This document shows, piece after piece, positions 1-64,000 of a stretch of DNA of 64,000 bases (its first letter is position 1; the number at the start of each line of letters is the position of its first letter). A program made the position numbers and the translations under genes. The stretch is taken from assembly GCA_016223085.1 (NCBI GenBank), contig JACRPS010000003.1, positions 496,001-560,000 of the forward strand. Direction: 5' to 3'. Below the pieces are notes generated by a model. That model was given only the letters and a program-made list of their open reading frames with translations, did not search any database and was not told the origin of the DNA. The DNA comes from Chloroflexota bacterium (GTDB lineage: Bacteria > Chloroflexota > Anaerolineae > Aggregatilineales > Phototrophicaceae).

Positions 1-693
1 GCGGCGGTGCGCCTGCGGCTGGCGAACCCGGCCCGTGACTGGCGCGGCGCGTGGGAAACTGCCGAAAGCGCCGGTGGTGGTCTGTACGTCGCTGCCAACG
101 CGGACATAGACCGTGCTGGCGACTGGTGGGCGCTGGTGAACGTGGATAACACACGGGCAGCTTTTGCCTGGACGATCAGCGACGATGCTGCTGTGCCGCA
201 GTGGCGCAACCCCGGCCTGCTGAATCTGCTGGCGCTGGCAGGGGTTATCGTCGCGCTTGCCTGGGCGGTCTATCCCCTTGCCCGGCGTGTCTATCGTCGG
301 TTGGACTTAAACCCCGCCAACGTGACCATCGCCATTGGCGCGGTGGTGGCGACCACGCTGTTTATCGTGATCGGCGTGGTGGTCATCCAGACGACACAGG
401 CGCAGTACGACGCCACGCTGAACCCCCTGCCTGCCGTTGTCAATCCCGTGCTGCCGGACACGGCCTCGCTTGAACGCGGGCAGGCGCTGTTCAAAGCATC
501 GTGTGGCTGGCAGGGAAGCGACTGGATGGCGCTGGTCGAACGGTTGCCGCGTACCCGCGACGAGGCGCTGTACGCGGCGGTGCGGGACGGCTGGCGGACG
601 CTGCCGCCATGCGCCGGTCTGGACGACCGCCAGCGGTGGGACGTGATGAATTACGTTAGGAGTTATGAGGAACGAGGGATGAGGGATGAGTAA
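1..693 (+). CDS. C-terminal part of a copper-resistance (CopD/YtkA)-like membrane protein with a degenerate cytochrome c tail
   Basis: The reading frame is open from base 1, so the 5' end lies outside the window. The visible part begins with a beta-rich stretch (GGGLYVAANADIDRAGDWWA, then ALVNVD) resembling the YtkA-like domain found at the end of CopC/CopD-type proteins, which is a family-level inference. Two membrane helices follow (LLNLLALAGVIVALAWAVY and IAIGAVVATTLFIVIGVVVI). The last 75 residues look like a small cytochrome c domain (ERGQALFKASCGW to DVMNYVRSY), but the haem motif CxxCH is absent: only CGWQ remains, so it probably binds no haem. A role in copper handling at the membrane is likely but not proven. 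The call rests on fold-like patterns, not on a catalytic motif. Confidence 0.5.
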   Translation, partial: AAVRLRLANPARDWRGAWETAESAGGGLYVAANADIDRAGDWWALVNVDNTRAAFAWTISDDAAVPQWRNPGLLNLLALAGVIVALAWAVYPLARRVYRRLDLNPANVTIAIGAVVATTLFIVIGVVVIQTTQAQYDATLNPLPAVVNPVLPDTASLERGQALFKASCGWQGSDWMALVERLPRTRDEALYAAVRDGWRTLPPCAGLDDRQRWDVMNYVRSYEERGMRDE

Positions 694-738
694 AAAGATG
701 GTCATCCCTTATGCCTTGTCACCTGTATGGAGGCCATC

Positions 739-1398
739 ATGATTACCGTTGTGAGCGTGCCGGGAGATGCGGACGTTGCTGCCCGGCTGAGGCAGGACTT
801 GCAGGCGGCTGGGTATCGGCTGAGCGATGCGCTCGCGGCAGGGGTAGACAATCTGCTGCTGGTGGTGCTGTCGCCGGCAGCGAACACCGACCCCCACGTG
901 GAACAGGCGATCATCACTGCCCTGGACAATGGCCAGCACATCATTCCGGTGCTGGCAAAGCCCGCGCCCGTGCCAAAACTGATTGACCATCTGGCGGTGC
1001 TGGACTTCAGCACCCGGTACGACGCCGACGCGCTGCGGAGTTACGTCGCGGCGCTGTCCGGCCCTGACGCGCACCGACCGCTGAAGGTCATCACGCCGAG
1101 GGTGCGGCAGGCCAACCGGCGCGCCGGGCTGTGGCTGGGCGCGCTGGCGCTGCTGTGGCTGATTATCGGGCTGGTGCTGGTGGGGGTGTTCCGGGTGCAG
1201 GCGCCGCTGGAGGAGTTTAACACGGTGGACACGCTCGAAGCGGCGACGATTCAGGCGGCAGTTGGACGTAATCTGCCGCATTCGACGCAGGAAGCCGAAA
1301 ACTTCCCCCTGACGATTCAGGCCGCGCCGACCGCGCAGCGACCGCTGCTGATCGCCACCGGCACGGCGCTGGTTGCCACCCGCGAGCCGCGCCGGTAG
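739..1398 (+). CDS. TIR-like domain protein with one C-terminal membrane helix
   Basis: A 219-residue protein. The ATG at 739 is preferred over the in-frame ATG at 727 because GGAGG at 729-733 sits five bases before it. Residues 1-110 have the alternating strand/helix pattern of TIR_2-type domains (ITVVSVPGDADVAARLRQDL, later LLLVVLSPAANTDPHVEQAI, then HIIPVL). A single membrane helix (GLWLGALALLWLIIGLVLVGV) is followed by a short outer tail. TIR domains act as protein-interaction modules or NAD-cleaving enzymes; the usual catalytic glutamate context (WxxxE) is not clear here, so activity is open. It stands alone, 45 bases after the preceding gene, and is followed by a dispersed palindrome. 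Confidence 0.5.
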   Translation: MITVVSVPGDADVAARLRQDLQAAGYRLSDALAAGVDNLLLVVLSPAANTDPHVEQAIITALDNGQHIIPVLAKPAPVPKLIDHLAVLDFSTRYDADALRSYVAALSGPDAHRPLKVITPRVRQANRRAGLWLGALALLWLIIGLVLVGVFRVQAPLEEFNTVDTLEAATIQAAVGRNLPHSTQEAENFPLTIQAAPTAQRPLLIATGTALVATREPRR

Positions 1399-1414
1399 CC
1401 CTTTTTACGAATCC

Positions 1415-1443
1415 GTAGGGGCGAACCGGCGGTTCGCCCCTAC
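1415..1443. repeat. GTAGGG palindrome, CGAACC type
   Basis: A perfect inverted repeat: 13-base arm GTAGGGGCGAACC, loop GGC, complementary arm. It is identical to the copy at 3839-3867. It lies between the TIR-like gene and the pilin gene. It is a member of the dispersed family described in the findings. Confidence 0.9.
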
Positions 1444-1462
1444 ACGCTTACCACGATAGACA

Positions 1463-1496
1463 ACAAAAAAGGGGACGACCTCAGCAGGCCACCCCC
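1463..1496 (-). terminator. Putative rho-independent terminator of the Flp pilin gene
   Basis: Read on the minus strand, a G-rich stretch pairs imperfectly with GTCCCC (inner CCT/AGG pairs) and is followed at once by a run of six T. It lies about 60 bases beyond the pilin stop codon. The stem has mismatches, so the call is moderate. Confidence 0.45.
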
Positions 1497-1555
1497 CGAC
1501 AATGTGCTGGAACAACCTGGAGAGGCTGTCCCCCGCTGTAAAAAACGGTCCCGGA

Positions 1556-1702
1556 CTACAGGGCGTTGACGATGTTCGAGAAGATGTTGCCGATGGCCGG
1601 GCCGAGCAGCGCCAGAATGACGATCACCACGACGGCGACCAGAACCAGAATCAGAGCGTATTCAACGAGGCCCTGACCTTTTTCACGCGGGATGTACATC
1701 AT
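1556..1702 (-). CDS. Flp-family type IVb pilin
   Basis: A 48-residue protein. It has a short basic leader (MMYIPREKG), the Flp processing signature QGLVEYALI with Glu5 and Tyr6 of the mature protein, then one long hydrophobic helix (LVLVAVVVIVILALLG) and a small tail. Prepilin peptidase is expected to cut after Gly9, and the mature subunit would build a thin Tad/Flp pilus. AGGAGG at 1712-1717 (complement) lies nine bases before the double ATG. No tad secretion genes (ATPase, platform, prepilin peptidase) are in this window, so the gene is an orphan pilin here. Confidence 0.9.
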   Translation of the reverse strand: MMYIPREKGQGLVEYALILVLVAVVVIVILALLGPAIGNIFSNIVNAL

Positions 1703-1901
1703 GGGATAAAGCCTCCTGTGATATGTTGACGATATGAGAATGAGTATGTCAACTAGTTACACAGTAGCCGAGAATTGTTTGATTGTCAATAAGGTTGCCT
1801 AAAGATTATACGTACTTCACAAAAAATTAACGAATCGGGTTGAACCAGAGGCAGTGCGACCTCGATAATGCCTGGAAATTCAATAGCAGTAATGGTTTTT
1901 G

Positions 1902-1930
1902 GTGGGGACATGGCGACGCCATGTCCCTGC
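1902..1930. repeat. GTAGGG-family palindrome, CATGGC type, variant ends
   Basis: Arms GGGACATGGCG and CGCCATGTCCC with one central base; outer ends read GTG/TGC instead of GTA/TAC. The core matches the copy at 11012-11040. It sits in the 275-base gap between the pilin gene and the molybdopterin oxidoreductase gene. Confidence 0.7.
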
Positions 1931-1977
1931 ACCGAATCAGATCGCCAGGTTTTGTCCGGCATGTTAATGACCACCAC

Positions 1978-3660
1978 TTACAGCGTTGCGCTCCGGCTGT
2001 CATAGCCGGTGGCGCCGCTGGGGAACGTGTCCTGGCTGCGGTCAATCTGCGGCGTGCCGTTGCCATCCACACAGCGGACGGTAAAGCGGTGCTGCCCGGC
2101 TTCAAACGGCCAGTCGTAGCGCCAGATCACCCACGTCGTTTCGGACAGGGGTGTGCGAAGCTGCGCCGGCTGCCAGTCGCCGTCATCTACCTTAACTTCG
2201 ACTTTCGAAATCCCGCGCGCGCCGGCGTAGGCGATGCCGCCCACCGGCACCAGCGTCGTGTCGCCCACTTTCAGCAGGCTATCGGTCGCCACCGTGTCCA
2301 CGACGGAAGTCGCTTGCACCTTCGCCACTTCATCCCAGCCGCGCATCACCCAGTACCCTTCTTCCCAGTTTTCAACCACTTCGATGCTGACCATCCACTT
2401 CGGCTGTTTCATCCCGTACAGGTTGGGGATGTAAATCCGCAGCGGGAAGCCGTGCGAAGTCGTCAGCGGCAGGCCATCCCAGGCATACGTCAGCATGATG
2501 CGTTCGTCATTCAGCACGTCGTTGAGCACCACCGTTTCATGGAAGCCGTCCGCCGCCTTGATCCGCAGGTAGCCGCCGTTAATCGTCGGTTTGGCCTGCT
2601 CGATGATGTGTTTTAGCGGGACGCCCGTCCACCGCTGCGTACCGATCAGATCGCCGCCGACCGGGTTGGAGATGCACGACAGCGTGACAAACTGGTGCAG
2701 CGGCTCGTAATTATCGCGCAGATCGGCCAGCGTCAGTTCCATCGGGTTTTCGACCAGCCCGGAAATGCTGAGCTTCCAGTCGTCTTCGTACAGCACCGGC
2801 GGCAGCGAATTGATGTCAATCCGGTAATGTTTATTGAGCGGCGTCAGTTCCGGGCGCGTGCCAGGCGCGGGCGCTAACGCAGCAGCGGCGTTGGGGAGTG
2901 GGTTCGTTTCCGACCACGCCACCGGCCCGGCTTCGGAGGTCGCCTCGGCGGGGATGCTGGCAGCCACCGGGGCCGCTTCGTCTGACGACCGCGCCAGCAG
3001 CGCCCCTACCCCCGCGCCGACGACGGTGATAGTGGCAGTCGCGCCGCCAAGCTGCACCAGAAAGCGGCGGCGGTCGAGCGAACGTGCGCCTGCCCTTATC
3101 CCAGACCCTTCCGATACGGGGTCAGGGAGAGGGGCAGTATAAGCGACGAGCTGGTTATACACCCACACGTGCGCCATGCCCCACAGCAGAAACGCCGCGA
3201 CAATCCACAACGCGCCGACCAGCGGCGGGGTGGCAGCCGAAATGTTCAGCGAGGCGCTTAAAAGTGCCAGCGGCACGCCGACAACCGCGCCCAGCACCAG
3301 CCCGGCGGCCAGCGGCGCGCGCCCGGCGCGACGGCGCAGCACGGCGAAAAATATCGCGCCAAAGATAATGCCCAGCGCCAGCAATTGTCCGATAGCGATA
3401 ATGTGTTCGGCAGTTTTGGCGGTGCTGGATGTCTCACCCAGATTAAACGCCGCGATCAGACTGACGATCAGGCTGATGCCAAAGCGCACGACCGCGCCCG
3501 GCAGCACCCGCGCCATCCAGTCAAACAGGTCAAACGGCGCGAACGGCGTCCCGGCCAGTTGCGACGCCGCGAATAATACCGCCAGCAGCGCCGCCGTCAG
3601 CAGGCCGCCCACCAGCGCCCCTGTCACAATCCATGAAGACATATTCCGGCTCATCATCAT
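1978..3660 (-). CDS. Membrane-anchored sulfite-oxidase-family (YedY-like) molybdopterin oxidoreductase
   Basis: A 560-residue protein. Residues 10-170 hold about five membrane helices. A twin-arginine-like segment (DRRRFLVQLGGA, near residue 196) opens another hydrophobic stretch, so the catalytic part is exported. Residues 265-450 form the oxidoreductase molybdopterin domain, with the expected molybdenum-ligand cysteine at position 329 (VTLSCISNPVGGD). The C-terminal 90 residues resemble the Mo-cofactor dimerisation domain of sulfite oxidases. The substrate cannot be told from sequence; sulfite or oxidised methionine are family options. Three ATG codons stand in a row; GGGGG just upstream favours the third (near 3654). 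The gene stands alone, with no YedZ-like partner visible. Confidence 0.85.
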   Translation of the reverse strand: MMMSRNMSSWIVTGALVGGLLTAALLAVLFAASQLAGTPFAPFDLFDWMARVLPGAVVRFGISLIVSLIAAFNLGETSSTAKTAEHIIAIGQLLALGIIFGAIFFAVLRRRAGRAPLAAGLVLGAVVGVPLALLSASLNISAATPPLVGALWIVAAFLLWGMAHVWVYNQLVAYTAPLPDPVSEGSGIRAGARSLDRRRFLVQLGGATATITVVGAGVGALLARSSDEAAPVAASIPAEATSEAGPVAWSETNPLPNAAAALAPAPGTRPELTPLNKHYRIDINSLPPVLYEDDWKLSISGLVENPMELTLADLRDNYEPLHQFVTLSCISNPVGGDLIGTQRWTGVPLKHIIEQAKPTINGGYLRIKAADGFHETVVLNDVLNDERIMLTYAWDGLPLTTSHGFPLRIYIPNLYGMKQPKWMVSIEVVENWEEGYWVMRGWDEVAKVQATSVVDTVATDSLLKVGDTTLVPVGGIAYAGARGISKVEVKVDDGDWQPAQLRTPLSETTWVIWRYDWPFEAGQHRFTVRCVDGNGTPQIDRSQDTFPSGATGYDSRSATL

Positions 3661-3838
3661 CCCCCGTTCACACCGCTTGCACGTACCATTGTCTCGCAGC
3701 CAACGATTTTTGTTACGCCATCACATCCGCTACCCTACCTGTCGAACATTAATCCCGCCTGAGACTGCGGATAAATAACACACGCAGAGGGGACGGGGAA
3801 ACCTGATGGTTAAATGAAAACCGATACATAGATTTTTC

Positions 3839-3867
3839 GTAGGGGCGAACCGGCGGTTCGCCCCTAC
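3839..3867. repeat. GTAGGG palindrome, CGAACC type
   Basis: Base-for-base the same 29-base palindrome as at 1415-1443 (arm GTAGGGGCGAACC, loop GGC). Confidence 0.9.
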
Positions 3868-3908
3868 ATTCTATGAATCTGTTTTCGGTCATCCACGAGG
3901 AAGTCTTC

Positions 3909-3937
3909 GTAGGGGCATGACGTTGTTATGTCCCTAC
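3909..3937. repeat. GTAGGG palindrome, eroded arms
   Basis: GTAGGG and CCCTAC ends are intact. The inner arms (GCATGAC against GTTATGT) pair with two G-T mismatches around the loop GTT. It is only 41 bases from the previous copy. Confidence 0.7.
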
Positions 3938-4033
3938 ACGAAAGCGTTTTTCACCACCCTCCGCTCGGTGACAGGCATAAGGGGCGCCTGTCTTCCCGGC
4001 ACGCCCCAACCACTCGGATACTATAACGATACG

Positions 4034-4450
4034 TTATTTCATCATCATCCCGGATTTTAATGTTTCGTACAGAAAAGCCTCGACCTCAGCGCGAAGCTGG
4101 GTACACGCTTCGTTTTCGCCCTCCACCACACCCGGCTGAAGCTGCGTCATGCCTTCCATCATCGTTTCTTCAGTCATCATTTCCGGCGTGGCTTCCTCCA
4201 TCATCGCTTCTGGCGTGGCTTCCATCATCTCCGCCATCATCGCGTCGAACAGCGGCGCGAACTGCCCCTTGTCAAACTGTGCCACATCTGTCATCGGGTG
4301 GAAGCCGTAGTCATGCTCCGCCAGGTACAGCAGCGTGATAAGCGTTGAATCGCATACGATCATGCCGCTGTCCTGCGCCTGCGCCGGCAGCAGCGCCAGC
4401 ACTAGAACCAGAATCGCCACTACCGATAAAACGAACCAACGGGTACGCAT
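4034..4450 (-). CDS. Secreted methionine-rich small protein
   Basis: A 138-residue protein with an N-terminal signal peptide (WFVLSVVAILVLVLALL, then PAQAQ as the likely cut site). Residues 71-101 hold 11 methionines, mostly as MM pairs mixed with acidic residues and ATPE segments (MMAEMMEATPEAMM is typical). Two cysteines (33 and 116) flank this stretch and could form a disulfide. Methionine clusters of this kind can bind Cu(I) or Ag(I), but no known family is recognised and metal binding is inference. The last residues are again MMM. It is transcribed away from the MBL/TetR genes and is apparently monocistronic. Confidence 0.6.
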   Translation of the reverse strand: MRTRWFVLSVVAILVLVLALLPAQAQDSGMIVCDSTLITLLYLAEHDYGFHPMTDVAQFDKGQFAPLFDAMMAEMMEATPEAMMEEATPEMMTEETMMEGMTQLQPGVVEGENEACTQLRAEVEAFLYETLKSGMMMK

Positions 4451-4558
4451 GTCTTGATCCTCCTGTTGAACTTAAATGGACACCCAACAGCGTAGGCGGA
4501 AATTCTGACAAATTGGTGGCGAAAATCTTACAAAAGGATTAAACGTGCCAGCAGCTTC

Positions 4559-4587
4559 TTGACAAACTAAAACACTTAGTTTATAGT
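4559..4587 (+). promoter_or_regulatory. Sigma-70-type promoter of the MBL/TetR operon
   Basis: TTGACA (4559-4564), 17-base spacer, TATAGT (4582-4587), 31 bases before the ATG of the MBL gene. The near-consensus match and optimal spacing make this the clearest promoter in the window. Two operator-like repeats overlap it. Confidence 0.75.
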
Positions 4588-4600
4588 CTAATCACGTTAG
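4564..4600. promoter_or_regulatory. Paired operator for the adjacent TetR-family regulator
   Basis: First site: AAACTAA (4564-4570), five bases, TTAGTTT (4576-4582), filling the -35/-10 spacer. Second site: CTAA (4588-4591), five bases, TTAG (4597-4600), just after the -10 box. The two centres are 21 bp apart, two helical turns, so two dimers would sit on the same face. The regulator encoded at 5324-5914 is the obvious ligand; this is inference from position and symmetry. Confidence 0.6.
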
Positions 4601-4617
4601 TTTAGAGGAGAAGCACC

Positions 4618-5343
4618 ATGCAGATCAAGACATACGGCGACCATCTGATTCAATTGACCCGCCTGACCGCGTTTAACTGCTTCCTGGTGCGGGAGGCCGA
4701 TGGCTTCACCCTGGTAGACACTGGACTCAAGGGTTCGGAGCAGGCGATACTCCAGGCGGCCCGCGAGCACGGCGCGCCCATCCGCCGCATTCTCCTGTCC
4801 CATGCCCACACCGATCACGTCGGTTCGCTTGACGCGTTACACACCCTGCTGCCGGACGCCGAAGTGGCGATTTCGGCGCGTGACGCCCGCTTCCTCACCG
4901 GCGACCGCAGCCTGGACGCAGATGAGCCGCAGGTCCTCTTGCGCGGCGGTTATCCCATCTGCGCCACAACCCCGACGCGCCTGCTCACAGCCGGCGAGCG
5001 CATCGGTTCGCTGGAAGTGATTGCCAGTCCAGGACACACGCCCGGCCATGTCGCCTTTTTCGATCACCGTGACCGCACGCTGATTGCCGGTGACGCCTAC
5101 AGTACCAAAGCGGGCATCACGACCGGCGGCACGCTCCGGCTGCTGTTCCCGTTTCCGGCGCTGGCAACGTGGCATAAGCCGACGGCCATTGACAGCGCCG
5201 AACGGCTGCGCGACCTGCAACCGGCGCGGCTGGCGGTGGGTCACGGCCCGGTGCTGGTGAACCCGATAGAAGCGATGGAACGGGCGATTGCTGAAGCCAA
5301 ACGCCACCTGCGGAGCGAAAATTATGCCCAGAAAGCGTATTGA
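4618..5343 (+). CDS. MBL-fold metallo-hydrolase
   Basis: A 241-residue protein with the metallo-beta-lactamase fold. The metal motif is HAHTDH (in LLSHAHTDHVGS), followed by later ligands in GHTPGH, GDAY and GHGP. Such enzymes hydrolyse esters, thioesters, lactones or similar bonds with two metal ions; the substrate is not evident. GAGGAG stands 8 bases before the ATG. The gene overlaps the start of the TetR gene by 20 bases, so the two form an operon driven by the promoter at 4559-4587. It is probably repressed by its own TetR partner until a small molecule substrate appears. Confidence 0.85.
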   Translation: MQIKTYGDHLIQLTRLTAFNCFLVREADGFTLVDTGLKGSEQAILQAAREHGAPIRRILLSHAHTDHVGSLDALHTLLPDAEVAISARDARFLTGDRSLDADEPQVLLRGGYPICATTPTRLLTAGERIGSLEVIASPGHTPGHVAFFDHRDRTLIAGDAYSTKAGITTGGTLRLLFPFPALATWHKPTAIDSAERLRDLQPARLAVGHGPVLVNPIEAMERAIAEAKRHLRSENYAQKAY

Positions 5344-5914
5344 CCGGCAGCGGGTGCTGGAGGTGAGTATCGCGCTGGCGGACGCGCACGGCTTCGAGGC
5401 GGTGACGCTCGCCAGCGTGGCCGATCAGCTCGGTATTCGCATCCCGTCGCTGTATAACCACGTCTCCGGCCTGCCGGGGCTGCGGCACGACATGGCGCTG
5501 TGGGGCGTGCGCCAGCTTGGCGAACGACTGCGGCGTGCCGCCGTTGGCAAAGCGGGTGACGAGGCGATTGTCAGCGTCGCCCACGCTTACCGGGCGTTTG
5601 CCCACGCCCATCCCGGGATTTACTCCGCGACGCTGCGTGCTGCCACACCCGATGAACCCGACCTGGCCGCCGCCGGGCAGGAAGTGCTTGACGTGGTGCT
5701 GGCAGTGTTGCAACCGTATGGCTTCGATTCAGAGGACACGCTGCACGTCGTGCGCGGTCTGCGCAGCCTGCTGCACGGGTTTGTTGATCTGGAAATCGCC
5801 GGCGGTTTCGGGCTGGCGCTCGACCGGGACGACAGCTTCCGCCAGCTTGTCCAACTGTTTATACAGGGCCTGCACACGCGGCAAAAAAGTCTTCACACCG
5901 GCAGCGTAAACTGA
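5324..5914 (+). CDS. TetR/AcrR-family transcriptional regulator with WHG-type C-terminal domain
   Basis: A 196-residue protein. Residues 5-50 form the TetR helix-turn-helix (RVLEVSIALADAHGFEAVTL to RIPSLYNHVSGL). The C-terminal ligand domain, with a conserved LRSLLHGFVDLE stretch, fits the WHG-type family. The ATG at 5324 is chosen because GGAG lies 8 bases upstream and it gives the usual short N-terminus. It overlaps the MBL gene by 20 bases. It probably represses this operon through the twin sites at 4564-4600. Its end overlaps the convergent histidine-kinase gene by 22 bases. Confidence 0.85.
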   Translation: MPRKRIDRQRVLEVSIALADAHGFEAVTLASVADQLGIRIPSLYNHVSGLPGLRHDMALWGVRQLGERLRRAAVGKAGDEAIVSVAHAYRAFAHAHPGIYSATLRAATPDEPDLAAAGQEVLDVVLAVLQPYGFDSEDTLHVVRGLRSLLHGFVDLEIAGGFGLALDRDDSFRQLVQLFIQGLHTRQKSLHTGSVN

Positions 5915-7119
5915 AACGTCGTGCCCTGCTCCGGCTGGCTGCGGACGCTGATCGTGCCGCCGTGCGCTTCGACAAACCCGCGCGCGATTGCCAACCCCAG
6001 GCCAACGCCGCGGGTTTTGTCCCGTTCCGGCGCGCGCGTCGGTTCGCCCTGGTAAAAACTCTCAAACACGCGCGGCAGGTCGGTCGGCGCGATCAGCGAC
6101 CCGGTGTTATGTACCGATACGCACACTGCGTCGGCGTCGCGCTCGGCCCGCAGCGTGATGCAGCCACCTGGCGGCGTGTAGCGCAGCGCGTTTTCCAGCA
6201 GGTTCGACAGCACCCGCTGGATTTTGTCCGGCGCGATATAAACCGTATCCACGCCGGGCTGGACGCTGCCCGTCAGCGTCACCCCGCTGCGTTCGGCACG
6301 CGGGCGCATACTGCCGATGGTGTCGGAAAACAGATCGCGCAGCGAGGTGGGTTCGCGCTGGATGTCCAGATTGCCCGCATCCAGCCGCGACAGTTCAAAC
6401 AGGTCGTCAATCAGGCGGCTGAGATGTTGAATCTCGTGCTGCATGTCGCGCATGTACCGCTCGATGATCTGCGGATCCGTCACTACACCGTCGGGGATTG
6501 CCTCGTTCATCACGCGGATTGCCGTCAGCGGTGTGCGTAAATCGTGTGACACCCACGCCACCAGATCGCGCCGCGCCTGTTCAAGCTGGCGGCGGCGGGT
6601 GTCCGCCGCTTTCAGCGCCTCCGCCATCTGGTTAAAGGTGGTTGTCAGCCGCGCCAGTTCGTCCGTGCCGCGCACCTCTAGCTGTACATCCAGCTCGCCG
6701 CGCGCCACGTGTTCCGTCGCCCGCACCAGCGCGTGAATCCGCGCGATCAGAGTCCCGGCCAGGAAATACACCAGAATCACCGCCACCGCCCCGGCGAACA
6801 CCAGCAGCGCCGCCGTCAGCACCAGATCGTGGCGGCTGATGAACATCAACTGCGCTACAATCCACACGTTGACGAAGATCAGCGCGACGGTGAAGACGAT
6901 CCCCGCCAGCAGCACCCCGCGCAGGCTGGCGAACCCCTGCGCCGCCCGGCTGCGGCTGAGCAGCACCGTCAGCAGCACGGTGGGGAGGCCGGTCGCCGTC
7001 ATCAGCAGAAACAACTGCTGGATGTCCTGCGCCGGCGGGTTTAACGCGGCGGTGACCAACAGCAACGCCAGCGCGGCAGCGGCGATCACGCTCAGTCCCA
7101 GACGGAGAAACAGCATCAT
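5893..7119 (-). CDS. Sensor histidine kinase
   Basis: A 408-residue membrane kinase. Several N-terminal helices (residues 8-25, 36-54, 68-90, 100-124) lead to a HAMP segment (about 125-175), the dimerisation/phosphoacceptor domain with His192 in WVSHDLRTPLTA, and a HATPase_c domain (N box LLENALRYTP, G boxes GVGLGLAIARG and GTTFQF). It autophosphorylates and passes the phosphate to the response regulator encoded just upstream, with which it overlaps by 4 bases. The extracytoplasmic part is very small, so it may sense through the membrane. The signal is unknown. Confidence 0.9.
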   Translation of the reverse strand: MMLFLRLGLSVIAAAALALLLVTAALNPPAQDIQQLFLLMTATGLPTVLLTVLLSRSRAAQGFASLRGVLLAGIVFTVALIFVNVWIVAQLMFISRHDLVLTAALLVFAGAVAVILVYFLAGTLIARIHALVRATEHVARGELDVQLEVRGTDELARLTTTFNQMAEALKAADTRRRQLEQARRDLVAWVSHDLRTPLTAIRVMNEAIPDGVVTDPQIIERYMRDMQHEIQHLSRLIDDLFELSRLDAGNLDIQREPTSLRDLFSDTIGSMRPRAERSGVTLTGSVQPGVDTVYIAPDKIQRVLSNLLENALRYTPPGGCITLRAERDADAVCVSVHNTGSLIAPTDLPRVFESFYQGEPTRAPERDKTRGVGLGLAIARGFVEAHGGTISVRSQPEQGTTFQFTLPV

Positions 7120-7814
7120 GGCTCGGCGGCCTCGAATTTATAGCCCACGCCCCATACGGTGTGGATGTACGTGGGATGGCTGGCGTCCGGTTCGATCTTT
7201 TCCCGCAGGCGGCGGATGTGCACCGTGACGGTGCTGGCATCACCGTAAAACCCGTAGCCCCACACCCGATCGAGCAGTTGTTCACGGGTGAACACCTGGC
7301 GCGGGTGGCGCGCCAGCAGCCACAGTAGATCAAATTCGGTGGCTGTCAGTGAAACAGCTTTGCCGCCGCAGGTCACACTGTGCTGGCGCGGGTCAATCGC
7401 AAGCCGCCCGACGACCAGCGGCTTATTATCGGCGTCGTCGCTTTTGCCGCTGCGGCGAAGTACCGCTTTGACACGGGCTACCAGTTCGCGCGGGCTGAAC
7501 GGTTTGACGATGTAATCGTCCACGCCAAGCTGGAAACCCGCCAGCCGGTCGCTTTCCTCGCCACGCGCCGTCAGTATGATGATTGGCACACCCCTGTCCG
7601 GCGTCCCGCCCCGGATCGTCCGTGTCACAGTGTAGCCATCCAGCCCTGGCAGCATGATGTCCAGCACCACCAGATCAATCGGCTGGCCGCGCAGCAGCGC
7701 CAGCGCCCCGTCGCCGCTTTCGGCCTCCAGCACGCTAAAACCTTCCCGTTCCAGATAACGCCGTACCACTTCCCGGATTGCCAGTTCGTCTTCCACCATC
7801 AAAATCGTCGTCAT
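7116..7814 (-). CDS. OmpR/PhoB-family response regulator
   Basis: A 232-residue regulator. The receiver domain (1-120) has the phosphoacceptor Asp52 (VVLDIMLPG), acidic residues E8-D9 region (MVEDE) and the conserved Lys in DDYIVKPF. The C-terminal winged helix (about 135-228) carries SLTATEFDLLWLLARHP and the recognition helix with VTVHIRRLREKI. It is first in an operon with the sensor kinase (4-base overlap). The pair forms a complete two-component system; target genes are not evident. Confidence 0.93.
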   Translation of the reverse strand: MTTILMVEDELAIREVVRRYLEREGFSVLEAESGDGALALLRGQPIDLVVLDIMLPGLDGYTVTRTIRGGTPDRGVPIIILTARGEESDRLAGFQLGVDDYIVKPFSPRELVARVKAVLRRSGKSDDADNKPLVVGRLAIDPRQHSVTCGGKAVSLTATEFDLLWLLARHPRQVFTREQLLDRVWGYGFYGDASTVTVHIRRLREKIEPDASHPTYIHTVWGVGYKFEAAEP

Positions 7815-7900
7815 GCCCTTAGCCTACGACCGGATGATTACGGATGTCTTACAGGTTCAGTTTAGGTAACGAATATGGGAATGGGGAAAATCGCGTTCAT

Positions 7901-7928
7901 GTAGGGACACGATATATCGTGTCCCTAC
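7901..7928. repeat. GTAGGG palindrome, ACACGAT type
   Basis: A perfect 28-base palindrome with arm GTAGGGACACGATA and no loop. It lies in the 282-base gap between the response regulator start and the M19 peptidase gene. Confidence 0.9.
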
Positions 7929-8096
7929 AAAAAATACCCTGACAATTCCCACTCCTCGATTATTGCCAATCATCGGGCAGCAGGCCAATCCTTTTGGCTT
8001 TTTCGCTGCCTCAGCATACAATACTGTCCCGGTGCATTGTGCCGGGTACGCACGCTATCCTTCCTGACCCGGCACTCAGAACTCAGGACTACCACC

Positions 8097-9176
8097 ATGA
8101 TCGTTGTTGACGCGCATGAAGATATCGCCTACAACGCGCTGTGTTACGGGCGCGACTACCGCCGCGCGGCCTGGGAAACACGCCGGCTGGAAGCTGGCTC
8201 GGCGGCGCTGGCGCGTCGCGGGAACGCCGTCCTCGGCCTGCCGGACGCGCTGCTGGGGCGGGTGGCGCTGGTGTTTGCCACGCTGTTTGTCGCCCCCGAC
8301 GACGGCAACGCCGACCAGCCCTGGTCAGCCTTCAGTTATAAAACCCCGCATGAAGCCTACCAACTGGCGTTGCAGCAGGCCGACTATTATCACCGGCTGG
8401 CGGACGAGGACGAGCGCGTATGGCTGGTGAAAACGGCTGCCGATCTCGACGCCGTGCTGGCGACCTGGGCCGAGGGGAAGGAAATCGGCGATCACCGTCA
8501 GGGACTGGTGCTGCTGATGGAAAACGCCGACCCGATTCTGGAGCCGAAGCAGTTCGAGGAATGGTACGAACGCGGCGTGCGTATCGTTGGCCCGGCCTGG
8601 GAAGCGACCCGCTACACTGGCGGCACCGGCAGCCCCGGCCCGTTGACCCCTCTCGGTTTTGAACTGCTGGACGTGATGGCGAGTTTAAACGCCATCCTTG
8701 ACCTGTCGCATATGGCTGAAGAAGCCTATTTGCAGGCGGTTGACCACTATGAAGGCGTGATGATCGCCAGCCACAGCAACCCGCGCCGCTTCCGCAACAC
8801 CGACCGCCATTTGAGCGATCTCATGATCCGGCGGCTGGCGGAGCGCGACGGCGTGATGGGCATCGTCCTGTACAACCGCTTCCTGAGCGATGGCTGGACG
8901 AAGGGCGACCCCAAAAGCGATATGCCGCTGACGGTGGTGGCGGACGCAATTGACCACGTCTGCCAGCTTACCGGCAGCGCCGCGCACGTCGGCATCGGCA
9001 GCGATTTTGACGGCGGCTTCGGCGTGGAAAGCATCCCCGACGGGCTGGACACCGTGTCCGATCTGCTGACGATTGGTCCACTGCTGCGAGCGCGGGGTTA
9101 CACCGAGGCCGACATCGAGGCGATTTTAAGCGGAAACATGCTGCGGAAGCTGCGCCAGGCCCTGCCCGCCGGATAG
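8097..9176 (+). CDS. Membrane-dipeptidase-family (M19) zinc peptidase
   Basis: A 359-residue protein of the M19 renal dipeptidase family. Zinc-site motifs are visible: VDAHEDI near the N-terminus, LLMENAD (bridging glutamate), DLSHMAEEA, IASHSNPRRF and GIGSDFDGGFG. Such enzymes cleave dipeptides, often with a D- or L-residue at the C-terminal position. There is no signal peptide, so it acts in the cytoplasm. The ATG at 8097 opens directly into the first metal motif; an upstream extension from 8037 adds only unlikely sequence. A small membrane-protein gene follows after 7 bases and is probably cotranscribed. Confidence 0.88.
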   Translation: MIVVDAHEDIAYNALCYGRDYRRAAWETRRLEAGSAALARRGNAVLGLPDALLGRVALVFATLFVAPDDGNADQPWSAFSYKTPHEAYQLALQQADYYHRLADEDERVWLVKTAADLDAVLATWAEGKEIGDHRQGLVLLMENADPILEPKQFEEWYERGVRIVGPAWEATRYTGGTGSPGPLTPLGFELLDVMASLNAILDLSHMAEEAYLQAVDHYEGVMIASHSNPRRFRNTDRHLSDLMIRRLAERDGVMGIVLYNRFLSDGWTKGDPKSDMPLTVVADAIDHVCQLTGSAAHVGIGSDFDGGFGVESIPDGLDTVSDLLTIGPLLRARGYTEADIEAILSGNMLRKLRQALPAG

Positions 9177-9183
9177 GAATCGT

Positions 9184-9675
9184 ATGCCGCGAGTAGCGCA
9201 GTTTGGTATCGCCCTGGGCGCTCTAGGCATCGTGCTGACGCTGATGGGGTTGTTCCCCGGCGTCACCGGCATGGAGCCAACGCGGGGCATTGGCATTACT
9301 CAAACTTCAGCCATTCTGATTGGGTTTCTGCTGTTGATTCTGGGCGCGTTAATTTACGTCAAGTTCACCTTTTACGTTTATAAACCTGCCAATCTGGCGC
9401 AGCAGATCGGCGTGCGGCTGGCGCTGACCGGGCTGCTGTTTGCCGCCATGTCCGGCTATGCCGACATGCTGGGCTTCGGTTCTCACGAGCGCACCGCGAC
9501 GACGGACATTTTCCTCGGCAATTTGCAGGCGATTGGCCTGATCGGCAGCTTCGCCATTGCCTCCCTCGGCGTGCTGGTATACGCCATCACCGGCGAACTG
9601 CGTGCCGATACCATCGCAGACCCTCCATCCGACGGGGCAGGTTCAAAAGATTTAACCAATTCTCAGGAAACTTAA
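9184..9675 (+). CDS. Four-helix membrane protein of unknown function
   Basis: A 163-residue protein. Hydrophobic segments lie near residues 7-25, 42-62, 77-95 and 118-140, so four membrane passes are likely. The ends are short and no soluble domain or metal motif is seen. It starts 7 bases after the M19 dipeptidase gene and may be translated with it. I do not recognise the family. Confidence 0.6.
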   Translation: MPRVAQFGIALGALGIVLTLMGLFPGVTGMEPTRGIGITQTSAILIGFLLLILGALIYVKFTFYVYKPANLAQQIGVRLALTGLLFAAMSGYADMLGFGSHERTATTDIFLGNLQAIGLIGSFAIASLGVLVYAITGELRADTIADPPSDGAGSKDLTNSQET

Positions 9676-9715
9676 ACATTTTCTCATACCTGTCCAGCTT
9701 TTGACTAATCTTCTG

Positions 9716-9745
9716 TTGTTGGTTTCACGGAAGCGCTGGTATACT
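9716..9745 (+). promoter_or_regulatory. Candidate promoter of the fasciclin gene
   Basis: TTGTTG (9716-9721), 18-base spacer, TATACT (9740-9745), ending 41 bases before the ATG. The -10 box is strong; the -35 box is partial. Confidence 0.45.
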
Positions 9746-9786
9746 CAGCGTGCTCAACCCATGCGCCTCAAAAAGGAGTTTTAGAT

Positions 9787-10944
9787 ATGCGAAAACAGTT
9801 TTTGTTAGGCAGTCTTTTGCTGGCTGTGCTGGCGCTGGTTATTGCCCCGGCGCTGGCGCAGGATGCCGAACCTACAACGGTTCACGTTCGCGTGGCGCAT
9901 TTCTCACCGGATACGCCAGCGGTGGATGTGTACCTGAATGGCGACCTCAGCCCGATCACCGGCCTGGAATTTCCAACCGTGACCGACTGGGTGGAACTGC
10001 CCGCCGGCACTTACAACGTGGCGGTTGCGCCGGCGGAAACCTCGCTGGACGACGCAGCCATCGGCCCGGCGGATGTTGATCTGCCGGCGGGGGCATGGAT
10101 TACGGTCGCGGCGGTTGGGTCGCTGGCGAACGGCACGTTAAAACCCGCCGTGCTGGTCGAAGACTACAGCGACATTCCGGCGGGCAGCGCCCGGGTGAGC
10201 GTCTTCCACGCCGTTGAAGGCGCACCGGCGGTTGACGTGCGCGCCAACGGCGAAGCCATCATTCGTTCGCTCGCCTTCCCCGGCTCGCGCGGCGACAATG
10301 ATGGTTTTATCACCGTTACCGTCCCCAGCAACGCGTATGATTTCCAGGCTGTGCCATTCGGTCGGGGCGAGCCGGTACTGTTGGACCTGCCCGGCGCGTT
10401 TGTGCAGTCGGGCGTTAACTACCTCGGCGCGATTGTCGGCACACCTGACGAACCGCAGGTGGTGATCACGGCAACCGACCCCACTACCGGCAAAGCGCCC
10501 GAACTGCTAACGGTCGGCAATCTGGTGGCGACCATTGGCGATCTGTCCACGCTGGCGAACCTCGGCGGCAGTGCCTATTTTAGCGGCGGGCTGGCGACGC
10601 TTAACCAGAAGGGGCCGTTCACCCTGTTCGCGCCTACCAACGAAGCCTTTGACGCGCTGCGCCGCGAACTCGGCCTGGCCGCGTTTAACGCCATTGCCGA
10701 CAATCCGGGCAGCGCCGGGACGCGTTATATCATCCTGTACCACGTCGTGCCCGGCACGTTAATGGCGGCGGATATCGGCGGCGCAACTGAACTGTCGGCG
10801 GCAACAGGGGAACCCATCACTGTCACCAGCCGGGACGGCAAGGTGTTCCTGAACGATAAGGTTGAACTGGAAACGGTGGACATCCCGGCGTCGAACGGCG
10901 TGCTGCACCTCATCAAGGGTGTGCTGGTCCCGCCATCGGAATAA
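9787..10944 (+). CDS. Secreted protein with DUF4397 and fasciclin domains
   Basis: A 385-residue protein with a clear signal peptide (LLGSLLLAVLALVIAPALAQ). Residues 30-235 are DUF4397-type beta repeats (VRVAHFSPDTPAVDVYLNG, then VSVFHAVEGAPAVDVRANG). Residues 240-385 form a fasciclin/FAS1 domain with the hallmark segments FTLFAPTNEAFDAL and YHVVPGTL and the closing ASNGVLHLIKGVLVPP. Both domains belong to surface proteins that mediate adhesion or matrix contact. AAAAAGGAG lies 8 bases before the ATG. The gene stands alone, with a palindrome 68 bases after its stop. Confidence 0.9.
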   Translation: MRKQFLLGSLLLAVLALVIAPALAQDAEPTTVHVRVAHFSPDTPAVDVYLNGDLSPITGLEFPTVTDWVELPAGTYNVAVAPAETSLDDAAIGPADVDLPAGAWITVAAVGSLANGTLKPAVLVEDYSDIPAGSARVSVFHAVEGAPAVDVRANGEAIIRSLAFPGSRGDNDGFITVTVPSNAYDFQAVPFGRGEPVLLDLPGAFVQSGVNYLGAIVGTPDEPQVVITATDPTTGKAPELLTVGNLVATIGDLSTLANLGGSAYFSGGLATLNQKGPFTLFAPTNEAFDALRRELGLAAFNAIADNPGSAGTRYIILYHVVPGTLMAADIGGATELSAATGEPITVTSRDGKVFLNDKVELETVDIPASNGVLHLIKGVLVPPSE

Positions 10945-11011
10945 TCCTCACCCGCTAACGACCACGCAGGGGCGGCCCGGTGTGGCCTCCCATCGCTCAA
11001 CGGTGGAATCG

Positions 11012-11040
11012 GTAGGGACATGGCGGCGCCATGTCCCTAC
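11012..11040. repeat. GTAGGG palindrome, CATGGC type
   Basis: Perfect: arm GTAGGGACATGGC, loop GGC. It lies between the convergent ends of the fasciclin gene and the next minus-strand gene. Confidence 0.9.
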
Positions 11041-11075
11041 GGCAGTTTTATCTCGGAATGTGGCCGCGCCGGTTG

Positions 11076-12386
11076 TTACTCCACCTTCGGCACGTGATTC
11101 TGCGTCGGCACTGGTGTTGGCGACGTATCGCCGCCAAACACCTGCGGCCTGACCATCTCCGCTAGCGTCCGCACCAGATCGTCCTGCAGCCGCTGCGAGA
11201 ACGTCTTGATCGTTTCGCCAGGGCGCTGGCCGTAGAAGGTATAGGTGTACGCCTCGTTGATGCTCTTGCCGCTGATAGTCATTTCCGGCTCCCACTGGTC
11301 AAGCAGATGCCACTGCCCGTACTGGCACTGGTACAGCTCAAAGAGGATGCGCACTTCCCCGTGCCGCCCCTGGAAGCGCAGGTCAAGCGCAATCGGCAAC
11401 ATCGCATTGCGGTTGTTGAACCTGCCTCGCAGCTTGCCGACCAGCCCGCGCGCCACCGGACGCAGCCGCCGTTCGATCTGCTCACCGGTCAGCCGGTCTT
11501 TCCGCTGCACCACCGCGTCCAGCCGCCGCACCAGCCGGCGCGGCGCCAGCACCTGGCTGCGGTTGATGCGCCCGTACATGTCGTACTGGCTGGCGCGCAC
11601 CGCCGTGATGTGCCACCCTGATAGATACGTGCCGTCAATCCCGAACAGCCGCTTGCAGGCGTGGACGCTGCCTTCCGTGCCAATCGGCGGCAGGCTGTTG
11701 TTCTGTGCCAGCGACTGCCACTGCTGCCGGCGTCCGGCGGTGGAGTTCGGGTCCAGTGGGAACAGGCTGCCATACGCCGGCTGCCAGTTGCTGAAATCCG
11801 GCGGGCGGCGGAACAGCAGCCGCAGGATAAGCCACGCGATCAGCAGCACCACCAGCAGCGCGCCGACCAGACCGGCGATCACCAGCATCTGCGTTGGGTC
11901 GTTCAGCCGCAGGCGTTCCAGCAGCCGCGCTGTTTCGTCCGCTGGCGTCGCTTCCGGCGTGGCCTCCGGCGGGATAACCGCCGGGAAGGTCAGGCTGATC
12001 TGGGCATAATTGTTCTGGATATTCTCGCTGCCCGCCGCTTCAACTTCGTTGATGCCTACCGCTGCCCGCAGCGATTCAACGCTGCGCGGCGCGAAACCGG
12101 CGGTCGAAAACGGCAGCGACACGGTACGGATTTCCGTCGCTGCCAGCGGCGGAATCGAGGCTGTCGAGACTTCCTGGCCGGTGGCGATCACCACCAGCCG
12201 CGCCGTGGCCGGGACGGTGGCAGTCGCGCCGATATTCTGAACTTCAAATTCAACCACAGCCTGCCGGCCATCGGCGCTGAAGCGCCCGCGAATGAGCCGG
12301 ACGGCGTAATCCGGCGTGTCCGGCTGGGCGGCGGTCGGCCCGGCCAGCAGCAGCACCAGCAGCACAAGCACGAGAGGGCGGAACAT
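11076..12386 (-). CDS. Single-pass membrane protein with secreted beta domain and conserved cytoplasmic domain, function unknown
   Basis: A 436-residue protein. A signal peptide (MFRPLVLVLLVLLLAGPTAA) supports the ATG at 12386 over longer starts. Residues 25-150 look like a CARDB/APHP-like Ig-type domain (VVEFEVQNIGATATVPATAR). An ATPEATPA linker leads to a membrane helix (MLVIAGLVGALLVVLLIAWL). The cytoplasmic 230 residues are charged and contain no known catalytic motif; stretches such as LDLRFQGRHGEVRILFELYQ suggest a compact alpha/beta domain. I do not recognise the family. It may link the cell surface to an internal partner. Confidence 0.6.
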   Translation of the reverse strand: MFRPLVLVLLVLLLAGPTAAQPDTPDYAVRLIRGRFSADGRQAVVEFEVQNIGATATVPATARLVVIATGQEVSTASIPPLAATEIRTVSLPFSTAGFAPRSVESLRAAVGINEVEAAGSENIQNNYAQISLTFPAVIPPEATPEATPADETARLLERLRLNDPTQMLVIAGLVGALLVVLLIAWLILRLLFRRPPDFSNWQPAYGSLFPLDPNSTAGRRQQWQSLAQNNSLPPIGTEGSVHACKRLFGIDGTYLSGWHITAVRASQYDMYGRINRSQVLAPRRLVRRLDAVVQRKDRLTGEQIERRLRPVARGLVGKLRGRFNNRNAMLPIALDLRFQGRHGEVRILFELYQCQYGQWHLLDQWEPEMTISGKSINEAYTYTFYGQRPGETIKTFSQRLQDDLVRTLAEMVRPQVFGGDTSPTPVPTQNHVPKVE

Positions 12387-12719
12387 ACAACCTCGGCATC
12401 GGTGACAGAATCTTAACTTAACTATAGGGCGAAACCCTGCGCTTTCCAAGTCGTTCACCCCACGCTGAACAGACGCGCGTCATGCGCTGCATCGTCCCTG
12501 AACAATAGATGAGAGTTATATATTCTTCGTTTGCATAAGCGGCACAAATGGCATACATATAGTGCCTGTGGGCTGCGCCTGACGGTTTATGACGTTCAAA
12601 TTCGGTCATGGTCTTTCACAGGTGCGTACGGCGGTGCGCCCCTACACAACCGACTTTGATAAACAAATCTCGTCAGGCAGCCTGCTGATGCTCTTTTATT
12701 CTATATATTGGGAGGCTGT
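12387..12719. other. Intergenic region with an eroded palindrome
   Basis: 333 bases between divergent genes. It is locally AT-rich. The segment ending at 12645 keeps only the right half of a GTAGGG-type palindrome (GTGCGCCCCTAC, 12634-12645), with a decayed left arm. TATATA near 12702 could serve as a -10 box for the cytochrome gene. No open frame is supported. Confidence 0.5.
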
Positions 12720-13724
12720 ATGAAGTTGCTGCAAAGCGTGGGTTTGTCTGTAGTGGTTTTGAGTCTGCTGCTGGTTGCGGCCTCTATCGTCGCCGCGCAG
12801 GAAGGCACGCCCGATCCGGCCCTGTTTATGCCGACCGAAGCCGAACTGGCTGCCACCCCGCCCGACCCGGCCAGCGATGATCCGGTCGTGCGCGGGGAAT
12901 ATCTGGTGCGCGTGCAGATGGCCTGTGTCGGCTGTCACGGCACGTTTACCGCAGGCGGCCCACTTGCCAGCGTCAATCCGCTGACGTCCGAACTCGCGGG
13001 CGGCGAGCCGTTTGACATCCCCGACGTGATGACCGTCTACTCCGCCAACCTGACGCAGTTGGGTGACTGGACCGACGACCAGATTGAAACCGCCATTCGC
13101 TACGGCATCCGCCCGGATGGCACGGGCATCGCGCCCATTATGCCGTTCCCGCTGTACCAGCAGATTACCGCGCAGGACATGAGCGACATCATCGCCTACC
13201 TGCGGACGCTGGAACCGGTAGACAAGGATATTCCCGAAGCAGAGTTTAAGGCGCCCGGCCTGGGGCGGGAAGCCTTCGCCCAGATGTACACCGCCGTGTT
13301 TGACATGGAGGCCGAACCGCCTGCGCCCGACTTCAGCGATCCGCTAACGCGCGGCACCTACCTGGCGAACGTGTCCAATTGTATGCACTGTCACGGCCAG
13401 TTGGACATGCAGACCTTCCTGCCCACGCCCGCGCCGGAAGGCCTGCCCTGGGGCGATCTGGTCGGCGCGTCGCTGCTGCCGTTTAACATGACCAAATACA
13501 CCGACGAGCAGATTGATAACCTGCTCCACACCGGCATTGAAGAAGATGGCGAAATGGCGCTGGGCATGCCCTGGCCGTCGTTCCAGCATATGCCGGAAAC
13601 CGACCATCAGGCACTGATCGCCTGGATTCGCAGCCAGCCGGACGTGCAGCCGGAAGACCGTGCCGGCGCGATGACCGGCGCGCCGGAAGCCACGCCCGCC
13701 ACCACGCCGGAAGCGTCGGGTTAG
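12720..13724 (+). CDS. Secreted dihaem cytochrome c
   Basis: A 334-residue protein with a signal peptide (VGLSVVVLSLLLVAASIVAA). Two class-I-like cytochrome c domains each carry a haem motif: CVGCH in the first half and CMHCH in the second. Distal methionines are available in MPFPLYQQI and MPWPSFQHM. It should carry electrons in the periplasm-equivalent space, as the alcohol-dehydrogenase type cytochrome subunits do. The ATG at 12720 follows GGGAGG closely. The tail is an ATPEATP-type linker. A hairpin with a T run follows the stop, so it is monocistronic. Confidence 0.88.
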   Translation: MKLLQSVGLSVVVLSLLLVAASIVAAQEGTPDPALFMPTEAELAATPPDPASDDPVVRGEYLVRVQMACVGCHGTFTAGGPLASVNPLTSELAGGEPFDIPDVMTVYSANLTQLGDWTDDQIETAIRYGIRPDGTGIAPIMPFPLYQQITAQDMSDIIAYLRTLEPVDKDIPEAEFKAPGLGREAFAQMYTAVFDMEAEPPAPDFSDPLTRGTYLANVSNCMHCHGQLDMQTFLPTPAPEGLPWGDLVGASLLPFNMTKYTDEQIDNLLHTGIEEDGEMALGMPWPSFQHMPETDHQALIAWIRSQPDVQPEDRAGAMTGAPEATPATTPEASG

Positions 13725-13733
13725 CTGTCGTCC

Positions 13734-13767
13734 GGGGAGGGTCTGAGACCCTCCCCTACGTTTTTTA
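13734..13767 (+). terminator. Terminator formed from a GTAGGG-family palindrome
   Basis: Arms GGGGAGGGTCT and AGACCCTCCCC around one G (13734-13756), then TACG and a run of six T. The core equals that of the palindrome at 24658-24686, but the left GTA is lost. Here the repeat appears to serve as the terminator of the cytochrome gene. Confidence 0.65.
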
Positions 13768-13809
13768 GGGCGGACATGACCCCACCCCCTAAGCCGCATG
13801 TCAGCCCGG

Positions 13810-14088
13810 TCAAATCCCTGCCCGGCTCAGGCTGTCAATCGCTTCCTTGATCGCCCGCGTCACATCCGGGTTGCCCTCGCCGAGCAGGATCACCGCTTCT
13901 GTCAACAGATCGTTGAATGAGGTGGCGTCGTCCGCTTCCGGTTGGTCAAGTGTTCCCCGCAGTGACTGGCGGATGTGATTCAGGCGCGCCTGCTGCGCCT
14001 CGTCCTGAAACTGCACCATATCAAGCTGGCGGTGCAGCCGTTCCAGCGTTTGCCGGGTGTTCTCATCCATACTGCTGTTGCCCATCAT
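13810..14088 (-). CDS. Small DUF4404-like helical protein
   Basis: A 92-residue acidic protein, all-helical in appearance (TLERLHRQLDMVQFQDEAQQ, then DLLTEAVILLGEGNPDVTRA, then IKEAIDSLSRAGI). The pattern fits the DUF4404 family, whose members are short stand-alone proteins without known function. It lies just downstream of the GlsB-like gene, past that gene's terminator, so it probably has its own promoter or depends on read-through. Confidence 0.55.
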   Translation of the reverse strand: MMGNSSMDENTRQTLERLHRQLDMVQFQDEAQQARLNHIRQSLRGTLDQPEADDATSFNDLLTEAVILLGEGNPDVTRAIKEAIDSLSRAGI

Positions 14089-14105
14089 CTACCTCGTTGA
14101 AACAA

Positions 14106-14132
14106 AAACACCCGGCGCTGTGCCGGGTGTTT
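14106..14132 (-). terminator. Rho-independent terminator after the GlsB-like gene
   Basis: Eleven-base arms AAACACCCGGC and GCCGGGTGTTT with a five-base loop; on the minus strand the stem runs into TTTTTGTTT. It lies 25 bases beyond the stop of the minus-strand gene ending at 14157. Confidence 0.8.
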
Positions 14133-14156
14133 CGTGCTTGCTGCGAATACTGCGCG

Positions 14157-14429
14157 TTAGACCCTGGCCGTCCCACGGATGAGCCGGAGCAGCGCCAGCA
14201 AAACCACCGCACCCAGGAACGCCGTCAGGATGCTGCCGATATTCAGGCCGGTAACGCCGCCGCCGATGTCCAGCGCGTCCAGCAGCCAGCCGCCCAGGAA
14301 ACCACCAATGATACCCACGATGATGTCCGTCAGCAGACCCTGGCTCGCATTGGTACCCATCACCAGGCTCGCCAACCAACCCGCAATCGCGCCTACGATA
14401 ATCCACACGAGAATGTTGATCGGATCCAT
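14157..14429 (-). CDS. GlsB/YeaQ/YmgE-family stress-response membrane protein
   Basis: A 90-residue protein with three short glycine-rich membrane helices: ILVWIIVGAIAGWLASLVMG, then GLLTDIIVGIIGGFLGGWLL, then LTAFLGAVVLLALLRLI. The GAIAGWLAS and GIIGGFLGGWL motifs are typical of the transglycosylase-associated/GlsB family, often induced by acid or envelope stress. Its function is not settled in any organism. It is followed by a strong terminator. Confidence 0.9.
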   Translation of the reverse strand: MDPINILVWIIVGAIAGWLASLVMGTNASQGLLTDIIVGIIGGFLGGWLLDALDIGGGVTGLNIGSILTAFLGAVVLLALLRLIRGTARV

Positions 14430-14655
14430 TTTTACCTCCGTCTACAGCACTCCACAGTTCTGTAGCCGTTTATACTCCGATTTTGTTAGATTTCTGTCAT
14501 TTTTCTCAGCGAGGTCTGCCTTATACATCAAAGATAGGTCAAATGGCCTATGGCAGCGTGGGGCATTTACAGCATTCCGATAGTTTTCTTATTCTCGTCC
14601 TACACCCTCGGCCTATACTGAAACCGATATTGTAATAAACGGGGGAGTTACCGTT

Positions 14656-17262
14656 ATGGATTTAAACCGTTATACCAACAAAGCCCAGGAAGCGCTGGTC
14701 GCGTCGCAGTCGCTGGCAAACGAATATGGCCATCCGGCGATTGACCCTCTGCACATCCTGGTCGCGCTGCTGCCCCAGCAGGATGGCGTGGTGCCGGAGG
14801 TTGTCGCCAAGATCGGCGGGCGTCCGGCGGTGTTGCTGGGTGAACTGGAGCAGATGCTTCACGACAGGCCGCGTGTGTCTGGCACGAACGCCCAGGCCGG
14901 CCTCAGCCGCGCCGCGCAGCAAGTGTTGAGCCGCGCCGAGTCCGAAGCGCAGAAGATGCGCGACGATTATGTCAGCACCGAGCATATTTTGCTGGGTTTG
15001 TCGGAAGAATCACCCGTGCGAGGTGTGCTGGAACGGCACGGTGTGACCCGCGATTCCATTTTGAAGGCGCTGACGGCCATTCGCGGCGGCCAGCGAATCA
15101 CCTCGCAAGACCCGGAAGGCACGTTCCAGGCGTTGCAGAAATATGGCCGTGATCTCACGGCGCTGGCGCGGCAGGGCAAACTTGACCCGGTGATCGGGCG
15201 CGATGAGGAAATCCGCCGCGTGGTGCAGGTCATCAGCCGCCGCACCAAAAATAACCCGGTGCTGATCGGCGAGGCGGGTGTCGGCAAAACTGCCATTGTT
15301 GAGGGATTGGCGCAGCGCATCGTTAACGGCGACGTGCCGGAAGGGCTACGCGACAAGCAGATTATCGCCCTCGACATGGGATCGCTGGTGGCCGGCGCCA
15401 AGTATCGTGGCGAATTTGAGGAACGCCTGAAAGCCGTCTTAAAGGAAGTGTCCGACAGCAACGGGCGCATCATCCTGTTTTTGGACGAACTGCATACCAT
15501 CGTCGGCGCGGGCGCTGCCGAAGGTTCGATGGACGCCAGCAACATGCTTAAGCCGATGCTGGCGCGTGGTGAACTGCGGGCGATTGGCGCGACCACGCTG
15601 GACGAATACCGCAAGTACATCGAAAAAGACCCGGCGCTGGAACGGCGTTTCCAGCCGGTATTTGTGGATGAACCCAGCATTGAGGATACCATCAGCATCC
15701 TGCGCGGCCTCAAGGAACGTTACGAGGTCCATCATGGCGTCCGCATTCAGGATAGCGCCGTGATCGCGGCAGCAACCCTGAGCGCACGCTACCTGCCCGA
15801 CCGCCAGCTACCGGACAAGGCGATTGACCTGATTGACGAAGCGGCAGCGCGGCTGAAGATGCAGATTGACTCCAAGCCGCTGCCGCTGGAAATGGTTGAC
15901 CGCCAGATCATGCAGTTGGAGATCGAGCGCGAGGCGCTGAAGAAGGAGCGCGATAAAGCGTCGCAGCAGCGGCTCGAAGCGATTGAAAACGAACTGGCGA
16001 ACCTGCGCGAGCAGCAGAACGCGCTCACGGCACGCTGGCAGACCGAAAAGGATGCCATCACGTCCATCGGCGACACGAAGGCGCAGCTTGACGAGGCCCG
16101 CGTCCAGCTTGAGCAGGCCGAACGCCGCGCCGATCTGGAAGCCGCCGCCCGCCTGCGTTATGGCCGCCTGCCGGAACTGGAACGCCAGCTTGCCGAGCAG
16201 GAAGCCCGGCTGCGTGACCTGCAAAAAGACGGCGCAATGCTGAAAGAAGAGGTGGACGCGGACGAAATCGCCAGCGTTGTCTCGCGCTGGACAGGCATTC
16301 CCGTGTCGCGCCTGATGGAAGGTGAAATCGAAAAACTGCTGCGCATGGAAGACCGCCTGCACGAACGTGTGGTAGGTCAGGAAGACGCGGTGCGCGCCGT
16401 TTCATCGGCGGTGCGCCGCAGCCGCGCCGGCCTGCAGGACCCGAACCGCCCGATTGGCACGTTCCTGTTCCTGGGGCCGACCGGCGTCGGCAAAACCGAA
16501 CTGGCGCGGGCGCTGGCGGAGTTTATGTTTGACGACGAAGACGCGATGGTGCGGATTGATATGAGCGAATACGGCGAGCGCCACAGCGTCGCCCGGCTGA
16601 TCGGCGCGCCGCCCGGATACGTCGGCTACGAGGAAGGCGGCCAGCTCACCGAAGCCGTCCGCCGCCGCCCGTACTGCGTGGTGCTGTTTGACGAGATCGA
16701 AAAGGCGCACCCGGAGGTGTTTAACATCTTCCTCCAGGTGTTTGACGATGGCCGCCTGACCGATGGTCAGGGCCGCACGGTGGACTTCACCAACACGGTT
16801 ATCATCATGACCAGCAACGTCGGCAGCCACCTCATCAAGCAGATGGGGCCAAACGCGGACAAAGCGCAGCTTCGTAACGCCGTGATGGACGAACTCGACC
16901 GTCACTTCCGCCCGGAATTCCTGAACCGGATTGACGAGATCATCCTGTTCCGTAACCTGACGCCGGCAGACATCGTCCGGATTGTCGACATTCAACTCCG
17001 GCGACTGGAACGCCTGCTCAGACAGCGCGGCCTGACAATGGAACTGACCGCCGACGCCCGGCAGTATCTGGCGGAACGCGGTTACGACCCGGTCTACGGC
17101 GCGCGCCCGCTCAAACGTGCCATCCAGCGCGACCTGCAAGACCCGCTGGCGCTGCACATCCTGGAAGGCGATGTGAAGGACGGCGACCACCTGATCGTGG
17201 ACGTGAACACCACCGGCGACGGCCTGACCTTCACCACTGTGCCGCAGGTCGAGATGGCGTAA
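14656..17262 (+). CDS. clpB: ATP-dependent chaperone ClpB
   Basis: An 868-residue AAA+ disaggregase, full length for ClpB. It has the Clp_N repeat domain (1-145), the first ATPase with Walker [14 protein letters not shown] and Walker [10 protein letters not shown], a coiled-coil middle domain (about 400-530, typical of ClpB and absent in ClpC/A) and the second ATPase with [13 protein letters not shown] and [12 protein letters not shown]. It ends with [12 protein letters not shown] and the small domain. It threads aggregated proteins through its hexamer with DnaK. GGGGGAG stands 8 bases before the ATG, and TATACT (14614-14619) may be the -10 box. I saw no CIRCE element upstream. Confidence 0.97.
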
Positions 17263-17456
17263 GATGTGGGGGTGGGCCTATGTGCCCGCCCCAGTCCTTT
17301 CCCCTTCCCCGCTGCCCATCGAATTTACGCGCTTGTTCAGCCTGTTTGTTCACCTTTGCTGGACAACTTTATCATGTAACTATCATGTTGTTTCCGTAAC
17401 AATAGGATTATCATATTATTTAACCTTAAACGATTAATGTTACAGAGGAATCGTTT

Positions 17457-19202
17457 GTGAATTACCCTTTTGAACGCCTGTCGTTCAAACGGGGTCTTGA
17501 GAATGAGCAAAAGACGCCCACAGCCCGACTGACACGCAGCATCCTGTTGATTACCCTCGCCATCAACCTCGTCAACATCGCTGCCACGCTCTTAGTCAAC
17601 CGATCTGAAGTCGCATCCCTCAACCTCAATATCCTGGTTCTGTTTGTCCAGTTTGTGTCTTTTATTCTGTTTCAGGGTGGTCACGTCCGGTTGGCCACCG
17701 TTATAGTGATTGTTGTTTGTTTTGCGGCCATTACCTTTGCTGCGCTGCCGCTGCATGGCGTGGCAAATCCCATCTTTGCGCTTTACACTGCCGTCATTCT
17801 CATGGCCGGTTTGCTCCTCAGTGGCCGCGCCGCGCTTGTTGCTGCCCTGCTGTCCATCCTGATTGGCGTCGCGTTTGTGCTGGCAGGGCCGGGCTTGTCG
17901 GAGCCGGCCCTTTCCGGCTGGATTCTTTACAGCAGCCTGTTTCTGTTTGTGGCGCTGGTTTTAATCCAGGCGCGTCGGTCAGTGGATACCGTTTTCGCCC
18001 AAGTAGAGCAGCACCAAACAGCAATGGTGGCGAGCCATGCCCGCCTCGTGCGCGAAATCGAGGAGCGCGAGAAAACGGAAAACGCCCTGCGCGAAAACGA
18101 GCAGCGTTTCCGCGTGGCGCTGGCTGCTTCGCCGGTGATTGTCTTTAACCATGACCTCGAACTGCGCTATACCTGGATTTACAACCCGGCTGGCGGCTTG
18201 CAGCCGGAAGACATCATTGGTAAGCGCGACAGCGATCTGGTTTCATCAGACGAAGCGGAGGTGGTGATGGCGATCAAACAGCGCGTGATTGACACCGGCG
18301 CGGGCGCGCGTGAAATGGTGTCTATGACAGTTGGCGGCACGCTGTCCTTGTTTGAGCTGACTGCCGAACCGCTGCGCGACCGGCTGGGCAGCATCATCGG
18401 CGTGACCTGTGCTGTTTATGACGTGACCGAGCGCCGGCGCGCCGAACAGCAGTTGACCGAAGCCGAAACCCTCCGCCGCGAGGCCATCAGCGAACGGGAG
18501 ATTGTGCAGCTTAAGGAAGACTTTATCGCCTTCGTCGCGCATGAATTTCGCACGCCGCTGACCGTGATTCTTTCGGCGAAAGAAGCCCTGCGCCATTATT
18601 TCGACCGGCTGTCTCCGGAACGACGCGCGCAGCATCTGGAGGAAATCGAAATCCAGTCGCGTTACATGGTCACGATGCTGGATAACGTGCTGACTCTGAA
18701 TCGCTTTCATGCCGGCAAACAGGCATTCCAGCCGGAACTGCTGGATGTGGTGACGTTTTCCGCCAGTCTGATGGAAAAAATCCGCCTGACCGACCCGGAC
18801 TCGCATCGTTTTGTGTTCTCCATCAGCGGGTCGCGTCAGTCCGCCTATATTGACGAACACCTGCTGCGGCACATCCTGGGCAATCTGCTCTCCAATGCCA
18901 TCAAGTATTCACCGGGAGGTACGGAGATTCGTTTTGGCGTCGTGGTTAACGACCATGTAGTAACCTTCACAGTCGCGGATGACGGAATCGGTATCCCACC
19001 AAAGGATGTGTCGCGCCTGTTTGAACTGTTTCACCGGGCGTCAAACGTCCACGACATCAAGGGCACGGGGCTGGGACTGGCAATCGTCAAAAACAGCGTG
19101 GACGCGCACGGCGGGACGATTCAGGTGGCAAGCGAAGAAGGGCGCGGCACGACCTTCACCGTGTGTCTGCCGGCCAACGCGCCCCAAACGCTCATACAGT
19201 AG
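17457..19202 (+). CDS. Membrane sensor histidine kinase with PAS domain
   Basis: A 581-residue kinase. Five or six membrane helices (about 20-170) are followed by a short coiled coil (LVREIEEREKTENALRENEQ), a PAS domain (about 215-330) with its C-cap VYDVTERRRAEQQL, a HisKA domain with phosphoacceptor His in FVAHEFRTPLTV, and a HATPase_c domain (LLSNAIKYSPGG, DDGIGIP, GTGLGLAIVK). The GTG start at 17457 has AGAGGA about 9 bases before it. No response regulator is adjacent, so it is an orphan kinase here. The PAS domain may sense redox, light or a small ligand. Confidence 0.88.
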   Translation: MNYPFERLSFKRGLENEQKTPTARLTRSILLITLAINLVNIAATLLVNRSEVASLNLNILVLFVQFVSFILFQGGHVRLATVIVIVVCFAAITFAALPLHGVANPIFALYTAVILMAGLLLSGRAALVAALLSILIGVAFVLAGPGLSEPALSGWILYSSLFLFVALVLIQARRSVDTVFAQVEQHQTAMVASHARLVREIEEREKTENALRENEQRFRVALAASPVIVFNHDLELRYTWIYNPAGGLQPEDIIGKRDSDLVSSDEAEVVMAIKQRVIDTGAGAREMVSMTVGGTLSLFELTAEPLRDRLGSIIGVTCAVYDVTERRRAEQQLTEAETLRREAISEREIVQLKEDFIAFVAHEFRTPLTVILSAKEALRHYFDRLSPERRAQHLEEIEIQSRYMVTMLDNVLTLNRFHAGKQAFQPELLDVVTFSASLMEKIRLTDPDSHRFVFSISGSRQSAYIDEHLLRHILGNLLSNAIKYSPGGTEIRFGVVVNDHVVTFTVADDGIGIPPKDVSRLFELFHRASNVHDIKGTGLGLAIVKNSVDAHGGTIQVASEEGRGTTFTVCLPANAPQTLIQ

Positions 19203-19248
19203 CCGGACACAACCGCCGCCGGGCTACTGCCCGCCACACACCTTCAGG

Positions 19249-19267
19249 GGCGACCTGATCGGTCGCC
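19249..19267. repeat. Short inverted repeat, GGCGACC type
   Basis: GGCGACC, five bases, GGTCGCC. The arms match those of the palindrome at 56663-56691 but lack the GTAG ends. Confidence 0.5.
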
Positions 19268-19339
19268 TAAAGTAGGTTCTCGAAACAAATCAACGAAAAA
19301 ACGTGCAATCCGTAGGGGCACGGCATGCCGTGCCCCTAC
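19267..19339. repeat. Composite repeat: conserved 45-base leader plus GTAGGG palindrome
   Basis: The palindrome at 19312-19339 (perfect, arm GTAGGGGCACGGCA) is preceded by a leader beginning CTAAAGTAGGTTCTCGAAAC. The same unit occurs at 40463-40535 with only six substitutions. The palindrome itself is identical to that at 42439-42466, which lacks the leader. Confidence 0.85.
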
Positions 19340-19391
19340 CAAAACATTCGATAACTCACTTAAGCCAGAAGTCGAAGAAACTCCACCAACA

Positions 19392-19460
19392 ACCTCACCC
19401 CCTAACCCCCTCTCCATTGGATGGAGAGGGGGAAACGAGCGTAGCGAGTGGGGGTGAGGT
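19392..19460. repeat. Nested long inverted repeat
   Basis: Outer arms ACCTCACCCCC (19392-19402) and GGGGGTGAGGT (19450-19460) enclose inner arms CCCCCTCTCCAT (19406-19417) and ATGGAGAGGGGG (19421-19432) with loop TGG. The right side carries an unpaired insert containing GAGCGTAGCGAG. It could fold as a long hairpin in RNA. No coding potential is seen. Confidence 0.75.
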
Positions 19461-19612
19461 CTATGAAAACATTCGATCACTGGCATAGGCTGTCACTTGA
19501 ACAAATGTTCAAACAAATGTCCACCCCGCCGCGCCCACTTTCCCCTATACTCTTAATAGACGCCACCATCAGGACTTGCCATGCCTTTTACTCATCCCTC
19601 ATCGCTTCTTTC

Positions 19613-19688
19613 CCCTTTGCGCCTTTGCCCCTTTGCCTCTTTGCGTTAAATCTTACCTCTGTGCCTCTGAGTCTCCATGCTTCTGTGT
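19613..19688 (+). repeat. Two octamer arrays (NNCTTTGC and CTCTGTGC types)
   Basis: Four tandem octamers NNCTTTGC followed by GTT (19613-19647), then after nine bases four octamers of the CTCTGTGC type (19657-19688). The first array recurs in inverted orientation at 34207-34241. These are degenerate tandem repeats, not CRISPR. Confidence 0.7.
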
Positions 19689-19881
19689 TACGCTTTTCCT
19701 TCAGTCTTATATCTGCAATCCTGGCAATCTGAGCGGCAGCACCCCCTCCCTTCCGCCGCCGGCTGAAATTGCCAACAGCCAACCGCCTCCTATCTGATCT
19801 TTGTTAACCACTTGTGTGTATTTGACCGAGCCTCTTGACATCTTCTATCCGGTTCTGATGCTCATCCCCTACAATACAGAC

Positions 19882-20634
19882 ATGATTGAACAACTCCTCA
19901 ACGAACGCTGGCTGCCCGGCTGGATGCGCCGGTCGCACCCGCTGGTCCGCCACGCGCTGCACCGGCGTGCTTCCGGCGAACTGCGTTACGTCGTTTTTGG
20001 CAGTGCGGTTGGCCTGTTTATGCTCTTTGGTGGCCTCAGCCTGCCCATCCTGTACCTGTTCCTCTGGCTGGCGATTCTCGTCCAGCAGGCGCTGGTCATG
20101 GCTGGTCGTCTGCACGAAGCGCAGGTGAAACAGGTCTGGCCGGTGCTGCGCGTCACGCCGTTTTCCGCGCGCGAACTGCTGCTCACGACCTGGGCCGGCA
20201 GCTTCTGGCAGTTGAATCAAAGCTGGGTGATGGGCCTGTACCGGCTGCTTCAGGGCATGGCAGTGATCGGCCTGATGGTTTTTGGTCTGTGGTTTGCTGA
20301 TTTTCCGGTGGAGCACGCCGCGCTGGTGCTGGTCGCCGGGCTGGCCGCCATCGCCTTCCAGCCGTTAGCCGAAACCTACCTCAGCGGGATGATTGGCCTG
20401 CTGTGCGCCGGGCTGTTGCGCCGGCAGGTTGGCGCGCTGGCGCTGGCGGTTCTGCTGGTGCTGGTCTACTGGTGCGCCTGTTTTGGCATTGTGGCCTGGG
20501 CCGTCTTTGGGGATACGGATGGCCTCAGTCTGGCGCAGTTGCTGACCGCGCTGATACTCCCCTCGCTCCTGCCGCTGGCGCTGGGTTACGGCACGCTGCG
20601 TCTGGCCGAACGGCGCATTCGCGCCAGTCCCTGA
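19882..20634 (+). CDS. Multi-pass membrane protein, possibly ABC-2-type permease-like
   Basis: A 250-residue protein from the ATG at 19882 (no strong ribosome site; a longer TTG-started form is possible but adds poor sequence). After a 50-residue basic N-terminus it has about five or six membrane helices (SAVGLFMLFGGLSLPILYLF, then IAWAVFGDT context at the end). The segment QVWPVLRVTPFSARELLLTT resembles coupling regions of ABC-2 permeases or similar transporters, which is weak evidence. No ATPase gene is next to it. Function unknown. Confidence 0.5.
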   Translation: MIEQLLNERWLPGWMRRSHPLVRHALHRRASGELRYVVFGSAVGLFMLFGGLSLPILYLFLWLAILVQQALVMAGRLHEAQVKQVWPVLRVTPFSARELLLTTWAGSFWQLNQSWVMGLYRLLQGMAVIGLMVFGLWFADFPVEHAALVLVAGLAAIAFQPLAETYLSGMIGLLCAGLLRRQVGALALAVLLVLVYWCACFGIVAWAVFGDTDGLSLAQLLTALILPSLLPLALGYGTLRLAERRIRASP

Positions 20635-20665
20635 CGGCGCAGACAAATCCATACGATGGCTCAGG

Positions 20666-20684
20666 AGGGGGCGGTGCGCCCCCT
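20666..20684. terminator. Hairpin between convergent genes
   Basis: Eight-base arms AGGGGGCG and CGCCCCCT with loop GTG. It lies between the convergent stops at 20634 and 20691 and could end transcription from both sides, though no long T run follows. Confidence 0.5.
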
Positions 20685-20690
20685 TGATCG

Positions 20691-21851
<1,161 letters not shown>

Positions 21852-22044
21852 ACGGTACTCCTCATGATTGCCAACAAAAACGCGGGCAGAGTCTTCCCCC
21901 ACCCGCGTCCGCTAGAGCATGACACGGAAGTGTCGCCGCGTCCAGTCACCCGTGCGGATCTCTCATCGAACTGTTATTCAATGTGGGGCAGCCCCAACGA
22001 GTAGCCGCTACTCAGCCCTCATCCCTCATCCCTCGGCACTGCCC

Positions 22045-23319
22045 TCATTCCGGCCCGGCCACCGCCATGACGAAAGCATCGGGGTTCCAGTACTTTTGCG
22101 CGGCTGCCAGCAGATCGTCTTTGGTCAGCGCGTTGATCTCGTCGCGCACTTTCAGCAGGTAATCGAGTCCCAGGTTGTACAATTCGATGTTGAGGATGGA
22201 GCCGGCAATCCCTTCGTTGCTCTCCAGTTGCAGGGGCAGGTGGCCGGTAAAGTACGATTTGTTGTCGGCCAAATCCTCGTCGCTGACCGGCTCGGCGGTC
22301 AGGCGGCGGATCTCCTTCACAATGCTGTCCACCGCAAGCTGCACGTTGGCCGGATTCACCCCCGCGCTGACACTCCACGGGCCGGGGCCGTGCCCGCCCT
22401 CGATGCTGCTGTAGGCGTAGTAGGCCAGCCCCAGTTTTTCGCGCACTTCTTCGCCAATGCGCCCCATCATGCCAAACTGCCCCAGGATGCTGTTCGCCAG
22501 CACCGCCGCCCGGTAATCTGGCGCAAAGCGCGACGGCCCCGGAACGCCCAGCACAATGTCCGACTGGGTTTTGCCGGGGACGGTGACGGCCACGCGGCGC
22601 AGTTCATCTACCGGCGGTACGTCGGGCAGCGGTGCCGGCGCGGGCTGCGCCGGGTTGTGCCAGTCCACAAATTTCGCGCGGATAATCTCGACCGCTTCCT
22701 GCGCCTTTACCGCCCCGACAATGACGACAATCATACCCGCCGGGCCGTAATAACGCTGGTGGAAAGAATGCAGATCGCCCAGTTCAATCTGGGGCACGGT
22801 TTGCAACGTGCCGCGCGTGCTGTAGTGGTACGGGTGGTTGGCCGGGTACAGCGCATCACGGAAGGCGCGGTTGGCGCGGAAGCGGGTATCCTGCTGGCGG
22901 TACTGCAAGCCGGTGATGATCTCGCCGCGCAGGCGTTCCACCTGTTCCGGCGGGAACACAGGCTGCCGCAGCGCCTCTGCCAGGATATTGACCAGAATCG
23001 GCAAATCTTCCGCCAGCGCCTTTCCGTTAAACCCGGCAGTATGCACGCCCGCGCCGATGTCCAGGTCCGCGCCGATGTCTTCCAGACTGGCATGAAGCGT
23101 GTCAAAGTCATGCTGCTCCGTCCCGCGCATCAGGGCGCTGGCGGTCATGCTCGCCAGACCGGCTTTCTCCGGCGCTTCAAACAGGCTGCCCGCCGTCAGC
23201 GCGCCGGTGAGCACCACCGACTGCGCCGCGTAATTTTCGTAGACCAGCACGGTGATGCCGTTGTCCAGTACCACCCGCGTGATCGTATCCGGGCCGGGTA
23301 ACGCTCCATTGTTAGGCAT
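22045..23319 (-). CDS. M16-family peptidase homologue without zinc site
   Basis: A 424-residue protein with the paired M16 fold (ITRVVLDNGITVLVYENYAA at the start; ALYPANHPYHYSTRGTL and VIVGAVKAQEAVEIIRAKF inside). The HxxEH motif expected near residue 50-60 is missing (SLFEAPEKAGLASM stands there), so this is the inactive partner subunit. It starts 3 bases after the stop of the active M16 gene, and the two should form a heterodimer that degrades peptides. Confidence 0.88.
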   Translation of the reverse strand: MPNNGALPGPDTITRVVLDNGITVLVYENYAAQSVVLTGALTAGSLFEAPEKAGLASMTASALMRGTEQHDFDTLHASLEDIGADLDIGAGVHTAGFNGKALAEDLPILVNILAEALRQPVFPPEQVERLRGEIITGLQYRQQDTRFRANRAFRDALYPANHPYHYSTRGTLQTVPQIELGDLHSFHQRYYGPAGMIVVIVGAVKAQEAVEIIRAKFVDWHNPAQPAPAPLPDVPPVDELRRVAVTVPGKTQSDIVLGVPGPSRFAPDYRAAVLANSILGQFGMMGRIGEEVREKLGLAYYAYSSIEGGHGPGPWSVSAGVNPANVQLAVDSIVKEIRRLTAEPVSDEDLADNKSYFTGHLPLQLESNEGIAGSILNIELYNLGLDYLLKVRDEINALTKDDLLAAAQKYWNPDAFVMAVAGPE

Positions 23320-23322
23320 CGT

Positions 23323-24618
23323 TTATTCCTCGCCTTCGTAGTCCGTCGCGCCGTTGCCGGTGGGGATGAACCAGCCAACCGTGCGGTTCTGCGGACGGAG
23401 GTAACGCTGCGCCACGTCCTGTACGTCCTGAATGGTGACCGCTTCCAGACGCGGGACGTAGTGCTCGAACCAGGTGTAGCTTTCAAAGTTCTCTGCAAAC
23501 GCCAGCCAGAAGGCCTGTGCTGTCACGCGCTCGGTACTATAGGCAAACAGGGCGCGCGCCTGCTTTTTGGCCTTGTCCAGTTCTGCCTGGCTGATCGGTT
23601 CGTTTCGCAGCCGTTCGATTTCCCGTTCCACGACGGTCTCGGCTTCTTCCAGCGTCCGGCCCGGTCGCAGGGTCGCCACCAGATCGTACAGGTAGGGGTC
23701 AATCGTGGGCATGATGCTGCCGTCCACATCGGCGGCGATTTCGCTTTTCACCAGCGCCTGGTACAAACGGCTGGTTTTGTTATCCACGCTGCCGCCGCCC
23801 ATACCACTGGGGCCGGTCAGCACGCTGTTGAGAATCGCCAGCTTAAACCAGTCGTCGTCGGTCGCGGCAGGAGCGTGGTAGGCAACTTCCAGAAAGTGGT
23901 TGCTGCCGGGGCGTTCCACGCGGACGCGGCGCTCGCCCTGCTGTTCCGGCTCTGGCCGCTGGAACAGTTTTGGCAAATCGCCCGGTGGGATTGTGCCGTA
24001 CAGTTCTTCGACACGCCTGAGCATGTCCGCACTGTTAAAATCGCCGACGGCCACCGCAATGGCGTTGTTGGGCATATAGTGCCGGCGGTAATGGTTGTAT
24101 AAGTCGTCGCGGGTCATCGTTTCCAGATCGGCCTGGTCGCCGAGGATTTCGTGGTGATAACCGTGTACGCGGAAGGCCGCCGCGCGCACTTCCTCGCCCA
24201 GCCAGAACAGCGGCGAATTTTCCGCGCCCTGGCGTTCGGAGATAATCACGGTGCGCTCGGACTCCACTTCCTCCGGCTCGAACTGTGCGTTGACCATGCG
24301 GTCGGCTTCCAGCCGCAGCGCCAGATCAATCCGGTCAGCAGGCATGGTTTCAAAGTAGGCGGTGTAATCCATTGAGGTCTGGGCGTTCCACGTGCCACCT
24401 TCGCGGCTAATCATCTTGTCCAGATCGCCGCCGGGGAACTGCCCTGTGCCCTTAAACATCATATGCTCGACCCAGTGGGAAACGCCCGTCTGCCCGGTAC
24501 GCTCGTTGCGGCTGCCGATGCGGTACAGCACCCACCAGCTAATCACCGGTGCGCTGTGCTGCTCCTTTAACAGTACCGTTAGCCCGTTGTCCAGTTGATG
24601 GCGGGACACACCTGCCAT
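23323..24618 (-). CDS. M16-family zinc peptidase, active subunit
   Basis: A 431-residue protein with the inverted zinc motif HWVEH (His48, Glu51, His52) and the downstream glutamate region EPEEVESERTVIISER. The later part holds the second M16 domain (FNSADMLRRVEELYGTIPPG). No signal peptide is seen, so it acts in the cytoplasm, presumably on peptides that have entered or been released there. It is first in an operon with the inactive subunit (3-base gap). A palindrome lies 40 bases before its start. Confidence 0.9.
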   Translation of the reverse strand: MAGVSRHQLDNGLTVLLKEQHSAPVISWWVLYRIGSRNERTGQTGVSHWVEHMMFKGTGQFPGGDLDKMISREGGTWNAQTSMDYTAYFETMPADRIDLALRLEADRMVNAQFEPEEVESERTVIISERQGAENSPLFWLGEEVRAAAFRVHGYHHEILGDQADLETMTRDDLYNHYRRHYMPNNAIAVAVGDFNSADMLRRVEELYGTIPPGDLPKLFQRPEPEQQGERRVRVERPGSNHFLEVAYHAPAATDDDWFKLAILNSVLTGPSGMGGGSVDNKTSRLYQALVKSEIAADVDGSIMPTIDPYLYDLVATLRPGRTLEEAETVVEREIERLRNEPISQAELDKAKKQARALFAYSTERVTAQAFWLAFAENFESYTWFEHYVPRLEAVTIQDVQDVAQRYLRPQNRTVGWFIPTGNGATDYEGEE

Positions 24619-24657
24619 AGCCTCTCTTTTCCTTTTATGCCTGTGCCTGATTGGAAT

Positions 24658-24686
24658 GTAGGGGAGGGTCTAAGACCCTCCCCTAC
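24658..24686. repeat. GTAGGG palindrome, GAGGGTCT type
   Basis: Perfect: arm GTAGGGGAGGGTCT, one central base. It shares its core with the terminator hairpin at 13734-13756. Confidence 0.9.
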
Positions 24687-24699
24687 GGATGCCCTACTG

Positions 24700-24730
24700 A
24701 AAAAGGGGGGATGATCACCGACCATCCCCC
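24700..24730 (-). terminator. Rho-independent terminator of the MntA-HepT operon
   Basis: On the minus strand: arm GGGGGATG, nine-base loop, arm CATCCCCC, then CTTTTT. It lies 68 bases beyond the end of the HEPN gene. Confidence 0.8.
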
Positions 24731-24798
24731 AATCGCTGCATATCATAACATGTCATAAGGGTGTTTGCTACCAGCGAAAGGTGAGAGGTGGGTGATTG

Positions 24799-25146
24799 TT
24801 ACTGCGAGTCGTTGTCTGGCAGAGAAGCCAGTACAGCCTCGACAGCCGCGCGCAGATTGGGGAGGTCTTCAACAGCGTTCCAGACATACTGCAAGATCAC
24901 CTCTTCGTAATTGTGGGTAAGAAAATCACGGAAACCGATGAGCTTCTTCCAGTTGATTTGAGGATTCGCATCTTTAAGAGATTGCGGCAGACGTTTTACA
25001 ATCTCACCAACGACTTCATAAGCACGAATGACCGCCATTTGAGTTCTACGATCCAGCAAGAACGTTTCGCGACCATCCAAAGTGAAGTCACGTACCGCGT
25101 CGAGGTGATCCAGTAAATCGTTTAGGTATAGTGATGGCTTCTTCAT
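24799..25146 (-). CDS. hepT: HepT-like HEPN ribonuclease toxin
   Basis: A 115-residue all-helical HEPN protein (DUF86 type). The active-site motif RX4HXY is intact: Arg73, His78 and Tyr80 in RDFLTHNYEEV. In characterised MntA-HepT pairs the HEPN protein cleaves RNA and the partner silences it by adding AMP to that tyrosine. The gene overlaps the nucleotidyltransferase gene by 4 bases and follows it, so both are translated together. Intact motifs suggest a working system. Confidence 0.85.
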   Translation of the reverse strand: MKKPSLYLNDLLDHLDAVRDFTLDGRETFLLDRRTQMAVIRAYEVVGEIVKRLPQSLKDANPQINWKKLIGFRDFLTHNYEEVILQYVWNAVEDLPNLRAAVEAVLASLPDNDSQ

Positions 25147-25457
25147 AACGGGACAGCTTCCTGAAGCGCAATTCGCATAATTTCCCCACCGGAAGGATGA
25201 TCGGCAATCAGGTCAACCTCTCGCCCCAGCAACTCACCCAAGTCCAGCCACAGACCTACCATGTCGAAAATACTGGTGCTATCCGGGAACTGCATGATGA
25301 AATCCACGTCGCTGTCAGGCCGCGCTTCGCCCCGCGCGACTGAGCCAAACACGCGCACGTTGGACGCGCCGTACTGTTCGGCCAACTTCAGTATTGCTTC
25401 GCGTTTGTCGCCCAGAATGTCATTAATGCCCAGGCCGGTGACTGGTTGATCGGCCAT
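25143..25457 (-). CDS. mntA: MntA-like nucleotidyltransferase antitoxin
   Basis: A 104-residue minimal nucleotidyltransferase. The GSX10DXD motif is complete: Gly38-Ser39 and Asp50/Asp52 in FGSVARGEARPDSDVDF. It is expected to AMPylate the HEPN toxin encoded immediately downstream (4-base overlap). The family also includes stand-alone enzymes, but the HEPN neighbour settles the role. Confidence 0.87.
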   Translation of the reverse strand: MADQPVTGLGINDILGDKREAILKLAEQYGASNVRVFGSVARGEARPDSDVDFIMQFPDSTSIFDMVGLWLDLGELLGREVDLIADHPSGGEIMRIALQEAVPL

Positions 25458-25502
25458 TGTTCCTTACTCCGTCGCTGTGCCCGCATTATATCATGGCCGC
25501 CA

Positions 25503-25556
25503 GACGTTGAAACGTCCGGCAGCCCCAATCCGGCGGGAAGTCGGCTGAAGCCGACT
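25503..25556. repeat. Two adjacent short hairpins with GA loops
   Basis: GACGTT-GA-AACGTC (25503-25516) and AGTCGGCT-GA-AGCCGACT (25539-25556). They lie in the gap between the divergent MntA and Uma2 genes and may be a separate small repeat type. Confidence 0.55.
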
Positions 25557-25621
25557 CAAACCTGCCGAAAAGCCAGATCGAATGTTGATGGTATACTGTA
25601 TCCGAGTGAAAGGCGCAGGCG

Positions 25622-26137
25622 ATGTTTCTGCCAAAGGAAATAACTGCCGAAGAGTTTCTGGCGTTTGCCGACCGGCACCCGGATAAACGCTTTGACTTCG
25701 TGGATGGAGAGATGGTTGAAGTGTCACCCAAGCCGCTGCATGGCCGGAAGCAGGTTATTTTCGCCGCCGCGCTGGAAACGTACACGCAGCAGCACCCAAT
25801 TGGCGTCGTTTACACCGAAGTGCTGCACGTCCTCAACGGCGAGAAGTTCATCCCTGACGTGTGTATCAACGAGGCCAGCGACGCGGATTATCTGACCACG
25901 CCGCCGCTGTTCGTGGTCGAAATCCGGTCGGATACGCAGTCGAGAGAAGCGCAGCGGCGCAAAGCGCGAGCATATATCCGGCAGGGCGTTAAGATGGTCG
26001 TTCTGGTGCTGCCGGGCGAAAGCGTGGAGATTTACCGGCCAGGGCGAGAAACGCTGGTGCTGTCTGCTGATGACGTGCTGGATGGGGATGATGTGCTGCC
26101 GGGATTCAAGCTGGCGTTGAAGGCTGTCCTGTCATAA
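25622..26137 (+). CDS. Uma2-family (DUF820) putative endonuclease
   Basis: A 171-residue protein of the Uma2 family, common in Cyanobacteria and Chloroflexota. It has the PD-(D/E)XK-like core: FIPDVCINEAS with Asp, FVVEIRSD in place of the usual EVLSP, and a conserved lysine region (RRKARAYIRQGVKMVVLVLP). It ends with the typical LPGFKLALKAVL. The biological role of these widespread proteins is unknown; nuclease activity is inferred from the fold. Its stop codon lies at the junction where the neighbouring vapC gene is cut off. Confidence 0.85.
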   Translation: MFLPKEITAEEFLAFADRHPDKRFDFVDGEMVEVSPKPLHGRKQVIFAAALETYTQQHPIGVVYTEVLHVLNGEKFIPDVCINEASDADYLTTPPLFVVEIRSDTQSREAQRRKARAYIRQGVKMVVLVLPGESVEIYRPGRETLVLSADDVLDGDDVLPGFKLALKAVLS

Positions 26138-26184
26138 ACAAGGACATTCGTATCAACAAAAATGTATCTACGGCTTGTCGTCAT
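26131..26184 (-). pseudogene. Truncated 5' stub of a PIN-domain (VapC-type) toxin gene
   Basis: An ATG at 26184 begins inside the 3' end of the antitoxin gene (17-base overlap, normal for VapBC) and reads MTTSRRYIFVDTNVLVYD. VDTNVLVYD is the N-terminal PIN signature with its first catalytic Asp. After about 18 codons the homology stops at the end of the Uma2 gene; beyond it the frame is only Uma2 antisense. The rest of the toxin has been deleted, leaving the antitoxin without its partner. Confidence 0.75.
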
Positions 26185-26392
26185 ACAAATCCTCGCGTTG
26201 GAGCGAGAGGTCTTCCGGCCAGGGGCCGAGATCAACGACAGGTAAGTTCAGGGGAGCGCGTTTGGTCTTTGGCGTTTCCGCTTCAATCACCAGGACGGCA
26301 TTGTACTCACCCGGTTCGATGTCTGGCTGTGGCGGTAGAATAAGCTGGCCTTGCGGCGTTACCCGAATTCGGATTTCAACACTCTTCATCAT
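26168..26392 (-). CDS. VapB-type antitoxin, now without toxin
   Basis: A 74-residue protein. The N-terminal half is a small beta strand pattern (SVEIRIRVTPQGQLILPPQP), the tail (PVVDLGPWPEDLSLQREDLY) is the toxin-binding type seen next to PIN toxins in Cyanobacteria and Chloroflexota. GGAAG precedes the double ATG. Only a stub of the PIN toxin remains downstream, so the gene is an orphan antitoxin. Confidence 0.7.
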   Translation of the reverse strand: MMKSVEIRIRVTPQGQLILPPQPDIEPGEYNAVLVIEAETPKTKRAPLNLPVVDLGPWPEDLSLQREDLYDDKP

Positions 26393-26491
26393 CTTCCATT
26401 ACCTCGTGTTACTACCTTCTATAGTACACGATTCTGAGGCGATTGCATCGCTGATCGCTGCTGCCAATTTGCTGCTTCTGATAATTCTTAG

Positions 26492-26734
26492 CTATTCTTG
26501 CTCATCAGATGGTTTTAAAGTCAGGAATGGGAACAGAAGCTGAATTGACCATCGGTCGCCTGCTAGTGCAATTGTGGTTCCTAAATTGCTACCCGCCAAA
26601 TCATGCTTGAGTCTGTCATATTCTTCTCTTGAGATACGGATATTCATTGAATACATTTCGGCAGCAATGTCATATCTCTCAATGAGGTTAAATATTTCAT
26701 CTCCGAGCCTTTGTAGAGCGTCTTTTTCTGGCAT
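26492..26734 (-). CDS. Small protein of unknown function
   Basis: An 80-residue protein with AAAGGA before its ATG. Residues 1-50 look helical (LQRLGDEIFNLIERYDIAAE), the end has short strands. Its codons are more AT-rich than in the genes around it, which suggests arrival by transfer together with the neighbouring toxin/antitoxin genes. No family is recognised. Confidence 0.55.
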   Translation of the reverse strand: MPEKDALQRLGDEIFNLIERYDIAAEMYSMNIRISREEYDRLKHDLAGSNLGTTIALAGDRWSIQLLFPFLTLKPSDEQE

Positions 26735-26842
26735 GCCCCATTCCTTTCCAGCGCAATAAACATATCATATTGTGGAAAAACCAAACAGGGAGCTTCCGCC
26801 CCCTGTCTGCTGCTGCCATTTCAATTCTGAATGTCGCAGCCG

Positions 26843-28234
26843 CTATGAGCCGTTCTTGTGCAGGTAGGGCGAGCCGACGGCGAGATAACCGTAACCGCGT
26901 TCGACCAGTTCCATGTAATCGGGAATCATGCGGCGGCCATCAATCACCAGATACGGCGGTGGCACGGTCTGCTCGATGGTGCGCGACAGGCCGCGAAATT
27001 CTTCCCAGTCGGTGGAAATGAACAGCATATCGCTGCCCATCAGCGCCTCTTTGGGCGAGTTGTGGTAGCTGATGCGCTCGAACAGATGGTTTTCTTCCGG
27101 GTTGAAGAACCGCTGCGCCTCGTGCATCGCCAGCGGGTCGTAGGCGCGAATCGCCTTCACGCCACGACCGAGCAGCGCGTTGACCACCGCCAGTGACGAG
27201 GCATCGCGCATGTCGTTGGTGCGCTGTTTAAAGGCCAGCCCCAGCAGTGCCACCGTCTTGTTGTTGAAGTTCGCGCCCGCTTCGCGCACGGCGCGGTCTA
27301 CCATGTAGGTCTTCTGGTATTCGTTGATGTTGTAGACCGATTGCAGCAGGTCGGCGGCCTGTCCGGCGGTTTTAAACTGGTAGATCAGCGATTGGATGTC
27401 CTTGCCGAAGCACGAGCCGCCCGCACCGTTGGACACATACGACCCCCACGTGCTGATGCGGTTGTCCGCCGTCACGCCGCGCTTCAGGTCTTCCATACGG
27501 ATGTTAGGGAAGGCTTCGCCCAGCCGCGCACCGACGCCGTTCCAGAAGGAGATGTACGTCAGCAGCAGCGTGTTGGCAACGTACTTGATCGCCTCCGCCG
27601 TCTCCGGCGTGGTTTCGATGTAGCGAATACGAACGTGATTCACAAACTGCGAGTAAATGCGGCGGATGATCTTAAAGTCGTCTTCCGTGTCCGCGCCAAC
27701 CACCACGCGATCCGGGCGGCGCGATTTCTCCACTGCGTCACCTTCCGGCAGGAATTCAGGGTTGGACGCAACACCGGCGTTGGGGACGTTATGCTGCTTC
27801 AGCACACCTTCAAGCTGGCGAGCTGTGCCAATCGGCACGGTGCTTTTGTTAATCAGCACCACGCGGCGCTGGTCCTGCCGTTTTGCTAGCAACCGCGCCA
27901 GGTGGTTCGCCACGCCAAAGTAGTAGCTGAGGTCAGATGAGCCGTTCGGATTCGGCGGCGTGGGTGGACACAGGAAAATCGCATCTGTGCCTTCGATGAT
28001 GTTTTCCACCTCGTCCGCATGGCAGAAAAACAGGTAGCGGTTGAGATTTTCCGCGATGATGTCTGACAGGCCAGGTTCGTTGACGTATTTCTCGATCTGC
28101 TCCGGGTCGCCGGAGCAGTAAGCGGCAAGTTTCTGTTCGTCTACGTCGTAGGCGTAGACTTCGTGGCCGTATTCGGAGATGACGGCGGCATGGGTCAGGC
28201 CAACAAATCCGGTTCCAGCGACGAGAATTTTCAT
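26843..28234 (-). CDS. UDP-glucose/GDP-mannose dehydrogenase family protein
   Basis: A 463-residue NAD-dependent sugar-nucleotide dehydrogenase. It has the N-terminal Rossmann motif ILVAGTGFVGLTHAA, the substrate motif EFLPEGDAV, the catalytic cysteine in GGSCFGKDIQSL, and the C-terminal NAD-binding domain (KTVALLGLAFKQRTNDMRDA). It oxidises a UDP-hexose twice to the uronic acid for surface polysaccharides. UDP-glucose is the usual substrate, but GDP-mannose or UDP-GlcNAc cannot be excluded. It is transcribed in the same direction as the flavoprotein and flippase-like genes upstream. Confidence 0.9.
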   Translation of the reverse strand: MKILVAGTGFVGLTHAAVISEYGHEVYAYDVDEQKLAAYCSGDPEQIEKYVNEPGLSDIIAENLNRYLFFCHADEVENIIEGTDAIFLCPPTPPNPNGSSDLSYYFGVANHLARLLAKRQDQRRVVLINKSTVPIGTARQLEGVLKQHNVPNAGVASNPEFLPEGDAVEKSRRPDRVVVGADTEDDFKIIRRIYSQFVNHVRIRYIETTPETAEAIKYVANTLLLTYISFWNGVGARLGEAFPNIRMEDLKRGVTADNRISTWGSYVSNGAGGSCFGKDIQSLIYQFKTAGQAADLLQSVYNINEYQKTYMVDRAVREAGANFNNKTVALLGLAFKQRTNDMRDASSLAVVNALLGRGVKAIRAYDPLAMHEAQRFFNPEENHLFERISYHNSPKEALMGSDMLFISTDWEEFRGLSRTIEQTVPPPYLVIDGRRMIPDYMELVERGYGYLAVGSPYLHKNGS

Positions 28235-28379
28235 GGAAACTCCTTACTCAGCGAGATAGGTTGGCGACCAGAAGCCGCCTGATCGAGCTTATGCGCCTAT
28301 TGTAATGGAAATTGATACAGATAGTAGGTGTGATCATTCGCAGCGGAATAATCCGGAATCCTCAAACATGACGCCAACC

Positions 28380-29720
28380 TTATCGTTCCACCCTTGCATC
28401 CGCCTTAACTGCCAGCTTCGCCACGTCGCGCCCGATGCGAACGGCGTAATTCGTGCCGCGATCCCAGGGGTAGACCTGGCTCATGCTGGCCCAGTAAACG
28501 CCGGACAGCGGCGTTTGCAGCGGTGGAATCTTCGCGCTGTGGTTCACGCCCGGTACGGGCTGCGCGTAAGGCGCGCGCCATACCCAACTTTTCCGAATCC
28601 AACCCGGTGCAAACTGCGGGTTCACCTTCTTCAGTGCCGGCAGGAAGCGTTCCACCAGCGCATCGTCGCTCAGTTTAAAGTATTCGTGGTCGGCGGGGAT
28701 ATAATCGCCACAGTACACCAGCACATCACCACCGTAATGGCGCTTGTCCAGGAAGTTGGTATGCTCCACCAACGCCAGGAACGGAAACTCGCTGGCGCGT
28801 TTGTCCGCCGAGGTGGCCGGCAGGTTCAGCCAGTACGTGCCGTCGGTCAGCACTGATTGTTTCAATGCCAGCACAACGCAGATCGCGCCGATGCTTTCCA
28901 GCGCGGCGGCCTGCTGGCCGTAGGGCGTTTGTCGCAAATCGGGCGTGAGTTTGAGCATCAGGCCGGGCGAAGTGGTGCTGATGATGCGGTCGAAGACGCG
29001 GGTTTCGCCGTTAACCGTCAGCGCCGGCTGGACGTTCTGCGCCGCTATTTGCTGCACTGGCGTGTTCAGGTGGATGGCCGCGCCCTTACCCCGCACGGCG
29101 TCCGCCAGCGTGTTTAGGAAGGACTGGAAACCGCCCTCGAAAATGCCCAGCCGAACAGAGCGCGTGTAAATGCGCGCCCACATCCAGGCCATGTTTACGT
29201 CCTGGTAGCGGTCGGCGAACTTGCCGATCAGCAGCGGACGCCACAGGCGGTTGTAGGCTTCGTCGCCCATTACGCGCCGCATCCACTGGTCGGCGGTGAC
29301 TGTTTCCAGCGCGCGCCAGTTCTTGGTGATAAACTTCAGGTACACGCCCGCCAGCCCCAGCCGGAACAGGCTGAGGGGTGACAGCGGCAGCCGGAGCGCC
29401 GAAGCGTTCATCTCTGACCGATAGATTTTGCCGTCAATCCAGTAGCTGGTTTTGGGGCGTGGGAACAGCACTTTGTCGGCGCAGCCGAGTTCATCCACCA
29501 GCTTCAGAATGTCCGTGTCGGTTTCAAACCAGTGATGGTAAAACTTTTCCAGCGACCAGTCCCAGCCCTCGTCGCGGAAGCCGGCGGCCAGCCCGCCCAC
29601 TTCCGGTTCGGCCTCGAAGATTTCGACCTGATGCCCGGCGCGCGCCAAATCCCAGGCGGCGGCCAGTCCCGCCGCGCCCGCGCCGATGATCGCTACGGAT
29701 AGTTTGGAGTTTTCAGTCAT
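28380..29720 (-). CDS. FAD-dependent amine-oxidase/protoporphyrinogen-oxidase-like protein
   Basis: A 446-residue flavoprotein. The FAD-binding motif is VAIIGAGAAGLAAAWDLARA, followed by GGLAAGF and, near the end, GVYWASMSQVYPWDRGTNYA in the second FAD contact. The central part (FEGGFQSFLNTLADAVRGKG) is typical of NAD(P)/FAD oxidoreductases grouped with HemY, phytoene desaturase and UDP-galactopyranose mutase-like proteins. Next to a sugar-nucleotide dehydrogenase and a flippase-like protein, a role in lipid or polysaccharide precursor synthesis is more likely than haem synthesis; this is inference. Confidence 0.8.
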   Translation of the reverse strand: MTENSKLSVAIIGAGAAGLAAAWDLARAGHQVEIFEAEPEVGGLAAGFRDEGWDWSLEKFYHHWFETDTDILKLVDELGCADKVLFPRPKTSYWIDGKIYRSEMNASALRLPLSPLSLFRLGLAGVYLKFITKNWRALETVTADQWMRRVMGDEAYNRLWRPLLIGKFADRYQDVNMAWMWARIYTRSVRLGIFEGGFQSFLNTLADAVRGKGAAIHLNTPVQQIAAQNVQPALTVNGETRVFDRIISTTSPGLMLKLTPDLRQTPYGQQAAALESIGAICVVLALKQSVLTDGTYWLNLPATSADKRASEFPFLALVEHTNFLDKRHYGGDVLVYCGDYIPADHEYFKLSDDALVERFLPALKKVNPQFAPGWIRKSWVWRAPYAQPVPGVNHSAKIPPLQTPLSGVYWASMSQVYPWDRGTNYAVRIGRDVAKLAVKADARVER

Positions 29721-29771
29721 CAGTTATCAGTTTTTACCTTCAGCCAACTGCCAATTGCCAATCGCCAAAAG

Positions 29772-30776
29772 CTAATCCCCCACTGCCGTTGTTTCCAGTT
29801 CGCGGGCGTGGGTGATGGCCGACCAGCCAAGTCCCTGGCGAATCAGATAGTAGAATCCCAGTACAGTCGCCGGTAACCAGACGACGACATGTGTCACCAG
29901 CGCGAAGGCTTTCGCCTGCTCGCGCGGCACGCCGGCGGCGATCAGCGCCAGCCCGCCGAAATATTCGAAGATGCCAATCTGCCCCGGCGATGCGGGAATC
30001 AGTCCGGCGAGGTTGACCATGCCGACGGCCAGCAGCATGACCGGGTAGCCCAGTTGCAGCCCAAACGCCGCCGCGACCATCCAGTACACCACGGCGTGGA
30101 CCAGCCAGCTCGCAAACGAGGCCGCCACCGCGCCCGCTAAATCCTTCGGGCTGCGCAGCCCTTCCAGACCATTGAGGATGTCTTCGCCGATGTCGTTGAC
30201 AAGCTGCGCCAGCCGCGCGGGCAAAAATCGCTCAAACAGGCGGAGCACGGCGCGCATCAGGCCGGGACGGAACGCCAGCACAAAAAACACGGCCACCGCA
30301 CCCAGGAACACCACCGAAGCGACCTTAATCATGGTATTGATTTCCGGCGTGGCAATCGGCACAAACAGCAGCGCCACGATGATAAACGTCAGCATCACCA
30401 GCCCATCAAACACACGCTCGATGATGACCGTCGTCGCCGATTTGGCAATTGGCACGCGATAGCGGTGCTGGAGCAGCACCACCCGCAGCACTTCGCCGCT
30501 GCGGAACGGATACACGTTGTTGCCCATGTAGCCGATCATCACCAGTTGGGTGAGATAGCCGAGGGGAACGGTTGAAACCGCCCGCAGCAGGAAACCCCAG
30601 CGCCAGGCGATCAGCACCACCGAGACGATAAAAACGACCACTGCTGCCGCCAGCCACAGCAGGTTTACCTGCCGGATGTAGCCGAGAACGGCTGTCAGTT
30701 CCAGATTGCCAAATGCCAGCCACAGGAAAACCAGACTGATAACAATCCCCAGGCCGACCACCAGCCATTTACGCAT
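29772..30776 (-). CDS. LPG-synthase-TM/UPF0104 flippase-like membrane protein
   Basis: A 334-residue protein with about eight membrane helices. It carries the family marker FRSGEVLRVV and, late, LIPASPGQIGIFEYFGGLAL. This domain is found in lysylphosphatidylglycerol synthases and in stand-alone proteins that may move or modify lipid-linked sugars. No lysyl-transfer domain is present. It lies 51 bases before the flavoprotein gene on the same strand and is likely cotranscribed. Confidence 0.85.
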   Translation of the reverse strand: MRKWLVVGLGIVISLVFLWLAFGNLELTAVLGYIRQVNLLWLAAAVVVFIVSVVLIAWRWGFLLRAVSTVPLGYLTQLVMIGYMGNNVYPFRSGEVLRVVLLQHRYRVPIAKSATTVIIERVFDGLVMLTFIIVALLFVPIATPEINTMIKVASVVFLGAVAVFFVLAFRPGLMRAVLRLFERFLPARLAQLVNDIGEDILNGLEGLRSPKDLAGAVAASFASWLVHAVVYWMVAAAFGLQLGYPVMLLAVGMVNLAGLIPASPGQIGIFEYFGGLALIAAGVPREQAKAFALVTHVVVWLPATVLGFYYLIRQGLGWSAITHARELETTAVGD

Positions 30777-30988
30777 ACCGTACCAACCTGGATAAATTTG
30801 CCGCCGCCATTATAGCTGCTTTTGAGGTGAATAATAGGCTGATTAACCTGGCCCGGCAGCCCACGAATCGCACTTGTGTTCTACTCAATCAGCAGTACAA
30901 TGGACTCAAAACAGATGTGGTAACTTGAGCAAACACCCCTGTTTCGGGTACACTGAACATAACCAACAGCGTATTCCGGGAGCAACTG

Positions 30989-31330
30989 ATGAGCGATCAC
31001 TCTTCCGAAGACCCCAAGTGGCTGGACGAATTTGAAGACCTGGCGAACCGCGAACTGGATGAAGGGTCGTCCTGTGAGCAGATACACCCCATCATTGAAC
31101 GCTGGTTCCAACGGTTGATGGAAGGCGAACCGCCGCAGTCCCGCGATTCGGTGATGCAGGCGATGGCCTGTCTGTCAACGGAAGTGCTGTATAACTCGCC
31201 CGATGATCTGATCGAATCGCTGATGGCAAATATGAGCGAAGATGATCTCGCTACCTGGATCGAACATATCCTGCTGGTTGGCCGCGCCTTTGAGATTGCC
31301 CTGCGGAATGGCGAACTGGACGATCTTTAA
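30989..31330 (+). CDS. Small acidic helical protein, unknown
   Basis: A 113-residue, strongly acidic protein, helical throughout (WLDEFEDLANRELDEGSSCE, then SPDDLIESLMANMSEDDLAT). No motif is recognised. GGGAGCAAC lies just before the ATG. The last four bases overlap the stop of the convergent polymer-forming protein gene. Confidence 0.55.
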   Translation: MSDHSSEDPKWLDEFEDLANRELDEGSSCEQIHPIIERWFQRLMEGEPPQSRDSVMQAMACLSTEVLYNSPDDLIESLMANMSEDDLATWIEHILLVGRAFEIALRNGELDDL

Positions 31331-32760
31331 TCGTCCCACCAGCGGAAGCCGGCGGGCAGGTTGTCCATGCCAGGAGGTTTGCCGCTGTCCTCGATAATCG
31401 GCGGCGGTGGTGGGGCGCTGTCCGGCGCGCGGTAGACCAGCACCGGCACACGCTCATAAGCCGGACGAAGCTGCACGATAAGATGCACGGCAATCGCGCC
31501 CAGGCCAAATAGCAGCGCCGCGAGGTTAATCACCCACCCAATGACCGGCAGCGACGCCAGCAGCGCCAGCACGATCACCCCCACCAACAGGCTGATAGTG
31601 GTGATGCGCCGGCTGCCGTCGTCACCCACTGCGACCCGTACGATCAACCGCCCCATAAACAGCGCCACCAGCACGCGGCTGATGAAGATCACAACCAGCG
31701 CGAAGCCGCCCGAACTGCCCAGTGTCGCCACAATCAGCACGATGCTGGCCGCCAGCGACAGGCCGGTGAGTTGAAGCTGCCCCAGGATAATCAGCAGCAG
31801 GATGCCTACGCCGGCGATCACAAAAACCGCCAGCACACCCACGATCAGCGCCAGCAGCCCCGCGCCCAGGCTCCACAGCGGGCGAGCCTGCATCTGGCGC
31901 AGCGGCAGTTGCAGCGGACGGTAGGCCAGCGACAGGCCGATCAGGCCAATGACGGTCAGCGTCAGCAGTTCCTGCAAGACCTGCGACAGATAAATGCCCA
32001 GTTCGCGCCCGCCGCGCTGTTCTTCCGGGATGATCTGCGTCAGATCGGGTTGGGAACTGATCGGCGTAAACACCGTTTCGCCCGCCACCTGCCCGCTGAT
32101 CGTGCCTTCGACCGGGCCGGTGTACAGCAAATCGCCTTCAATACGTCCCCGCTGGGCGACCACCAGTCCCGGTTTCTGTACGGTCGTATCCCAGAACAAC
32201 GGGAACAGCAGATTCAGCCATTGGGAAAAGGCCGTCGCGTTGGGGTCGGCGACGGCGGCGTTGACGTCCCGGCCAACCGTACCGGTGATGTCCAGCGCGC
32301 CGCCCCAGAAATTCACTTCGCCGCCGGTGCTGCCACCCAGCTTTAGCTCGTACCCCACGTTAGTCACGCTGCCCTGGACTGCCGCATCCAGATCGGTGCT
32401 GAGAGTCACGGCTACCAGGTCGCCGGTCGGGTTTTCAAACGTCGCGTCCGGCTCGATCCGCAGCACTGGCCCGACGAAGTGCAGGTTTTCGCCCGCCGTG
32501 CCGCTGAAGGTTAACTCCCCGGCCAGCAGCGAGATATCCCCGGTGACGCTGCCGTTGATGGTGGCGACCGAGGCCGCGCCGGTCAGATTGCCTTCCACGC
32601 GCCCATCAATCGTCAGCACCCGGCACAGCACAAACAGGTTGTCCTGTATCACTTCTGTCGCCGGGATGATACACTCGTCGCCCTGGCGGATTTCGCGCGC
32701 GGCGGTGCGGCCCATACCGAGCAGCGCCAGCAGCGTCAGAATCAAAGCTAGTCGTCGCAT
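31327..32760 (-). CDS. Exported polymer-forming (bactofilin-like) domain with C-terminal membrane helices
   Basis: A 477-residue protein. ATG at 32760 is chosen because AGGAG stands 8 bases before it; a GTG at 32769 is possible. After a signal peptide (LALILTLLALLGMGRTAA), residues 25-200 show the short-period beta-helix pattern of polymer-forming domains (VLTIDGRVEGNLTGAASVAT, then INGSVTGDISLLAGELTFSG). From about residue 255 come five or six membrane helices. Bactofilins form filaments in the cytoplasm; here the domain appears to be outside the membrane, which is unusual. The function may be structural. Confidence 0.7.
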   Translation of the reverse strand: MRRLALILTLLALLGMGRTAAREIRQGDECIIPATEVIQDNLFVLCRVLTIDGRVEGNLTGAASVATINGSVTGDISLLAGELTFSGTAGENLHFVGPVLRIEPDATFENPTGDLVAVTLSTDLDAAVQGSVTNVGYELKLGGSTGGEVNFWGGALDITGTVGRDVNAAVADPNATAFSQWLNLLFPLFWDTTVQKPGLVVAQRGRIEGDLLYTGPVEGTISGQVAGETVFTPISSQPDLTQIIPEEQRGGRELGIYLSQVLQELLTLTVIGLIGLSLAYRPLQLPLRQMQARPLWSLGAGLLALIVGVLAVFVIAGVGILLLIILGQLQLTGLSLAASIVLIVATLGSSGGFALVVIFISRVLVALFMGRLIVRVAVGDDGSRRITTISLLVGVIVLALLASLPVIGWVINLAALLFGLGAIAVHLIVQLRPAYERVPVLVYRAPDSAPPPPPIIEDSGKPPGMDNLPAGFRWWDD

Positions 32761-32895
32761 GAAGCTCACTCCTGAAAAGCCCCCCGATTGTACGAGGCCG
32801 GACGACTATTGCCAATTACGGGCGAATCTGACACAATCAGAGCAGTTGATGAAGAAAGGTGGAGACAATCCGTTTTGTCTCTACAACACCAGCCT

Positions 32896-33231
32896 ATGTT
32901 TTCCCGGCGAATCACCCTCACCATCACCGGCAACAGCCACACCCAGACGGTGCAGCTTGAACTCACCAACCGCGCCGTTATTGGCCGCAGCGTCGAGTCC
33001 GGCGACGCCAGGCCGGACGTGGACCTAACCCCGTTTGGCGGCGCGGAAAGCGGCGTATCGCGGGTTCACGCGGCGCTGGTGCTGGATGGCGACCATGTCT
33101 CCATCGAAGACCTGGACAGCACCAGCGGCACGCGCCTGAACGGCCTGCTGCTGCCCCCGCACGAACCGTACCGACTGCGCAGCCAGGACGAACTGGAACT
33201 GGGGCAGGTGCGCGTGACGGTGCGGTTTTAG
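32896..33231 (+). CDS. FHA-domain protein
   Basis: A 111-residue protein consisting of one forkhead-associated domain. Conserved positions are visible: AVIGRSVESGD, SGVSRVHAALVLDGDHVSIE, DLDSTSGTRLNG. Such domains bind phosphothreonine peptides, so the protein is a signalling adaptor. The start is uncertain: ATG at 32896 lacks a ribosome site, while a TTG at 32875 has GGTGGAG about 10 bases upstream. No kinase gene is adjacent. Confidence 0.85.
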   Translation: MFSRRITLTITGNSHTQTVQLELTNRAVIGRSVESGDARPDVDLTPFGGAESGVSRVHAALVLDGDHVSIEDLDSTSGTRLNGLLLPPHEPYRLRSQDELELGQVRVTVRF

Positions 33232-33244
33232 AAACTGGCTGATC

Positions 33245-34189
33245 TCACTTATTGCAGTCAATAATCGCGTCGCGCACGATCTGGGCGCTGCGGCGCAGCG
33301 CGGCCTGCTCCGTATCGTCCAGCGGCGGTGGGAAGGTTGCCAGAATGCCGCTGCCGCCGACCAGGTGCGGCAGAGCGACGGTCACATCCGGAACGCCGGC
33401 CACCTCTGGCACGGGCGTGCAGACCGTTAAGATCGCCTGCTGGTCACGCAGAATCACGTCTACGATGCGCGCCAGGGCGCTGCCGATGCCGTAGTAGGTT
33501 GCACCCTTGCCCTGGATGATGTTGTACGCCGCGCGGCGCACCTGCGTGTCAATCTCCTGCCGGGTGGCGTCGTCCAGCGGCGCGGTGTGGCGAAGCTGTG
33601 TAAATTCTTCCAGCGGGATGCCGCCGACTGACACCAGCGACCAGGTAAGCACTTCCGAATCGCCGTGTTCGCCGAGAACGTAGCCGTGAATGTGGTACGA
33701 GTCTACCCCCAGGTGCCGCCCCAGCAGCGCCCGAAACCGCGCTGTGTCCAGCGTCGTGCCGGAGCCGATGATGCGGCTGGATGGCACGTTAAAATCGGCG
33801 GCGAAACAGGCGGAGAGATGGGTCATCACGTCAACCGGGTTGGTGGCGACCACGATCACCGCTTCCGGCGCGTGCTGCAGGATGGACGGAATCACCGCGC
33901 GGAAGACACTGGCGTTGCGTTCCAGCAGTTGCAGCCGCGTTTCGCCCGGCTGCTGGTTCACGCCCGCCGCGACGATGACCACCCGGCAGCCAACCAGATC
34001 GGGATAGTCCCCGGCGGCCACCCGCAGCGGGTGCGCGAACGGCACAGCGTGCAGGATGTCCGCCGCCTCCGCCTGGGCGCGCGCCATGTTTTTGTCCACC
34101 AGCACCAGTTCCCGGCCTATGCCGCGCATCACCAGCGCGTAGGCCGCCGTCGCGCCGACCAATCCACAGCCAACTACACCGATTTTCAT
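33245..34189 (-). CDS. ldh: L-lactate dehydrogenase
   Basis: A 314-residue NAD-dependent enzyme. It has the Rossmann motif [16 protein letters not shown]. The specificity position is glutamine ([16 protein letters not shown]), as in lactate dehydrogenases; malate dehydrogenases have arginine there. Catalytic residues are present: Arg in GETR, Asp and Arg in [11 protein letters not shown] and His in GEHGDSE. It interconverts pyruvate and L-lactate. The gene stands alone, convergent with the FHA gene. Confidence 0.9.
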
Positions 34190-34206
34190 ACAATCCCTCC
34201 AGATTC

Positions 34207-34241
34207 AACGCAAAGACGCCAGGAAGCAAAGTCGCAAAGTC
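34207..34241 (-). repeat. Octamer array, inverted copy
   Basis: Read on the minus strand: four octamers of the NNCTTTGC type (one decayed) followed by GTT, the same layout as at 19613-19647. A GTAGGG palindrome follows within 14 bases. Confidence 0.65.
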
Positions 34242-34254
34242 AATGAGAGGTATC

Positions 34255-34282
34255 GTAGGGACGAGGCAAGCCTCGTCCCGAC
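34255..34282. repeat. GTAGGG palindrome, ACGAGGC type
   Basis: Arm GTAGGGACGAGGC, loop AA, complementary arm with one substitution (CCCGAC instead of CCCTAC). The core matches the perfect copy at 51002-51029. Confidence 0.85.
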
Positions 34283-34389
34283 TTGAACGCCGGCATCATC
34301 GCTTGAAACACCAGCCGGCTTTGCGCCATCGTGCCAATAACGGTATGATGAACGCAGACTATAACGGCTGGCATCAAGAGTTACAAGCA

Positions 34390-34752
34390 ATGTACCGAAG
34401 TTTTACCGATCGCGTCCTGGGCGGCGTTTGCGGAGGCCTGGGCGCGTTGTTCCCGCTGAATGCGTGGGTTTTCCGCGCGGTCTTTGTGGCGCTGGCCGTG
34501 CTGACCACGGGCGCATTCGCCGCGCTCTATCTGCTGCTGTGGTGGCTGCTACCGCAGGAATCGCTGGTTCGTGGGCGGCGCGGCGGCGCAGGCTGGCTGC
34601 TGCTGGTGATCGTGCTGGTGATAGCGACGCTGCTGGCCTGGCTGGCGCACGTCAGCGGTGGCCTGAACGGCCCAACCGGGCAAAACCTGTTCTGGCCGGC
34701 GCTGCTGGTGGCCCTCAGCGCGGTATTTTTTCTGCGCCAGGTGAGGGGGTAG
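34390..34752 (+). CDS. PspC-domain membrane protein
   Basis: A 120-residue protein. The ATG at 34390 gives the normal PspC N-terminus (MYRSFTDRVLGGVCGGLGAL), with helices at residues 25-55, 65-85 and 98-116. PspC domains belong to envelope-stress responses. It lies 3 bases before a toast-rack-type gene, and such pairs are common in Gram-positive-like envelope stress modules. Confidence 0.85.
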   Translation: MYRSFTDRVLGGVCGGLGALFPLNAWVFRAVFVALAVLTTGAFAALYLLLWWLLPQESLVRGRRGGAGWLLLVIVLVIATLLAWLAHVSGGLNGPTGQNLFWPALLVALSAVFFLRQVRG

Positions 34753-34755
34753 GCC

Positions 34756-35694
34756 ATGCGGCGGCGGACCAATTTTGTATTTGGACTGGTGCTGCTGGCG
34801 GCGGCGGTGCTGCTGCTGCTGCGCGCGCTCGACCTGATTCCCACCGGCATTTATGACCTGTTCTCCCGCGCCTGGCCGGCGCTGCTGGTGCTGGTCGGGC
34901 TGGTGATCCTCCTGCGCGACCGGGTGCGCTTTGGCGGTCTGCTGGCGCTGGTCGCCTGTGTGGCGCTGGTGGCCGGCGTGACAGCCTACGCCTATTCCTC
35001 GCGGGCGACACGCGAACAGGATGCCTATCAAATGGCGGTGGAGCAGGCCATCGGTGATGGCGTGACGCTGCTGCGGGTGCAGGTGAATACGCTTAACACC
35101 GATGTGGAACTGGTGCGGTCGCTGCAGGAGCGGCAGGTGACGGGACAGTTTGTTGGTAGCACCGAAAGCCGGCTGGAAGTGGGGTATGCCGAAGCGGGTG
35201 ACAGCACCGCGACGCTGACCGTGCGCGAAACCCAGCCGAACCCCTACCCGCTGCTGGAAGCGGTCGGGCGTGGGCGGCTGCGGCTCGATTTGCCACCAGG
35301 CGTGGGGTTGGACGTAGACTTCGTAGGCGACAACGGCGAGGCCAGCCTAAGCCTGAGCGGACTAGCGCTAGAACGCCTGAACATGGACCTTAAACGCGGT
35401 GACGCGCTGGTGACGCTGCCGGATTACGACCCGCAGGCCTCGGCAGAGGATGACGTGTTGGGGGTACTGGCGGCGCGGGACGGCAGCGTGACGGTGTTTG
35501 TGCCAAATACGGTCGCGGCGCGGCTGGAACTGACCAGCGCGGCACCACCACAATACGACGCCAACGCCTACAACCTGCTGGCGAACGGCGTGCTGGAAGC
35601 GCGCAACTTTGACACGTTTGCCACGAAGTTACGCTACGTGGTGCAGGCCCCGCGCGGGCAGGTCAGTCTGCAAGTGGTTGAGCCGGGGACGTAA
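34756..35694 (+). CDS. LiaF-like/toast-rack membrane protein
   Basis: A 312-residue protein. Residues 5-85 hold membrane helices of the LiaF-type (DUF5668-like: LVLLAAAVLLLLRALDLIPT, then LLVLVGLVILLRDRVRFGGL). The remainder is a beta-rich domain of the DUF4097/toast-rack kind (LRLDLPPGVGLDVDFVGDNG, then LNMDLKRGDALVTLPDYDPQ). GAGGGGG is upstream. Cotranscribed with the PspC gene, it probably monitors membrane state; no kinase is adjacent. Confidence 0.75.
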   Translation: MRRRTNFVFGLVLLAAAVLLLLRALDLIPTGIYDLFSRAWPALLVLVGLVILLRDRVRFGGLLALVACVALVAGVTAYAYSSRATREQDAYQMAVEQAIGDGVTLLRVQVNTLNTDVELVRSLQERQVTGQFVGSTESRLEVGYAEAGDSTATLTVRETQPNPYPLLEAVGRGRLRLDLPPGVGLDVDFVGDNGEASLSLSGLALERLNMDLKRGDALVTLPDYDPQASAEDDVLGVLAARDGSVTVFVPNTVAARLELTSAAPPQYDANAYNLLANGVLEARNFDTFATKLRYVVQAPRGQVSLQVVEPGT

Positions 35695-35714
35695 GAAATC
35701 AGGTTGATTGAATC

Positions 35715-35743
35715 GCAGGGGCGGCCAGGCGGGTCGCCTCTGC
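35715..35743. repeat. Eroded palindrome of the GTAGGG family
   Basis: Outer ends read GCAGGGGCG and CGCCTCTGC; the inner arms are decayed. It lies between the convergent toast-rack and STAS-sensor genes. Confidence 0.5.
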
Positions 35744-35773
35744 AAACCACATGCTTTCAACCATCCTCCAGTG

Positions 35774-38128
35774 TTAGTGGTAGCCGTTCGCGTTGCCGTT
35801 CAGCGGCAGACTGTCGCGGTCATGCAGCGCCAGTTGCAGGCCGGTTTGCAGGTCGCGCACCGTTTCAATCCCGCCCCAGTCAATCCCCAGGTCAACAATC
35901 GTTTCCGCCACTGCCGGCGAAATGCCGCTGATAATCGTCCGCGTGCCTTTCAGCTGCGCCGCCTGAATGGTGCGGTTGAGGTGGTCGGCCACGCCGCTGT
36001 CTACAATCGGGACGCCGGTCACATCAATGATAGCGATGTGAGCGCGATGCTGGCTGATGCCCGCCAGCAGGCCGCGTGTGATGTCACGGGCACGGGTGGT
36101 ATCAATACTGCCCACCAGCGGCATGATGATGATGTGGTCGGTCAGCGGAATCACCGGCGATGACAGTTCCCGAATCGCCTGCTGCTGCGCTGCGATCACC
36201 TGCTCCTGCAAGCGCTCGCGCTCGAGGCGGGCGGCTTCCCGTTCCAGCACCGCCGCCTTGCGCTCAGTCACATCGCGGGCAACCGAGATAATCTCGCCAT
36301 TATCGAGTGGGCGGAAGGTGGCTTCCACCCAGACATAGCTGCCATCCTTGCGGCGCAGCCGGTATTCGTGAGTGTCATTACCGGCGGCGATATTGGCCGC
36401 CATTACCTCATAATCTTCCGGGCATACGTAATCACGGCGGTTGGTGCCAACCATTTCCTCCGGCTCGTAACCCAGCATGGGGCGGCAGGCGGGCGAAACA
36501 TACAGGAAGTTCCCCTGGGGGTCCGTCTGGGCGATCACGTCCGCGACGTTTTCCGCCAGAATGCGGTAGCGCGCTTCATTATCCCGGACGGTCTGGAATA
36601 ACGCCTGAATCCGGTCGGCCATCGTGTTCAGGGTGCTGCCAATCTGCCCCAGTTCGTCGCGCGAGCGCACCGGACTCCGCGCTTCCAGTTCCCCTTCCGC
36701 CAGCCGCAGCGCCGTTTGTTTGACGCGCCGGAGATCGCGGATGATGTTGTAAACGACGTAAGCACCTGCCAGCACCGCCACCACCCCACCGATGCCGGCG
36801 ATCAGCGAACTCTGGACATTCCGCTCCGCCTGAATCCGCCCTTTCTCCTGAAGAATCGTCAGGATCAGCCCCAGACCTTCGTAAACATCTTTGCTTTCTT
36901 TTTCCAGCGACGGCAGGCGTCCGGCGTCCACGTCTGAAGCCTCGACAAAACTGCGAACATCCCACTTCAGCGCCAGCCGGGCCATGCGTAAATCATTGTA
37001 GGCATAACGCAAATCGTGCGCCGGCAGATCGGGCAGGACAGCCTGACTGTGATTAATCGCCGGCTGCAACTCATCAATGCTCCGGTCAAGGGACTGCATG
37101 GCGGCATTCAGTTCCTGGCGGGCACTGCGGGTATCAATCGGCAGCGCAATGGTCACTTGCCAGCGGCGTCCCATCAGGTCAAGCGGTAATGTCCCCCGCA
37201 AACCGCTGGACGGAATCCGCGTGTTGTAATAAGCCAGCAGCGGGGTGTCCGGCTGGGTGACATCATCAACCCGAATCACGCTGCTGCCTTCGCTGATTTG
37301 TTCCATCGCTTCCTGCATCACCGGCGCGAGGTCCAGCGCCAGCAGGATAAAACCGTCCAGCGCCGCCTGCCGCGCCTCATCGCTTTCCGGCGTCGCTGTA
37401 GTAGCGTAAACGGGCGCATACAGCAGATAAGTGATTAAATCATCGGATGGATCGGTCAACGTCGTGGTCAGCACGGCCTTACCCGTGCGGGCCGCCTGCT
37501 CCAGTGCTGCCAGTTGGCTGGAGTTGCTGGCCTGGTCCAAGCCCAGCGCCGCGCGGTTTGCATCCAGCGGAACGATATAGGTAATCGGGAAATAGACATC
37601 GCGCGGCTGGGCTGGAATCGGCTGCTGGCTGGCATCGTGTTCATGAATGGCAAATTCGGAAAAACCCTCGCGCACAACTGCCTGTTCAAAGGCAACCCGC
37701 TGGTCACTGGCAACTCGGCGGACAAACGCCACGTACGCAACCGCGTCCTGCACGGTGTGCGTCGGCGCCTGCGCGTTGGTCAGAAACCGGGTGAACTGCG
37801 CGCGGGACAGATTGGGAGTGGTATACCATAAGCTGACCAGCGTCTGCGCATAAGCCTCAACGGCAGCCATTTCGGATTGAATCGTATGAACAATCGCGCG
37901 TTTATCCAGTTCAGTGGTCGTAATCTGGCGCGCCAGCAGTTCCATCGTGGTGGTCATAGTGCGCATATCGCCAACCGCCTGAACCGCCCGCATATCGTCG
38001 GTAAACTGTTGGGAAGTACTGACCAGTATCCCCAAGACTCCAAACAGGAGCAGCACCAGCAGCGCCAGTACAAGTCCCAGTTTTAATCGCACCGATAGAT
38101 GGGGTAGCCGGAGTGGCACGTGAATCAC
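35774..38128 (-). CDS. Membrane sensor with HAMP, PAS and RsbR-type STAS domains
   Basis: A 784-residue protein. An N-terminal helix (LGLVLALLVLLLFGVLGILV) and a second near residue 455 enclose a large outer sensing region. HAMP (about 470-520) is followed by a PAS domain (ARYRILAENVADVIAQTDPQ, then VARDVTERKA), a coiled coil and a C-terminal STAS domain of RsbR type (IIDVTGVPIVDSGVADHLNR), with the conserved Thr in DVTG that kinases phosphorylate in stressosome proteins. It would feed signals to a stressosome-like pathway. The start may be the GTG at 38119 (better spacing from AAAGG) instead of 38128. No partner kinase is adjacent. Confidence 0.82.
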   Translation of the reverse strand: MIHVPLRLPHLSVRLKLGLVLALLVLLLFGVLGILVSTSQQFTDDMRAVQAVGDMRTMTTTMELLARQITTTELDKRAIVHTIQSEMAAVEAYAQTLVSLWYTTPNLSRAQFTRFLTNAQAPTHTVQDAVAYVAFVRRVASDQRVAFEQAVVREGFSEFAIHEHDASQQPIPAQPRDVYFPITYIVPLDANRAALGLDQASNSSQLAALEQAARTGKAVLTTTLTDPSDDLITYLLYAPVYATTATPESDEARQAALDGFILLALDLAPVMQEAMEQISEGSSVIRVDDVTQPDTPLLAYYNTRIPSSGLRGTLPLDLMGRRWQVTIALPIDTRSARQELNAAMQSLDRSIDELQPAINHSQAVLPDLPAHDLRYAYNDLRMARLALKWDVRSFVEASDVDAGRLPSLEKESKDVYEGLGLILTILQEKGRIQAERNVQSSLIAGIGGVVAVLAGAYVVYNIIRDLRRVKQTALRLAEGELEARSPVRSRDELGQIGSTLNTMADRIQALFQTVRDNEARYRILAENVADVIAQTDPQGNFLYVSPACRPMLGYEPEEMVGTNRRDYVCPEDYEVMAANIAAGNDTHEYRLRRKDGSYVWVEATFRPLDNGEIISVARDVTERKAAVLEREAARLERERLQEQVIAAQQQAIRELSSPVIPLTDHIIIMPLVGSIDTTRARDITRGLLAGISQHRAHIAIIDVTGVPIVDSGVADHLNRTIQAAQLKGTRTIISGISPAVAETIVDLGIDWGGIETVRDLQTGLQLALHDRDSLPLNGNANGYH

Positions 38129-38302
38129 CTTTTCGCCGCGTCATAGGTCAAGCTACCCTCAGTCTAAACGCAAACCTGGCGCAGCAGCCTTAAAGTTTTC
38201 ATTGCTAAAAATCGTAAATCCGATCAACGCAGAATCGTCGTGATTTCTGCCGGCCTGTGATAGACTTACGGCCAGTTTGGACAGTTGAGAACAAGGACAG
38301 GC

Positions 38303-39760
38303 ATGGACATAAAAATTCCCTTCGCTGGTCGGGTGCTGGTGCTGGGAGCCGGTTCGGTTTCCCGCTGTTTTCTACCGCTGCTGCTGCGGCACTTCGACAT
38401 GGACTTCACCCGGCTGACGGTGATGGACTTCGAAGACATGCGCACCCATATCGCGGACACACTGAACGCCGGCGCGCAATTTGTCCAGCATCGTTTATCG
38501 CCGGACGACATGGCGGCCACGCTGGCGAAGTATCTGGACAGCGGCGACCTGCTGGTAGACCTGGCCTGGAACATTGACACCTGCGAGATTATCCAGTGGT
38601 GCCACGACCACAACGTGCTCTACATCAATACCTCGGTCGAACTATGGGACCCCTACGCCGACATCGAAAACAAGCCGCCCACCGAGCGCACGTTGTATGT
38701 GCGGCACATGGCGCTGCGCAAGATGACCGGACGCTGGCGCGAACCGGGGCCAACGGCGGTGGTCGAACACGGCGCGAACCCCGGTCTGGTCAGCCATTGG
38801 GCGAAAATCGCGCTGGAAGACATCACGCGGGCGATGCTGGATGACGAATATCTGGCGACCCGCCGCCGGTCGGCGCTGGAACACGCGCTGGCTGACGCCG
38901 ATTACGCCCGGCTGGCGATGCTCACCGGCGTGAAGGTGATACACATCTCCGAGCGCGACACGCAGATCACCGACAAACCCAAGCGAGTGGGCGAATTTGT
39001 GAATACCTGGTCTATCGCCGGTTTCCACGAGGAAGGTATTGCCCCGGCGGAAATGGGCTGGGGCACACATGAACGCCGCCTGCCGCCGCTGGCGCAGCCT
39101 CATACCTATGGCCCCAGTAACCAAATTTGCCTGAGCCAGATGGGCATCAATACCTTCGTGCGCTCCTGGGTGCCGGGCGGCGAAATCCTCGGCATGGTCG
39201 TGCGGCACGGCGAAGCCTTCACCTTGAGCGATTACCTGACGGTGTGGGACGACGATATCCCGGTCTACCGCCCAACGGTGCATTACGCCTACATGCCGTG
39301 TGATTCGGCCATCGCGTCGCTGCATGAACTGAAGATGAACAGCTACGAATTGCAGTACGACCAGCGCATCCTGGGTGACGACATCATTGACGGCAGGGAC
39401 GAACTGGGCGTGCTGCTGCTCGGCCACGACCTGAACGGCTGGTGGGTCGGGTCACAGTTGGACATTCACACGGCGCGGCGGCTGGTACCGGGACAGAACG
39501 CGACTACGCTCCAGGTGGCTGCCTCGGTGCTGGGCGCGCTGGACTGGATGATCCGCAACCCGCGCCAGGGCGTGAAAGTGCCGGACGAGCTGCCCCATCG
39601 GGAAGTGCTGGCGGTGGCGAACCCCTACCTCGGCCCGTGCCCGTCGGTACAGACCGACTGGAATCCGCTGAAGAACCGCTTTGACCCGTTTGAGAACTGG
39701 GGCAAACCCGCGCCGGACGAGGACGACATGTGGCAGTTTGAAACGTTTCTGGTACGGTAA
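38303..39760 (+). CDS. hss: Homospermidine synthase
   Basis: A 485-residue protein of the saccharopine-dehydrogenase superfamily. The NAD motif is VLVLGAGSVSRCFLPLLLRH; typical homospermidine synthase stretches are LVDLAWNIDTCEIIQWC, LYINTSVELWDPY and EHGANPGLVSHWAK. It makes sym-homospermidine from putrescine using NAD. ATG at 38303 is chosen for AAGGA six bases upstream. The alkylmercury-lyase-like gene follows after 25 bases on the same strand and may be in the same transcript. Confidence 0.9.
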   Translation: MDIKIPFAGRVLVLGAGSVSRCFLPLLLRHFDMDFTRLTVMDFEDMRTHIADTLNAGAQFVQHRLSPDDMAATLAKYLDSGDLLVDLAWNIDTCEIIQWCHDHNVLYINTSVELWDPYADIENKPPTERTLYVRHMALRKMTGRWREPGPTAVVEHGANPGLVSHWAKIALEDITRAMLDDEYLATRRRSALEHALADADYARLAMLTGVKVIHISERDTQITDKPKRVGEFVNTWSIAGFHEEGIAPAEMGWGTHERRLPPLAQPHTYGPSNQICLSQMGINTFVRSWVPGGEILGMVVRHGEAFTLSDYLTVWDDDIPVYRPTVHYAYMPCDSAIASLHELKMNSYELQYDQRILGDDIIDGRDELGVLLLGHDLNGWWVGSQLDIHTARRLVPGQNATTLQVAASVLGALDWMIRNPRQGVKVPDELPHREVLAVANPYLGPCPSVQTDWNPLKNRFDPFENWGKPAPDEDDMWQFETFLVR

Positions 39761-39785
39761 CTGTGCAGGCTAAGGGGCGGCTTTT

Positions 39786-40466
39786 ATGACTGACAAGGTG
39801 GTGCTTTCGGAGCAAGATTGGCAAATTCGGCATTTCATATACCAGTTTTTTGTCGAGCATGGGCGTCCTCCAGCAATTCAGGAAACGGGCGGGCATTTTT
39901 CTCTCGACGACGAGGAGGCCAGGCAGGTTTATCATCGGCTGCATCAGCGGCATACGATCTTTCTCGAACCCGGGACCGACCGGATACGGATAGCAAATCC
40001 GCTGTCGGCTGTGCCGACCTCGTACCGCGTGGTGATAAACAACCGCACTTTATGGGCCAATTGCGCCTGGGACTCCCTGGGGATACCGGCGATGCTCAAT
40101 GCTGACGCGCAGATCGAAGCGCGACATCCATTATCGGGCGAGCCGGTGCGTTACGCCGTTACAGCAGGTGAGCTTCAGGCTGATGCTGGGGTGGTACATT
40201 TTTCACTACCGGCTCGTGCCTGGTATGATGACCTGATACATACCTGAGCGACAATCTTGCTCTTCCGGTCGGAAGCTGAAATTAGTGAGTGGTGCCGGCA
40301 GACAGGTGAGCAGCGTGGCGAATTTTTGACCTTGGCGAAGACGTGGCAACTGGCTCAGGCATGGTACAGTAACCGGCTGAAGCCCGAATTCCGGGGCAGA
40401 ACTCCACAGGAAGCCGAGCAGATTTTTGACAGGCTGGGATTGTCGTCGCCGTTCTGGCGGTTCTAA
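39786..40466 (+). CDS. Alkylmercury-lyase (MerB)-like protein with in-frame TGA at the catalytic cysteine: candidate selenoprotein
   Basis: One frame of 226 codons is interrupted only by TGA at 40245-40247 (codon 154). Before it: an HTH-like N-terminus (residues 8-60), then the MerB core with Cys93 and Asp96 in WANCAWDSLGI, matching catalytic Cys96 and Asp99 of plasmid MerB. The TGA falls where MerB has Cys159 (context YDDLIHT-TGA-ATILLFRSEAE). After it the same frame continues with family-like sequence to a normal end (LGLSSPFWRF). A five-base-pair hairpin with loop GGTC follows (40262-40275). Selenocysteine insertion fits; a nonsense mutation (TGC or TGT to TGA) or sequencing error is the alternative. 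Whether the substrate is an organomercurial is unknown. The stop TAA lies inside a dispersed repeat. Confidence 0.7.
40262..40275 (+). promoter_or_regulatory. Candidate bacterial SECIS-like hairpin
   Basis: Arm CTTCC (40262-40266), loop GGTC (40267-40270), arm GGAAG (40271-40275). The loop begins 20 bases after the TGA. The formate dehydrogenase H element of E. coli places a GGUC-containing loop about 18 bases after its UGA. Caution: the conserved residues FRSE (codons TTC CGG TCG GAA) are by themselves nearly self-complementary, so the hairpin could be a by-product. Confidence 0.45.
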
Positions 40467-40535
40467 AGTCGGTTCTCGAAAGAAATCATCGAAAAAACGT
40501 GCAACCCGTAGGGGCGCGGCGTGCCGTGCCCCTAC
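40463..40535. repeat. Composite repeat: 45-base leader plus GTAGGG palindrome (second copy)
   Basis: About 92% identical to 19267-19339. It starts at the stop codon of the MerB-like gene (TAA at 40464-40466 lies in its first bases). The palindrome (40508-40535) has arm GTAGGGGCGCGGC with one mismatch to the other arm. Confidence 0.85.
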
Positions 40536-40546
40536 GTTAGGGTGAT

Positions 40547-40587
40547 AACACCGTAGGGATAACTCACAGTGACACCCCTACGGTGTT
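40547..40587. terminator. Hairpin, probable terminator for convergent genes
   Basis: Twelve-base arms AACACCGTAGGG and CCCTACGGTGTT around a 17-base loop, followed by TTGAAC. The inner part (40553-40581) has GTAGGG/CCCTAC ends and 29-base length, so it may be another eroded family member put to use as terminator. Confidence 0.6.
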
Positions 40588-40593
40588 TGAACT

Positions 40594-41190
40594 TTATGCT
40601 TCGGTGGTTTCTGGCGGCACGCGCCAGTAGATACCCTTCTCGCGCCGCATCAAACCCCAATCAACCATCTCGCGCCGCAGCAGCGCGTAATCCTCGTGGT
40701 GGCGCTTGATGATCTCGTTGACCTGCTTCTCCGGATATTGAACACCGTACTCGAATTGGCTCGCCAGCCAGCGCAGCAGGACGAGGAACTTCTTTTCGCT
40801 GGTGGGCAGCCGCACGATCCGTTCGCCGTCGCAAAAGGTTTTAAACACCTTGCGCTCGAACTCGTCCCCGCTTTCAACCGCGTCGCTGACGATGGACGCC
40901 AGCCCTTCCCGGCTGAACACGTCCTTATTCATACCGATAAGCGCCTGGCTATCCAGCGAGTAGTAGCGGAAGTTGCCTTCCGGACGCACCTTCACCAGCC
41001 CGACGTACTTCAGCATGTCCAGATGCTGCGAGACGGTTGGCTCTTTCACCCCCAATAGCTGCGCCATTTCGCCAACGGTACGCTCCCGTTCCGCCAGCAA
41101 ACCGATGATCTTCAGCCGGCTCTCGTTACCAAGTGCCTTAAAGAAGTTCAGCAGCGTTTCAAACTCCGGCGGCTGCGGTGCCTGTTCCAT
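40594..41190 (-). CDS. ArsR-family regulator with DUF2087 domain
   Basis: A 198-residue protein. Residues 10-95 form an ArsR winged helix (FKALGNESRLKIIGLLAERE, recognition helix KEPTVSQHLDMLKYVGLV). The C-terminal half is a DUF2087-type domain (LPTSEKKFLVLLRWLASQFE to YALLRREMVDWGLMRREKGI). No cysteine metal motif is seen in the helix that senses As or Cd in ArsR/CadC, so it may respond to another signal. TTAGG/CCTAA repeats upstream suggest autoregulation. Confidence 0.88.
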   Translation of the reverse strand: MEQAPQPPEFETLLNFFKALGNESRLKIIGLLAERERTVGEMAQLLGVKEPTVSQHLDMLKYVGLVKVRPEGNFRYYSLDSQALIGMNKDVFSREGLASIVSDAVESGDEFERKVFKTFCDGERIVRLPTSEKKFLVLLRWLASQFEYGVQYPEKQVNEIIKRHHEDYALLRREMVDWGLMRREKGIYWRVPPETTEA

Positions 41191-41201
41191 GTCACACCTC
41201 C

Positions 41202-41265
41202 GATTTAGGCACTCAACTAATTAGGATTGTACCTAAATGGATGGCAGTGTCAAGTATGAATTTAG
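41202..41265. promoter_or_regulatory. Putative ArsR-family operator cluster
   Basis: TTAGG-N6-CCTAA inverted repeat (41220-41235) extended to CCTAAAT, flanked by further ATTTAGG copies at 41202-41208 and 41259-41265. It covers the region just upstream of the ArsR gene start (41190). Confidence 0.5.
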
Positions 41266-41343
41266 GCAAACAGCGAAATAGGTTGCTGAGACAGGCTTAA
41301 GGCAGATTGGTAAACTTGCGCAATTCACAAGCGTGTTCTACAC

Positions 41344-41372
41344 TTATCCCAAATTATCCCATGTTTATCCCA
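41344..41372 (+). promoter_or_regulatory. Three TTATCCCA iterons
   Basis: TTATCCCA at 41344-41351, 41354-41361 and 41365-41372, spaced 10 and 11 bases, i.e. one helical turn apart, ending 7 bases before the ATG at 41380. They could be a repressor site or a local slippage product. Confidence 0.4.
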
Positions 41373-41379
41373 AATCCTG

Positions 41380-42297
41380 ATGACGATAGCGTGGCGACTG
41401 CACCTCACGAACCAGGCAATTCAACGGGTGGACATCCTGCCGGGCAAGCCGCCGCTGCTGGGAGTCTGGCTGGCGCGCGACCGGGCTGCATTTTTTGACC
41501 TGGAAAGCGGCGCGCAGGTCGGCGAAACGCCGTATAAAGCGCCTGCCGTCGAGTCGCGCCAGAGCGCCCGGTGGCAGGAATTCGTGGCTGGCCTCACTGC
41601 CCCCAACGGCGCAGCGCTGCCGGTCGTGCGGGCGGGTAGCACCACTATCTACACCACTGAAGATGGCCGGATGCGGCTGTATGTGGTCGGTGACGAGCTG
41701 TACCTGGAAACCGACGGCAAAGAGGTAAAGCTGGACACAAGCGAGGCCACCTTTACCACCATTGGCATTGACCGCTTTCTCGGGCTGATCGCCGCGCTCG
41801 ACGAACAGTTCCGGCTGGCGATCTACCAGCAGCATATCCGGGTCGGGCTGTTTGATACCGGGCTGAAGGCCGAGGATGATGCGCAACCAGGAGTCGCCGT
41901 GTCCAACGGCGGCAGCGCGATTTTTGTCACCAACAGCCACGAAGTCGTGCCGATGGACTCAGGCGGGCGGGTGCGGAAGCGCCTGCCCGTGCATTATCCG
42001 GTTGGACGAATGGCCTGCGCCCCCAACGGTAAGCTGCTGCTGTTAAGCGACGCCGAAACGGGCGTGATCCGTGCCTACAGCAGCGACCTGACCCCTACAC
42101 ACCAGCGCCATGCAATAGACCTCCTGCAGGACGCGCCGCAGCTTCAGTTGATTGCAGATTTGCCGCCGGCCTCGGCGGGTGTGGGGGCACTGGCGGTGGA
42201 TAATCAGGGCACGGTCGCGTTTGCGCTGTCCGGCGTCGTCTGCGTGACCAGTCTTGAACGGATGACTCCCCTGCCCCGACCGCAGCCGCTGTTGTAG
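41380..42297 (+). CDS. Beta-propeller-like protein, unknown
   Basis: A 305-residue soluble protein without signal peptide. Repeated strand patterns (PPLLGVWLARDRAAFFDLES, then GSAIFVTNSHEVVPMDSGGR, GKLLLLSDAETGVIRAYSSD, GVGALAVDNQGTVAFALSGV) suggest a WD40/NHL-like propeller. No catalytic residues are evident. It is read from the region with TTATCCCA iterons and has no operon partner. Confidence 0.55.
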   Translation: MTIAWRLHLTNQAIQRVDILPGKPPLLGVWLARDRAAFFDLESGAQVGETPYKAPAVESRQSARWQEFVAGLTAPNGAALPVVRAGSTTIYTTEDGRMRLYVVGDELYLETDGKEVKLDTSEATFTTIGIDRFLGLIAALDEQFRLAIYQQHIRVGLFDTGLKAEDDAQPGVAVSNGGSAIFVTNSHEVVPMDSGGRVRKRLPVHYPVGRMACAPNGKLLLLSDAETGVIRAYSSDLTPTHQRHAIDLLQDAPQLQLIADLPPASAGVGALAVDNQGTVAFALSGVVCVTSLERMTPLPRPQPLL

Positions 42298-42335
42298 GAG
42301 CCAGTCTCCAGTTACCCGTTTGGAAAGCCTCTTTT

Positions 42336-42366
42336 GTAGGGGTATTGTCTATTATCGCGTCCCTAC
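42336..42366. repeat. Eroded GTAGGG palindrome
   Basis: GTAGGG and CCCTAC ends are intact, 31 bases apart overall, but inner arms are decayed. Confidence 0.55.
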
Positions 42367-42438
42367 AGGAGGCAAATTCGATTCTGTTTGTTCCGGATGG
42401 CAAGCGGCAACAGATTAGTGTCTATCCATAAACCCTTC

Positions 42439-42466
42439 GTAGGGGCACGGCATGCCGTGCCCCTAC
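42439..42466. repeat. GTAGGG palindrome, GCACGGC type
   Basis: Perfect 28-base palindrome, identical to 19312-19339. It is flanked at a distance by CTATCCATAAA (42422-42432) and TTTACGGATAG, near-complementary arms that may extend the stem. Confidence 0.88.
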
Positions 42467-42525
42467 CGACAAATAAAAGAGATTTACGGATAGGTTCTTA
42501 ATCAAAAGTGTTTTTACTGGCAACT

Positions 42526-43266
42526 TTACGAATACTTCTCCGCTAGGGCACGCTGCGGGAAAACAAACCGGTCCAGCGAACGTGTACCGCGTTCCAGCGC
42601 CGCACGGTTGGCGCGTTCAAAATCGGCATGCAAATCGCGCGTGAGGTTCATCTGGGCGACCGATGGTTCGAGCATAAACATCGCCAGCGTGACGGCGAAC
42701 TCCCCCAACGCCAGCACCAGCCAGTTGCCGTTGCCCATGTCCTTCCGCGCCAGACCAACCTTGGGCCGGCTGTTCATACCCCACAATGACGTCAATACCC
42801 GGCTGATATGCTCCATGTTGGGCTGCTGTTTGCCGCCCATCATCAGCGGTACAGTGATGTTGTGCTGGTAGACCAGATAAAACAGCAGGCGCGCCTCGAA
42901 ATGTTCGCGCAGAAACGAGGTGTGGCCGGCGGCGGACGCCTGCTTCCAGGCATCGCTGTTGGGGTTGCGCTGGATAAGCCGTTCGATAATCGCACGCTGT
43001 TCGCTGTAGCGCCCGTAGATGGCGTTAAACTGGGCACGATTGATCTTCCCATCGGCGTACTCGTTGGCGACTCCCTCCATCTTTTCCCGCAGGTGGTCCA
43101 GCGCGGCCTGCGGGTTGTCCGGCGCCAGCGGTATGGGCGTCGGGTCCGGCAGCGGGGACGGCTCCGGCTCGGACGGCGCAGCCGGTTTGTTCAGGTCGGT
43201 CGGGCGAACTGGCGACCGCATGGTGCTGGAGTCACTTGGCAGGTTGGGGCGTTCCTGGTCGTTCAC
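42526..43266 (-). CDS. Protein with proline-rich N-terminus and SHOCT-like helix, unknown
   Basis: A 246-residue protein starting at GTG. Residues 15-50 are proline-rich and probably disordered (PSEPEPSPLPDPTPIPLAPD). Residues 55-95 resemble the short helical SHOCT type (EYADGKINRAQFNAIYGRYS). The C-terminal 110 residues could be an alpha/beta domain (GNGNWLVLALGEFAVTLAMF). No membrane segment is certain. I do not recognise a family. Confidence 0.5.
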   Translation of the reverse strand: MNDQERPNLPSDSSTMRSPVRPTDLNKPAAPSEPEPSPLPDPTPIPLAPDNPQAALDHLREKMEGVANEYADGKINRAQFNAIYGRYSEQRAIIERLIQRNPNSDAWKQASAAGHTSFLREHFEARLLFYLVYQHNITVPLMMGGKQQPNMEHISRVLTSLWGMNSRPKVGLARKDMGNGNWLVLALGEFAVTLAMFMLEPSVAQMNLTRDLHADFERANRAALERGTRSLDRFVFPQRALAEKYS

Positions 43267-43375
43267 GCTACAAACTCTATTCTCAGGGGATTTTAACCTA
43301 TCGTATCACACATCCGACGTGGAAGAAAATAGGTTATAATCGGCGCGTTTCCGGCAACTTCAGGGCGATTCTCCA

Positions 43376-44287
43376 ATGGTTGAACACTGCGGCTTAACGT
43401 TTACCGGCGAGCATATCCGGCAGGCACGGGCGGAACGTGACCGCGAACCGTTCCGGTCGGCCTGGGCATTCCTGCTGGAGCAGGAGCAGACCGGGGCGCT
43501 GTCGGCGGCTCAGTGGAACGCGCTACGTTACCGTTTCGACGACGATACGGCGGTAGGCGAACGAGCAGTGCGGATGCTGCTTGATCTGGGAGTGGGCTAC
43601 AATGGGGAAGTGCTCGACCAGCTTACAACCCTGCTGGCGCTGGCGCAAACGTTTGAAATGCTGCGCGACCATCCGGCATTTGACCAACCCGCCCCAACCG
43701 CCTGGCTGGAATCGCTGGCGGTGACCGTCTCGGACTTTCACCACGCGGCTGACCGTTTATCCCCGCTGGAACAACTGTGGCTGGGCACGCTGAACATCGC
43801 CGCCGGAGTGGTACTGGAACGCGAGGACTGGTTCGAGGCCGGCGCCGACATCTACCGGCAGACGATTCATGACGACGTGCGCCCGGAGGGATTTCTGCCG
43901 CAGGCGGTGGATGGCCGGGATGGCGGCAGCCTGTTCCGCCAACTACTGTCGGTCAAAGCGCTGGTGCTGTCGGCGGAGATCGCTGCCCATGCCGGCGCTG
44001 ACCTGTGGGGCTATGCTATCCGCGGCGTCTCGGTGATGACGGCCTGCGCTTACCTGTTCTTTTATTACTACTACCCGGAGAAATGGCGCTGGGACACGCT
44101 GGTGGAAGGCGAAGCACCGCGCCTGTTCCGCGAACATGGCGGCTTTCTGGAACTGGTGAACCGCCGCGCCCGCCCCAGAGACGCCAGGCTGATGCTGGAC
44201 GAACTACGCCCAATCTACGACGTGACCGGCGGCGGGCTGACCACGCTCACGCACGGCGTTCCAACACGGCGAGGACTGTTTAAATAG
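43376..44287 (+). CDS. Alginate-lyase-superfamily-like alpha-toroid protein
   Basis: A 303-residue, mostly helical protein without signal peptide. The pattern YRFDDDTAVGERAVRMLLDL, WLGTLNIAAGVVLEREDWFE and GSLFRQLLSVKALVLSAEIA with AHAGADLWGYAIRGVSVMTA resembles the alginate lyase (PL5-like) alpha/alpha toroid family. Catalytic residues cannot be placed with confidence, and the absence of an export signal argues against an extracellular lyase. The enzyme activity is therefore open. Confidence 0.55.
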   Translation: MVEHCGLTFTGEHIRQARAERDREPFRSAWAFLLEQEQTGALSAAQWNALRYRFDDDTAVGERAVRMLLDLGVGYNGEVLDQLTTLLALAQTFEMLRDHPAFDQPAPTAWLESLAVTVSDFHHAADRLSPLEQLWLGTLNIAAGVVLEREDWFEAGADIYRQTIHDDVRPEGFLPQAVDGRDGGSLFRQLLSVKALVLSAEIAAHAGADLWGYAIRGVSVMTACAYLFFYYYYPEKWRWDTLVEGEAPRLFREHGGFLELVNRRARPRDARLMLDELRPIYDVTGGGLTTLTHGVPTRRGLFK

Positions 44288-44313
44288 GGACAATCGGAAT
44301 CCAGCGTGAGGGT

Positions 44314-44342
44314 GTAGGGACGAACGGGCGGTTCGCCCCTAC
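44314..44342. repeat. GTAGGG palindrome, CGAAC type, two mismatches
   Basis: Arms GTAGGGACGAACG and GGTTCGCCCCTAC around GGC; it looks like the 1415 type with two substitutions in the left arm. It lies between convergent genes. Confidence 0.8.
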
Positions 44343-44350
44343 AGGTATCG

Positions 44351-45499
44351 TTAGCCGGTTTGAAGCAGCGCCACTGGGTAGTGAGCGATGAAGGTGGTTC
44401 CTTTGGCCGGGGACGTGGTAAACGAAACGGTTCCGTGGAGATAACGTTCCGTCAGCAGTTTCATGCTGTACGTGCCCAGGCCACGATCCGAGCCTTTGGT
44501 TGAAAACGACCGCTGGAACACCTGAAGCTGAACCTTGCGCGGGATAAACGCCGGGTTATGCACCGTGAAGGCTACTCCTTCGTCGTCGTCATGGCAGGAT
44601 AAGGTTACCGTGCCGCCTTCTGGCGTGGCTTCCAGCGCGTTTTTGACCATGTTAATCAGCACCCGCTGGATGAGCGCCGTATCGCTAAAAAAGACGACCT
44701 GACGCGCCGCGGGGCTGATCTCGATGCAGCGTCCCTGCGCCAGATCGTGATTGTCATAGGCGGCCTTGATGTCCCGCAGAAGAGCCAACGACTCCAGCCG
44801 GACGGGGCGCACCGTCAGTTCATTGTTTTCCGCCGCCGTCAGCGTTTTCTGCGCGCGGATTTCGTCCGTCAGGCGGCGGCAAAGCTGGTAAAAACTGCCC
44901 TTAATCTCGTCAATTTCCACCGGGGTCGCGTCCCGCAGGATTTCAGCGAAGCCGGAGATGATGCTGACGGTGTTTAAGATGTCGTGGAAGAAAATGCGCT
45001 CCAGCGCCTGCCGCCGCTTCTGGGCGCTGATGTCCTTGACGGCGAAGATCGAAAACCGTTCGCCATCCACCACCAGCGGCGTGGCGTAGACTTCCAGATC
45101 GAGCGCCGAGCCATCTTCCTGCATAATCCGGCATTCCTGGACGGACTTTTCGCCACTGAGACCCGCCAGCATTGCCTTGACCGCGCCGCACTCCCGGCAG
45201 AATTCACTTGTGCCGCAGCCGCCCTCTTCTTCCCGGGCATGAACGCAGCGCAGCACTTCGCCCGGTCGCAGCCCGTTGACAAAAACTTCGGGGTTCAACC
45301 GCATGAAATTGAGCAGCGTCTGGTTGGCAAATACGATCTGGCGCTGCGCATTAACGATCAGGAAAATGTCCGGCACGGCGTCCAGGACCTGCTGCAGCAG
45401 CGGGTATTCCGCGAAATACTGCGACTGTTGTTCCACGACGGCAGCAGGCGCGCGTTCAGCAGGCGCAAATTTCGTGGGTAGGTTGGCGGTGTCGAGCAT
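44351..45499 (-). CDS. Cytoplasmic PAS histidine kinase with cysteine cluster
   Basis: A 382-residue protein without membrane helices. A PAS domain (about 30-160) contains an inserted cluster Cys85, Cys95, Cys101, Cys104 (GGCGTSEFCRECGA) plus Cys123, a pattern suited to a zinc or iron-sulfur site. The phosphoacceptor His lies in IFFHDILNTVSII, with Asn in place of the usual Thr-Pro region, and the HATPase domain follows (NMVKNALEATPEGG, then DRGLGTYSMKLLTERYLHG). It may sense redox state or metal. No regulator is adjacent. GAAGG precedes the ATG. Confidence 0.82.
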   Translation of the reverse strand: MLDTANLPTKFAPAERAPAAVVEQQSQYFAEYPLLQQVLDAVPDIFLIVNAQRQIVFANQTLLNFMRLNPEVFVNGLRPGEVLRCVHAREEEGGCGTSEFCRECGAVKAMLAGLSGEKSVQECRIMQEDGSALDLEVYATPLVVDGERFSIFAVKDISAQKRRQALERIFFHDILNTVSIISGFAEILRDATPVEIDEIKGSFYQLCRRLTDEIRAQKTLTAAENNELTVRPVRLESLALLRDIKAAYDNHDLAQGRCIEISPAARQVVFFSDTALIQRVLINMVKNALEATPEGGTVTLSCHDDDEGVAFTVHNPAFIPRKVQLQVFQRSFSTKGSDRGLGTYSMKLLTERYLHGTVSFTTSPAKGTTFIAHYPVALLQTG

Positions 45500-45626
45500 G
45501 GTTTTAACCTTCTCGGTTCAAATAAACTGGCGTCACTGGAGGCGGTTCGGACGTTTCTCACCATGTTCTTATTTTTACCCCATTTTGCAGAAGCGTGCAT
45601 GGAGATTTGTGCGCAAAGGATAAGGA

Positions 45627-46076
45627 ATGAAACCGGGTAAAATTCGCCCACTGGCAATTTGTGTCTTTTCCCGTGAAGGCCGCATTCTGGCGGCGGAAGG
45701 ATATGACGCGGTCAAGCAGGAAGTGTTCTACCGCCCGCTGGGTGGCCGCATCGAATTTGGCGAAACCGGCGCGCAGACCGTCGCCCGCGAACTGGACGAG
45801 GAAATCCATGCGGCGGTCGCTAACCTGCGCTACCTGGGCACGCTGGAAAACATCTTTACCTACAACGGCCAGCCGGGGCACGAAATTGTATTGGTCTACG
45901 ATGGCGACCTGGTGGACCCGGCGCTCTACCAGCGCGAGGCTATTGAAGGCCGGGAGGATGACGACCGTCTGCTGTTTGTGGCCCGGTGGAAGGCGCTGGA
46001 CGAGTTCCGGGGAGAAGGCGCGCCGCCGCTGTACCCGCATGGTCTGCTGGCGCTGCTGGACGCCCACAATATATAG
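45627..46076 (+). CDS. Nudix hydrolase
   Basis: A 149-residue protein with a Nudix box GGRIEFGETGAQTVARELDE followed by EI, which matches GX5EX7REUXEEXGU except at the last glycine. The family hydrolyses nucleoside diphosphates linked to another group; the substrate is unknown. The stop codon TAG (46074-46076) lies in the left end of a GTAGGG-type palindrome, so the natural C-terminus may have been slightly changed. Confidence 0.85.
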   Translation: MKPGKIRPLAICVFSREGRILAAEGYDAVKQEVFYRPLGGRIEFGETGAQTVARELDEEIHAAVANLRYLGTLENIFTYNGQPGHEIVLVYDGDLVDPALYQREAIEGREDDDRLLFVARWKALDEFRGEGAPPLYPHGLLALLDAHNI

Positions 46077-46100
46077 GGACACGACCTGCCGTGTCCCTAC
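46073..46100. repeat. GTAGGG-family palindrome, ACACG type
   Basis: Arms GGGACACG and CGTGTCCC with decayed centre; left end ATAGGG. Its TAG is the stop codon of the Nudix gene. Core related to 7901-7928. Confidence 0.75.
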
Positions 46101-46112
46101 GAATGTCATCAA

Positions 46113-47282
46113 TTACCGTTCCCGGCGCTTTTTTGCCAGCAGTCCCCGGTACAGGCTGTCCAGGTCTTTCACCAGCCGATCAATGCCGTAGCGGTCGAGC
46201 ATCAGCCGCTGCGCTTCGCTGACGTCCGGCGGCTGGCGTACCGTGCGCAGGATGCCGGTAGCCAGCGCGTCGGCATCCCCCGGCGTGACCAGCAGCCCCA
46301 GCCGTCCGTGATCGAGTAAATCCGGCAGGCCGCCGACCGCCGTTGCCACCACCGGGCAGCCCGCCGCCAGCGACTCGATAACCGACACCGGTGTGCCTTC
46401 GGTGACGCTGCTAATCACCAGTGCATCCAGGTCGCTGTAGATCGGCGCCAGCACGCGCTGCCAGCCGGTAAACGTCACTGCATCCCGCAGACCCAGCTCA
46501 TGCACCTGCGCTTCGACTTCCGGGCGTAGTTCACCGTCGCCTACGATCACAAAATGTGCCTGCGGTAGCTGCTGGCGCACCTTCACCGCCGCTTCCAGAA
46601 ACAGGGCATGATTTTTCACCGGCACAATGCGTCCGACGATGCCGATCAGACAGGCGTCCGGCGGGATGTTCCAGGCCGCGCGGAACTGCCCGCTGTGGCG
46701 CGGCGTTGTGGCGAAGCTGTCCAGGTCCAGCCCCAGCGGCAGCACCGTGAAGTGTTTGCGCCGGGCGATGTGGTAGTCCTCGGCCAGTTCACGGCGCAGC
46801 CCTTCGCTCAGGGTGATGATCGTATCTGACACGCTGCCCATCCAGCGTTCCAGCAGGATAAACAGCCGGGTCAGCAGCGGGTTGAAGTAACCGTGAAAGA
46901 TATGGGCATGGAACGTATGCACGATCACCGGCACGCCTGCCAGCCAGGCCGCCAGCCGCCCGACAAAACCTGCCTTCGCCGTATGGGTATGAACGATGTC
47001 CGGCTGGAACTCGCGGATGAGGCGGTAGATTTTCCGCAGGGCGATGAGGTCCTGCATCGGGCGCAGCGACCGTCCCAGTTCCGGGATAACCACTGGATTC
47101 ACCCCGTGCTGCTCCGCGTAATAGCCCATATCGCCTTCGCCGGGTTCAACCACGCCGCACACCAGCCGGCTGTCATAATCCGGCGGGCCAAATTTCTCGG
47201 TCAGCAGCGTGACATAGATAGCCGGGCTGCCCACGTTCAGGCGCGCGATGATGTTCAACACGCGGATGGGGCGGTCGGTCAT
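46113..47282 (-). CDS. GT4-family glycosyltransferase
   Basis: A 389-residue GT-B enzyme. N-terminal domain: IRVLNIIARLNVGSPAIYVT and DIVHTHTAKAGFVGRLAAWL. C-terminal domain: IGIVGRIVPVKNHALFLEAA and the donor-binding SSVTEGTPVSVIESLAAGCP VV-type motif with the EX7E pattern. It adds a sugar from a nucleotide donor during polysaccharide or glycolipid synthesis. It is last of a minus-strand cluster that starts at 50922. Confidence 0.9.
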   Translation of the reverse strand: MTDRPIRVLNIIARLNVGSPAIYVTLLTEKFGPPDYDSRLVCGVVEPGEGDMGYYAEQHGVNPVVIPELGRSLRPMQDLIALRKIYRLIREFQPDIVHTHTAKAGFVGRLAAWLAGVPVIVHTFHAHIFHGYFNPLLTRLFILLERWMGSVSDTIITLSEGLRRELAEDYHIARRKHFTVLPLGLDLDSFATTPRHSGQFRAAWNIPPDACLIGIVGRIVPVKNHALFLEAAVKVRQQLPQAHFVIVGDGELRPEVEAQVHELGLRDAVTFTGWQRVLAPIYSDLDALVISSVTEGTPVSVIESLAAGCPVVATAVGGLPDLLDHGRLGLLVTPGDADALATGILRTVRQPPDVSEAQRLMLDRYGIDRLVKDLDSLYRGLLAKKRRER

Positions 47283-47285
47283 CGG

Positions 47286-47756
47286 CTATTCCACTTCCAG
47301 GCCGTAGGCGCGCATCGCTTCCGCGTACAGGTCCCAGGCGCGGCGCGTCAGCGCGCGCACCTGCTGCACGCTGGCCTGGCTTGGGTTGGCGCGGGCGGCG
47401 TCAATCGCTTTTTCGACGTTCAACACCGCCATCGTCACCTGCCCCAGCCGGCGCAGCAGCACCACGCCGCCAAAGCGGGTTTCGCTCCAACGCCAGACGC
47501 GCCAGACCAGCAGAATCGTCAGCAGGAATCCGGCGATATACAGCGTGGACGGAAATAGAACGCCGCCGGACAGCCGTTCGATGACGGGCACCACTACGGG
47601 GCCAAACACGGCAAACGCCACAAACACCAGCGCCGGCGGGACAAACGTTTTCACCAGCACGACCAGCAGGGGCGCGGTCAGCCGCCGCGAATTCTGCTTG
47701 ATCGCTTCGACCAGGCGCAGTTCCTCCTGAATGGCGAAGTCCAGGGGTGAGGTCAT
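47286..47756 (-). CDS. Two-helix membrane protein in the polysaccharide cluster, unknown
   Basis: A 156-residue protein. Two membrane helices (LVVLVKTFVPPALVFVAFAV and STLYIAGFLLTILLVWRVWR) lie between a short helical N-terminus and a C-terminal helical region. It overlaps the upstream glycosyltransferase gene by 4 bases and stops 3 bases before the next one, so it is part of the operon. It may assist the glycosyltransferases at the membrane; this is inferred only from position. Confidence 0.6.
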   Translation of the reverse strand: MTSPLDFAIQEELRLVEAIKQNSRRLTAPLLVVLVKTFVPPALVFVAFAVFGPVVVPVIERLSGGVLFPSTLYIAGFLLTILLVWRVWRWSETRFGGVVLLRRLGQVTMAVLNVEKAIDAARANPSQASVQQVRALTRRAWDLYAEAMRAYGLEVE

Positions 47757-48886
47757 CGTCGTGTGCTCTTTCGCCGGAGTAATTCTTCGTATAATGCGGT
47801 AGTCTGGTTGACCATACGCTCGGCACTGAAGTGCGTTTCCAGCCGGTCGCGCCCCAGCAGCCCCAGGTGCTGGCGTAGCGCGGCGTCGTCCAGCAGTGTT
47901 CGCAGCGCGGCGGCCAGTGCAGCGGCATCACGCGGGGGAACCAGCAGGCCGGTTTCACCATCGGCCACCACTTCCGGGATGGCGCTGACGGCGCTGGCGA
48001 TCACCGGCGTCTGCTGCGCCATCGCTTCCAGCAGCACCAGCCCGAAACCTTCCCACAAACTTGGCGCGAGGAAAATATCCAGCGCCGCCACCAGCCGCGC
48101 TGTATCCTGCCGCCAGCCCAGGAAGCGCACCCGGTCGCCCAGCGGTGCCGCCTGCGCCTGTAACGCTTCGCGCAGCGGGCCATCGCCGGCGACCAGCAGC
48201 GCTGCGTCCGGGAAGGCGGTGGCCACCTGCCGGAACGCCTCAATCGCGTAGGCCACGCCTTTCTGTTCCACCAGCCGGCAGACCAGACCAACGAGAACGG
48301 TAGTAGAGGGGGATTTCAGTTCGCCTAATATAGTCTGCCGCGCGGCGGCGCGCTCCAGCGGTGGGGTGGTAGTATCCAACCCGTAATGGATGCGCCGCAC
48401 TTTTTCAGCGGGCGCGCCTTCCACTTCAACGGTAAAACGGGCGATTGAGTCTGAAATGGCGATGGCAGCATCGGTGAAGCGCCACAGCGCGCGATTCACC
48501 AGACGGATGGGCATCCGGTAGCGGAAGGCGTCGTCGTTGTGGCGGCTGGTGACAACCACCGGCACGCCCGCCAGCCGCGCCGCCGGGATGCCAAACAGAT
48601 CAGCATGGAACAGGTGCGTATGCGCCACGTCCGGCTGGAGCGCCCGCAGCGCAGCGACCAGCCGCCGCGTGAGCAGCGCGTCCATATCACTGTAGATGGG
48701 AATCCGCTGAACGGGGATATTCTGCGCGTCGAGCAGCGTCACGTACTCATCCATCGGCTGCTCCGGTTCGACCAGCAGCAGCAGATGGGCATCCACCTGC
48801 CGGTCGCGGAGGCCGGCCAGTAGCGCCAGCACATGCTGCTCCGCGCCCGCGACCCGGAGCGCCTTGAGGACGTGGGCGACGCGCAT
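47753..48886 (-). CDS. GT4-family glycosyltransferase
   Basis: A 377-residue GT-B enzyme with VAHVLKALRVAGAEQHVLAL at the N-terminus, DVAHTHLFHADLFGIPAARL, and the C-terminal donor site (LVGLVCRLVEQKGVAYAIEA, then PSLWEGFGLVLLEAMAQQTP). The ATG at 48886 with AGGA 10 bases upstream is preferred; it lies just after the stop region of the epimerase gene. It acts in the same pathway as the other GT4 enzyme downstream. Confidence 0.9.
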   Translation of the reverse strand: MRVAHVLKALRVAGAEQHVLALLAGLRDRQVDAHLLLLVEPEQPMDEYVTLLDAQNIPVQRIPIYSDMDALLTRRLVAALRALQPDVAHTHLFHADLFGIPAARLAGVPVVVTSRHNDDAFRYRMPIRLVNRALWRFTDAAIAISDSIARFTVEVEGAPAEKVRRIHYGLDTTTPPLERAAARQTILGELKSPSTTVLVGLVCRLVEQKGVAYAIEAFRQVATAFPDAALLVAGDGPLREALQAQAAPLGDRVRFLGWRQDTARLVAALDIFLAPSLWEGFGLVLLEAMAQQTPVIASAVSAIPEVVADGETGLLVPPRDAAALAAALRTLLDDAALRQHLGLLGRDRLETHFSAERMVNQTTALYEELLRRKSTRR

Positions 48887-48891
48887 CCAGT

Positions 48892-49830
48892 TCACATCCT
48901 GGACTGGTACCACGCCACGGTGCGCGCCAGCCCGGTATCGAAGTCCGCCACCGGCTCGTAATGCAACAGGTCGCGCGCTTTGTCAATGCTGGCGCGGGAA
49001 TGTTTGATGTCGCCAGGACGCGGCGGGGCAAAGATTGGTTCCAGCGCCGTGCCGAGCAGGCGGTTAATCCGTTCGACCAGTTCCAGCAGATTGACTCGTC
49101 CCGCCGTTGCCAGATTCATCACCTGTCCGCCCACGCCCGGCGTGGTGGCCGCCAGCAGATTGCCATGCACCACATTGTCAATATACGTGAAATCGCGCGA
49201 TTGTTGGCCGTCGCCGTAAATCACCGGGCGCTTGCCGTCCAGCATCTGCGTGATAAACAGTGGAATCACTGCCGCGTACTGCGAGGTGGGGTCCTGGCGC
49301 GGACCAAACACGTTAAAGTAGCGCAGGCACACCGTTTCCAGCCCGTAGACCTGCGTAAACGCCTGACAGTAATATTCCCCGGCCAGTTTCGCCACGCCGT
49401 AGGGAGACATCGGGCGCGGCGGCATGTCTTCCACCTTGTATTCGCCGCTGATGTCGCCGTAGGCCGATGACGATGCGGCGTAGACCACGCGCCGCACGCC
49501 GGCATCCCGCGCTGCCATCAGCACATTCAGCGTGCCGGTGACGTTATAGGTATGGGTGGTCAGGGGGTCATCAATGCTGCGGGGTACGGACGGCAGCGCC
49601 GCCTGATGAAAAACGGTGTCCACACCCTTAAAGATCGGCCTGAGCGCGTCCGCATCGCTGATGTCCACCTGATGGAACTCAAGCTGGCCGTTAAGGTGCA
49701 CCAGATTGTCGCGCTTGCCAGTAATCAGATTGTCAATCACGCGGACGCGCTGCCCATCCTTGAGCAGCCGTTCAGCCAGGTGCGAACCAATAAAACCGGC
49801 GCCGCCGGTAACAACAAAGCAGTCGGTCAT
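48892..49830 (-). CDS. NAD-dependent nucleotide-sugar epimerase/dehydratase (SDR)
   Basis: A 312-residue extended SDR enzyme. NAD motif [16 protein letters not shown], catalytic serine region [12 protein letters not shown], and active-site YxxxK in [13 protein letters not shown]. It resembles UDP-glucose 4-epimerases (GalE-like). It supplies sugar nucleotides to the glycosyltransferases encoded directly downstream. Confidence 0.9.
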
Positions 49831-49905
49831 CGGGTTTAACCTCTTGCGTTAATGAGTAGCGGATGACAGTTCGCGCACGGCCAGGATTGTGCCGAACTGC
49901 TGCTG

Positions 49906-50922
49906 TTATTTACCCAACTGGAACTTGCGGCGAATTAACATTAACGTGACAAACAGGATTCCCAGCAGGGCGAAGTTTGCCAGCCCCACACCCAGGGCAA
50001 CCTGCGGCGGGGCGGCGCTGACGATCAGCGCCATCAGACCGAAGTAGACACACGCACCGTACAGGATAAAAATCGTCTGGCGCTGGCTCAGTCCCAGGCT
50101 CATCAGGCGGTGAGACGTATGGTCTTTCCCGGCCTGGGCCGGCGACCGGCCTTCCAGCAGCCTTGTGACCACCACCAGAAAGATATCAAACAGCGGCAGC
50201 GCCAGCACCAGCAGCGGCACCATCCACGTCACGCCCAGCGGCTGCGCGCCGAACTTGAGCTTGATGCCCAGCACCGCCAGGATAAACCCCAGCACCAGGG
50301 CGCCCATGTCACCCATGAAGATGCTGGACGGGTTAAAGTTGTAAATCAGAAAGCCAAACGCGCTGCCCAGCAATGCCGCCGCCAGACTGCTGACCAGCGT
50401 CAGGCCCTGTGTCAGCGCGATCACCATAAAGAAAAACGCGCCGATGGCGGTGAACCCTGCCGTCAGGCCGTCCATGTTGTCCATGAAGTTCGCCGCGTTA
50501 GTGACGGTCAGCACCCACAGAATCGTCAACGGCACGTCTATAAAGGGCGTGCCAAACAGGCGAATCTGGATGCCCGCCACGATGAGCACCAGCGCCGCGA
50601 TCACCATCGCCATCAGCCGGAGGTGGATGCCGAGATTGTAACGATCATCCACCAGGCCGACCATCGCCAGAAAGGCCGACCCGGCCAGCACCGCGCCGAA
50701 TTCAACCATGTGCTGCGGTGGGCTGAACAGGACCAGTGACAGCGCCAGTCCCAGATAAATCGCCAGCCCGCCCATCAGCGGTTTGTGATCCTGATGAATC
50801 TTCCGCTGGTTGGGTTTATCCACTACGCCCAGCCACATGGCAATCTGGCGTGACACCGGCGTTAGCCCCAGTGACGCCGCGAACCCAAATACGAGTATCG
50901 GCACAAACTGCATGGCATCCAT
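49906..50922 (-). CDS. WecA/TagO/MraY-type undecaprenyl-phosphate sugar-1-phosphate transferase
   Basis: A 338-residue protein with about ten membrane helices. Family motifs: VDKPNQRKIHQDHKPLMGGL, then GLVDDRYNLG, NAANFMDNMDGLTAG and FMGDMGALVLGF; the late HHxxD-like stretch is DHTSHRLMSLGLS. It starts lipid-linked polysaccharide by moving a sugar phosphate (GlcNAc is usual) onto undecaprenyl phosphate. The ATG at 50922 with AAAGGCGG upstream is preferred over longer starts. It is first in the cluster running to 46113. Confidence 0.9.
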   Translation of the reverse strand: MDAMQFVPILVFGFAASLGLTPVSRQIAMWLGVVDKPNQRKIHQDHKPLMGGLAIYLGLALSLVLFSPPQHMVEFGAVLAGSAFLAMVGLVDDRYNLGIHLRLMAMVIAALVLIVAGIQIRLFGTPFIDVPLTILWVLTVTNAANFMDNMDGLTAGFTAIGAFFFMVIALTQGLTLVSSLAAALLGSAFGFLIYNFNPSSIFMGDMGALVLGFILAVLGIKLKFGAQPLGVTWMVPLLVLALPLFDIFLVVVTRLLEGRSPAQAGKDHTSHRLMSLGLSQRQTIFILYGACVYFGLMALIVSAAPPQVALGVGLANFALLGILFVTLMLIRRKFQLGK

Positions 50923-51001
50923 CAATAAAATCCGCCTTTCGTGCAGAAGTATACTCCAAAACCGGCGCGCGAATAAGGCGGAAACCCGCCGGATGCCATC
51001 T

Positions 51002-51029
51002 GTAGGGACGAGGCGCGCCTCGTCCCTAC
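51002..51029. repeat. GTAGGG palindrome, ACGAGGC type
   Basis: Perfect 28-base palindrome, arm GTAGGGACGAGGCG. It lies between the divergent transferase and cation-efflux genes. Confidence 0.9.
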
Positions 51030-51151
51030 AACACGATTCTATCAATCCGGAAGTAAAGTTAACCTAATAATGTTCTTCCCGATTGTCGAAATGCCTCTTA
51101 TGCCCCTAAGATGACATTACACGGATAGTGAACGGAAAGCGACAAACACGC

Positions 51152-52549
51152 ATGGCCCAGCAGTCTGATACCCGCCAGCAGGTGCGCCGCGTGCTGCTGC
51201 TCACGCTGGCCCTCAACGTCGTCGTCGCCGTGAGTAAAATTCTCATTGGCCTGATCAGCGGTGTGCTGGCGATTACGGCGGACGGTTTTCACTCAATGGT
51301 GGACGGCTCATCCAACATTGTGGCGCTGGTCGCAAACCGGCTGGCCGCGCGTCCGCCCGATGAAGATCATCCTTACGGCCACCGCCGCTACGAAACCATC
51401 GCAGCGCTGGGCATCGGCCTGTTCCTGCTGGTTACAGCCTGGGAGATCGTGAGCGGAGCCGTGGAACGGCTGCAAGGCGGCGGTGAAGCGCCGGAGATCA
51501 CGCCGCTGACCTTCGTAGTCATGATCGGCACGCTGGCCGTGAACCTGTTTGTGACCTGGTACGAAGCGAAAGAAGGCCGCCGCCTCAAATCCGAACTGCT
51601 GGTGGCCGATGCCACCCATACCCGTACCGATGTGTTTGTGACGATTTCGGTCCTCGCCAGCATGGTGTTTGTGACGGTGCTGGGCTGGCTGTGGGCGGAT
51701 ACGGTAGCCGCGCTGGTGATTGTGGCGCTCATCATCCGGTCGGCATTTGACATCCTGCGGCGCACCGGCGGCGTGCTGGTGGATACCGCGCCCTATTCGC
51801 CGCAGCAGCTTACAGAGTGGATTGAAACCGTACCGTCGGTGGAACAGGTGCTGCGCGTCCGCAGCCGGGGGCCGTCCGATGCGGCCCACATAGACGTGGA
51901 TGTGCAGGTCGCGCCGGAGATGACCGCTGACCATACCGCCGCGATTGCCACTGCCATCCGCGACCGGCTCAACGATCATATCGAGGGCATCTCCGAAGTA
52001 GAGGTGCATTTTTCGCCACGCGCCTGGGGCGAAAACGATTATGCCCTGTCGGCCCGTGCCCAGGCGGACGCGCTGGGACTGGCAACGCACGAAGTGTGCG
52101 TGACCGACGCGCCGGATGGCAAAGTGCTGGAAATGCACGTCGAAGTCCCGCCGGGGCAGACGCTGGCGGAAGCGCACGAACGGGTCAGCCAGCTTGAGCA
52201 GAACGTCCAGACCAACGTGCCCGGCGTGGTCGAGGTGATTACGCATATCGAGCCAGCCCAGGTGGCAGTCGTGCCGGATATGAGCAGCGAGGATATGGCC
52301 GCACAGAGCGAACGGGTGGCCGGGCAGGCGCTTGACCTGCTGCGCCGCCGTTTCCCCGGCCTGAACTGGCACGATTTGCGGGTACAGCCCTACAACGGCG
52401 GCAGCTTTAACCTGACTGCGCACGTGGCACTGGAGCCGGAGATGAGCGTCGAAGCGGCGCACGCCCTGGCGGAAGACGCTGAACTGCTGCTGCGAACGTC
52501 CATCCCGCGCCTGTCGCGCGTGACCATCCACACCGAACCTCCGGATTAG
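51152..52549 (+). CDS. Cation diffusion facilitator with extended cytoplasmic region
   Basis: A 465-residue CDF transporter. Six membrane helices lie in residues 10-210, with metal-site residues in DGFHSMVDGSSNIV and ADATHTRTDVFV and the DHPYGHRRYE motif. It exports divalent metals such as Zn, Fe or Mn in exchange for protons. The C-terminal part is about 250 residues long, far more than the usual 90. It appears to hold three copies of the ferredoxin-like dimerisation domain (VRSRGPSDAAHIDVDVQVAP, then TDAPDGKVLEMHVEVPPGQT, then QPYNGGSFNLTAHVALEPEM). The start ATG at 51152 is chosen for fit; a GTG at 51128 is possible. Confidence 0.9.
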   Translation: MAQQSDTRQQVRRVLLLTLALNVVVAVSKILIGLISGVLAITADGFHSMVDGSSNIVALVANRLAARPPDEDHPYGHRRYETIAALGIGLFLLVTAWEIVSGAVERLQGGGEAPEITPLTFVVMIGTLAVNLFVTWYEAKEGRRLKSELLVADATHTRTDVFVTISVLASMVFVTVLGWLWADTVAALVIVALIIRSAFDILRRTGGVLVDTAPYSPQQLTEWIETVPSVEQVLRVRSRGPSDAAHIDVDVQVAPEMTADHTAAIATAIRDRLNDHIEGISEVEVHFSPRAWGENDYALSARAQADALGLATHEVCVTDAPDGKVLEMHVEVPPGQTLAEAHERVSQLEQNVQTNVPGVVEVITHIEPAQVAVVPDMSSEDMAAQSERVAGQALDLLRRRFPGLNWHDLRVQPYNGGSFNLTAHVALEPEMSVEAAHALAEDAELLLRTSIPRLSRVTIHTEPPD

Positions 52550-52615
52550 CGTGATTCTAATGGCAGAGCGTATACAACTAGAATACATAAAAATAGGGTA
52601 AAAGCGGATTCAACA

Positions 52616-53560
52616 ATGGAATCACAAACCGAACCGCAACTGCTCGAAAAACCTGCTTTTAAGCGGGTGCATATTGTTGTGAATCCGGCGGCGGGGCAGG
52701 ATCGCCCCTTTCTCCAGATCATTAACAAGGCGTTCCAGGACGCCGGGATTGACTGGGACCTGTTCATTACCAAAGGCGCAGGGGACGGTACCCGGTTCGC
52801 GCGGGAGGCCGTCGCCGCCGGCGCGGATGTGGTGGTCGCTTACGGCGGCGATGGTACGGTGGGCGAGGTCGCCAATGGGTTGATCGGCACCAACGTCCCG
52901 CTGGCGATCTTCCCCGGTGGCACGGCCAACGTCATGTCGGTTGAGCTGGGTATCCCGGCGGACATCGCTCAGGCGGTGACGCTGGTATGCGGCAGCGGCG
53001 CGCTGCGGTCAGTTGATATGGCCGAAGCCAACGGGCGGCTGTTTATGCTGCGGACAACCATCGGCTTCACGGCACAGGCCACCGCCGGCGCCGACCGAGA
53101 CGACAAGGCGCGTTATGGCAATCTGGCCTATGTTGTTTCTGCGCTGCGGGAACTGCCCCACGCGCAGAGTTCGCGTTACACGCTGCTGCTGGACGGTCAG
53201 GAAGTGCAGACCGAAGGCGCGATCTGTATCGTCGCCAATTCCGGCAATCTCGGTCTGCCTGGGCTAAATCTGAACTCCGTTATGAACGTCAGCGATGGTC
53301 TGCTGGACGTGATCGTGATTCGCAGCGTGGACCTGGGCGCGCTGCTGGCGGTTGCGGCCAGCGCCATCGGCGTCGCGCAGCCGTTCCAGCACTGGCAGGT
53401 GAGGGAAGCGACCATCGTCGCGGACCCACCGCAGGTCGTCGAATGTGACGGCGAGGTGATTGACCCGACGCCCTTCCGGGCGAAGGTGCTACCGCAGGCG
53501 ATTCGAGTGGTCGTGCCCGCCCCACCCCCGGCAGCCACAACGCCTGCCCCGTCTGGCTGA
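52616..53560 (+). CDS. Diacylglycerol-kinase-family (YegS-like) lipid kinase
   Basis: A 314-residue protein. It has the nucleotide-binding signatures IVVNPAAGQDRPF and VAYGGDGTVGEVANGL and FPGGTANVMS, and a C-terminal domain with VVECDGEVIDPTPFRAKVLP. It phosphorylates a lipid such as diacylglycerol. The phosphatase gene follows within 15 bases and is likely cotranscribed. Confidence 0.9.
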   Translation: MESQTEPQLLEKPAFKRVHIVVNPAAGQDRPFLQIINKAFQDAGIDWDLFITKGAGDGTRFAREAVAAGADVVVAYGGDGTVGEVANGLIGTNVPLAIFPGGTANVMSVELGIPADIAQAVTLVCGSGALRSVDMAEANGRLFMLRTTIGFTAQATAGADRDDKARYGNLAYVVSALRELPHAQSSRYTLLLDGQEVQTEGAICIVANSGNLGLPGLNLNSVMNVSDGLLDVIVIRSVDLGALLAVAASAIGVAQPFQHWQVREATIVADPPQVVECDGEVIDPTPFRAKVLPQAIRVVVPAPPPAATTPAPSG

Positions 53561-53574
53561 CGTTGCCCGCTACG

Positions 53575-54255
53575 ATGATTGACCGGCCTGATTTACCGCC
53601 CGACGCGGACATGGAGCAGGTGACGCAACTGCTGCACCGGCCCGATGTGCCGGAAGTCATCGCCACCACCGAGGACGCACGGCGTGGACCAAGCGTTGCC
53701 AAACGCTTCAGACACTTCGTGCAGCAGGTACTGAAGCAGGGCCTGTGGCTGACGGTCGTTGAGTCGGTGGAACAGGTGGCGCGTTTAATCACCGGCGCAC
53801 CGACGCTGCGCTTCAGCCGCGTGACGCCGCAGCTACACGTTGGCGGCCAGCATCTGCCGCACGGCTGGCCGATTCTGAAGCGGCGCGGGATTACGGCGGT
53901 TGTCAGCCTGCGCGGCGAGTACGATGACTATGCTGCCGGTATTGCCCCATCGCGCTATCTGTACCTGCCGACGGTGGACAATCACGCACCGCCATTGGCC
54001 TATCTGGTGCAGGGCGCGACGTTTATCCGTGAGGAAGTTGAACGCGGCGGTAGGGTGTACATTCACTGCTGGGAAGGGGTAGGCCGTGCGCCAACGATGG
54101 CCGCCGCCTATCTGGTGAGCATCGGCTTCACACCGGCGCAGGCGTGGCAGCTCATTCGCACGGCGCGGCCCTTCATCCGCCCGACACTGGCGCAGATCGA
54201 ACAGGTGGAACGCTTCGCCGCCGTATGGAATAACGATACGGCTGGAAAAATGTAG
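53575..54255 (+). CDS. Dual-specificity (tyrosine/serine) protein phosphatase-like protein
   Basis: A 226-residue protein. Residues 80-225 form a small cysteine phosphatase domain with the P-loop HCWEGVGRAPTM (HCX5R) and the general-acid loop region near VDNHAPP. The first 75 residues are charged and specific to this protein. Coupled to a lipid kinase gene, it could act on a phospholipid or on proteins. The stop TAG (54253-54255) is formed by the left end of a GTAGGG palindrome. Start ATG 53575 or TTG 53563. Confidence 0.8.
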   Translation: MIDRPDLPPDADMEQVTQLLHRPDVPEVIATTEDARRGPSVAKRFRHFVQQVLKQGLWLTVVESVEQVARLITGAPTLRFSRVTPQLHVGGQHLPHGWPILKRRGITAVVSLRGEYDDYAAGIAPSRYLYLPTVDNHAPPLAYLVQGATFIREEVERGGRVYIHCWEGVGRAPTMAAAYLVSIGFTPAQAWQLIRTARPFIRPTLAQIEQVERFAAVWNNDTAGKM

Positions 54256-54281
54256 GGGCGGGTTTAGAAACCCGCCCCTAC
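54252..54281. repeat. GTAGGG palindrome, GCGGGTTT type
   Basis: Perfect: arm GTAGGGGCGGGTTT, loop AG. Its TAG is the stop codon of the phosphatase gene. Confidence 0.9.
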
Positions 54282-54303
54282 AGCGTTCATGTGCTTAATT
54301 CGG

Positions 54304-55341
54304 TTATTCCTCGACCGCCAGCACCGTAACCATGCCAAACATGCCGTGACGCGATTCCGCGTGCGTCAGGATGTGGCAGTGGAACGCCCACAGGCCGGGT
54401 TCGGTGCAGTCCACCACCACGTCATAGCGTTCGCCGGGGGCGACGTTGAGCGTATCACACAGGTATGGGACGGGCAGATTCCAGCCATCCTTCGCAATCA
54501 CCAGTTGCGGGATGCCATGCAGGTGCATCGGGTGGATCATGAAACCTTCGTTCATGTAACGAACGCGGATTTTCTGCCCCAGTTTGGCGAGAATCGGCTG
54601 GGTATAGGGAAAGCCCTTGCCATTAATCGTAAAGCCCAGCGTGGTATCGTTGAGGATAAAGGTGTACTCAGCGTCCACCTGCGGCTCGCGCGATTTGTCC
54701 TTCGGCTCGATGATAAACGCGCCCAGCATTCCGCTTGACACCTGTTCGGCGGCGTTATGATGCGAATGGTACATGTGCGAACCGGGGTTGCGCGCCACAA
54801 ATTCATAGTTGAAGGTTTCACCCGGTCGGATAGGCGGCTGCGTCACAAACGGCACGCCGTCCATGTTGTTAGGCACAATCACGCCGTGAAAGTGGACACC
54901 GGTGCTTTGCTGCATCTCGTTCTTGACAACCACGCGCACCTTGTCACCTTCGGTCACACGGATTTCCGGCCCCGGTACCACGCCGTTATAGGCCATCGCC
55001 GGGAAGGCTGTGCCGGGCATGGTTTCCCACTGGATATCCTGGCAGACGACGTTAAACACCTTGACATCGCCATCCATTGTGTATTCCAGCGGTCGGCCCC
55101 AGAAATGTTCATCCTTGCCGATGTTATCCAGAAAGATTTTGACGGCTTCGTCGTGCAGCTTGTCCATATCGTCGGCGGTCTGCTGACGCGCCGGCCCGAA
55201 TACCGGCGCAGCGTGGTCACTTGCTGGTGGCGCTGGGGGAGGGGACATCAGCCCACGATTGGCAACCGCTACCGCGCCGACGCTCCCGGCGCCAATGCCC
55301 AGCATCTTAAGAAAGCCTCTGCGTCCAATGCGTTGTTTCAC
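54304..55341 (-). CDS. Tat-exported multicopper oxidase
   Basis: A 345-residue cupredoxin-type multicopper oxidase. A Tat signal starts the protein (RIGRRGFLKMLGIGAGSVGA). Copper motifs: HFHGVIV, HMYHSHHNAAEQ, HPMHLHGIPQ and HCHILTHAESRHGM, the last with Cys-free histidine layout and the Met type-1 ligand region. It oxidises metal ions or phenols and reduces oxygen outside the membrane; nitrite reductase-like proteins are related. GTG at 55341 is preferred because AGGAG is 8 bases upstream. Confidence 0.88.
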   Translation of the reverse strand: MKQRIGRRGFLKMLGIGAGSVGAVAVANRGLMSPPPAPPASDHAAPVFGPARQQTADDMDKLHDEAVKIFLDNIGKDEHFWGRPLEYTMDGDVKVFNVVCQDIQWETMPGTAFPAMAYNGVVPGPEIRVTEGDKVRVVVKNEMQQSTGVHFHGVIVPNNMDGVPFVTQPPIRPGETFNYEFVARNPGSHMYHSHHNAAEQVSSGMLGAFIIEPKDKSREPQVDAEYTFILNDTTLGFTINGKGFPYTQPILAKLGQKIRVRYMNEGFMIHPMHLHGIPQLVIAKDGWNLPVPYLCDTLNVAPGERYDVVVDCTEPGLWAFHCHILTHAESRHGMFGMVTVLAVEE

Positions 55342-55486
55342 TCTAAACACTCCTGAAAATCAGATAACAGCCTGCTCTTACTTCTGTTTTGGGTTCGCCA
55401 AAACCCCTTCTGATGCCACATTACAACAGCTTACGGAAACTGTGCTTGTGACGGAAGGTACAAAGTTTACCATTTTTTCGGTACAA

Positions 55487-55517
55487 TTGACACTTGTTCT
55501 TTTCTGATAATCTTATC
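55487..55517 (+). promoter_or_regulatory. Possible promoter and palindrome upstream of the cytochrome gene
   Basis: TTGACA (55487-55492), 15-base spacer, TAATCT (55508-55513), overlapping the palindrome GATAA-TC-TTATC (55506-55517). Spacing is short, so the call is weak. The 286-base gap around it holds nothing else seen. Confidence 0.3.
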
Positions 55518-55627
55518 ACAATCTGCTTGCCCGTTTTTCTACAGAATGAAGCGGTTAGCATCTCTGTAAAAAACGATTCCGGGCACGTTGTGGGATTTTA
55601 TCGGCTCTAATCGAAACCGGGGTAGAC

Positions 55628-56620
55628 ATGGAACAACGACCTGACCAGACCACCGACACCATGCCAATTGTACCACTGGTCATCTTTTTTGGAGTGATGG
55701 CCGCCATCCTGGCGCTGCTGCTGGCGTCCCAGCCCGCGACACCGCGTCCGGCGGCGGTGGCGGTTGCGCCCACCATCGAGGCCACTGTAGAAGTAACTGC
55801 CGAAGCAACCCCCGAAGCCACCGGTGAGGCAACAGCGGAAGCTGCCGCGGTCGCCTGGAACCTTGACCCCCAGGCGGTTGCCGCCGGAGATACGGTCTAT
55901 CACACCGTCTGTATGGCCTGTCACGGGTTTAACGGTGAAGGCATTCAGGGGCTGGGTAAGGCGCTGGTAGGCAGCGACTTTGTCAACAGCCTGAGTGACG
56001 AAGCACTGGCCGCGTTTATCATCCAGGGGCGTGATGTCAGCGACCCGCTGAATACAACCGGTGTGATGATGCCCCCGCGCGGCGGCAACCCGGCCCTGTC
56101 CGATCAGGATGTCATGCATACCGTCGCTTACATTCGCAGCCTGAACGTGGCAGCCGGCTATGGCCCGGTCAGCGCCGGGGCAGCGCCAGCCGACGGCGCG
56201 GCTGCACAGCCAACGGCAGCGCCGGACGGCGAAGCCACTGCCGAAGCGACGGCTGCACCCCAGGTGGCCGCCGTGCCGACCACTGGTGTGCCGGAAGTGG
56301 TCGGCGGCATCGCGCCGGAAGTGGGTCAGGGTGAACTAAACCTGACGGCGATGACCGGTCAGCAGGCGTATCTGTGGGCCTGTTCGCTGTGCCACGGGGT
56401 AGATGGCAATCCGGTTCCGCCGCTGGCGACGAAGCCGCTGGCCGACAGCGAACTGGTGCAGGCCCACGACGACGCCAGTCTGCTGGAATTGCTGACGCGC
56501 CCCCAGCCGCCGGCGAACCCGGAGGAAGGCTTCCCGCATCCCTATCGGGGCGGCTACCCGCCGCTGACGGACGACCAACTGCGCGAGGTCATCGCTTTCG
56601 TGTATACGCTGGCGCAGTAA
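55628..56620 (+). CDS. Membrane-anchored dihaem cytochrome c
   Basis: A 330-residue protein. One N-terminal helix (IVPLVIFFGVMAAILALLLA) anchors it. A linker rich in EATPEATGEATAEA follows. Two cytochrome c domains carry CMACH (first) and CSLCH (second), separated by another Ala/Pro/Thr-rich linker. It should carry electrons on the outer face of the membrane, possibly to the multicopper oxidase or a terminal oxidase; no oxidase subunit is adjacent. Confidence 0.9.
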   Translation: MEQRPDQTTDTMPIVPLVIFFGVMAAILALLLASQPATPRPAAVAVAPTIEATVEVTAEATPEATGEATAEAAAVAWNLDPQAVAAGDTVYHTVCMACHGFNGEGIQGLGKALVGSDFVNSLSDEALAAFIIQGRDVSDPLNTTGVMMPPRGGNPALSDQDVMHTVAYIRSLNVAAGYGPVSAGAAPADGAAAQPTAAPDGEATAEATAAPQVAAVPTTGVPEVVGGIAPEVGQGELNLTAMTGQQAYLWACSLCHGVDGNPVPPLATKPLADSELVQAHDDASLLELLTRPQPPANPEEGFPHPYRGGYPPLTDDQLREVIAFVYTLAQ

Positions 56621-56662
56621 ATTCATCGGCTGTCCATCATTCAACAAATCTTCCAATATGTG

Positions 56663-56729
56663 GTAGAGGCGACCTGACAGGTCGCCCCTACTGGTACCAA
56701 CGTATGGACACGCAACGGTGTGTCCGTAT
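56663..56729. repeat. Two palindromes in tandem (GGCGACCT type and GGACACGC type)
   Basis: 56663-56691: arm GTAGAGGCGACCT, loop GAC, one mismatch. 56702-56729: arms GTATGGACACGC and GGTGTGTCCGTAT around AAC, a variant with GTATGG in place of GTAGGG. Confidence 0.75.
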
Positions 56730-56819
56730 TGATTCCGGCTGCTCGTGTAAGACCGGTGTGGCCCGCTGCGTGGATTATGTGGTTTTCCGGCGGCAACCCC
56801 GAATGAAACCTAAATAACA

Positions 56820-56878
56820 ATCACCCCCTCAATCATCCCCATCGGGTGATCCCATATCACCCCGCACTGCTGTAAAGT
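56820..56878 (+). promoter_or_regulatory. Iteron promoter upstream of the FAD oxidoreductase gene
   Basis: Boxes ATCACCC (56820), ATCATCC (56832), GGGTGAT (56844, inverted) and ATCACCC (56856), starting exactly 12 bases apart. GGGTGATCC (56844-56852) is followed after 19 bases by GTAAAGT (56872-56878). The same design occurs at 63686-63744. Sites of this type could bind the MalT-like regulator encoded at 60956-63670. Confidence 0.6.
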
Positions 56879-56935
56879 AACCGTTGCATTGACGCGAAAG
56901 GACTACCCTTGCGTCCAGTCACAGGAGGGAACACC

Positions 56936-58387
56936 GTGACCAGAACACCGAATCACCTGAACGCGCGAACCAGTGGGAACAGCGGCTCAAGCGGCATCGC
57001 CACCTCTGACCAGGACACGCCGCTCATCACCGAACTTCACGCGCGCGTAAAAGGCCCGGTTATCACCCCGGACAACCCGGAATACGACGCGATGCGCACG
57101 GTCTTTTACGGCGGCATTGATCGCCATCCGGCGGTGATCGTCCGGGCAGCGGATGTCGCCGATGTTGTTCGCGTGGTTACGCTGGCGCGTGAGGCGGGAG
57201 TCGAGCTTGCCGTTCGCAGCGGCGGTCACAGCGCTGCCGGTCACAGTCTGGTGGACGGCGGCCTGGTGCTCGACCTGCGCGACCTGAAGGCGCTGGACAT
57301 TGACGCCGAACAGCGCACGGCCTGGGCGGAAGCCGGGCTAACCGCCGGGGAATACACGCAGGCGGCTGGCGAATTGGGGCTGGCGACCGGCTTCGGCGAT
57401 ACCGGCTCGGTAGGCATTGGCGGCATCACGCTGGGCGGCGGCATTGGCTTCCTGGTCCGCAAGTACGGCCTGACGATTGACAGCCTGCTTGCTGCCGATA
57501 TCGTGACCGCCGACGGCCAGCTTCGCCGGGTGGATGCGAACAACCACCCCGACCTGTTCTGGGCGATTCGGGGCGGTGGCGGCAACTTTGGCGTTGTCAC
57601 GCGCTTCCAGTTCCGCCTGCACCCGGTCAGCGAGATCGTGGGTGGGATGCTGCTGCTGCCGGCAACACCGGAGGTGATCGCCTCATTTATCGCCGAGGCT
57701 GAGGCGGCGCCGGAAGAACTGTCCACGATTGCCAACGTCATGCCTGCCCCGCCGATGCCATTTGTGCCGAAGGAGCATCACGGCAAACTGGTGGTGATGG
57801 CGCTGATGGTGTACGCCGGGCCAACCGAAGCGGGTCTGCGCGCCGTTGCGCCGTTCCGGCAGTTGGCGCAGCCGTTGGCCGACATGCTGCGGCCAATGCG
57901 CTACCCGGACATGTTCCCGCCTGAGGAGAGCAACTTCCACCCGACGGCAGTTGGACATACCATGTTTATGGACCGGATTGACCGAAACGTGGCCGAGACG
58001 ATCATCGAGTACCTTCAGACATCCGACGCAGCGCTGCGGGTGGCGCAGCTTCGGGTGCTCGGCGGGGCGATGGCGCGGGTGACCGTCGAAGCAACGGCTT
58101 TCGCTCATCGCCACTCGCGGCTGATGGTTAACCTGGCCGCCTTTTACACCGGCCCGGACGAAATGGCCGTCCGCCAGGCCTGGGTAGCGGACTTCGCGGC
58201 GGCGCTGCAACAGGAAGACACCGGCGCCTATGTCAATTTCCTCGGTGACGAGGGGACAGCACGGGTCCGCGCGGCTTACCCCGAACCGGTCTGGAGCCGT
58301 CTGGCCGCCATCAAGGCCCGCTACGACCCGACCAACCTGTTCCACGTCAACCATAACATCCCGCCGGTTGAAGCGGCTGGCGGTTAG
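56936..58387 (+). CDS. FAD-linked (BBE-type) oxidoreductase
   Basis: A 483-residue protein of the berberine-bridge-enzyme-like family. GTG at 56936 follows AGGAGGG. The FAD-binding domain has VAVRSGGHSAAGHSL-type sequence (ELAVRSGGHSAAGHSLVDGG) with the His that may bind FAD covalently, SVGIGGITLGGGIGFL and IRGGGGNFGVV. The C-terminal substrate domain ends with RYDPTNLFHVNHNIPP. The 6-S-cysteinyl site Cys is not present in the expected place, so mono-covalent or non-covalent FAD is likely. It oxidises an alcohol, sugar or secondary metabolite. An iteron-type promoter lies upstream. Confidence 0.9.
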   Translation: MTRTPNHLNARTSGNSGSSGIATSDQDTPLITELHARVKGPVITPDNPEYDAMRTVFYGGIDRHPAVIVRAADVADVVRVVTLAREAGVELAVRSGGHSAAGHSLVDGGLVLDLRDLKALDIDAEQRTAWAEAGLTAGEYTQAAGELGLATGFGDTGSVGIGGITLGGGIGFLVRKYGLTIDSLLAADIVTADGQLRRVDANNHPDLFWAIRGGGGNFGVVTRFQFRLHPVSEIVGGMLLLPATPEVIASFIAEAEAAPEELSTIANVMPAPPMPFVPKEHHGKLVVMALMVYAGPTEAGLRAVAPFRQLAQPLADMLRPMRYPDMFPPEESNFHPTAVGHTMFMDRIDRNVAETIIEYLQTSDAALRVAQLRVLGGAMARVTVEATAFAHRHSRLMVNLAAFYTGPDEMAVRQAWVADFAAALQQEDTGAYVNFLGDEGTARVRAAYPEPVWSRLAAIKARYDPTNLFHVNHNIPPVEAAGG

Positions 58388-58467
58388 CGCCGGTCTGCCG
58401 ATAGACAAAACGGGCGCTGGCCCGGCCATTTGCGCCGGGTGCAGCGCCGATTGGGGTATGATGGTCG

Positions 58468-58845
58468 CTATTCAACCTTCGTAGCAATCCACCACGTCGT
58501 TCCGCCGGCATCCTTCACCCCGCCCCGTTTATCCTCATCTTCCTTCTTCACCGGCGCCTGCACCGACTCGGCGCCGGCTTCCAATGCACGGTTATAGGTT
58601 GCATCTACGTCGCTCACATAAACGTGGACGTTGGCGGGACAGGACGGCCAATTCTCATTGCTGTCGGCCAGCATGACGACCGTATCGTCAATCCGCACCT
58701 CGGCATGTATGATCTTCCCGTTAGCATCCGGGAAACGGCGCAGTTCAACGGCATCAAAAACGCGCTTGAGAAAGTCAATCGTACGCGCCGCGTTGTTGAC
58801 AATGAGATAGGGCGACACGGAATTGTAGTTGCCCGGTTTGTACAT
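58468..58845 (-). CDS. VOC-superfamily (glyoxalase/PhnB-like) protein
   Basis: A 125-residue protein with the two beta-alpha-beta-beta-beta units of the VOC fold (VSPYLIVNNAARTIDFLKRV, then HAEVRIDDTVVMLADSNENW, then VHVYVSDVDATYNRALEAGA). The closing segment KRGGVKDAGGTTWWIATKVE is typical of PhnB/YdeE-like members. Metal-binding residues are not fully conserved, so function is open. It is transcribed towards the FAD oxidoreductase gene. Confidence 0.88.
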   Translation of the reverse strand: MYKPGNYNSVSPYLIVNNAARTIDFLKRVFDAVELRRFPDANGKIIHAEVRIDDTVVMLADSNENWPSCPANVHVYVSDVDATYNRALEAGAESVQAPVKKEDEDKRGGVKDAGGTTWWIATKVE

Positions 58846-59038
58846 GCTCCTCTATCCTCCCGAAGATTCCTTGCTGCTGGTGTTCCTTTTTTACACCGCT
58901 ACCCCTTCACAAATTAACACATTTGTTCTATCCTGTCAAAAGGCGACAGCGGTTGCCGCGAATTTACAAACCCGCGCCAGCCCAGTATGATATGTTATTT
59001 GTAATGAAATCTGATCTACGATAACCGGTGGAGGTGGT

Positions 59039-59440
59039 ATGATCAAGCGCGCCAGCGGAACTTTTCACGTGACCCTGCAACCCCAACCGGATGATTTCCT
59101 GAACACCCTGCCCCTCAAGCGGCTGACGATTGACAAGCAGTTTTATGGCGATCTGGAAGCCGTGAGCCGGGGGCAGATGTTAAGCCTGGTAACGCCGGTA
59201 GACGGCTCCGCCGGTTATGTCGCGCTGGAACAGGTGCGCGGCACGTTACAGGGCCGCAGCGGCAGCTTTGTATTACAGCACAGCGGCAGCATGAATCGAG
59301 GCATGGCCCAGTTGAGCATCACGGTTGTGCCCGATTCCGGCACCGGAGAGCTAACTGGCCTGGCCGGTACCATGACCATCTCCATCGTGGATGACCAACA
59401 CCAATACGATTTTGAGTACTTTCTGCCCGATTCTGCGTAA
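59039..59440 (+). CDS. DUF3224-family protein
   Basis: A 133-residue protein of the DUF3224 type: a small beta barrel (ASGTFHVTLQPQPDD, then GQMLSLVTPVDGSAGYVALE, GSFVLQHSGSMNRGMAQLSI, GTGELTGLAGTMTI). The tail is EYFLPDSA. Function unknown; such genes are often next to LuxR or MarR regulators. GGAGGTGG directly precedes the ATG. The beta-lactamase-like gene follows after 55 bases. Confidence 0.85.
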   Translation: MIKRASGTFHVTLQPQPDDFLNTLPLKRLTIDKQFYGDLEAVSRGQMLSLVTPVDGSAGYVALEQVRGTLQGRSGSFVLQHSGSMNRGMAQLSITVVPDSGTGELTGLAGTMTISIVDDQHQYDFEYFLPDSA

Positions 59441-59495
59441 TAAGGTGTGGCGACTGTTCGTTCCCCCATGCCCTTTGATCTGGGAGGAATAGACT

Positions 59496-60959
59496 TTGAA
59501 ACGAAACATCCTGTATGGACTGCTGATCTTCACCCTGTGGAGTACCGGAAACATGGTAACAGCGCAGCCGAGGGTTGAGGTTGAGGCCGTTGATCGCCTG
59601 ATACAGGAACAAATGGCCGCGCAGCGTATCCCTGGCCTGGCCCTGGCGATCACCCAGGGGGATCAGGTCATCTATGAGCAGGGCTACGGTGACGGAATTA
59701 CGACGCAGAGCCAGTTCTTCATCGCTTCGGTAAGCAAGTCGTTCACCGCTCTGGCGGTCATGCAGTTGGTGGAAGCGGGGCAGATTGATCTGGATACGCC
59801 GGTCCAGACCTACCTGCCGGACTTTACCACTGCTGAACCGGCTGCCGCCGCTGCGATCACCGTCCGCCATCTGCTGAACCAGACCAGTGGGCTGGCAGAT
59901 ACCGGCTTCCCGGAAAGTCAACTTCCACAGCCCGGCAGCATCGCGGAACGGGTTCGCAGTTTGCGCACGGCGAGGATGGTGAGCCAGCCGGGCACCGAGT
60001 TTCACTACTTTAACCCCAATTACGGGGTGCTGGCGCGCATCGTTGAAGTGGCAAGCGGACAGCCGTTTGCAGCTTACTTGCAGGAGAATGTTTTTACGCC
60101 GCTGGCGATGAACCACACCTTCAGCGTCACGACTTCGGACGAAGCGATTGCCCAGGCGAACGATCTGGCACAGGGACACCTCGTCGCCTTTGGCGTCCCC
60201 ATCGCGGCGGATGAAATGTCCGGCTACCTTGCCGGCAGCGGCGGCATGATTTCAACCGCCGCCGACATGGCGCACTTCCTGATTGCGCAAACCAACGATG
60301 GACAGTTTGGGGATACCCGCGTGATCTCCCCGCAGTCCCTGATGCTCATGCACACACCGCCACAGGGGATTGAAACCAACTACGCGATGGGCTGGCTCAC
60401 GTCGGAGTACAACGGCACTCCCACCATCGAGCACAACGGCATCCTCTCCGTTTATTACGCCGAGACCGTGCTGCTGCCGGAGACGGAACAGGGCATTGTG
60501 CTGCTGTACAATGTGTACTCGCTCCCCTCTACCCTGTTTGCCTTCTCGCAAATCAAGAATGGGCTTATTGATCTGCTGACCGGCAGGCAGCCAACTTCCA
60601 GCCCGATAACCGTCAGCATCTATGGCCTTATGATTGGCGTGCTGACGCTGTCAGGCGCTGTTCTGGCTGTTCGCAGCCTGCTGCGACTGCCCCGCTGGCG
60701 GGCGAAACATCAAGCCACGCCCATCCTTCGCCTGCTGCCCGGCATCGTCTGGACGTTCGTTCCAGCCCTGCTCCTGCTGCTGATGCCTCGACTGATCGCA
60801 TTTTCGGATCGTGTGTTCAGCACCGAACAGCTTGTTCGCTCCATGCCCGATATTTACATCTGGTTAGGGGTAACGGGCGTGCTTGGGGTTATCAACGGCA
60901 GCGCGCGCCTTGTCTTGCGGGCTTTCAAAACGGATAAGGTTATAGACAGACAGCCATGA
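59496..60959 (+). CDS. Beta-lactamase-family serine hydrolase with membrane C-terminus
   Basis: A 487-residue protein. After a signal peptide-like start (NILYGLLIFTLWSTGNMVTA) comes a class-C-type serine hydrolase domain (residues 25-345): SxxK in ASVSKSFTAL, YxN in HYFNPNYG and the HNG motif in IEHNGILS. Three membrane helices follow (about 370-475). The active site is outside. Such proteins act as esterases or D,D-peptidases rather than true beta-lactamases. It overlaps the LuxR gene by 4 bases. Confidence 0.87.
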   Translation: MKRNILYGLLIFTLWSTGNMVTAQPRVEVEAVDRLIQEQMAAQRIPGLALAITQGDQVIYEQGYGDGITTQSQFFIASVSKSFTALAVMQLVEAGQIDLDTPVQTYLPDFTTAEPAAAAAITVRHLLNQTSGLADTGFPESQLPQPGSIAERVRSLRTARMVSQPGTEFHYFNPNYGVLARIVEVASGQPFAAYLQENVFTPLAMNHTFSVTTSDEAIAQANDLAQGHLVAFGVPIAADEMSGYLAGSGGMISTAADMAHFLIAQTNDGQFGDTRVISPQSLMLMHTPPQGIETNYAMGWLTSEYNGTPTIEHNGILSVYYAETVLLPETEQGIVLLYNVYSLPSTLFAFSQIKNGLIDLLTGRQPTSSPITVSIYGLMIGVLTLSGAVLAVRSLLRLPRWRAKHQATPILRLLPGIVWTFVPALLLLLMPRLIAFSDRVFSTEQLVRSMPDIYIWLGVTGVLGVINGSARLVLRAFKTDKVIDRQP

Positions 60960-63670
60960 CACACCCAGCCGATACCTACGAGCTGCTTCGTACCAAACTG
61001 GTCGCTCCGCAATTACAGGCGTCACTGGTGCCGCGAAAGCGGCTGCTGGACCAGTTGGAACACGGGCTGAACTACAAGGTCACCCTCATCTCGGCCCCAG
61101 CCGGTTTTGGCAAAACCACGCTGGTCAGCGAGTGGATGGCCGAACGCCGCCGGCAGCATCGCTTGCCGCCGGTAGGCTGGGTAGCACTCGATGACGGTGA
61201 TAACGATCCGGTGCGCTTCTGGCGCTATGTGCTCACGGCCTGTCAGGCATTTGCCGCCGGTCTGGGTGAATCGGCGCTGAAGCTCCTCAAATCGTCGCTT
61301 CAACCCCCGTTTGAAGCCCTGCTCACCCAGTTTATCAATGATGTTGCTCAATTATCGGGCCACGTTGTCCTGGTCCTGGAGGACTTTCACGTGATTGTGA
61401 ACCCTCAGGTGCAGGAGGCGATGGCCTTCCTGCTCGATCATCTGCCGCCGGCGCTGCATCTCGTCCTGATTACCCGCAGCGACCCGGCGCTGCCCCTGGC
61501 GCGACTGCGGGCACGGAACGAACTCCACGAACTGCGCGCCGCCGACCTGCGCTTTACGCTGGAAGAAACGCACGTCTTCCTGCAGCAGACCGTTCCGTTC
61601 CCCCTGCCTGCCGACGTAATTGCCCAACTGTCGGAGCGCACCGAAGGCTGGGCTGCCGGGCTGCGGCTGGTCGCGCTGGCACTCCAGAAAATGCAGGCTC
61701 CATCGGACATCGAACGGTATCTCACTGGCTTCACCGGCAGCCACCGTCCCATCCTCGATTATCTGGTGGCGGATGTGTTTGCGGCCCAGCCGGAAGCGAT
61801 TCAAACCTTTTTACTCCAGACGAGTTTCCTGAGCCGGCTGACCGCGCCGCTGTGTGATGCGGTCACCAGGCGCGACGACAGTACTTTCATTCTGGAACAG
61901 TTGGAGCGCGACAATCTGTTTCTGGTCGCGCTCGACGATGCCGGTCACTGGTATCGTTACCACGCGCTGTTTGCGGAAGCCATGCAGCATTATGCCCGCC
62001 AGCGGCTGGGCGCAGCAACGCTGCACGGGCTGGCACAGCAGGCCAGCCGGTGGTATGAAGCACGGGAGATGCTCGCTGAAGCCATCGAAGCCTCGCTCCA
62101 CGCGCAGGATTACGAGCGCGCCATTGTGCTCCTGAAGCGCATCATCGCGCCGCAGCTTGTCCAGAACGAGTTTCACACCCTGCGCCGCTGGCTGGAGCAG
62201 TTTCCGGAGGCCGCGCTCCGCCCGCATCCCAACCTGTGTTTGACCTACGCCATCGCCATCCTGTTCACCTCTGATCGCTACGCGCCCGCCACGCTTGCCC
62301 GGCTTCAGCCGCCGCTCCAGATGGCCGAGCAGCAGTGGCAGGCCGAGGGCAACCGTGCCAAACTCGGCGAAGTGTTGAGCTTCCGCTCGCTGGTTGCCTT
62401 TTATCAATGGGACCTCCGCCGGGCCTTTGCTGATGCCCGGCAGGCGCTGGAACTGCTGCCGGAGGACAACGGGCAGTGGCGGGGTATCAGCCTGATTTTT
62501 GTCGGGCTGGACGAGCTGCTCGACGGGAGGCTGACGGCGGCCCGGCTGACGCTCCGGCAGGCGCTGGAACTGTGCCAGCGTTCCGGCAATATGTACGGGA
62601 CTCTGGATACCCTGCTCCTGTTAGGCCGGGTTTACACGATGCAGGGAAAGCTGCACCAGGCCGAACAGGTGTACCGGCGGGTGCTGGACGAAATCGAGCG
62701 AACCCCTCTGGATCGTGATCTGGAGCAGATTCGCCGGGCACGCGCGTTAATCGGTCTCAGCACGCTTGACCTGGAGTGGAATGCGCTGGAGTCCGCCCAA
62801 GCGTATGCCGCGCAGGCAGTCACGATTGAACAGTATTTCGCCGATGAGGAGCTAAAAATCCAGAGCGCGCTGGCGCTGGCGCGCGCCTTGTTCGCGCGGG
62901 GCGAGCGCGTCCAGGCGCAGGAACAGTTGTACACCCTGCTGGCCCGGACAAAATCCACGTTCCTGCGCGGCGAAGTGGAAACCTGTCAGGCCCGGTTTGC
63001 CCTCAACATGGGCGATCTGGCCGCCGTTCAGAACTGGCAGATGACCCATCCCCCCTCGGCTGACCTGCCCCACCTCGATCTCGAACGGCGGGCGCTGGTG
63101 ATCGCTCGTTTGCAGATCAGACAGGGCGAAGCGGAGGCCGCGCTGCCGGAACTGGAACGCTGGCTGGTCGAAGCGCAGCAGGAGGGACGAACCCGCAGCG
63201 AACTGGAAATCAAACTGCTGCTGGCGCTGGCGTACGCGGCGGCTGGCGAATCGAATCGTGCCCGTGAGGCGCTGATTCAGGCGCTGGCGCTGGGCCAGCC
63301 GGAAGGTTACCGGCGCGTTTTTCTGGACGAAGGAGACGAATTAGCCGCGCTGCTCCGGGATACACTGCCCGACATTCAGGATGAATCGCTGGCCGCTTAT
63401 ACCCGCGCCCTGCTGTATTCGATGGCGCAGGAGCATACGCGGTACGCCACTGATGGGCACGACTCGGACTTTTTGATCGAGCCGCTCAGCGAGCAGGAAC
63501 AGCGGGTGCTCCGCCTGATTGCTGCCGGGCTTTCCAATCCAGAGATTGCTGCCGAGTTGGTCATTTCCATCAACACGGTCAAAACCCATGTGAAAAATAT
63601 CTATGCCAAGCTGAACGTCAGCAGCCGCGAGGACGCCCGTCTGGCCGCCCGCCACCTGAATCTATTGTGA
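60956..63670 (+). CDS. MalT/LAL-type LuxR-family transcriptional regulator
   Basis: A 904-residue regulator. The NACHT/STAND ATPase part has Walker A in APAGFGKTTLVSEW (about residue 45) and Walker B in VVLVLEDFHVI. A winged helix and a TPR-like helical region (about 420-810) follow. The C-terminal LuxR HTH is LSEQEQRVLRLIAAGLSNPE with SINTVKTHVKNIYAKL. It forms an ATP- and ligand-dependent activator. It is cotranscribed with the serine hydrolase (4-base overlap). Iteron-type boxes at 56820-56878 and 63686-63744 are plausible targets. Confidence 0.93.
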   Translation: MTHPADTYELLRTKLVAPQLQASLVPRKRLLDQLEHGLNYKVTLISAPAGFGKTTLVSEWMAERRRQHRLPPVGWVALDDGDNDPVRFWRYVLTACQAFAAGLGESALKLLKSSLQPPFEALLTQFINDVAQLSGHVVLVLEDFHVIVNPQVQEAMAFLLDHLPPALHLVLITRSDPALPLARLRARNELHELRAADLRFTLEETHVFLQQTVPFPLPADVIAQLSERTEGWAAGLRLVALALQKMQAPSDIERYLTGFTGSHRPILDYLVADVFAAQPEAIQTFLLQTSFLSRLTAPLCDAVTRRDDSTFILEQLERDNLFLVALDDAGHWYRYHALFAEAMQHYARQRLGAATLHGLAQQASRWYEAREMLAEAIEASLHAQDYERAIVLLKRIIAPQLVQNEFHTLRRWLEQFPEAALRPHPNLCLTYAIAILFTSDRYAPATLARLQPPLQMAEQQWQAEGNRAKLGEVLSFRSLVAFYQWDLRRAFADARQALELLPEDNGQWRGISLIFVGLDELLDGRLTAARLTLRQALELCQRSGNMYGTLDTLLLLGRVYTMQGKLHQAEQVYRRVLDEIERTPLDRDLEQIRRARALIGLSTLDLEWNALESAQAYAAQAVTIEQYFADEELKIQSALALARALFARGERVQAQEQLYTLLARTKSTFLRGEVETCQARFALNMGDLAAVQNWQMTHPPSADLPHLDLERRALVIARLQIRQGEAEAALPELERWLVEAQQEGRTRSELEIKLLLALAYAAAGESNRAREALIQALALGQPEGYRRVFLDEGDELAALLRDTLPDIQDESLAAYTRALLYSMAQEHTRYATDGHDSDFLIEPLSEQEQRVLRLIAAGLSNPEIAAELVISINTVKTHVKNIYAKLNVSSREDARLAARHLNLL

Positions 63671-63685
63671 GGGGTTTCGCACCAG

Positions 63686-63744
63686 ATCACCCGCCGCATC
63701 ACCCCACGCGGGTGATCCTGCCCTGCCGCCTCCGACGGTAAACT
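63686..63744 (+). promoter_or_regulatory. Iteron promoter upstream of the terminal gene
   Basis: ATCACCC (63686 and 63698) and GGGTGAT (63710), starts exactly 12 bases apart. GGGTGATCC (63710-63718), 19 bases, GTAAACT (63738-63744). Same spacing and orientation as 56820-56878. It lies between the LuxR gene stop and the next gene. Confidence 0.6.
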
Positions 63745-63781
63745 GGATGTGGATGAGATAACAAACGAGGAGGTGGCCTGG

Positions 63782-64000
63782 ATGGGGAACGATTCCACTG
63801 CTTTCTCCGTGCCACTGGGACCGATCAGGCGAGGCCGCCTGGTTTTTGCTTCCGGCGCGAGCCAGATCAGGCTGATAGCCAGTCAAACCCTGACCGATCT
63901 CTACCGGGCACAGTTCAAAGGGCATGTTCCGGGGGTGCTGCTTCACGGTGACACCTTAACCATTCACTACCGCCCGCTGCTGGATGCGCCGGTGTCCCGG
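63782..64000 (+). CDS. 5' part of an unknown gene under the iteron promoter
   Basis: 73 codons are visible and the frame is open at the window end. GAGGAGG stands about 8 bases before the ATG. The sequence (GRLVFASGASQIRLIASQTL, then GVLLHGDTLTIHYRPLLDA) suggests a beta-rich domain, possibly a toast-rack or DUF4097 type, but too little is seen. It follows the MalT-like regulator gene and shares its promoter design with the FAD oxidoreductase gene. Confidence 0.6.
   Translation, partial: MGNDSTAFSVPLGPIRRGRLVFASGASQIRLIASQTLTDLYRAQFKGHVPGVLLHGDTLTIHYRPLLDAPVSR

Follow-up and report, generated by a model that had tools for sequence, protein, structure and literature searches.

The gene described here looks as if it were broken by a stop codon, yet it very probably encodes an intact, full-length protein, with its in-frame TGA being read as selenocysteine (Sec). 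It lies in a window of 64,000 nucleotides (the whole stretch of DNA that was analysed) from a Chloroflexota bacterium (GCA_016223085.1, contig JACRPS010000003.1, positions 496,001 to 560,000). The selenoprotein reading of the gene is strongly supported, and we hold it highly probable that the overall explanation applies, namely a MerB-superfamily selenoprotein made at full length, with hairpin-directed Sec at codon 154; that it also works like MerB is more likely than not. Proteins of this kind occur widely in the phylum of the window and in a second group of genomes, where some of them appear to carry a second Sec at the other metal-binding position of MerB.

A MerB-like gene with an in-frame TGA

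The frame runs through 226 codons to a TAA stop codon (40464-40466) and contains a single internal TGA, at codon 154 (Table 1). With Cys standing in for Sec, the readthrough protein scores 114.4 bits against the Pfam MerB profile (PF03243; gathering score 27), and the match extends over residues 73-194, so it spans the TGA on both sides. In a phmmer search of PDB sequences MerB2 (5c17) was the best match and MerB the next, and the alignment sets Cys93 opposite MerB Cys96, Asp96 opposite Asp99 and the TGA opposite Cys159 (MerB numbering following PMC4525700). An earlier sequence-only reading of the window had described one frame with family-like sequence on both sides of the TGA and had assigned these three codons to the catalytic residues of MerB, and both the profile match and the phmmer alignment agree with it. 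Its remark that TGA is an ordinary stop elsewhere in the window is likewise borne out: TGA is the terminal stop of 8 of the 34 long non-overlapping open reading frames (ORFs), which makes a general reassignment of the codon unlikely. The Sec residue sits in the context T-U-A, with 72 residues on its C-terminal side.

Table 1. Positions in the window of the predicted selenoprotein gene and its features
Feature	Position	Strand	Basis
Predicted MerB-like selenoprotein gene, 226 residues	39786..40466	+	includes the stop codon
N-terminal winged-helix part, about residues 8-69	39807..39992	+	fold match to LexA-like DNA-binding domains and to the N-terminal part of MerB
Cys codon 93, opposite MerB Cys96	40062..40064	+	alignment
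Asp codon 96, opposite MerB Asp99	40071..40073	+	alignment
TGA codon 154, very probably read as Sec, opposite MerB Cys159	40245..40247	+	alignment
SECIS-like hairpin, GGTC loop starting 20 bases past the TGA	40260..40277	+	conservation across TGA rows

An AlphaFold2 model of the protein, again with Cys for Sec and built on an input alignment of 64 of 126 homologous rows, reached a pLDDT of 97.4 and a pTM of 0.93. The best fold match by Foldseek and VIA-align 2 was mercury-bound MerB2 (5c17; Z 18.8, 3.1 Å, 190 residues), to which the protein is 25% identical. MerB was next in the ranking at a Z of about 15, and LexA DNA-binding domains came after the MerB structures, matching about residues 5-70 of the model. 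Alignment and model together indicate a MerB fold in which Cys93, Asp96 and Sec154 are predicted to take the places of Cys96, Asp99 and Cys159. The protein shares with the organomercurial lyases MerB and MerB2 (PF03243; PDB 5c17, 3f0o, 3f2f) the domain above its gathering score, the fold, counterparts of Cys96 and Asp99, and the place of the third catalytic residue; it differs in having a predicted Sec instead of Cys159. Against the NCBI MerB equivalog model NF009710 the protein scores 61.6 bits, under the cut-off of 193.

Evidence for selenocysteine at codon 154

Column 154 was compared across homologous rows. The fetched loci, minus the duplicates L056 and L015, gave 148 hmmsearch matches, of which 5 were dropped and 143 cover at least 90 columns. 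The codon is TGA in 61 of these 143 rows, Cys in 80 and neither in 2, the latter being an L124 fragment that stops short of the column and a row of poor quality, L023. No TAA or TAG was met at this column; TAA and TAG had been used to delimit the frames, and no fragment ended there. The sequence-only reading had held that a chance nonsense mutation would have to hit exactly this residue, and had proposed looking at whether close homologues carry Cys or TGA. One or the other stands in 141 of the 143 rows, and the recurrence of TGA in 61 of them places it at the catalytic Cys beyond chance.

The TGA form is not confined to the window's genome. A contig scan of 84,980 species (351 candidate stretches) yielded 4 relatives, from Chloroflexi (L002-L004) and Rubrobacter sp. 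(L005), each of which has its TGA at this codon too. Among 101 genomes near that of the window, its own included, 12 gave a long match of the TGA form. A MerB-like match is present in 59 of 400 genomes of the window's phylum, at least 23 of them with TGA at the Cys159 column, and in 47 of 396 genomes from the phylum of the Rubrobacter metagenome-assembled genome (MAG), at least 20 of them with TGA; both are lower bounds, since weak or short matches (e.g., in G269, G180, G108, G379, G640, G555, and G572) were left out. Outside the main clade, L109/L111 and L084 also have TGA in the position of Cys159, all lacking the GGTC loop described below. L084, in which a Cys codon comes next after the TGA, has a long branch, and its place in the tree is unsure.

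Selection on the protein is mostly purifying on both sides of the TGA. In the part before the TGA, none of 14 chosen pairs of relatives has a dN/dS above 0.31 where the ratio is defined (dS was saturated in one pair); for residues 172-224, behind the TGA, 13 of the 14 pairs give 0.07-0.35, and L089/L091 is the exception at 1.07. The part behind the TGA is thus selected as protein; the high dN/dS that had earlier been named as evidence against the selenoprotein reading was not seen, values being low on both sides in those 13 pairs.

The TGA is followed by a hairpin consisting of CTTCC (40262-40266), the loop GGTC (40267-40270), and GGAAG (40271-40275). The sequence-only reading had already pointed to a hairpin with a GGTC loop behind the TGA, and it is the comparison of rows, not single-sequence folding, that makes it convincing as a candidate SECIS element. 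In this one sequence, a 66-base segment beginning with the TGA shows no better folding than its shuffled versions (z = 0.47), and an Rfam scan of the window at gathering scores gave no match. Across the alignment, GGTC stands at +20 to +23 behind the column-154 codon in 57 of 61 TGA rows versus 2 of 80 Cys rows, and standard base pairing between positions 15-19 and 24-28 of the stem is kept in 57-60 of the 61 TGA rows versus 33-50 of the 80 Cys rows. Double changes occur as well: pair 19/24 has gone from C-G to T-A in 3 rows, each of them a Sec/Sec form, and so has pair 18/25 in 1 row, and pair 16/27 has gone from T-A to C-G in 5 rows.

The hairpin stem doubles as coding sequence for Phe-Arg-Ser, and its codons are held nearly constant. 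In the first alignment, which has 37 TGA rows, the codon for Arg161 is CGG in 37 of 37, versus 151 of 636 Arg codons (24%) elsewhere in the same genes, and that for Ser162 is TCG in 35 of 35, versus 93 of 324 (29%) elsewhere. At codons 159-162, inside the hairpin, the synonymous difference, defined as the share of residue-sharing pairs of TGA rows with different codons (rows of at least 190 columns), is 0.05, 0.002, 0, and 0. Every other scored codon has a value of at least 0.15; over the 189 sites outside codons 158-163 its minimum is 0.18 and its mean 0.56. The exact hairpin core at the same spacing after a TGA has one occurrence in the 6 Mb genome.

In the SECIS hairpin of Escherichia coli fdhF, a GGUC loop comes some 18-20 bases after the UGA. 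The element described here resembles it in having a GGUC-loop hairpin at a similar distance but differs in the sequence of the stem and in also encoding Phe-Arg-Ser. In 4 of the 61 TGA rows (L138, L111, L109, and L084) the GGTC loop is absent; in L138 (G856:C379) a hairpin with a wholly different stem can be made out by eye at about the same distance. It is very likely, going by these comparisons, that the TGA of codon 154 is decoded as Sec by SelB with Sec-tRNA, under the direction of the GGTC-loop hairpin 13-30 bases downstream.

The genome of the window (6.03 Mb in 37 contigs, 97.85% complete, 4.44% contaminated) holds all four of selA, selB, selC, and selD, which the sequence-only reading had suggested searching for. 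Profile searches gave 449 bits for SelA, 373 bits for SelB, and 368 bits for SelD, and a tRNA-Sec scoring 73 bits is also called as tRNA-Sec by ARAGORN, with the anticodon TCA. Another match to the tRNA-Sec family above the cut-off (C33, 47.2 bits) is a tRNA-Ser according to ARAGORN. SelD itself (G000:C35:83024-83959, L044) has a single in-frame TGA of its own (ACAG-TGA-ASKLGPGDL), which is an independent sign that the cell reads TGA as Sec.

The TGA form also goes together with SelA across genomes. In the first set, from the window's phylum, SelA is present in 34 of 34 TGA-form genomes versus 27 of 38 genomes with only Cys forms (Fisher p = 0.0005), with weak matches in G039 and G428 scored as absent and the MerB-positive genomes G016, G072, G180, G108, G269, and G379 left out. 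In the second group, the phylum of the Rubrobacter MAG, the contrast is weak, at 18 of 20 versus 19 of 27 (p = 0.15; partial matches in G702 and G755 scored as present); the 2 TGA-form genomes in which SelA was not found are G758 (1.8 Mb) and G744 (1.6 Mb). Pooling both groups gives 52 of 54 versus 46 of 65 (p = 0.0002), and because the genomes are related these p-values are only a guide. For the Cys rows that fall within the main clade, L113 left aside, SelA is absent in 5 of 8 genomes (G066, G121, G183, G140, and G462) and present in 3 (G011, G515, and G530).

Putative Sec/Sec forms and a proposed stepwise replacement

In 10 of the 61 TGA rows, from 8 genomes and two separate clades, the column of MerB Cys96 is TGA as well. 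The Asp99 place is taken by Glu in L087, L089, L090, and L149-L151 and by Asp in L091, L088, L092, and L093. All 8 genomes have SelA, and it is the place of this first TGA, the Sec machinery and the second TGA that lead us to read it as Sec. Folding of the stretches behind it gave possible stems in both clades; within the first of these the stems vary from row to row.

In a tree of 130 rows, made by a quick method with both Cys/Sec columns left out, the Sec/Sec state needs two changes, and the starred branches force two; the Cys/Sec state needs six, of which starred branches force at least four. On balance we favor the view that these are unnamed and widespread Sec-dependent MerB-like enzymes of Chloroflexota and the group of the Rubrobacter MAG, in which the metal-binding Cys would have been replaced stepwise, from Cys/Cys to Cys/Sec and at least twice to Sec/Sec, and which would handle organometals without MerA. 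Under this stepwise reading the Sec/Sec forms would be, to our knowledge, the first known enzymes with a selenocysteine pair as a metal site.

Activity, alternatives and relation to SaoL

In MerB, mercury is bound by Cys96 and Cys159, with Asp99 aiding the transfer of the proton (PMC4525700). The homology suggests that the protein of the window could likewise cleave alkylmercury. Cys93 and Sec154 would hold the organometal, with mercury as the obvious candidate, Asp96 would aid protonation of the carbon, the metal-carbon bond would then break, and the released metal ion would be handed to cell thiols. On general chemical grounds the selenolate of Sec154 would be expected to surpass Cys159 as a nucleophile and as a ligand of soft metals. 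By its position, Sec154 would replace the ligand that leaves the metal first in one computed MerB pathway, and MerB mimics built with selones reportedly react more quickly than their sulfur counterparts (PMC11639659). We lean towards cleavage of an organometal bond in the manner of MerB as the function of the protein.

Another role is conceivable, although we think it unlikely: the protein might be a selenoprotein of MerB fold that is no lyase in life and instead binds or senses a metal, an organoselenium compound or an organometal through Cys93 and Sec154, its winged helix perhaps touching DNA. The scarcity of MerA fits such a role. The best MerA match in the genome of the window has 346.5 bits, under the cut-off of 454.45, and a MerA above the cut-off is present in just 4 of 34 TGA-form genomes, leaving 30 without; a survey states that for organisms with MerB alone activity is not reported (PMC8261052). 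Widely shared neighbors are missing too. Around 62 TGA loci, compared by mechanical ORFs of at least 90 residues on flanks of unequal length (the window and L006 being the same place), no recurrent neighbor gene was found, and the widest-shared cluster occurs at 5 of 62, among close kin. The N-terminal 65 residues, moreover, match LexA-like DNA-binding domains with a Z of 10-11. MerB structures, however, cover residues 5-204 of the model with the winged helix included, so this part is no special sign, and the equivalents of Cys93, Asp96, and Sec154 occur together in 50 of the 61 TGA rows, which fits catalysis.

The gene is flanked on one side by a gene resembling saccharopine dehydrogenase and on the other by an ArsR-HTH/DUF2087 gene. 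Pfam scans of six neighboring ORFs gave no mer-type gene and no transporter family, and one ORF matched nothing; this, together with the lack of a MerA over the cut-off in its genome, sets the locus apart from MerB systems. Elsewhere in the window, an ORF at 43376-44287 has an alginate lyase domain (Pfam 43.3 bits).

A MerB-like protein with Sec has been listed before. A table in PMC13188914 gives SaoL (NF040728) as a MerB-like Sec protein, the organometallic lyase of the SAO system, with the motif CU, and one in PMC9312934 gives an alkylmercury lyase MerB-like Sec protein with the same example accession, WP_238493467.1. These table rows are the only Sec MerB-like proteins in the literature searched; MerB is named neither in the available part of PMC12013277 nor in the main texts of PMC2398784 and PMC5029168. 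The sequence-only reading had known of no described Sec form of the enzyme, and the entries for SaoL in these two reviews correct it on this point. The idea of a MerB-like protein with selenium at this position therefore already exists; what the present analysis adds is the long clade that lacks CU, together with the Sec/Sec forms. No description of either was found in the literature searched, though papers by Haft lay outside its reach and may contain one. The paper cited for SaoL is reportedly that of Haft and Gwadz 2023.

That the protein is simply SaoL of the SAO system is nevertheless improbable. Both are MerB-like and predicted selenoproteins, and the protein of the window does match NF040728, at 50.3 bits, as do 64 of 65 A1 members at E 0.001 or better. 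The final column of the model aligns with the TGA residue in the relative L086 (one weak profile alignment), which suggests that the Sec of SaoL is probably at the same place as Sec154. The NCBI cut-off of 140, on the other hand, is reached neither by the window's protein nor by any of 10 rows scanned separately, and a Cys directly before Sec, as in the CU motif, is found in 0 of 61 TGA rows (T precedes U in the window's protein). The stretch of 72 residues behind Sec is a further difference from SaoL, and the six neighbors give no sign of an SAO operon, none of them matching a transporter family. With its score far below the cut-off and no CU motif, the protein is better regarded as a separate variant from SaoL.

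The weakest alternative, a TGA that is a plain stop and leaves either a 153-residue protein or a Cys gene broken by mutation or assembly error, could draw on the use of TGA as a stop in the window and on the uninformative single-sequence folding, but it is extremely improbable given TGA at the same column in both the window's phylum and the second genome group with no TAA or TAG row, low dN/dS behind the TGA, and a hairpin almost without synonymous change, and its error version is already contradicted by the relatives.

Should the Sec-containing MerB-like proteins cleave organometals, the demethylation potential of these bacteria would be undercounted, and they would offer a natural series from Cys/Cys through Cys/Sec to Sec/Sec for gauging the effect of selenium on metal-carbon cleavage. 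Annotation readily truncates genes of this kind at the TGA, which a plasmid record illustrates, and surveys that require all of Cys96, Asp99, and Cys159 would then overlook them; one survey calls these residues strictly conserved (PMC8261052). A plasmid search gave 36 records with a match, 2 of which were examined. The copy on the Paraburkholderia plasmid (L113) has Cys at column 154. On the Rubrobacter radiotolerans plasmid (L112 5935-6204; NZ_CP007515.1 103195-103464) the annotated merB ends exactly at the TGA, and the homologous remainder lies behind it in another frame; this merB is a broken copy or an error in the record.
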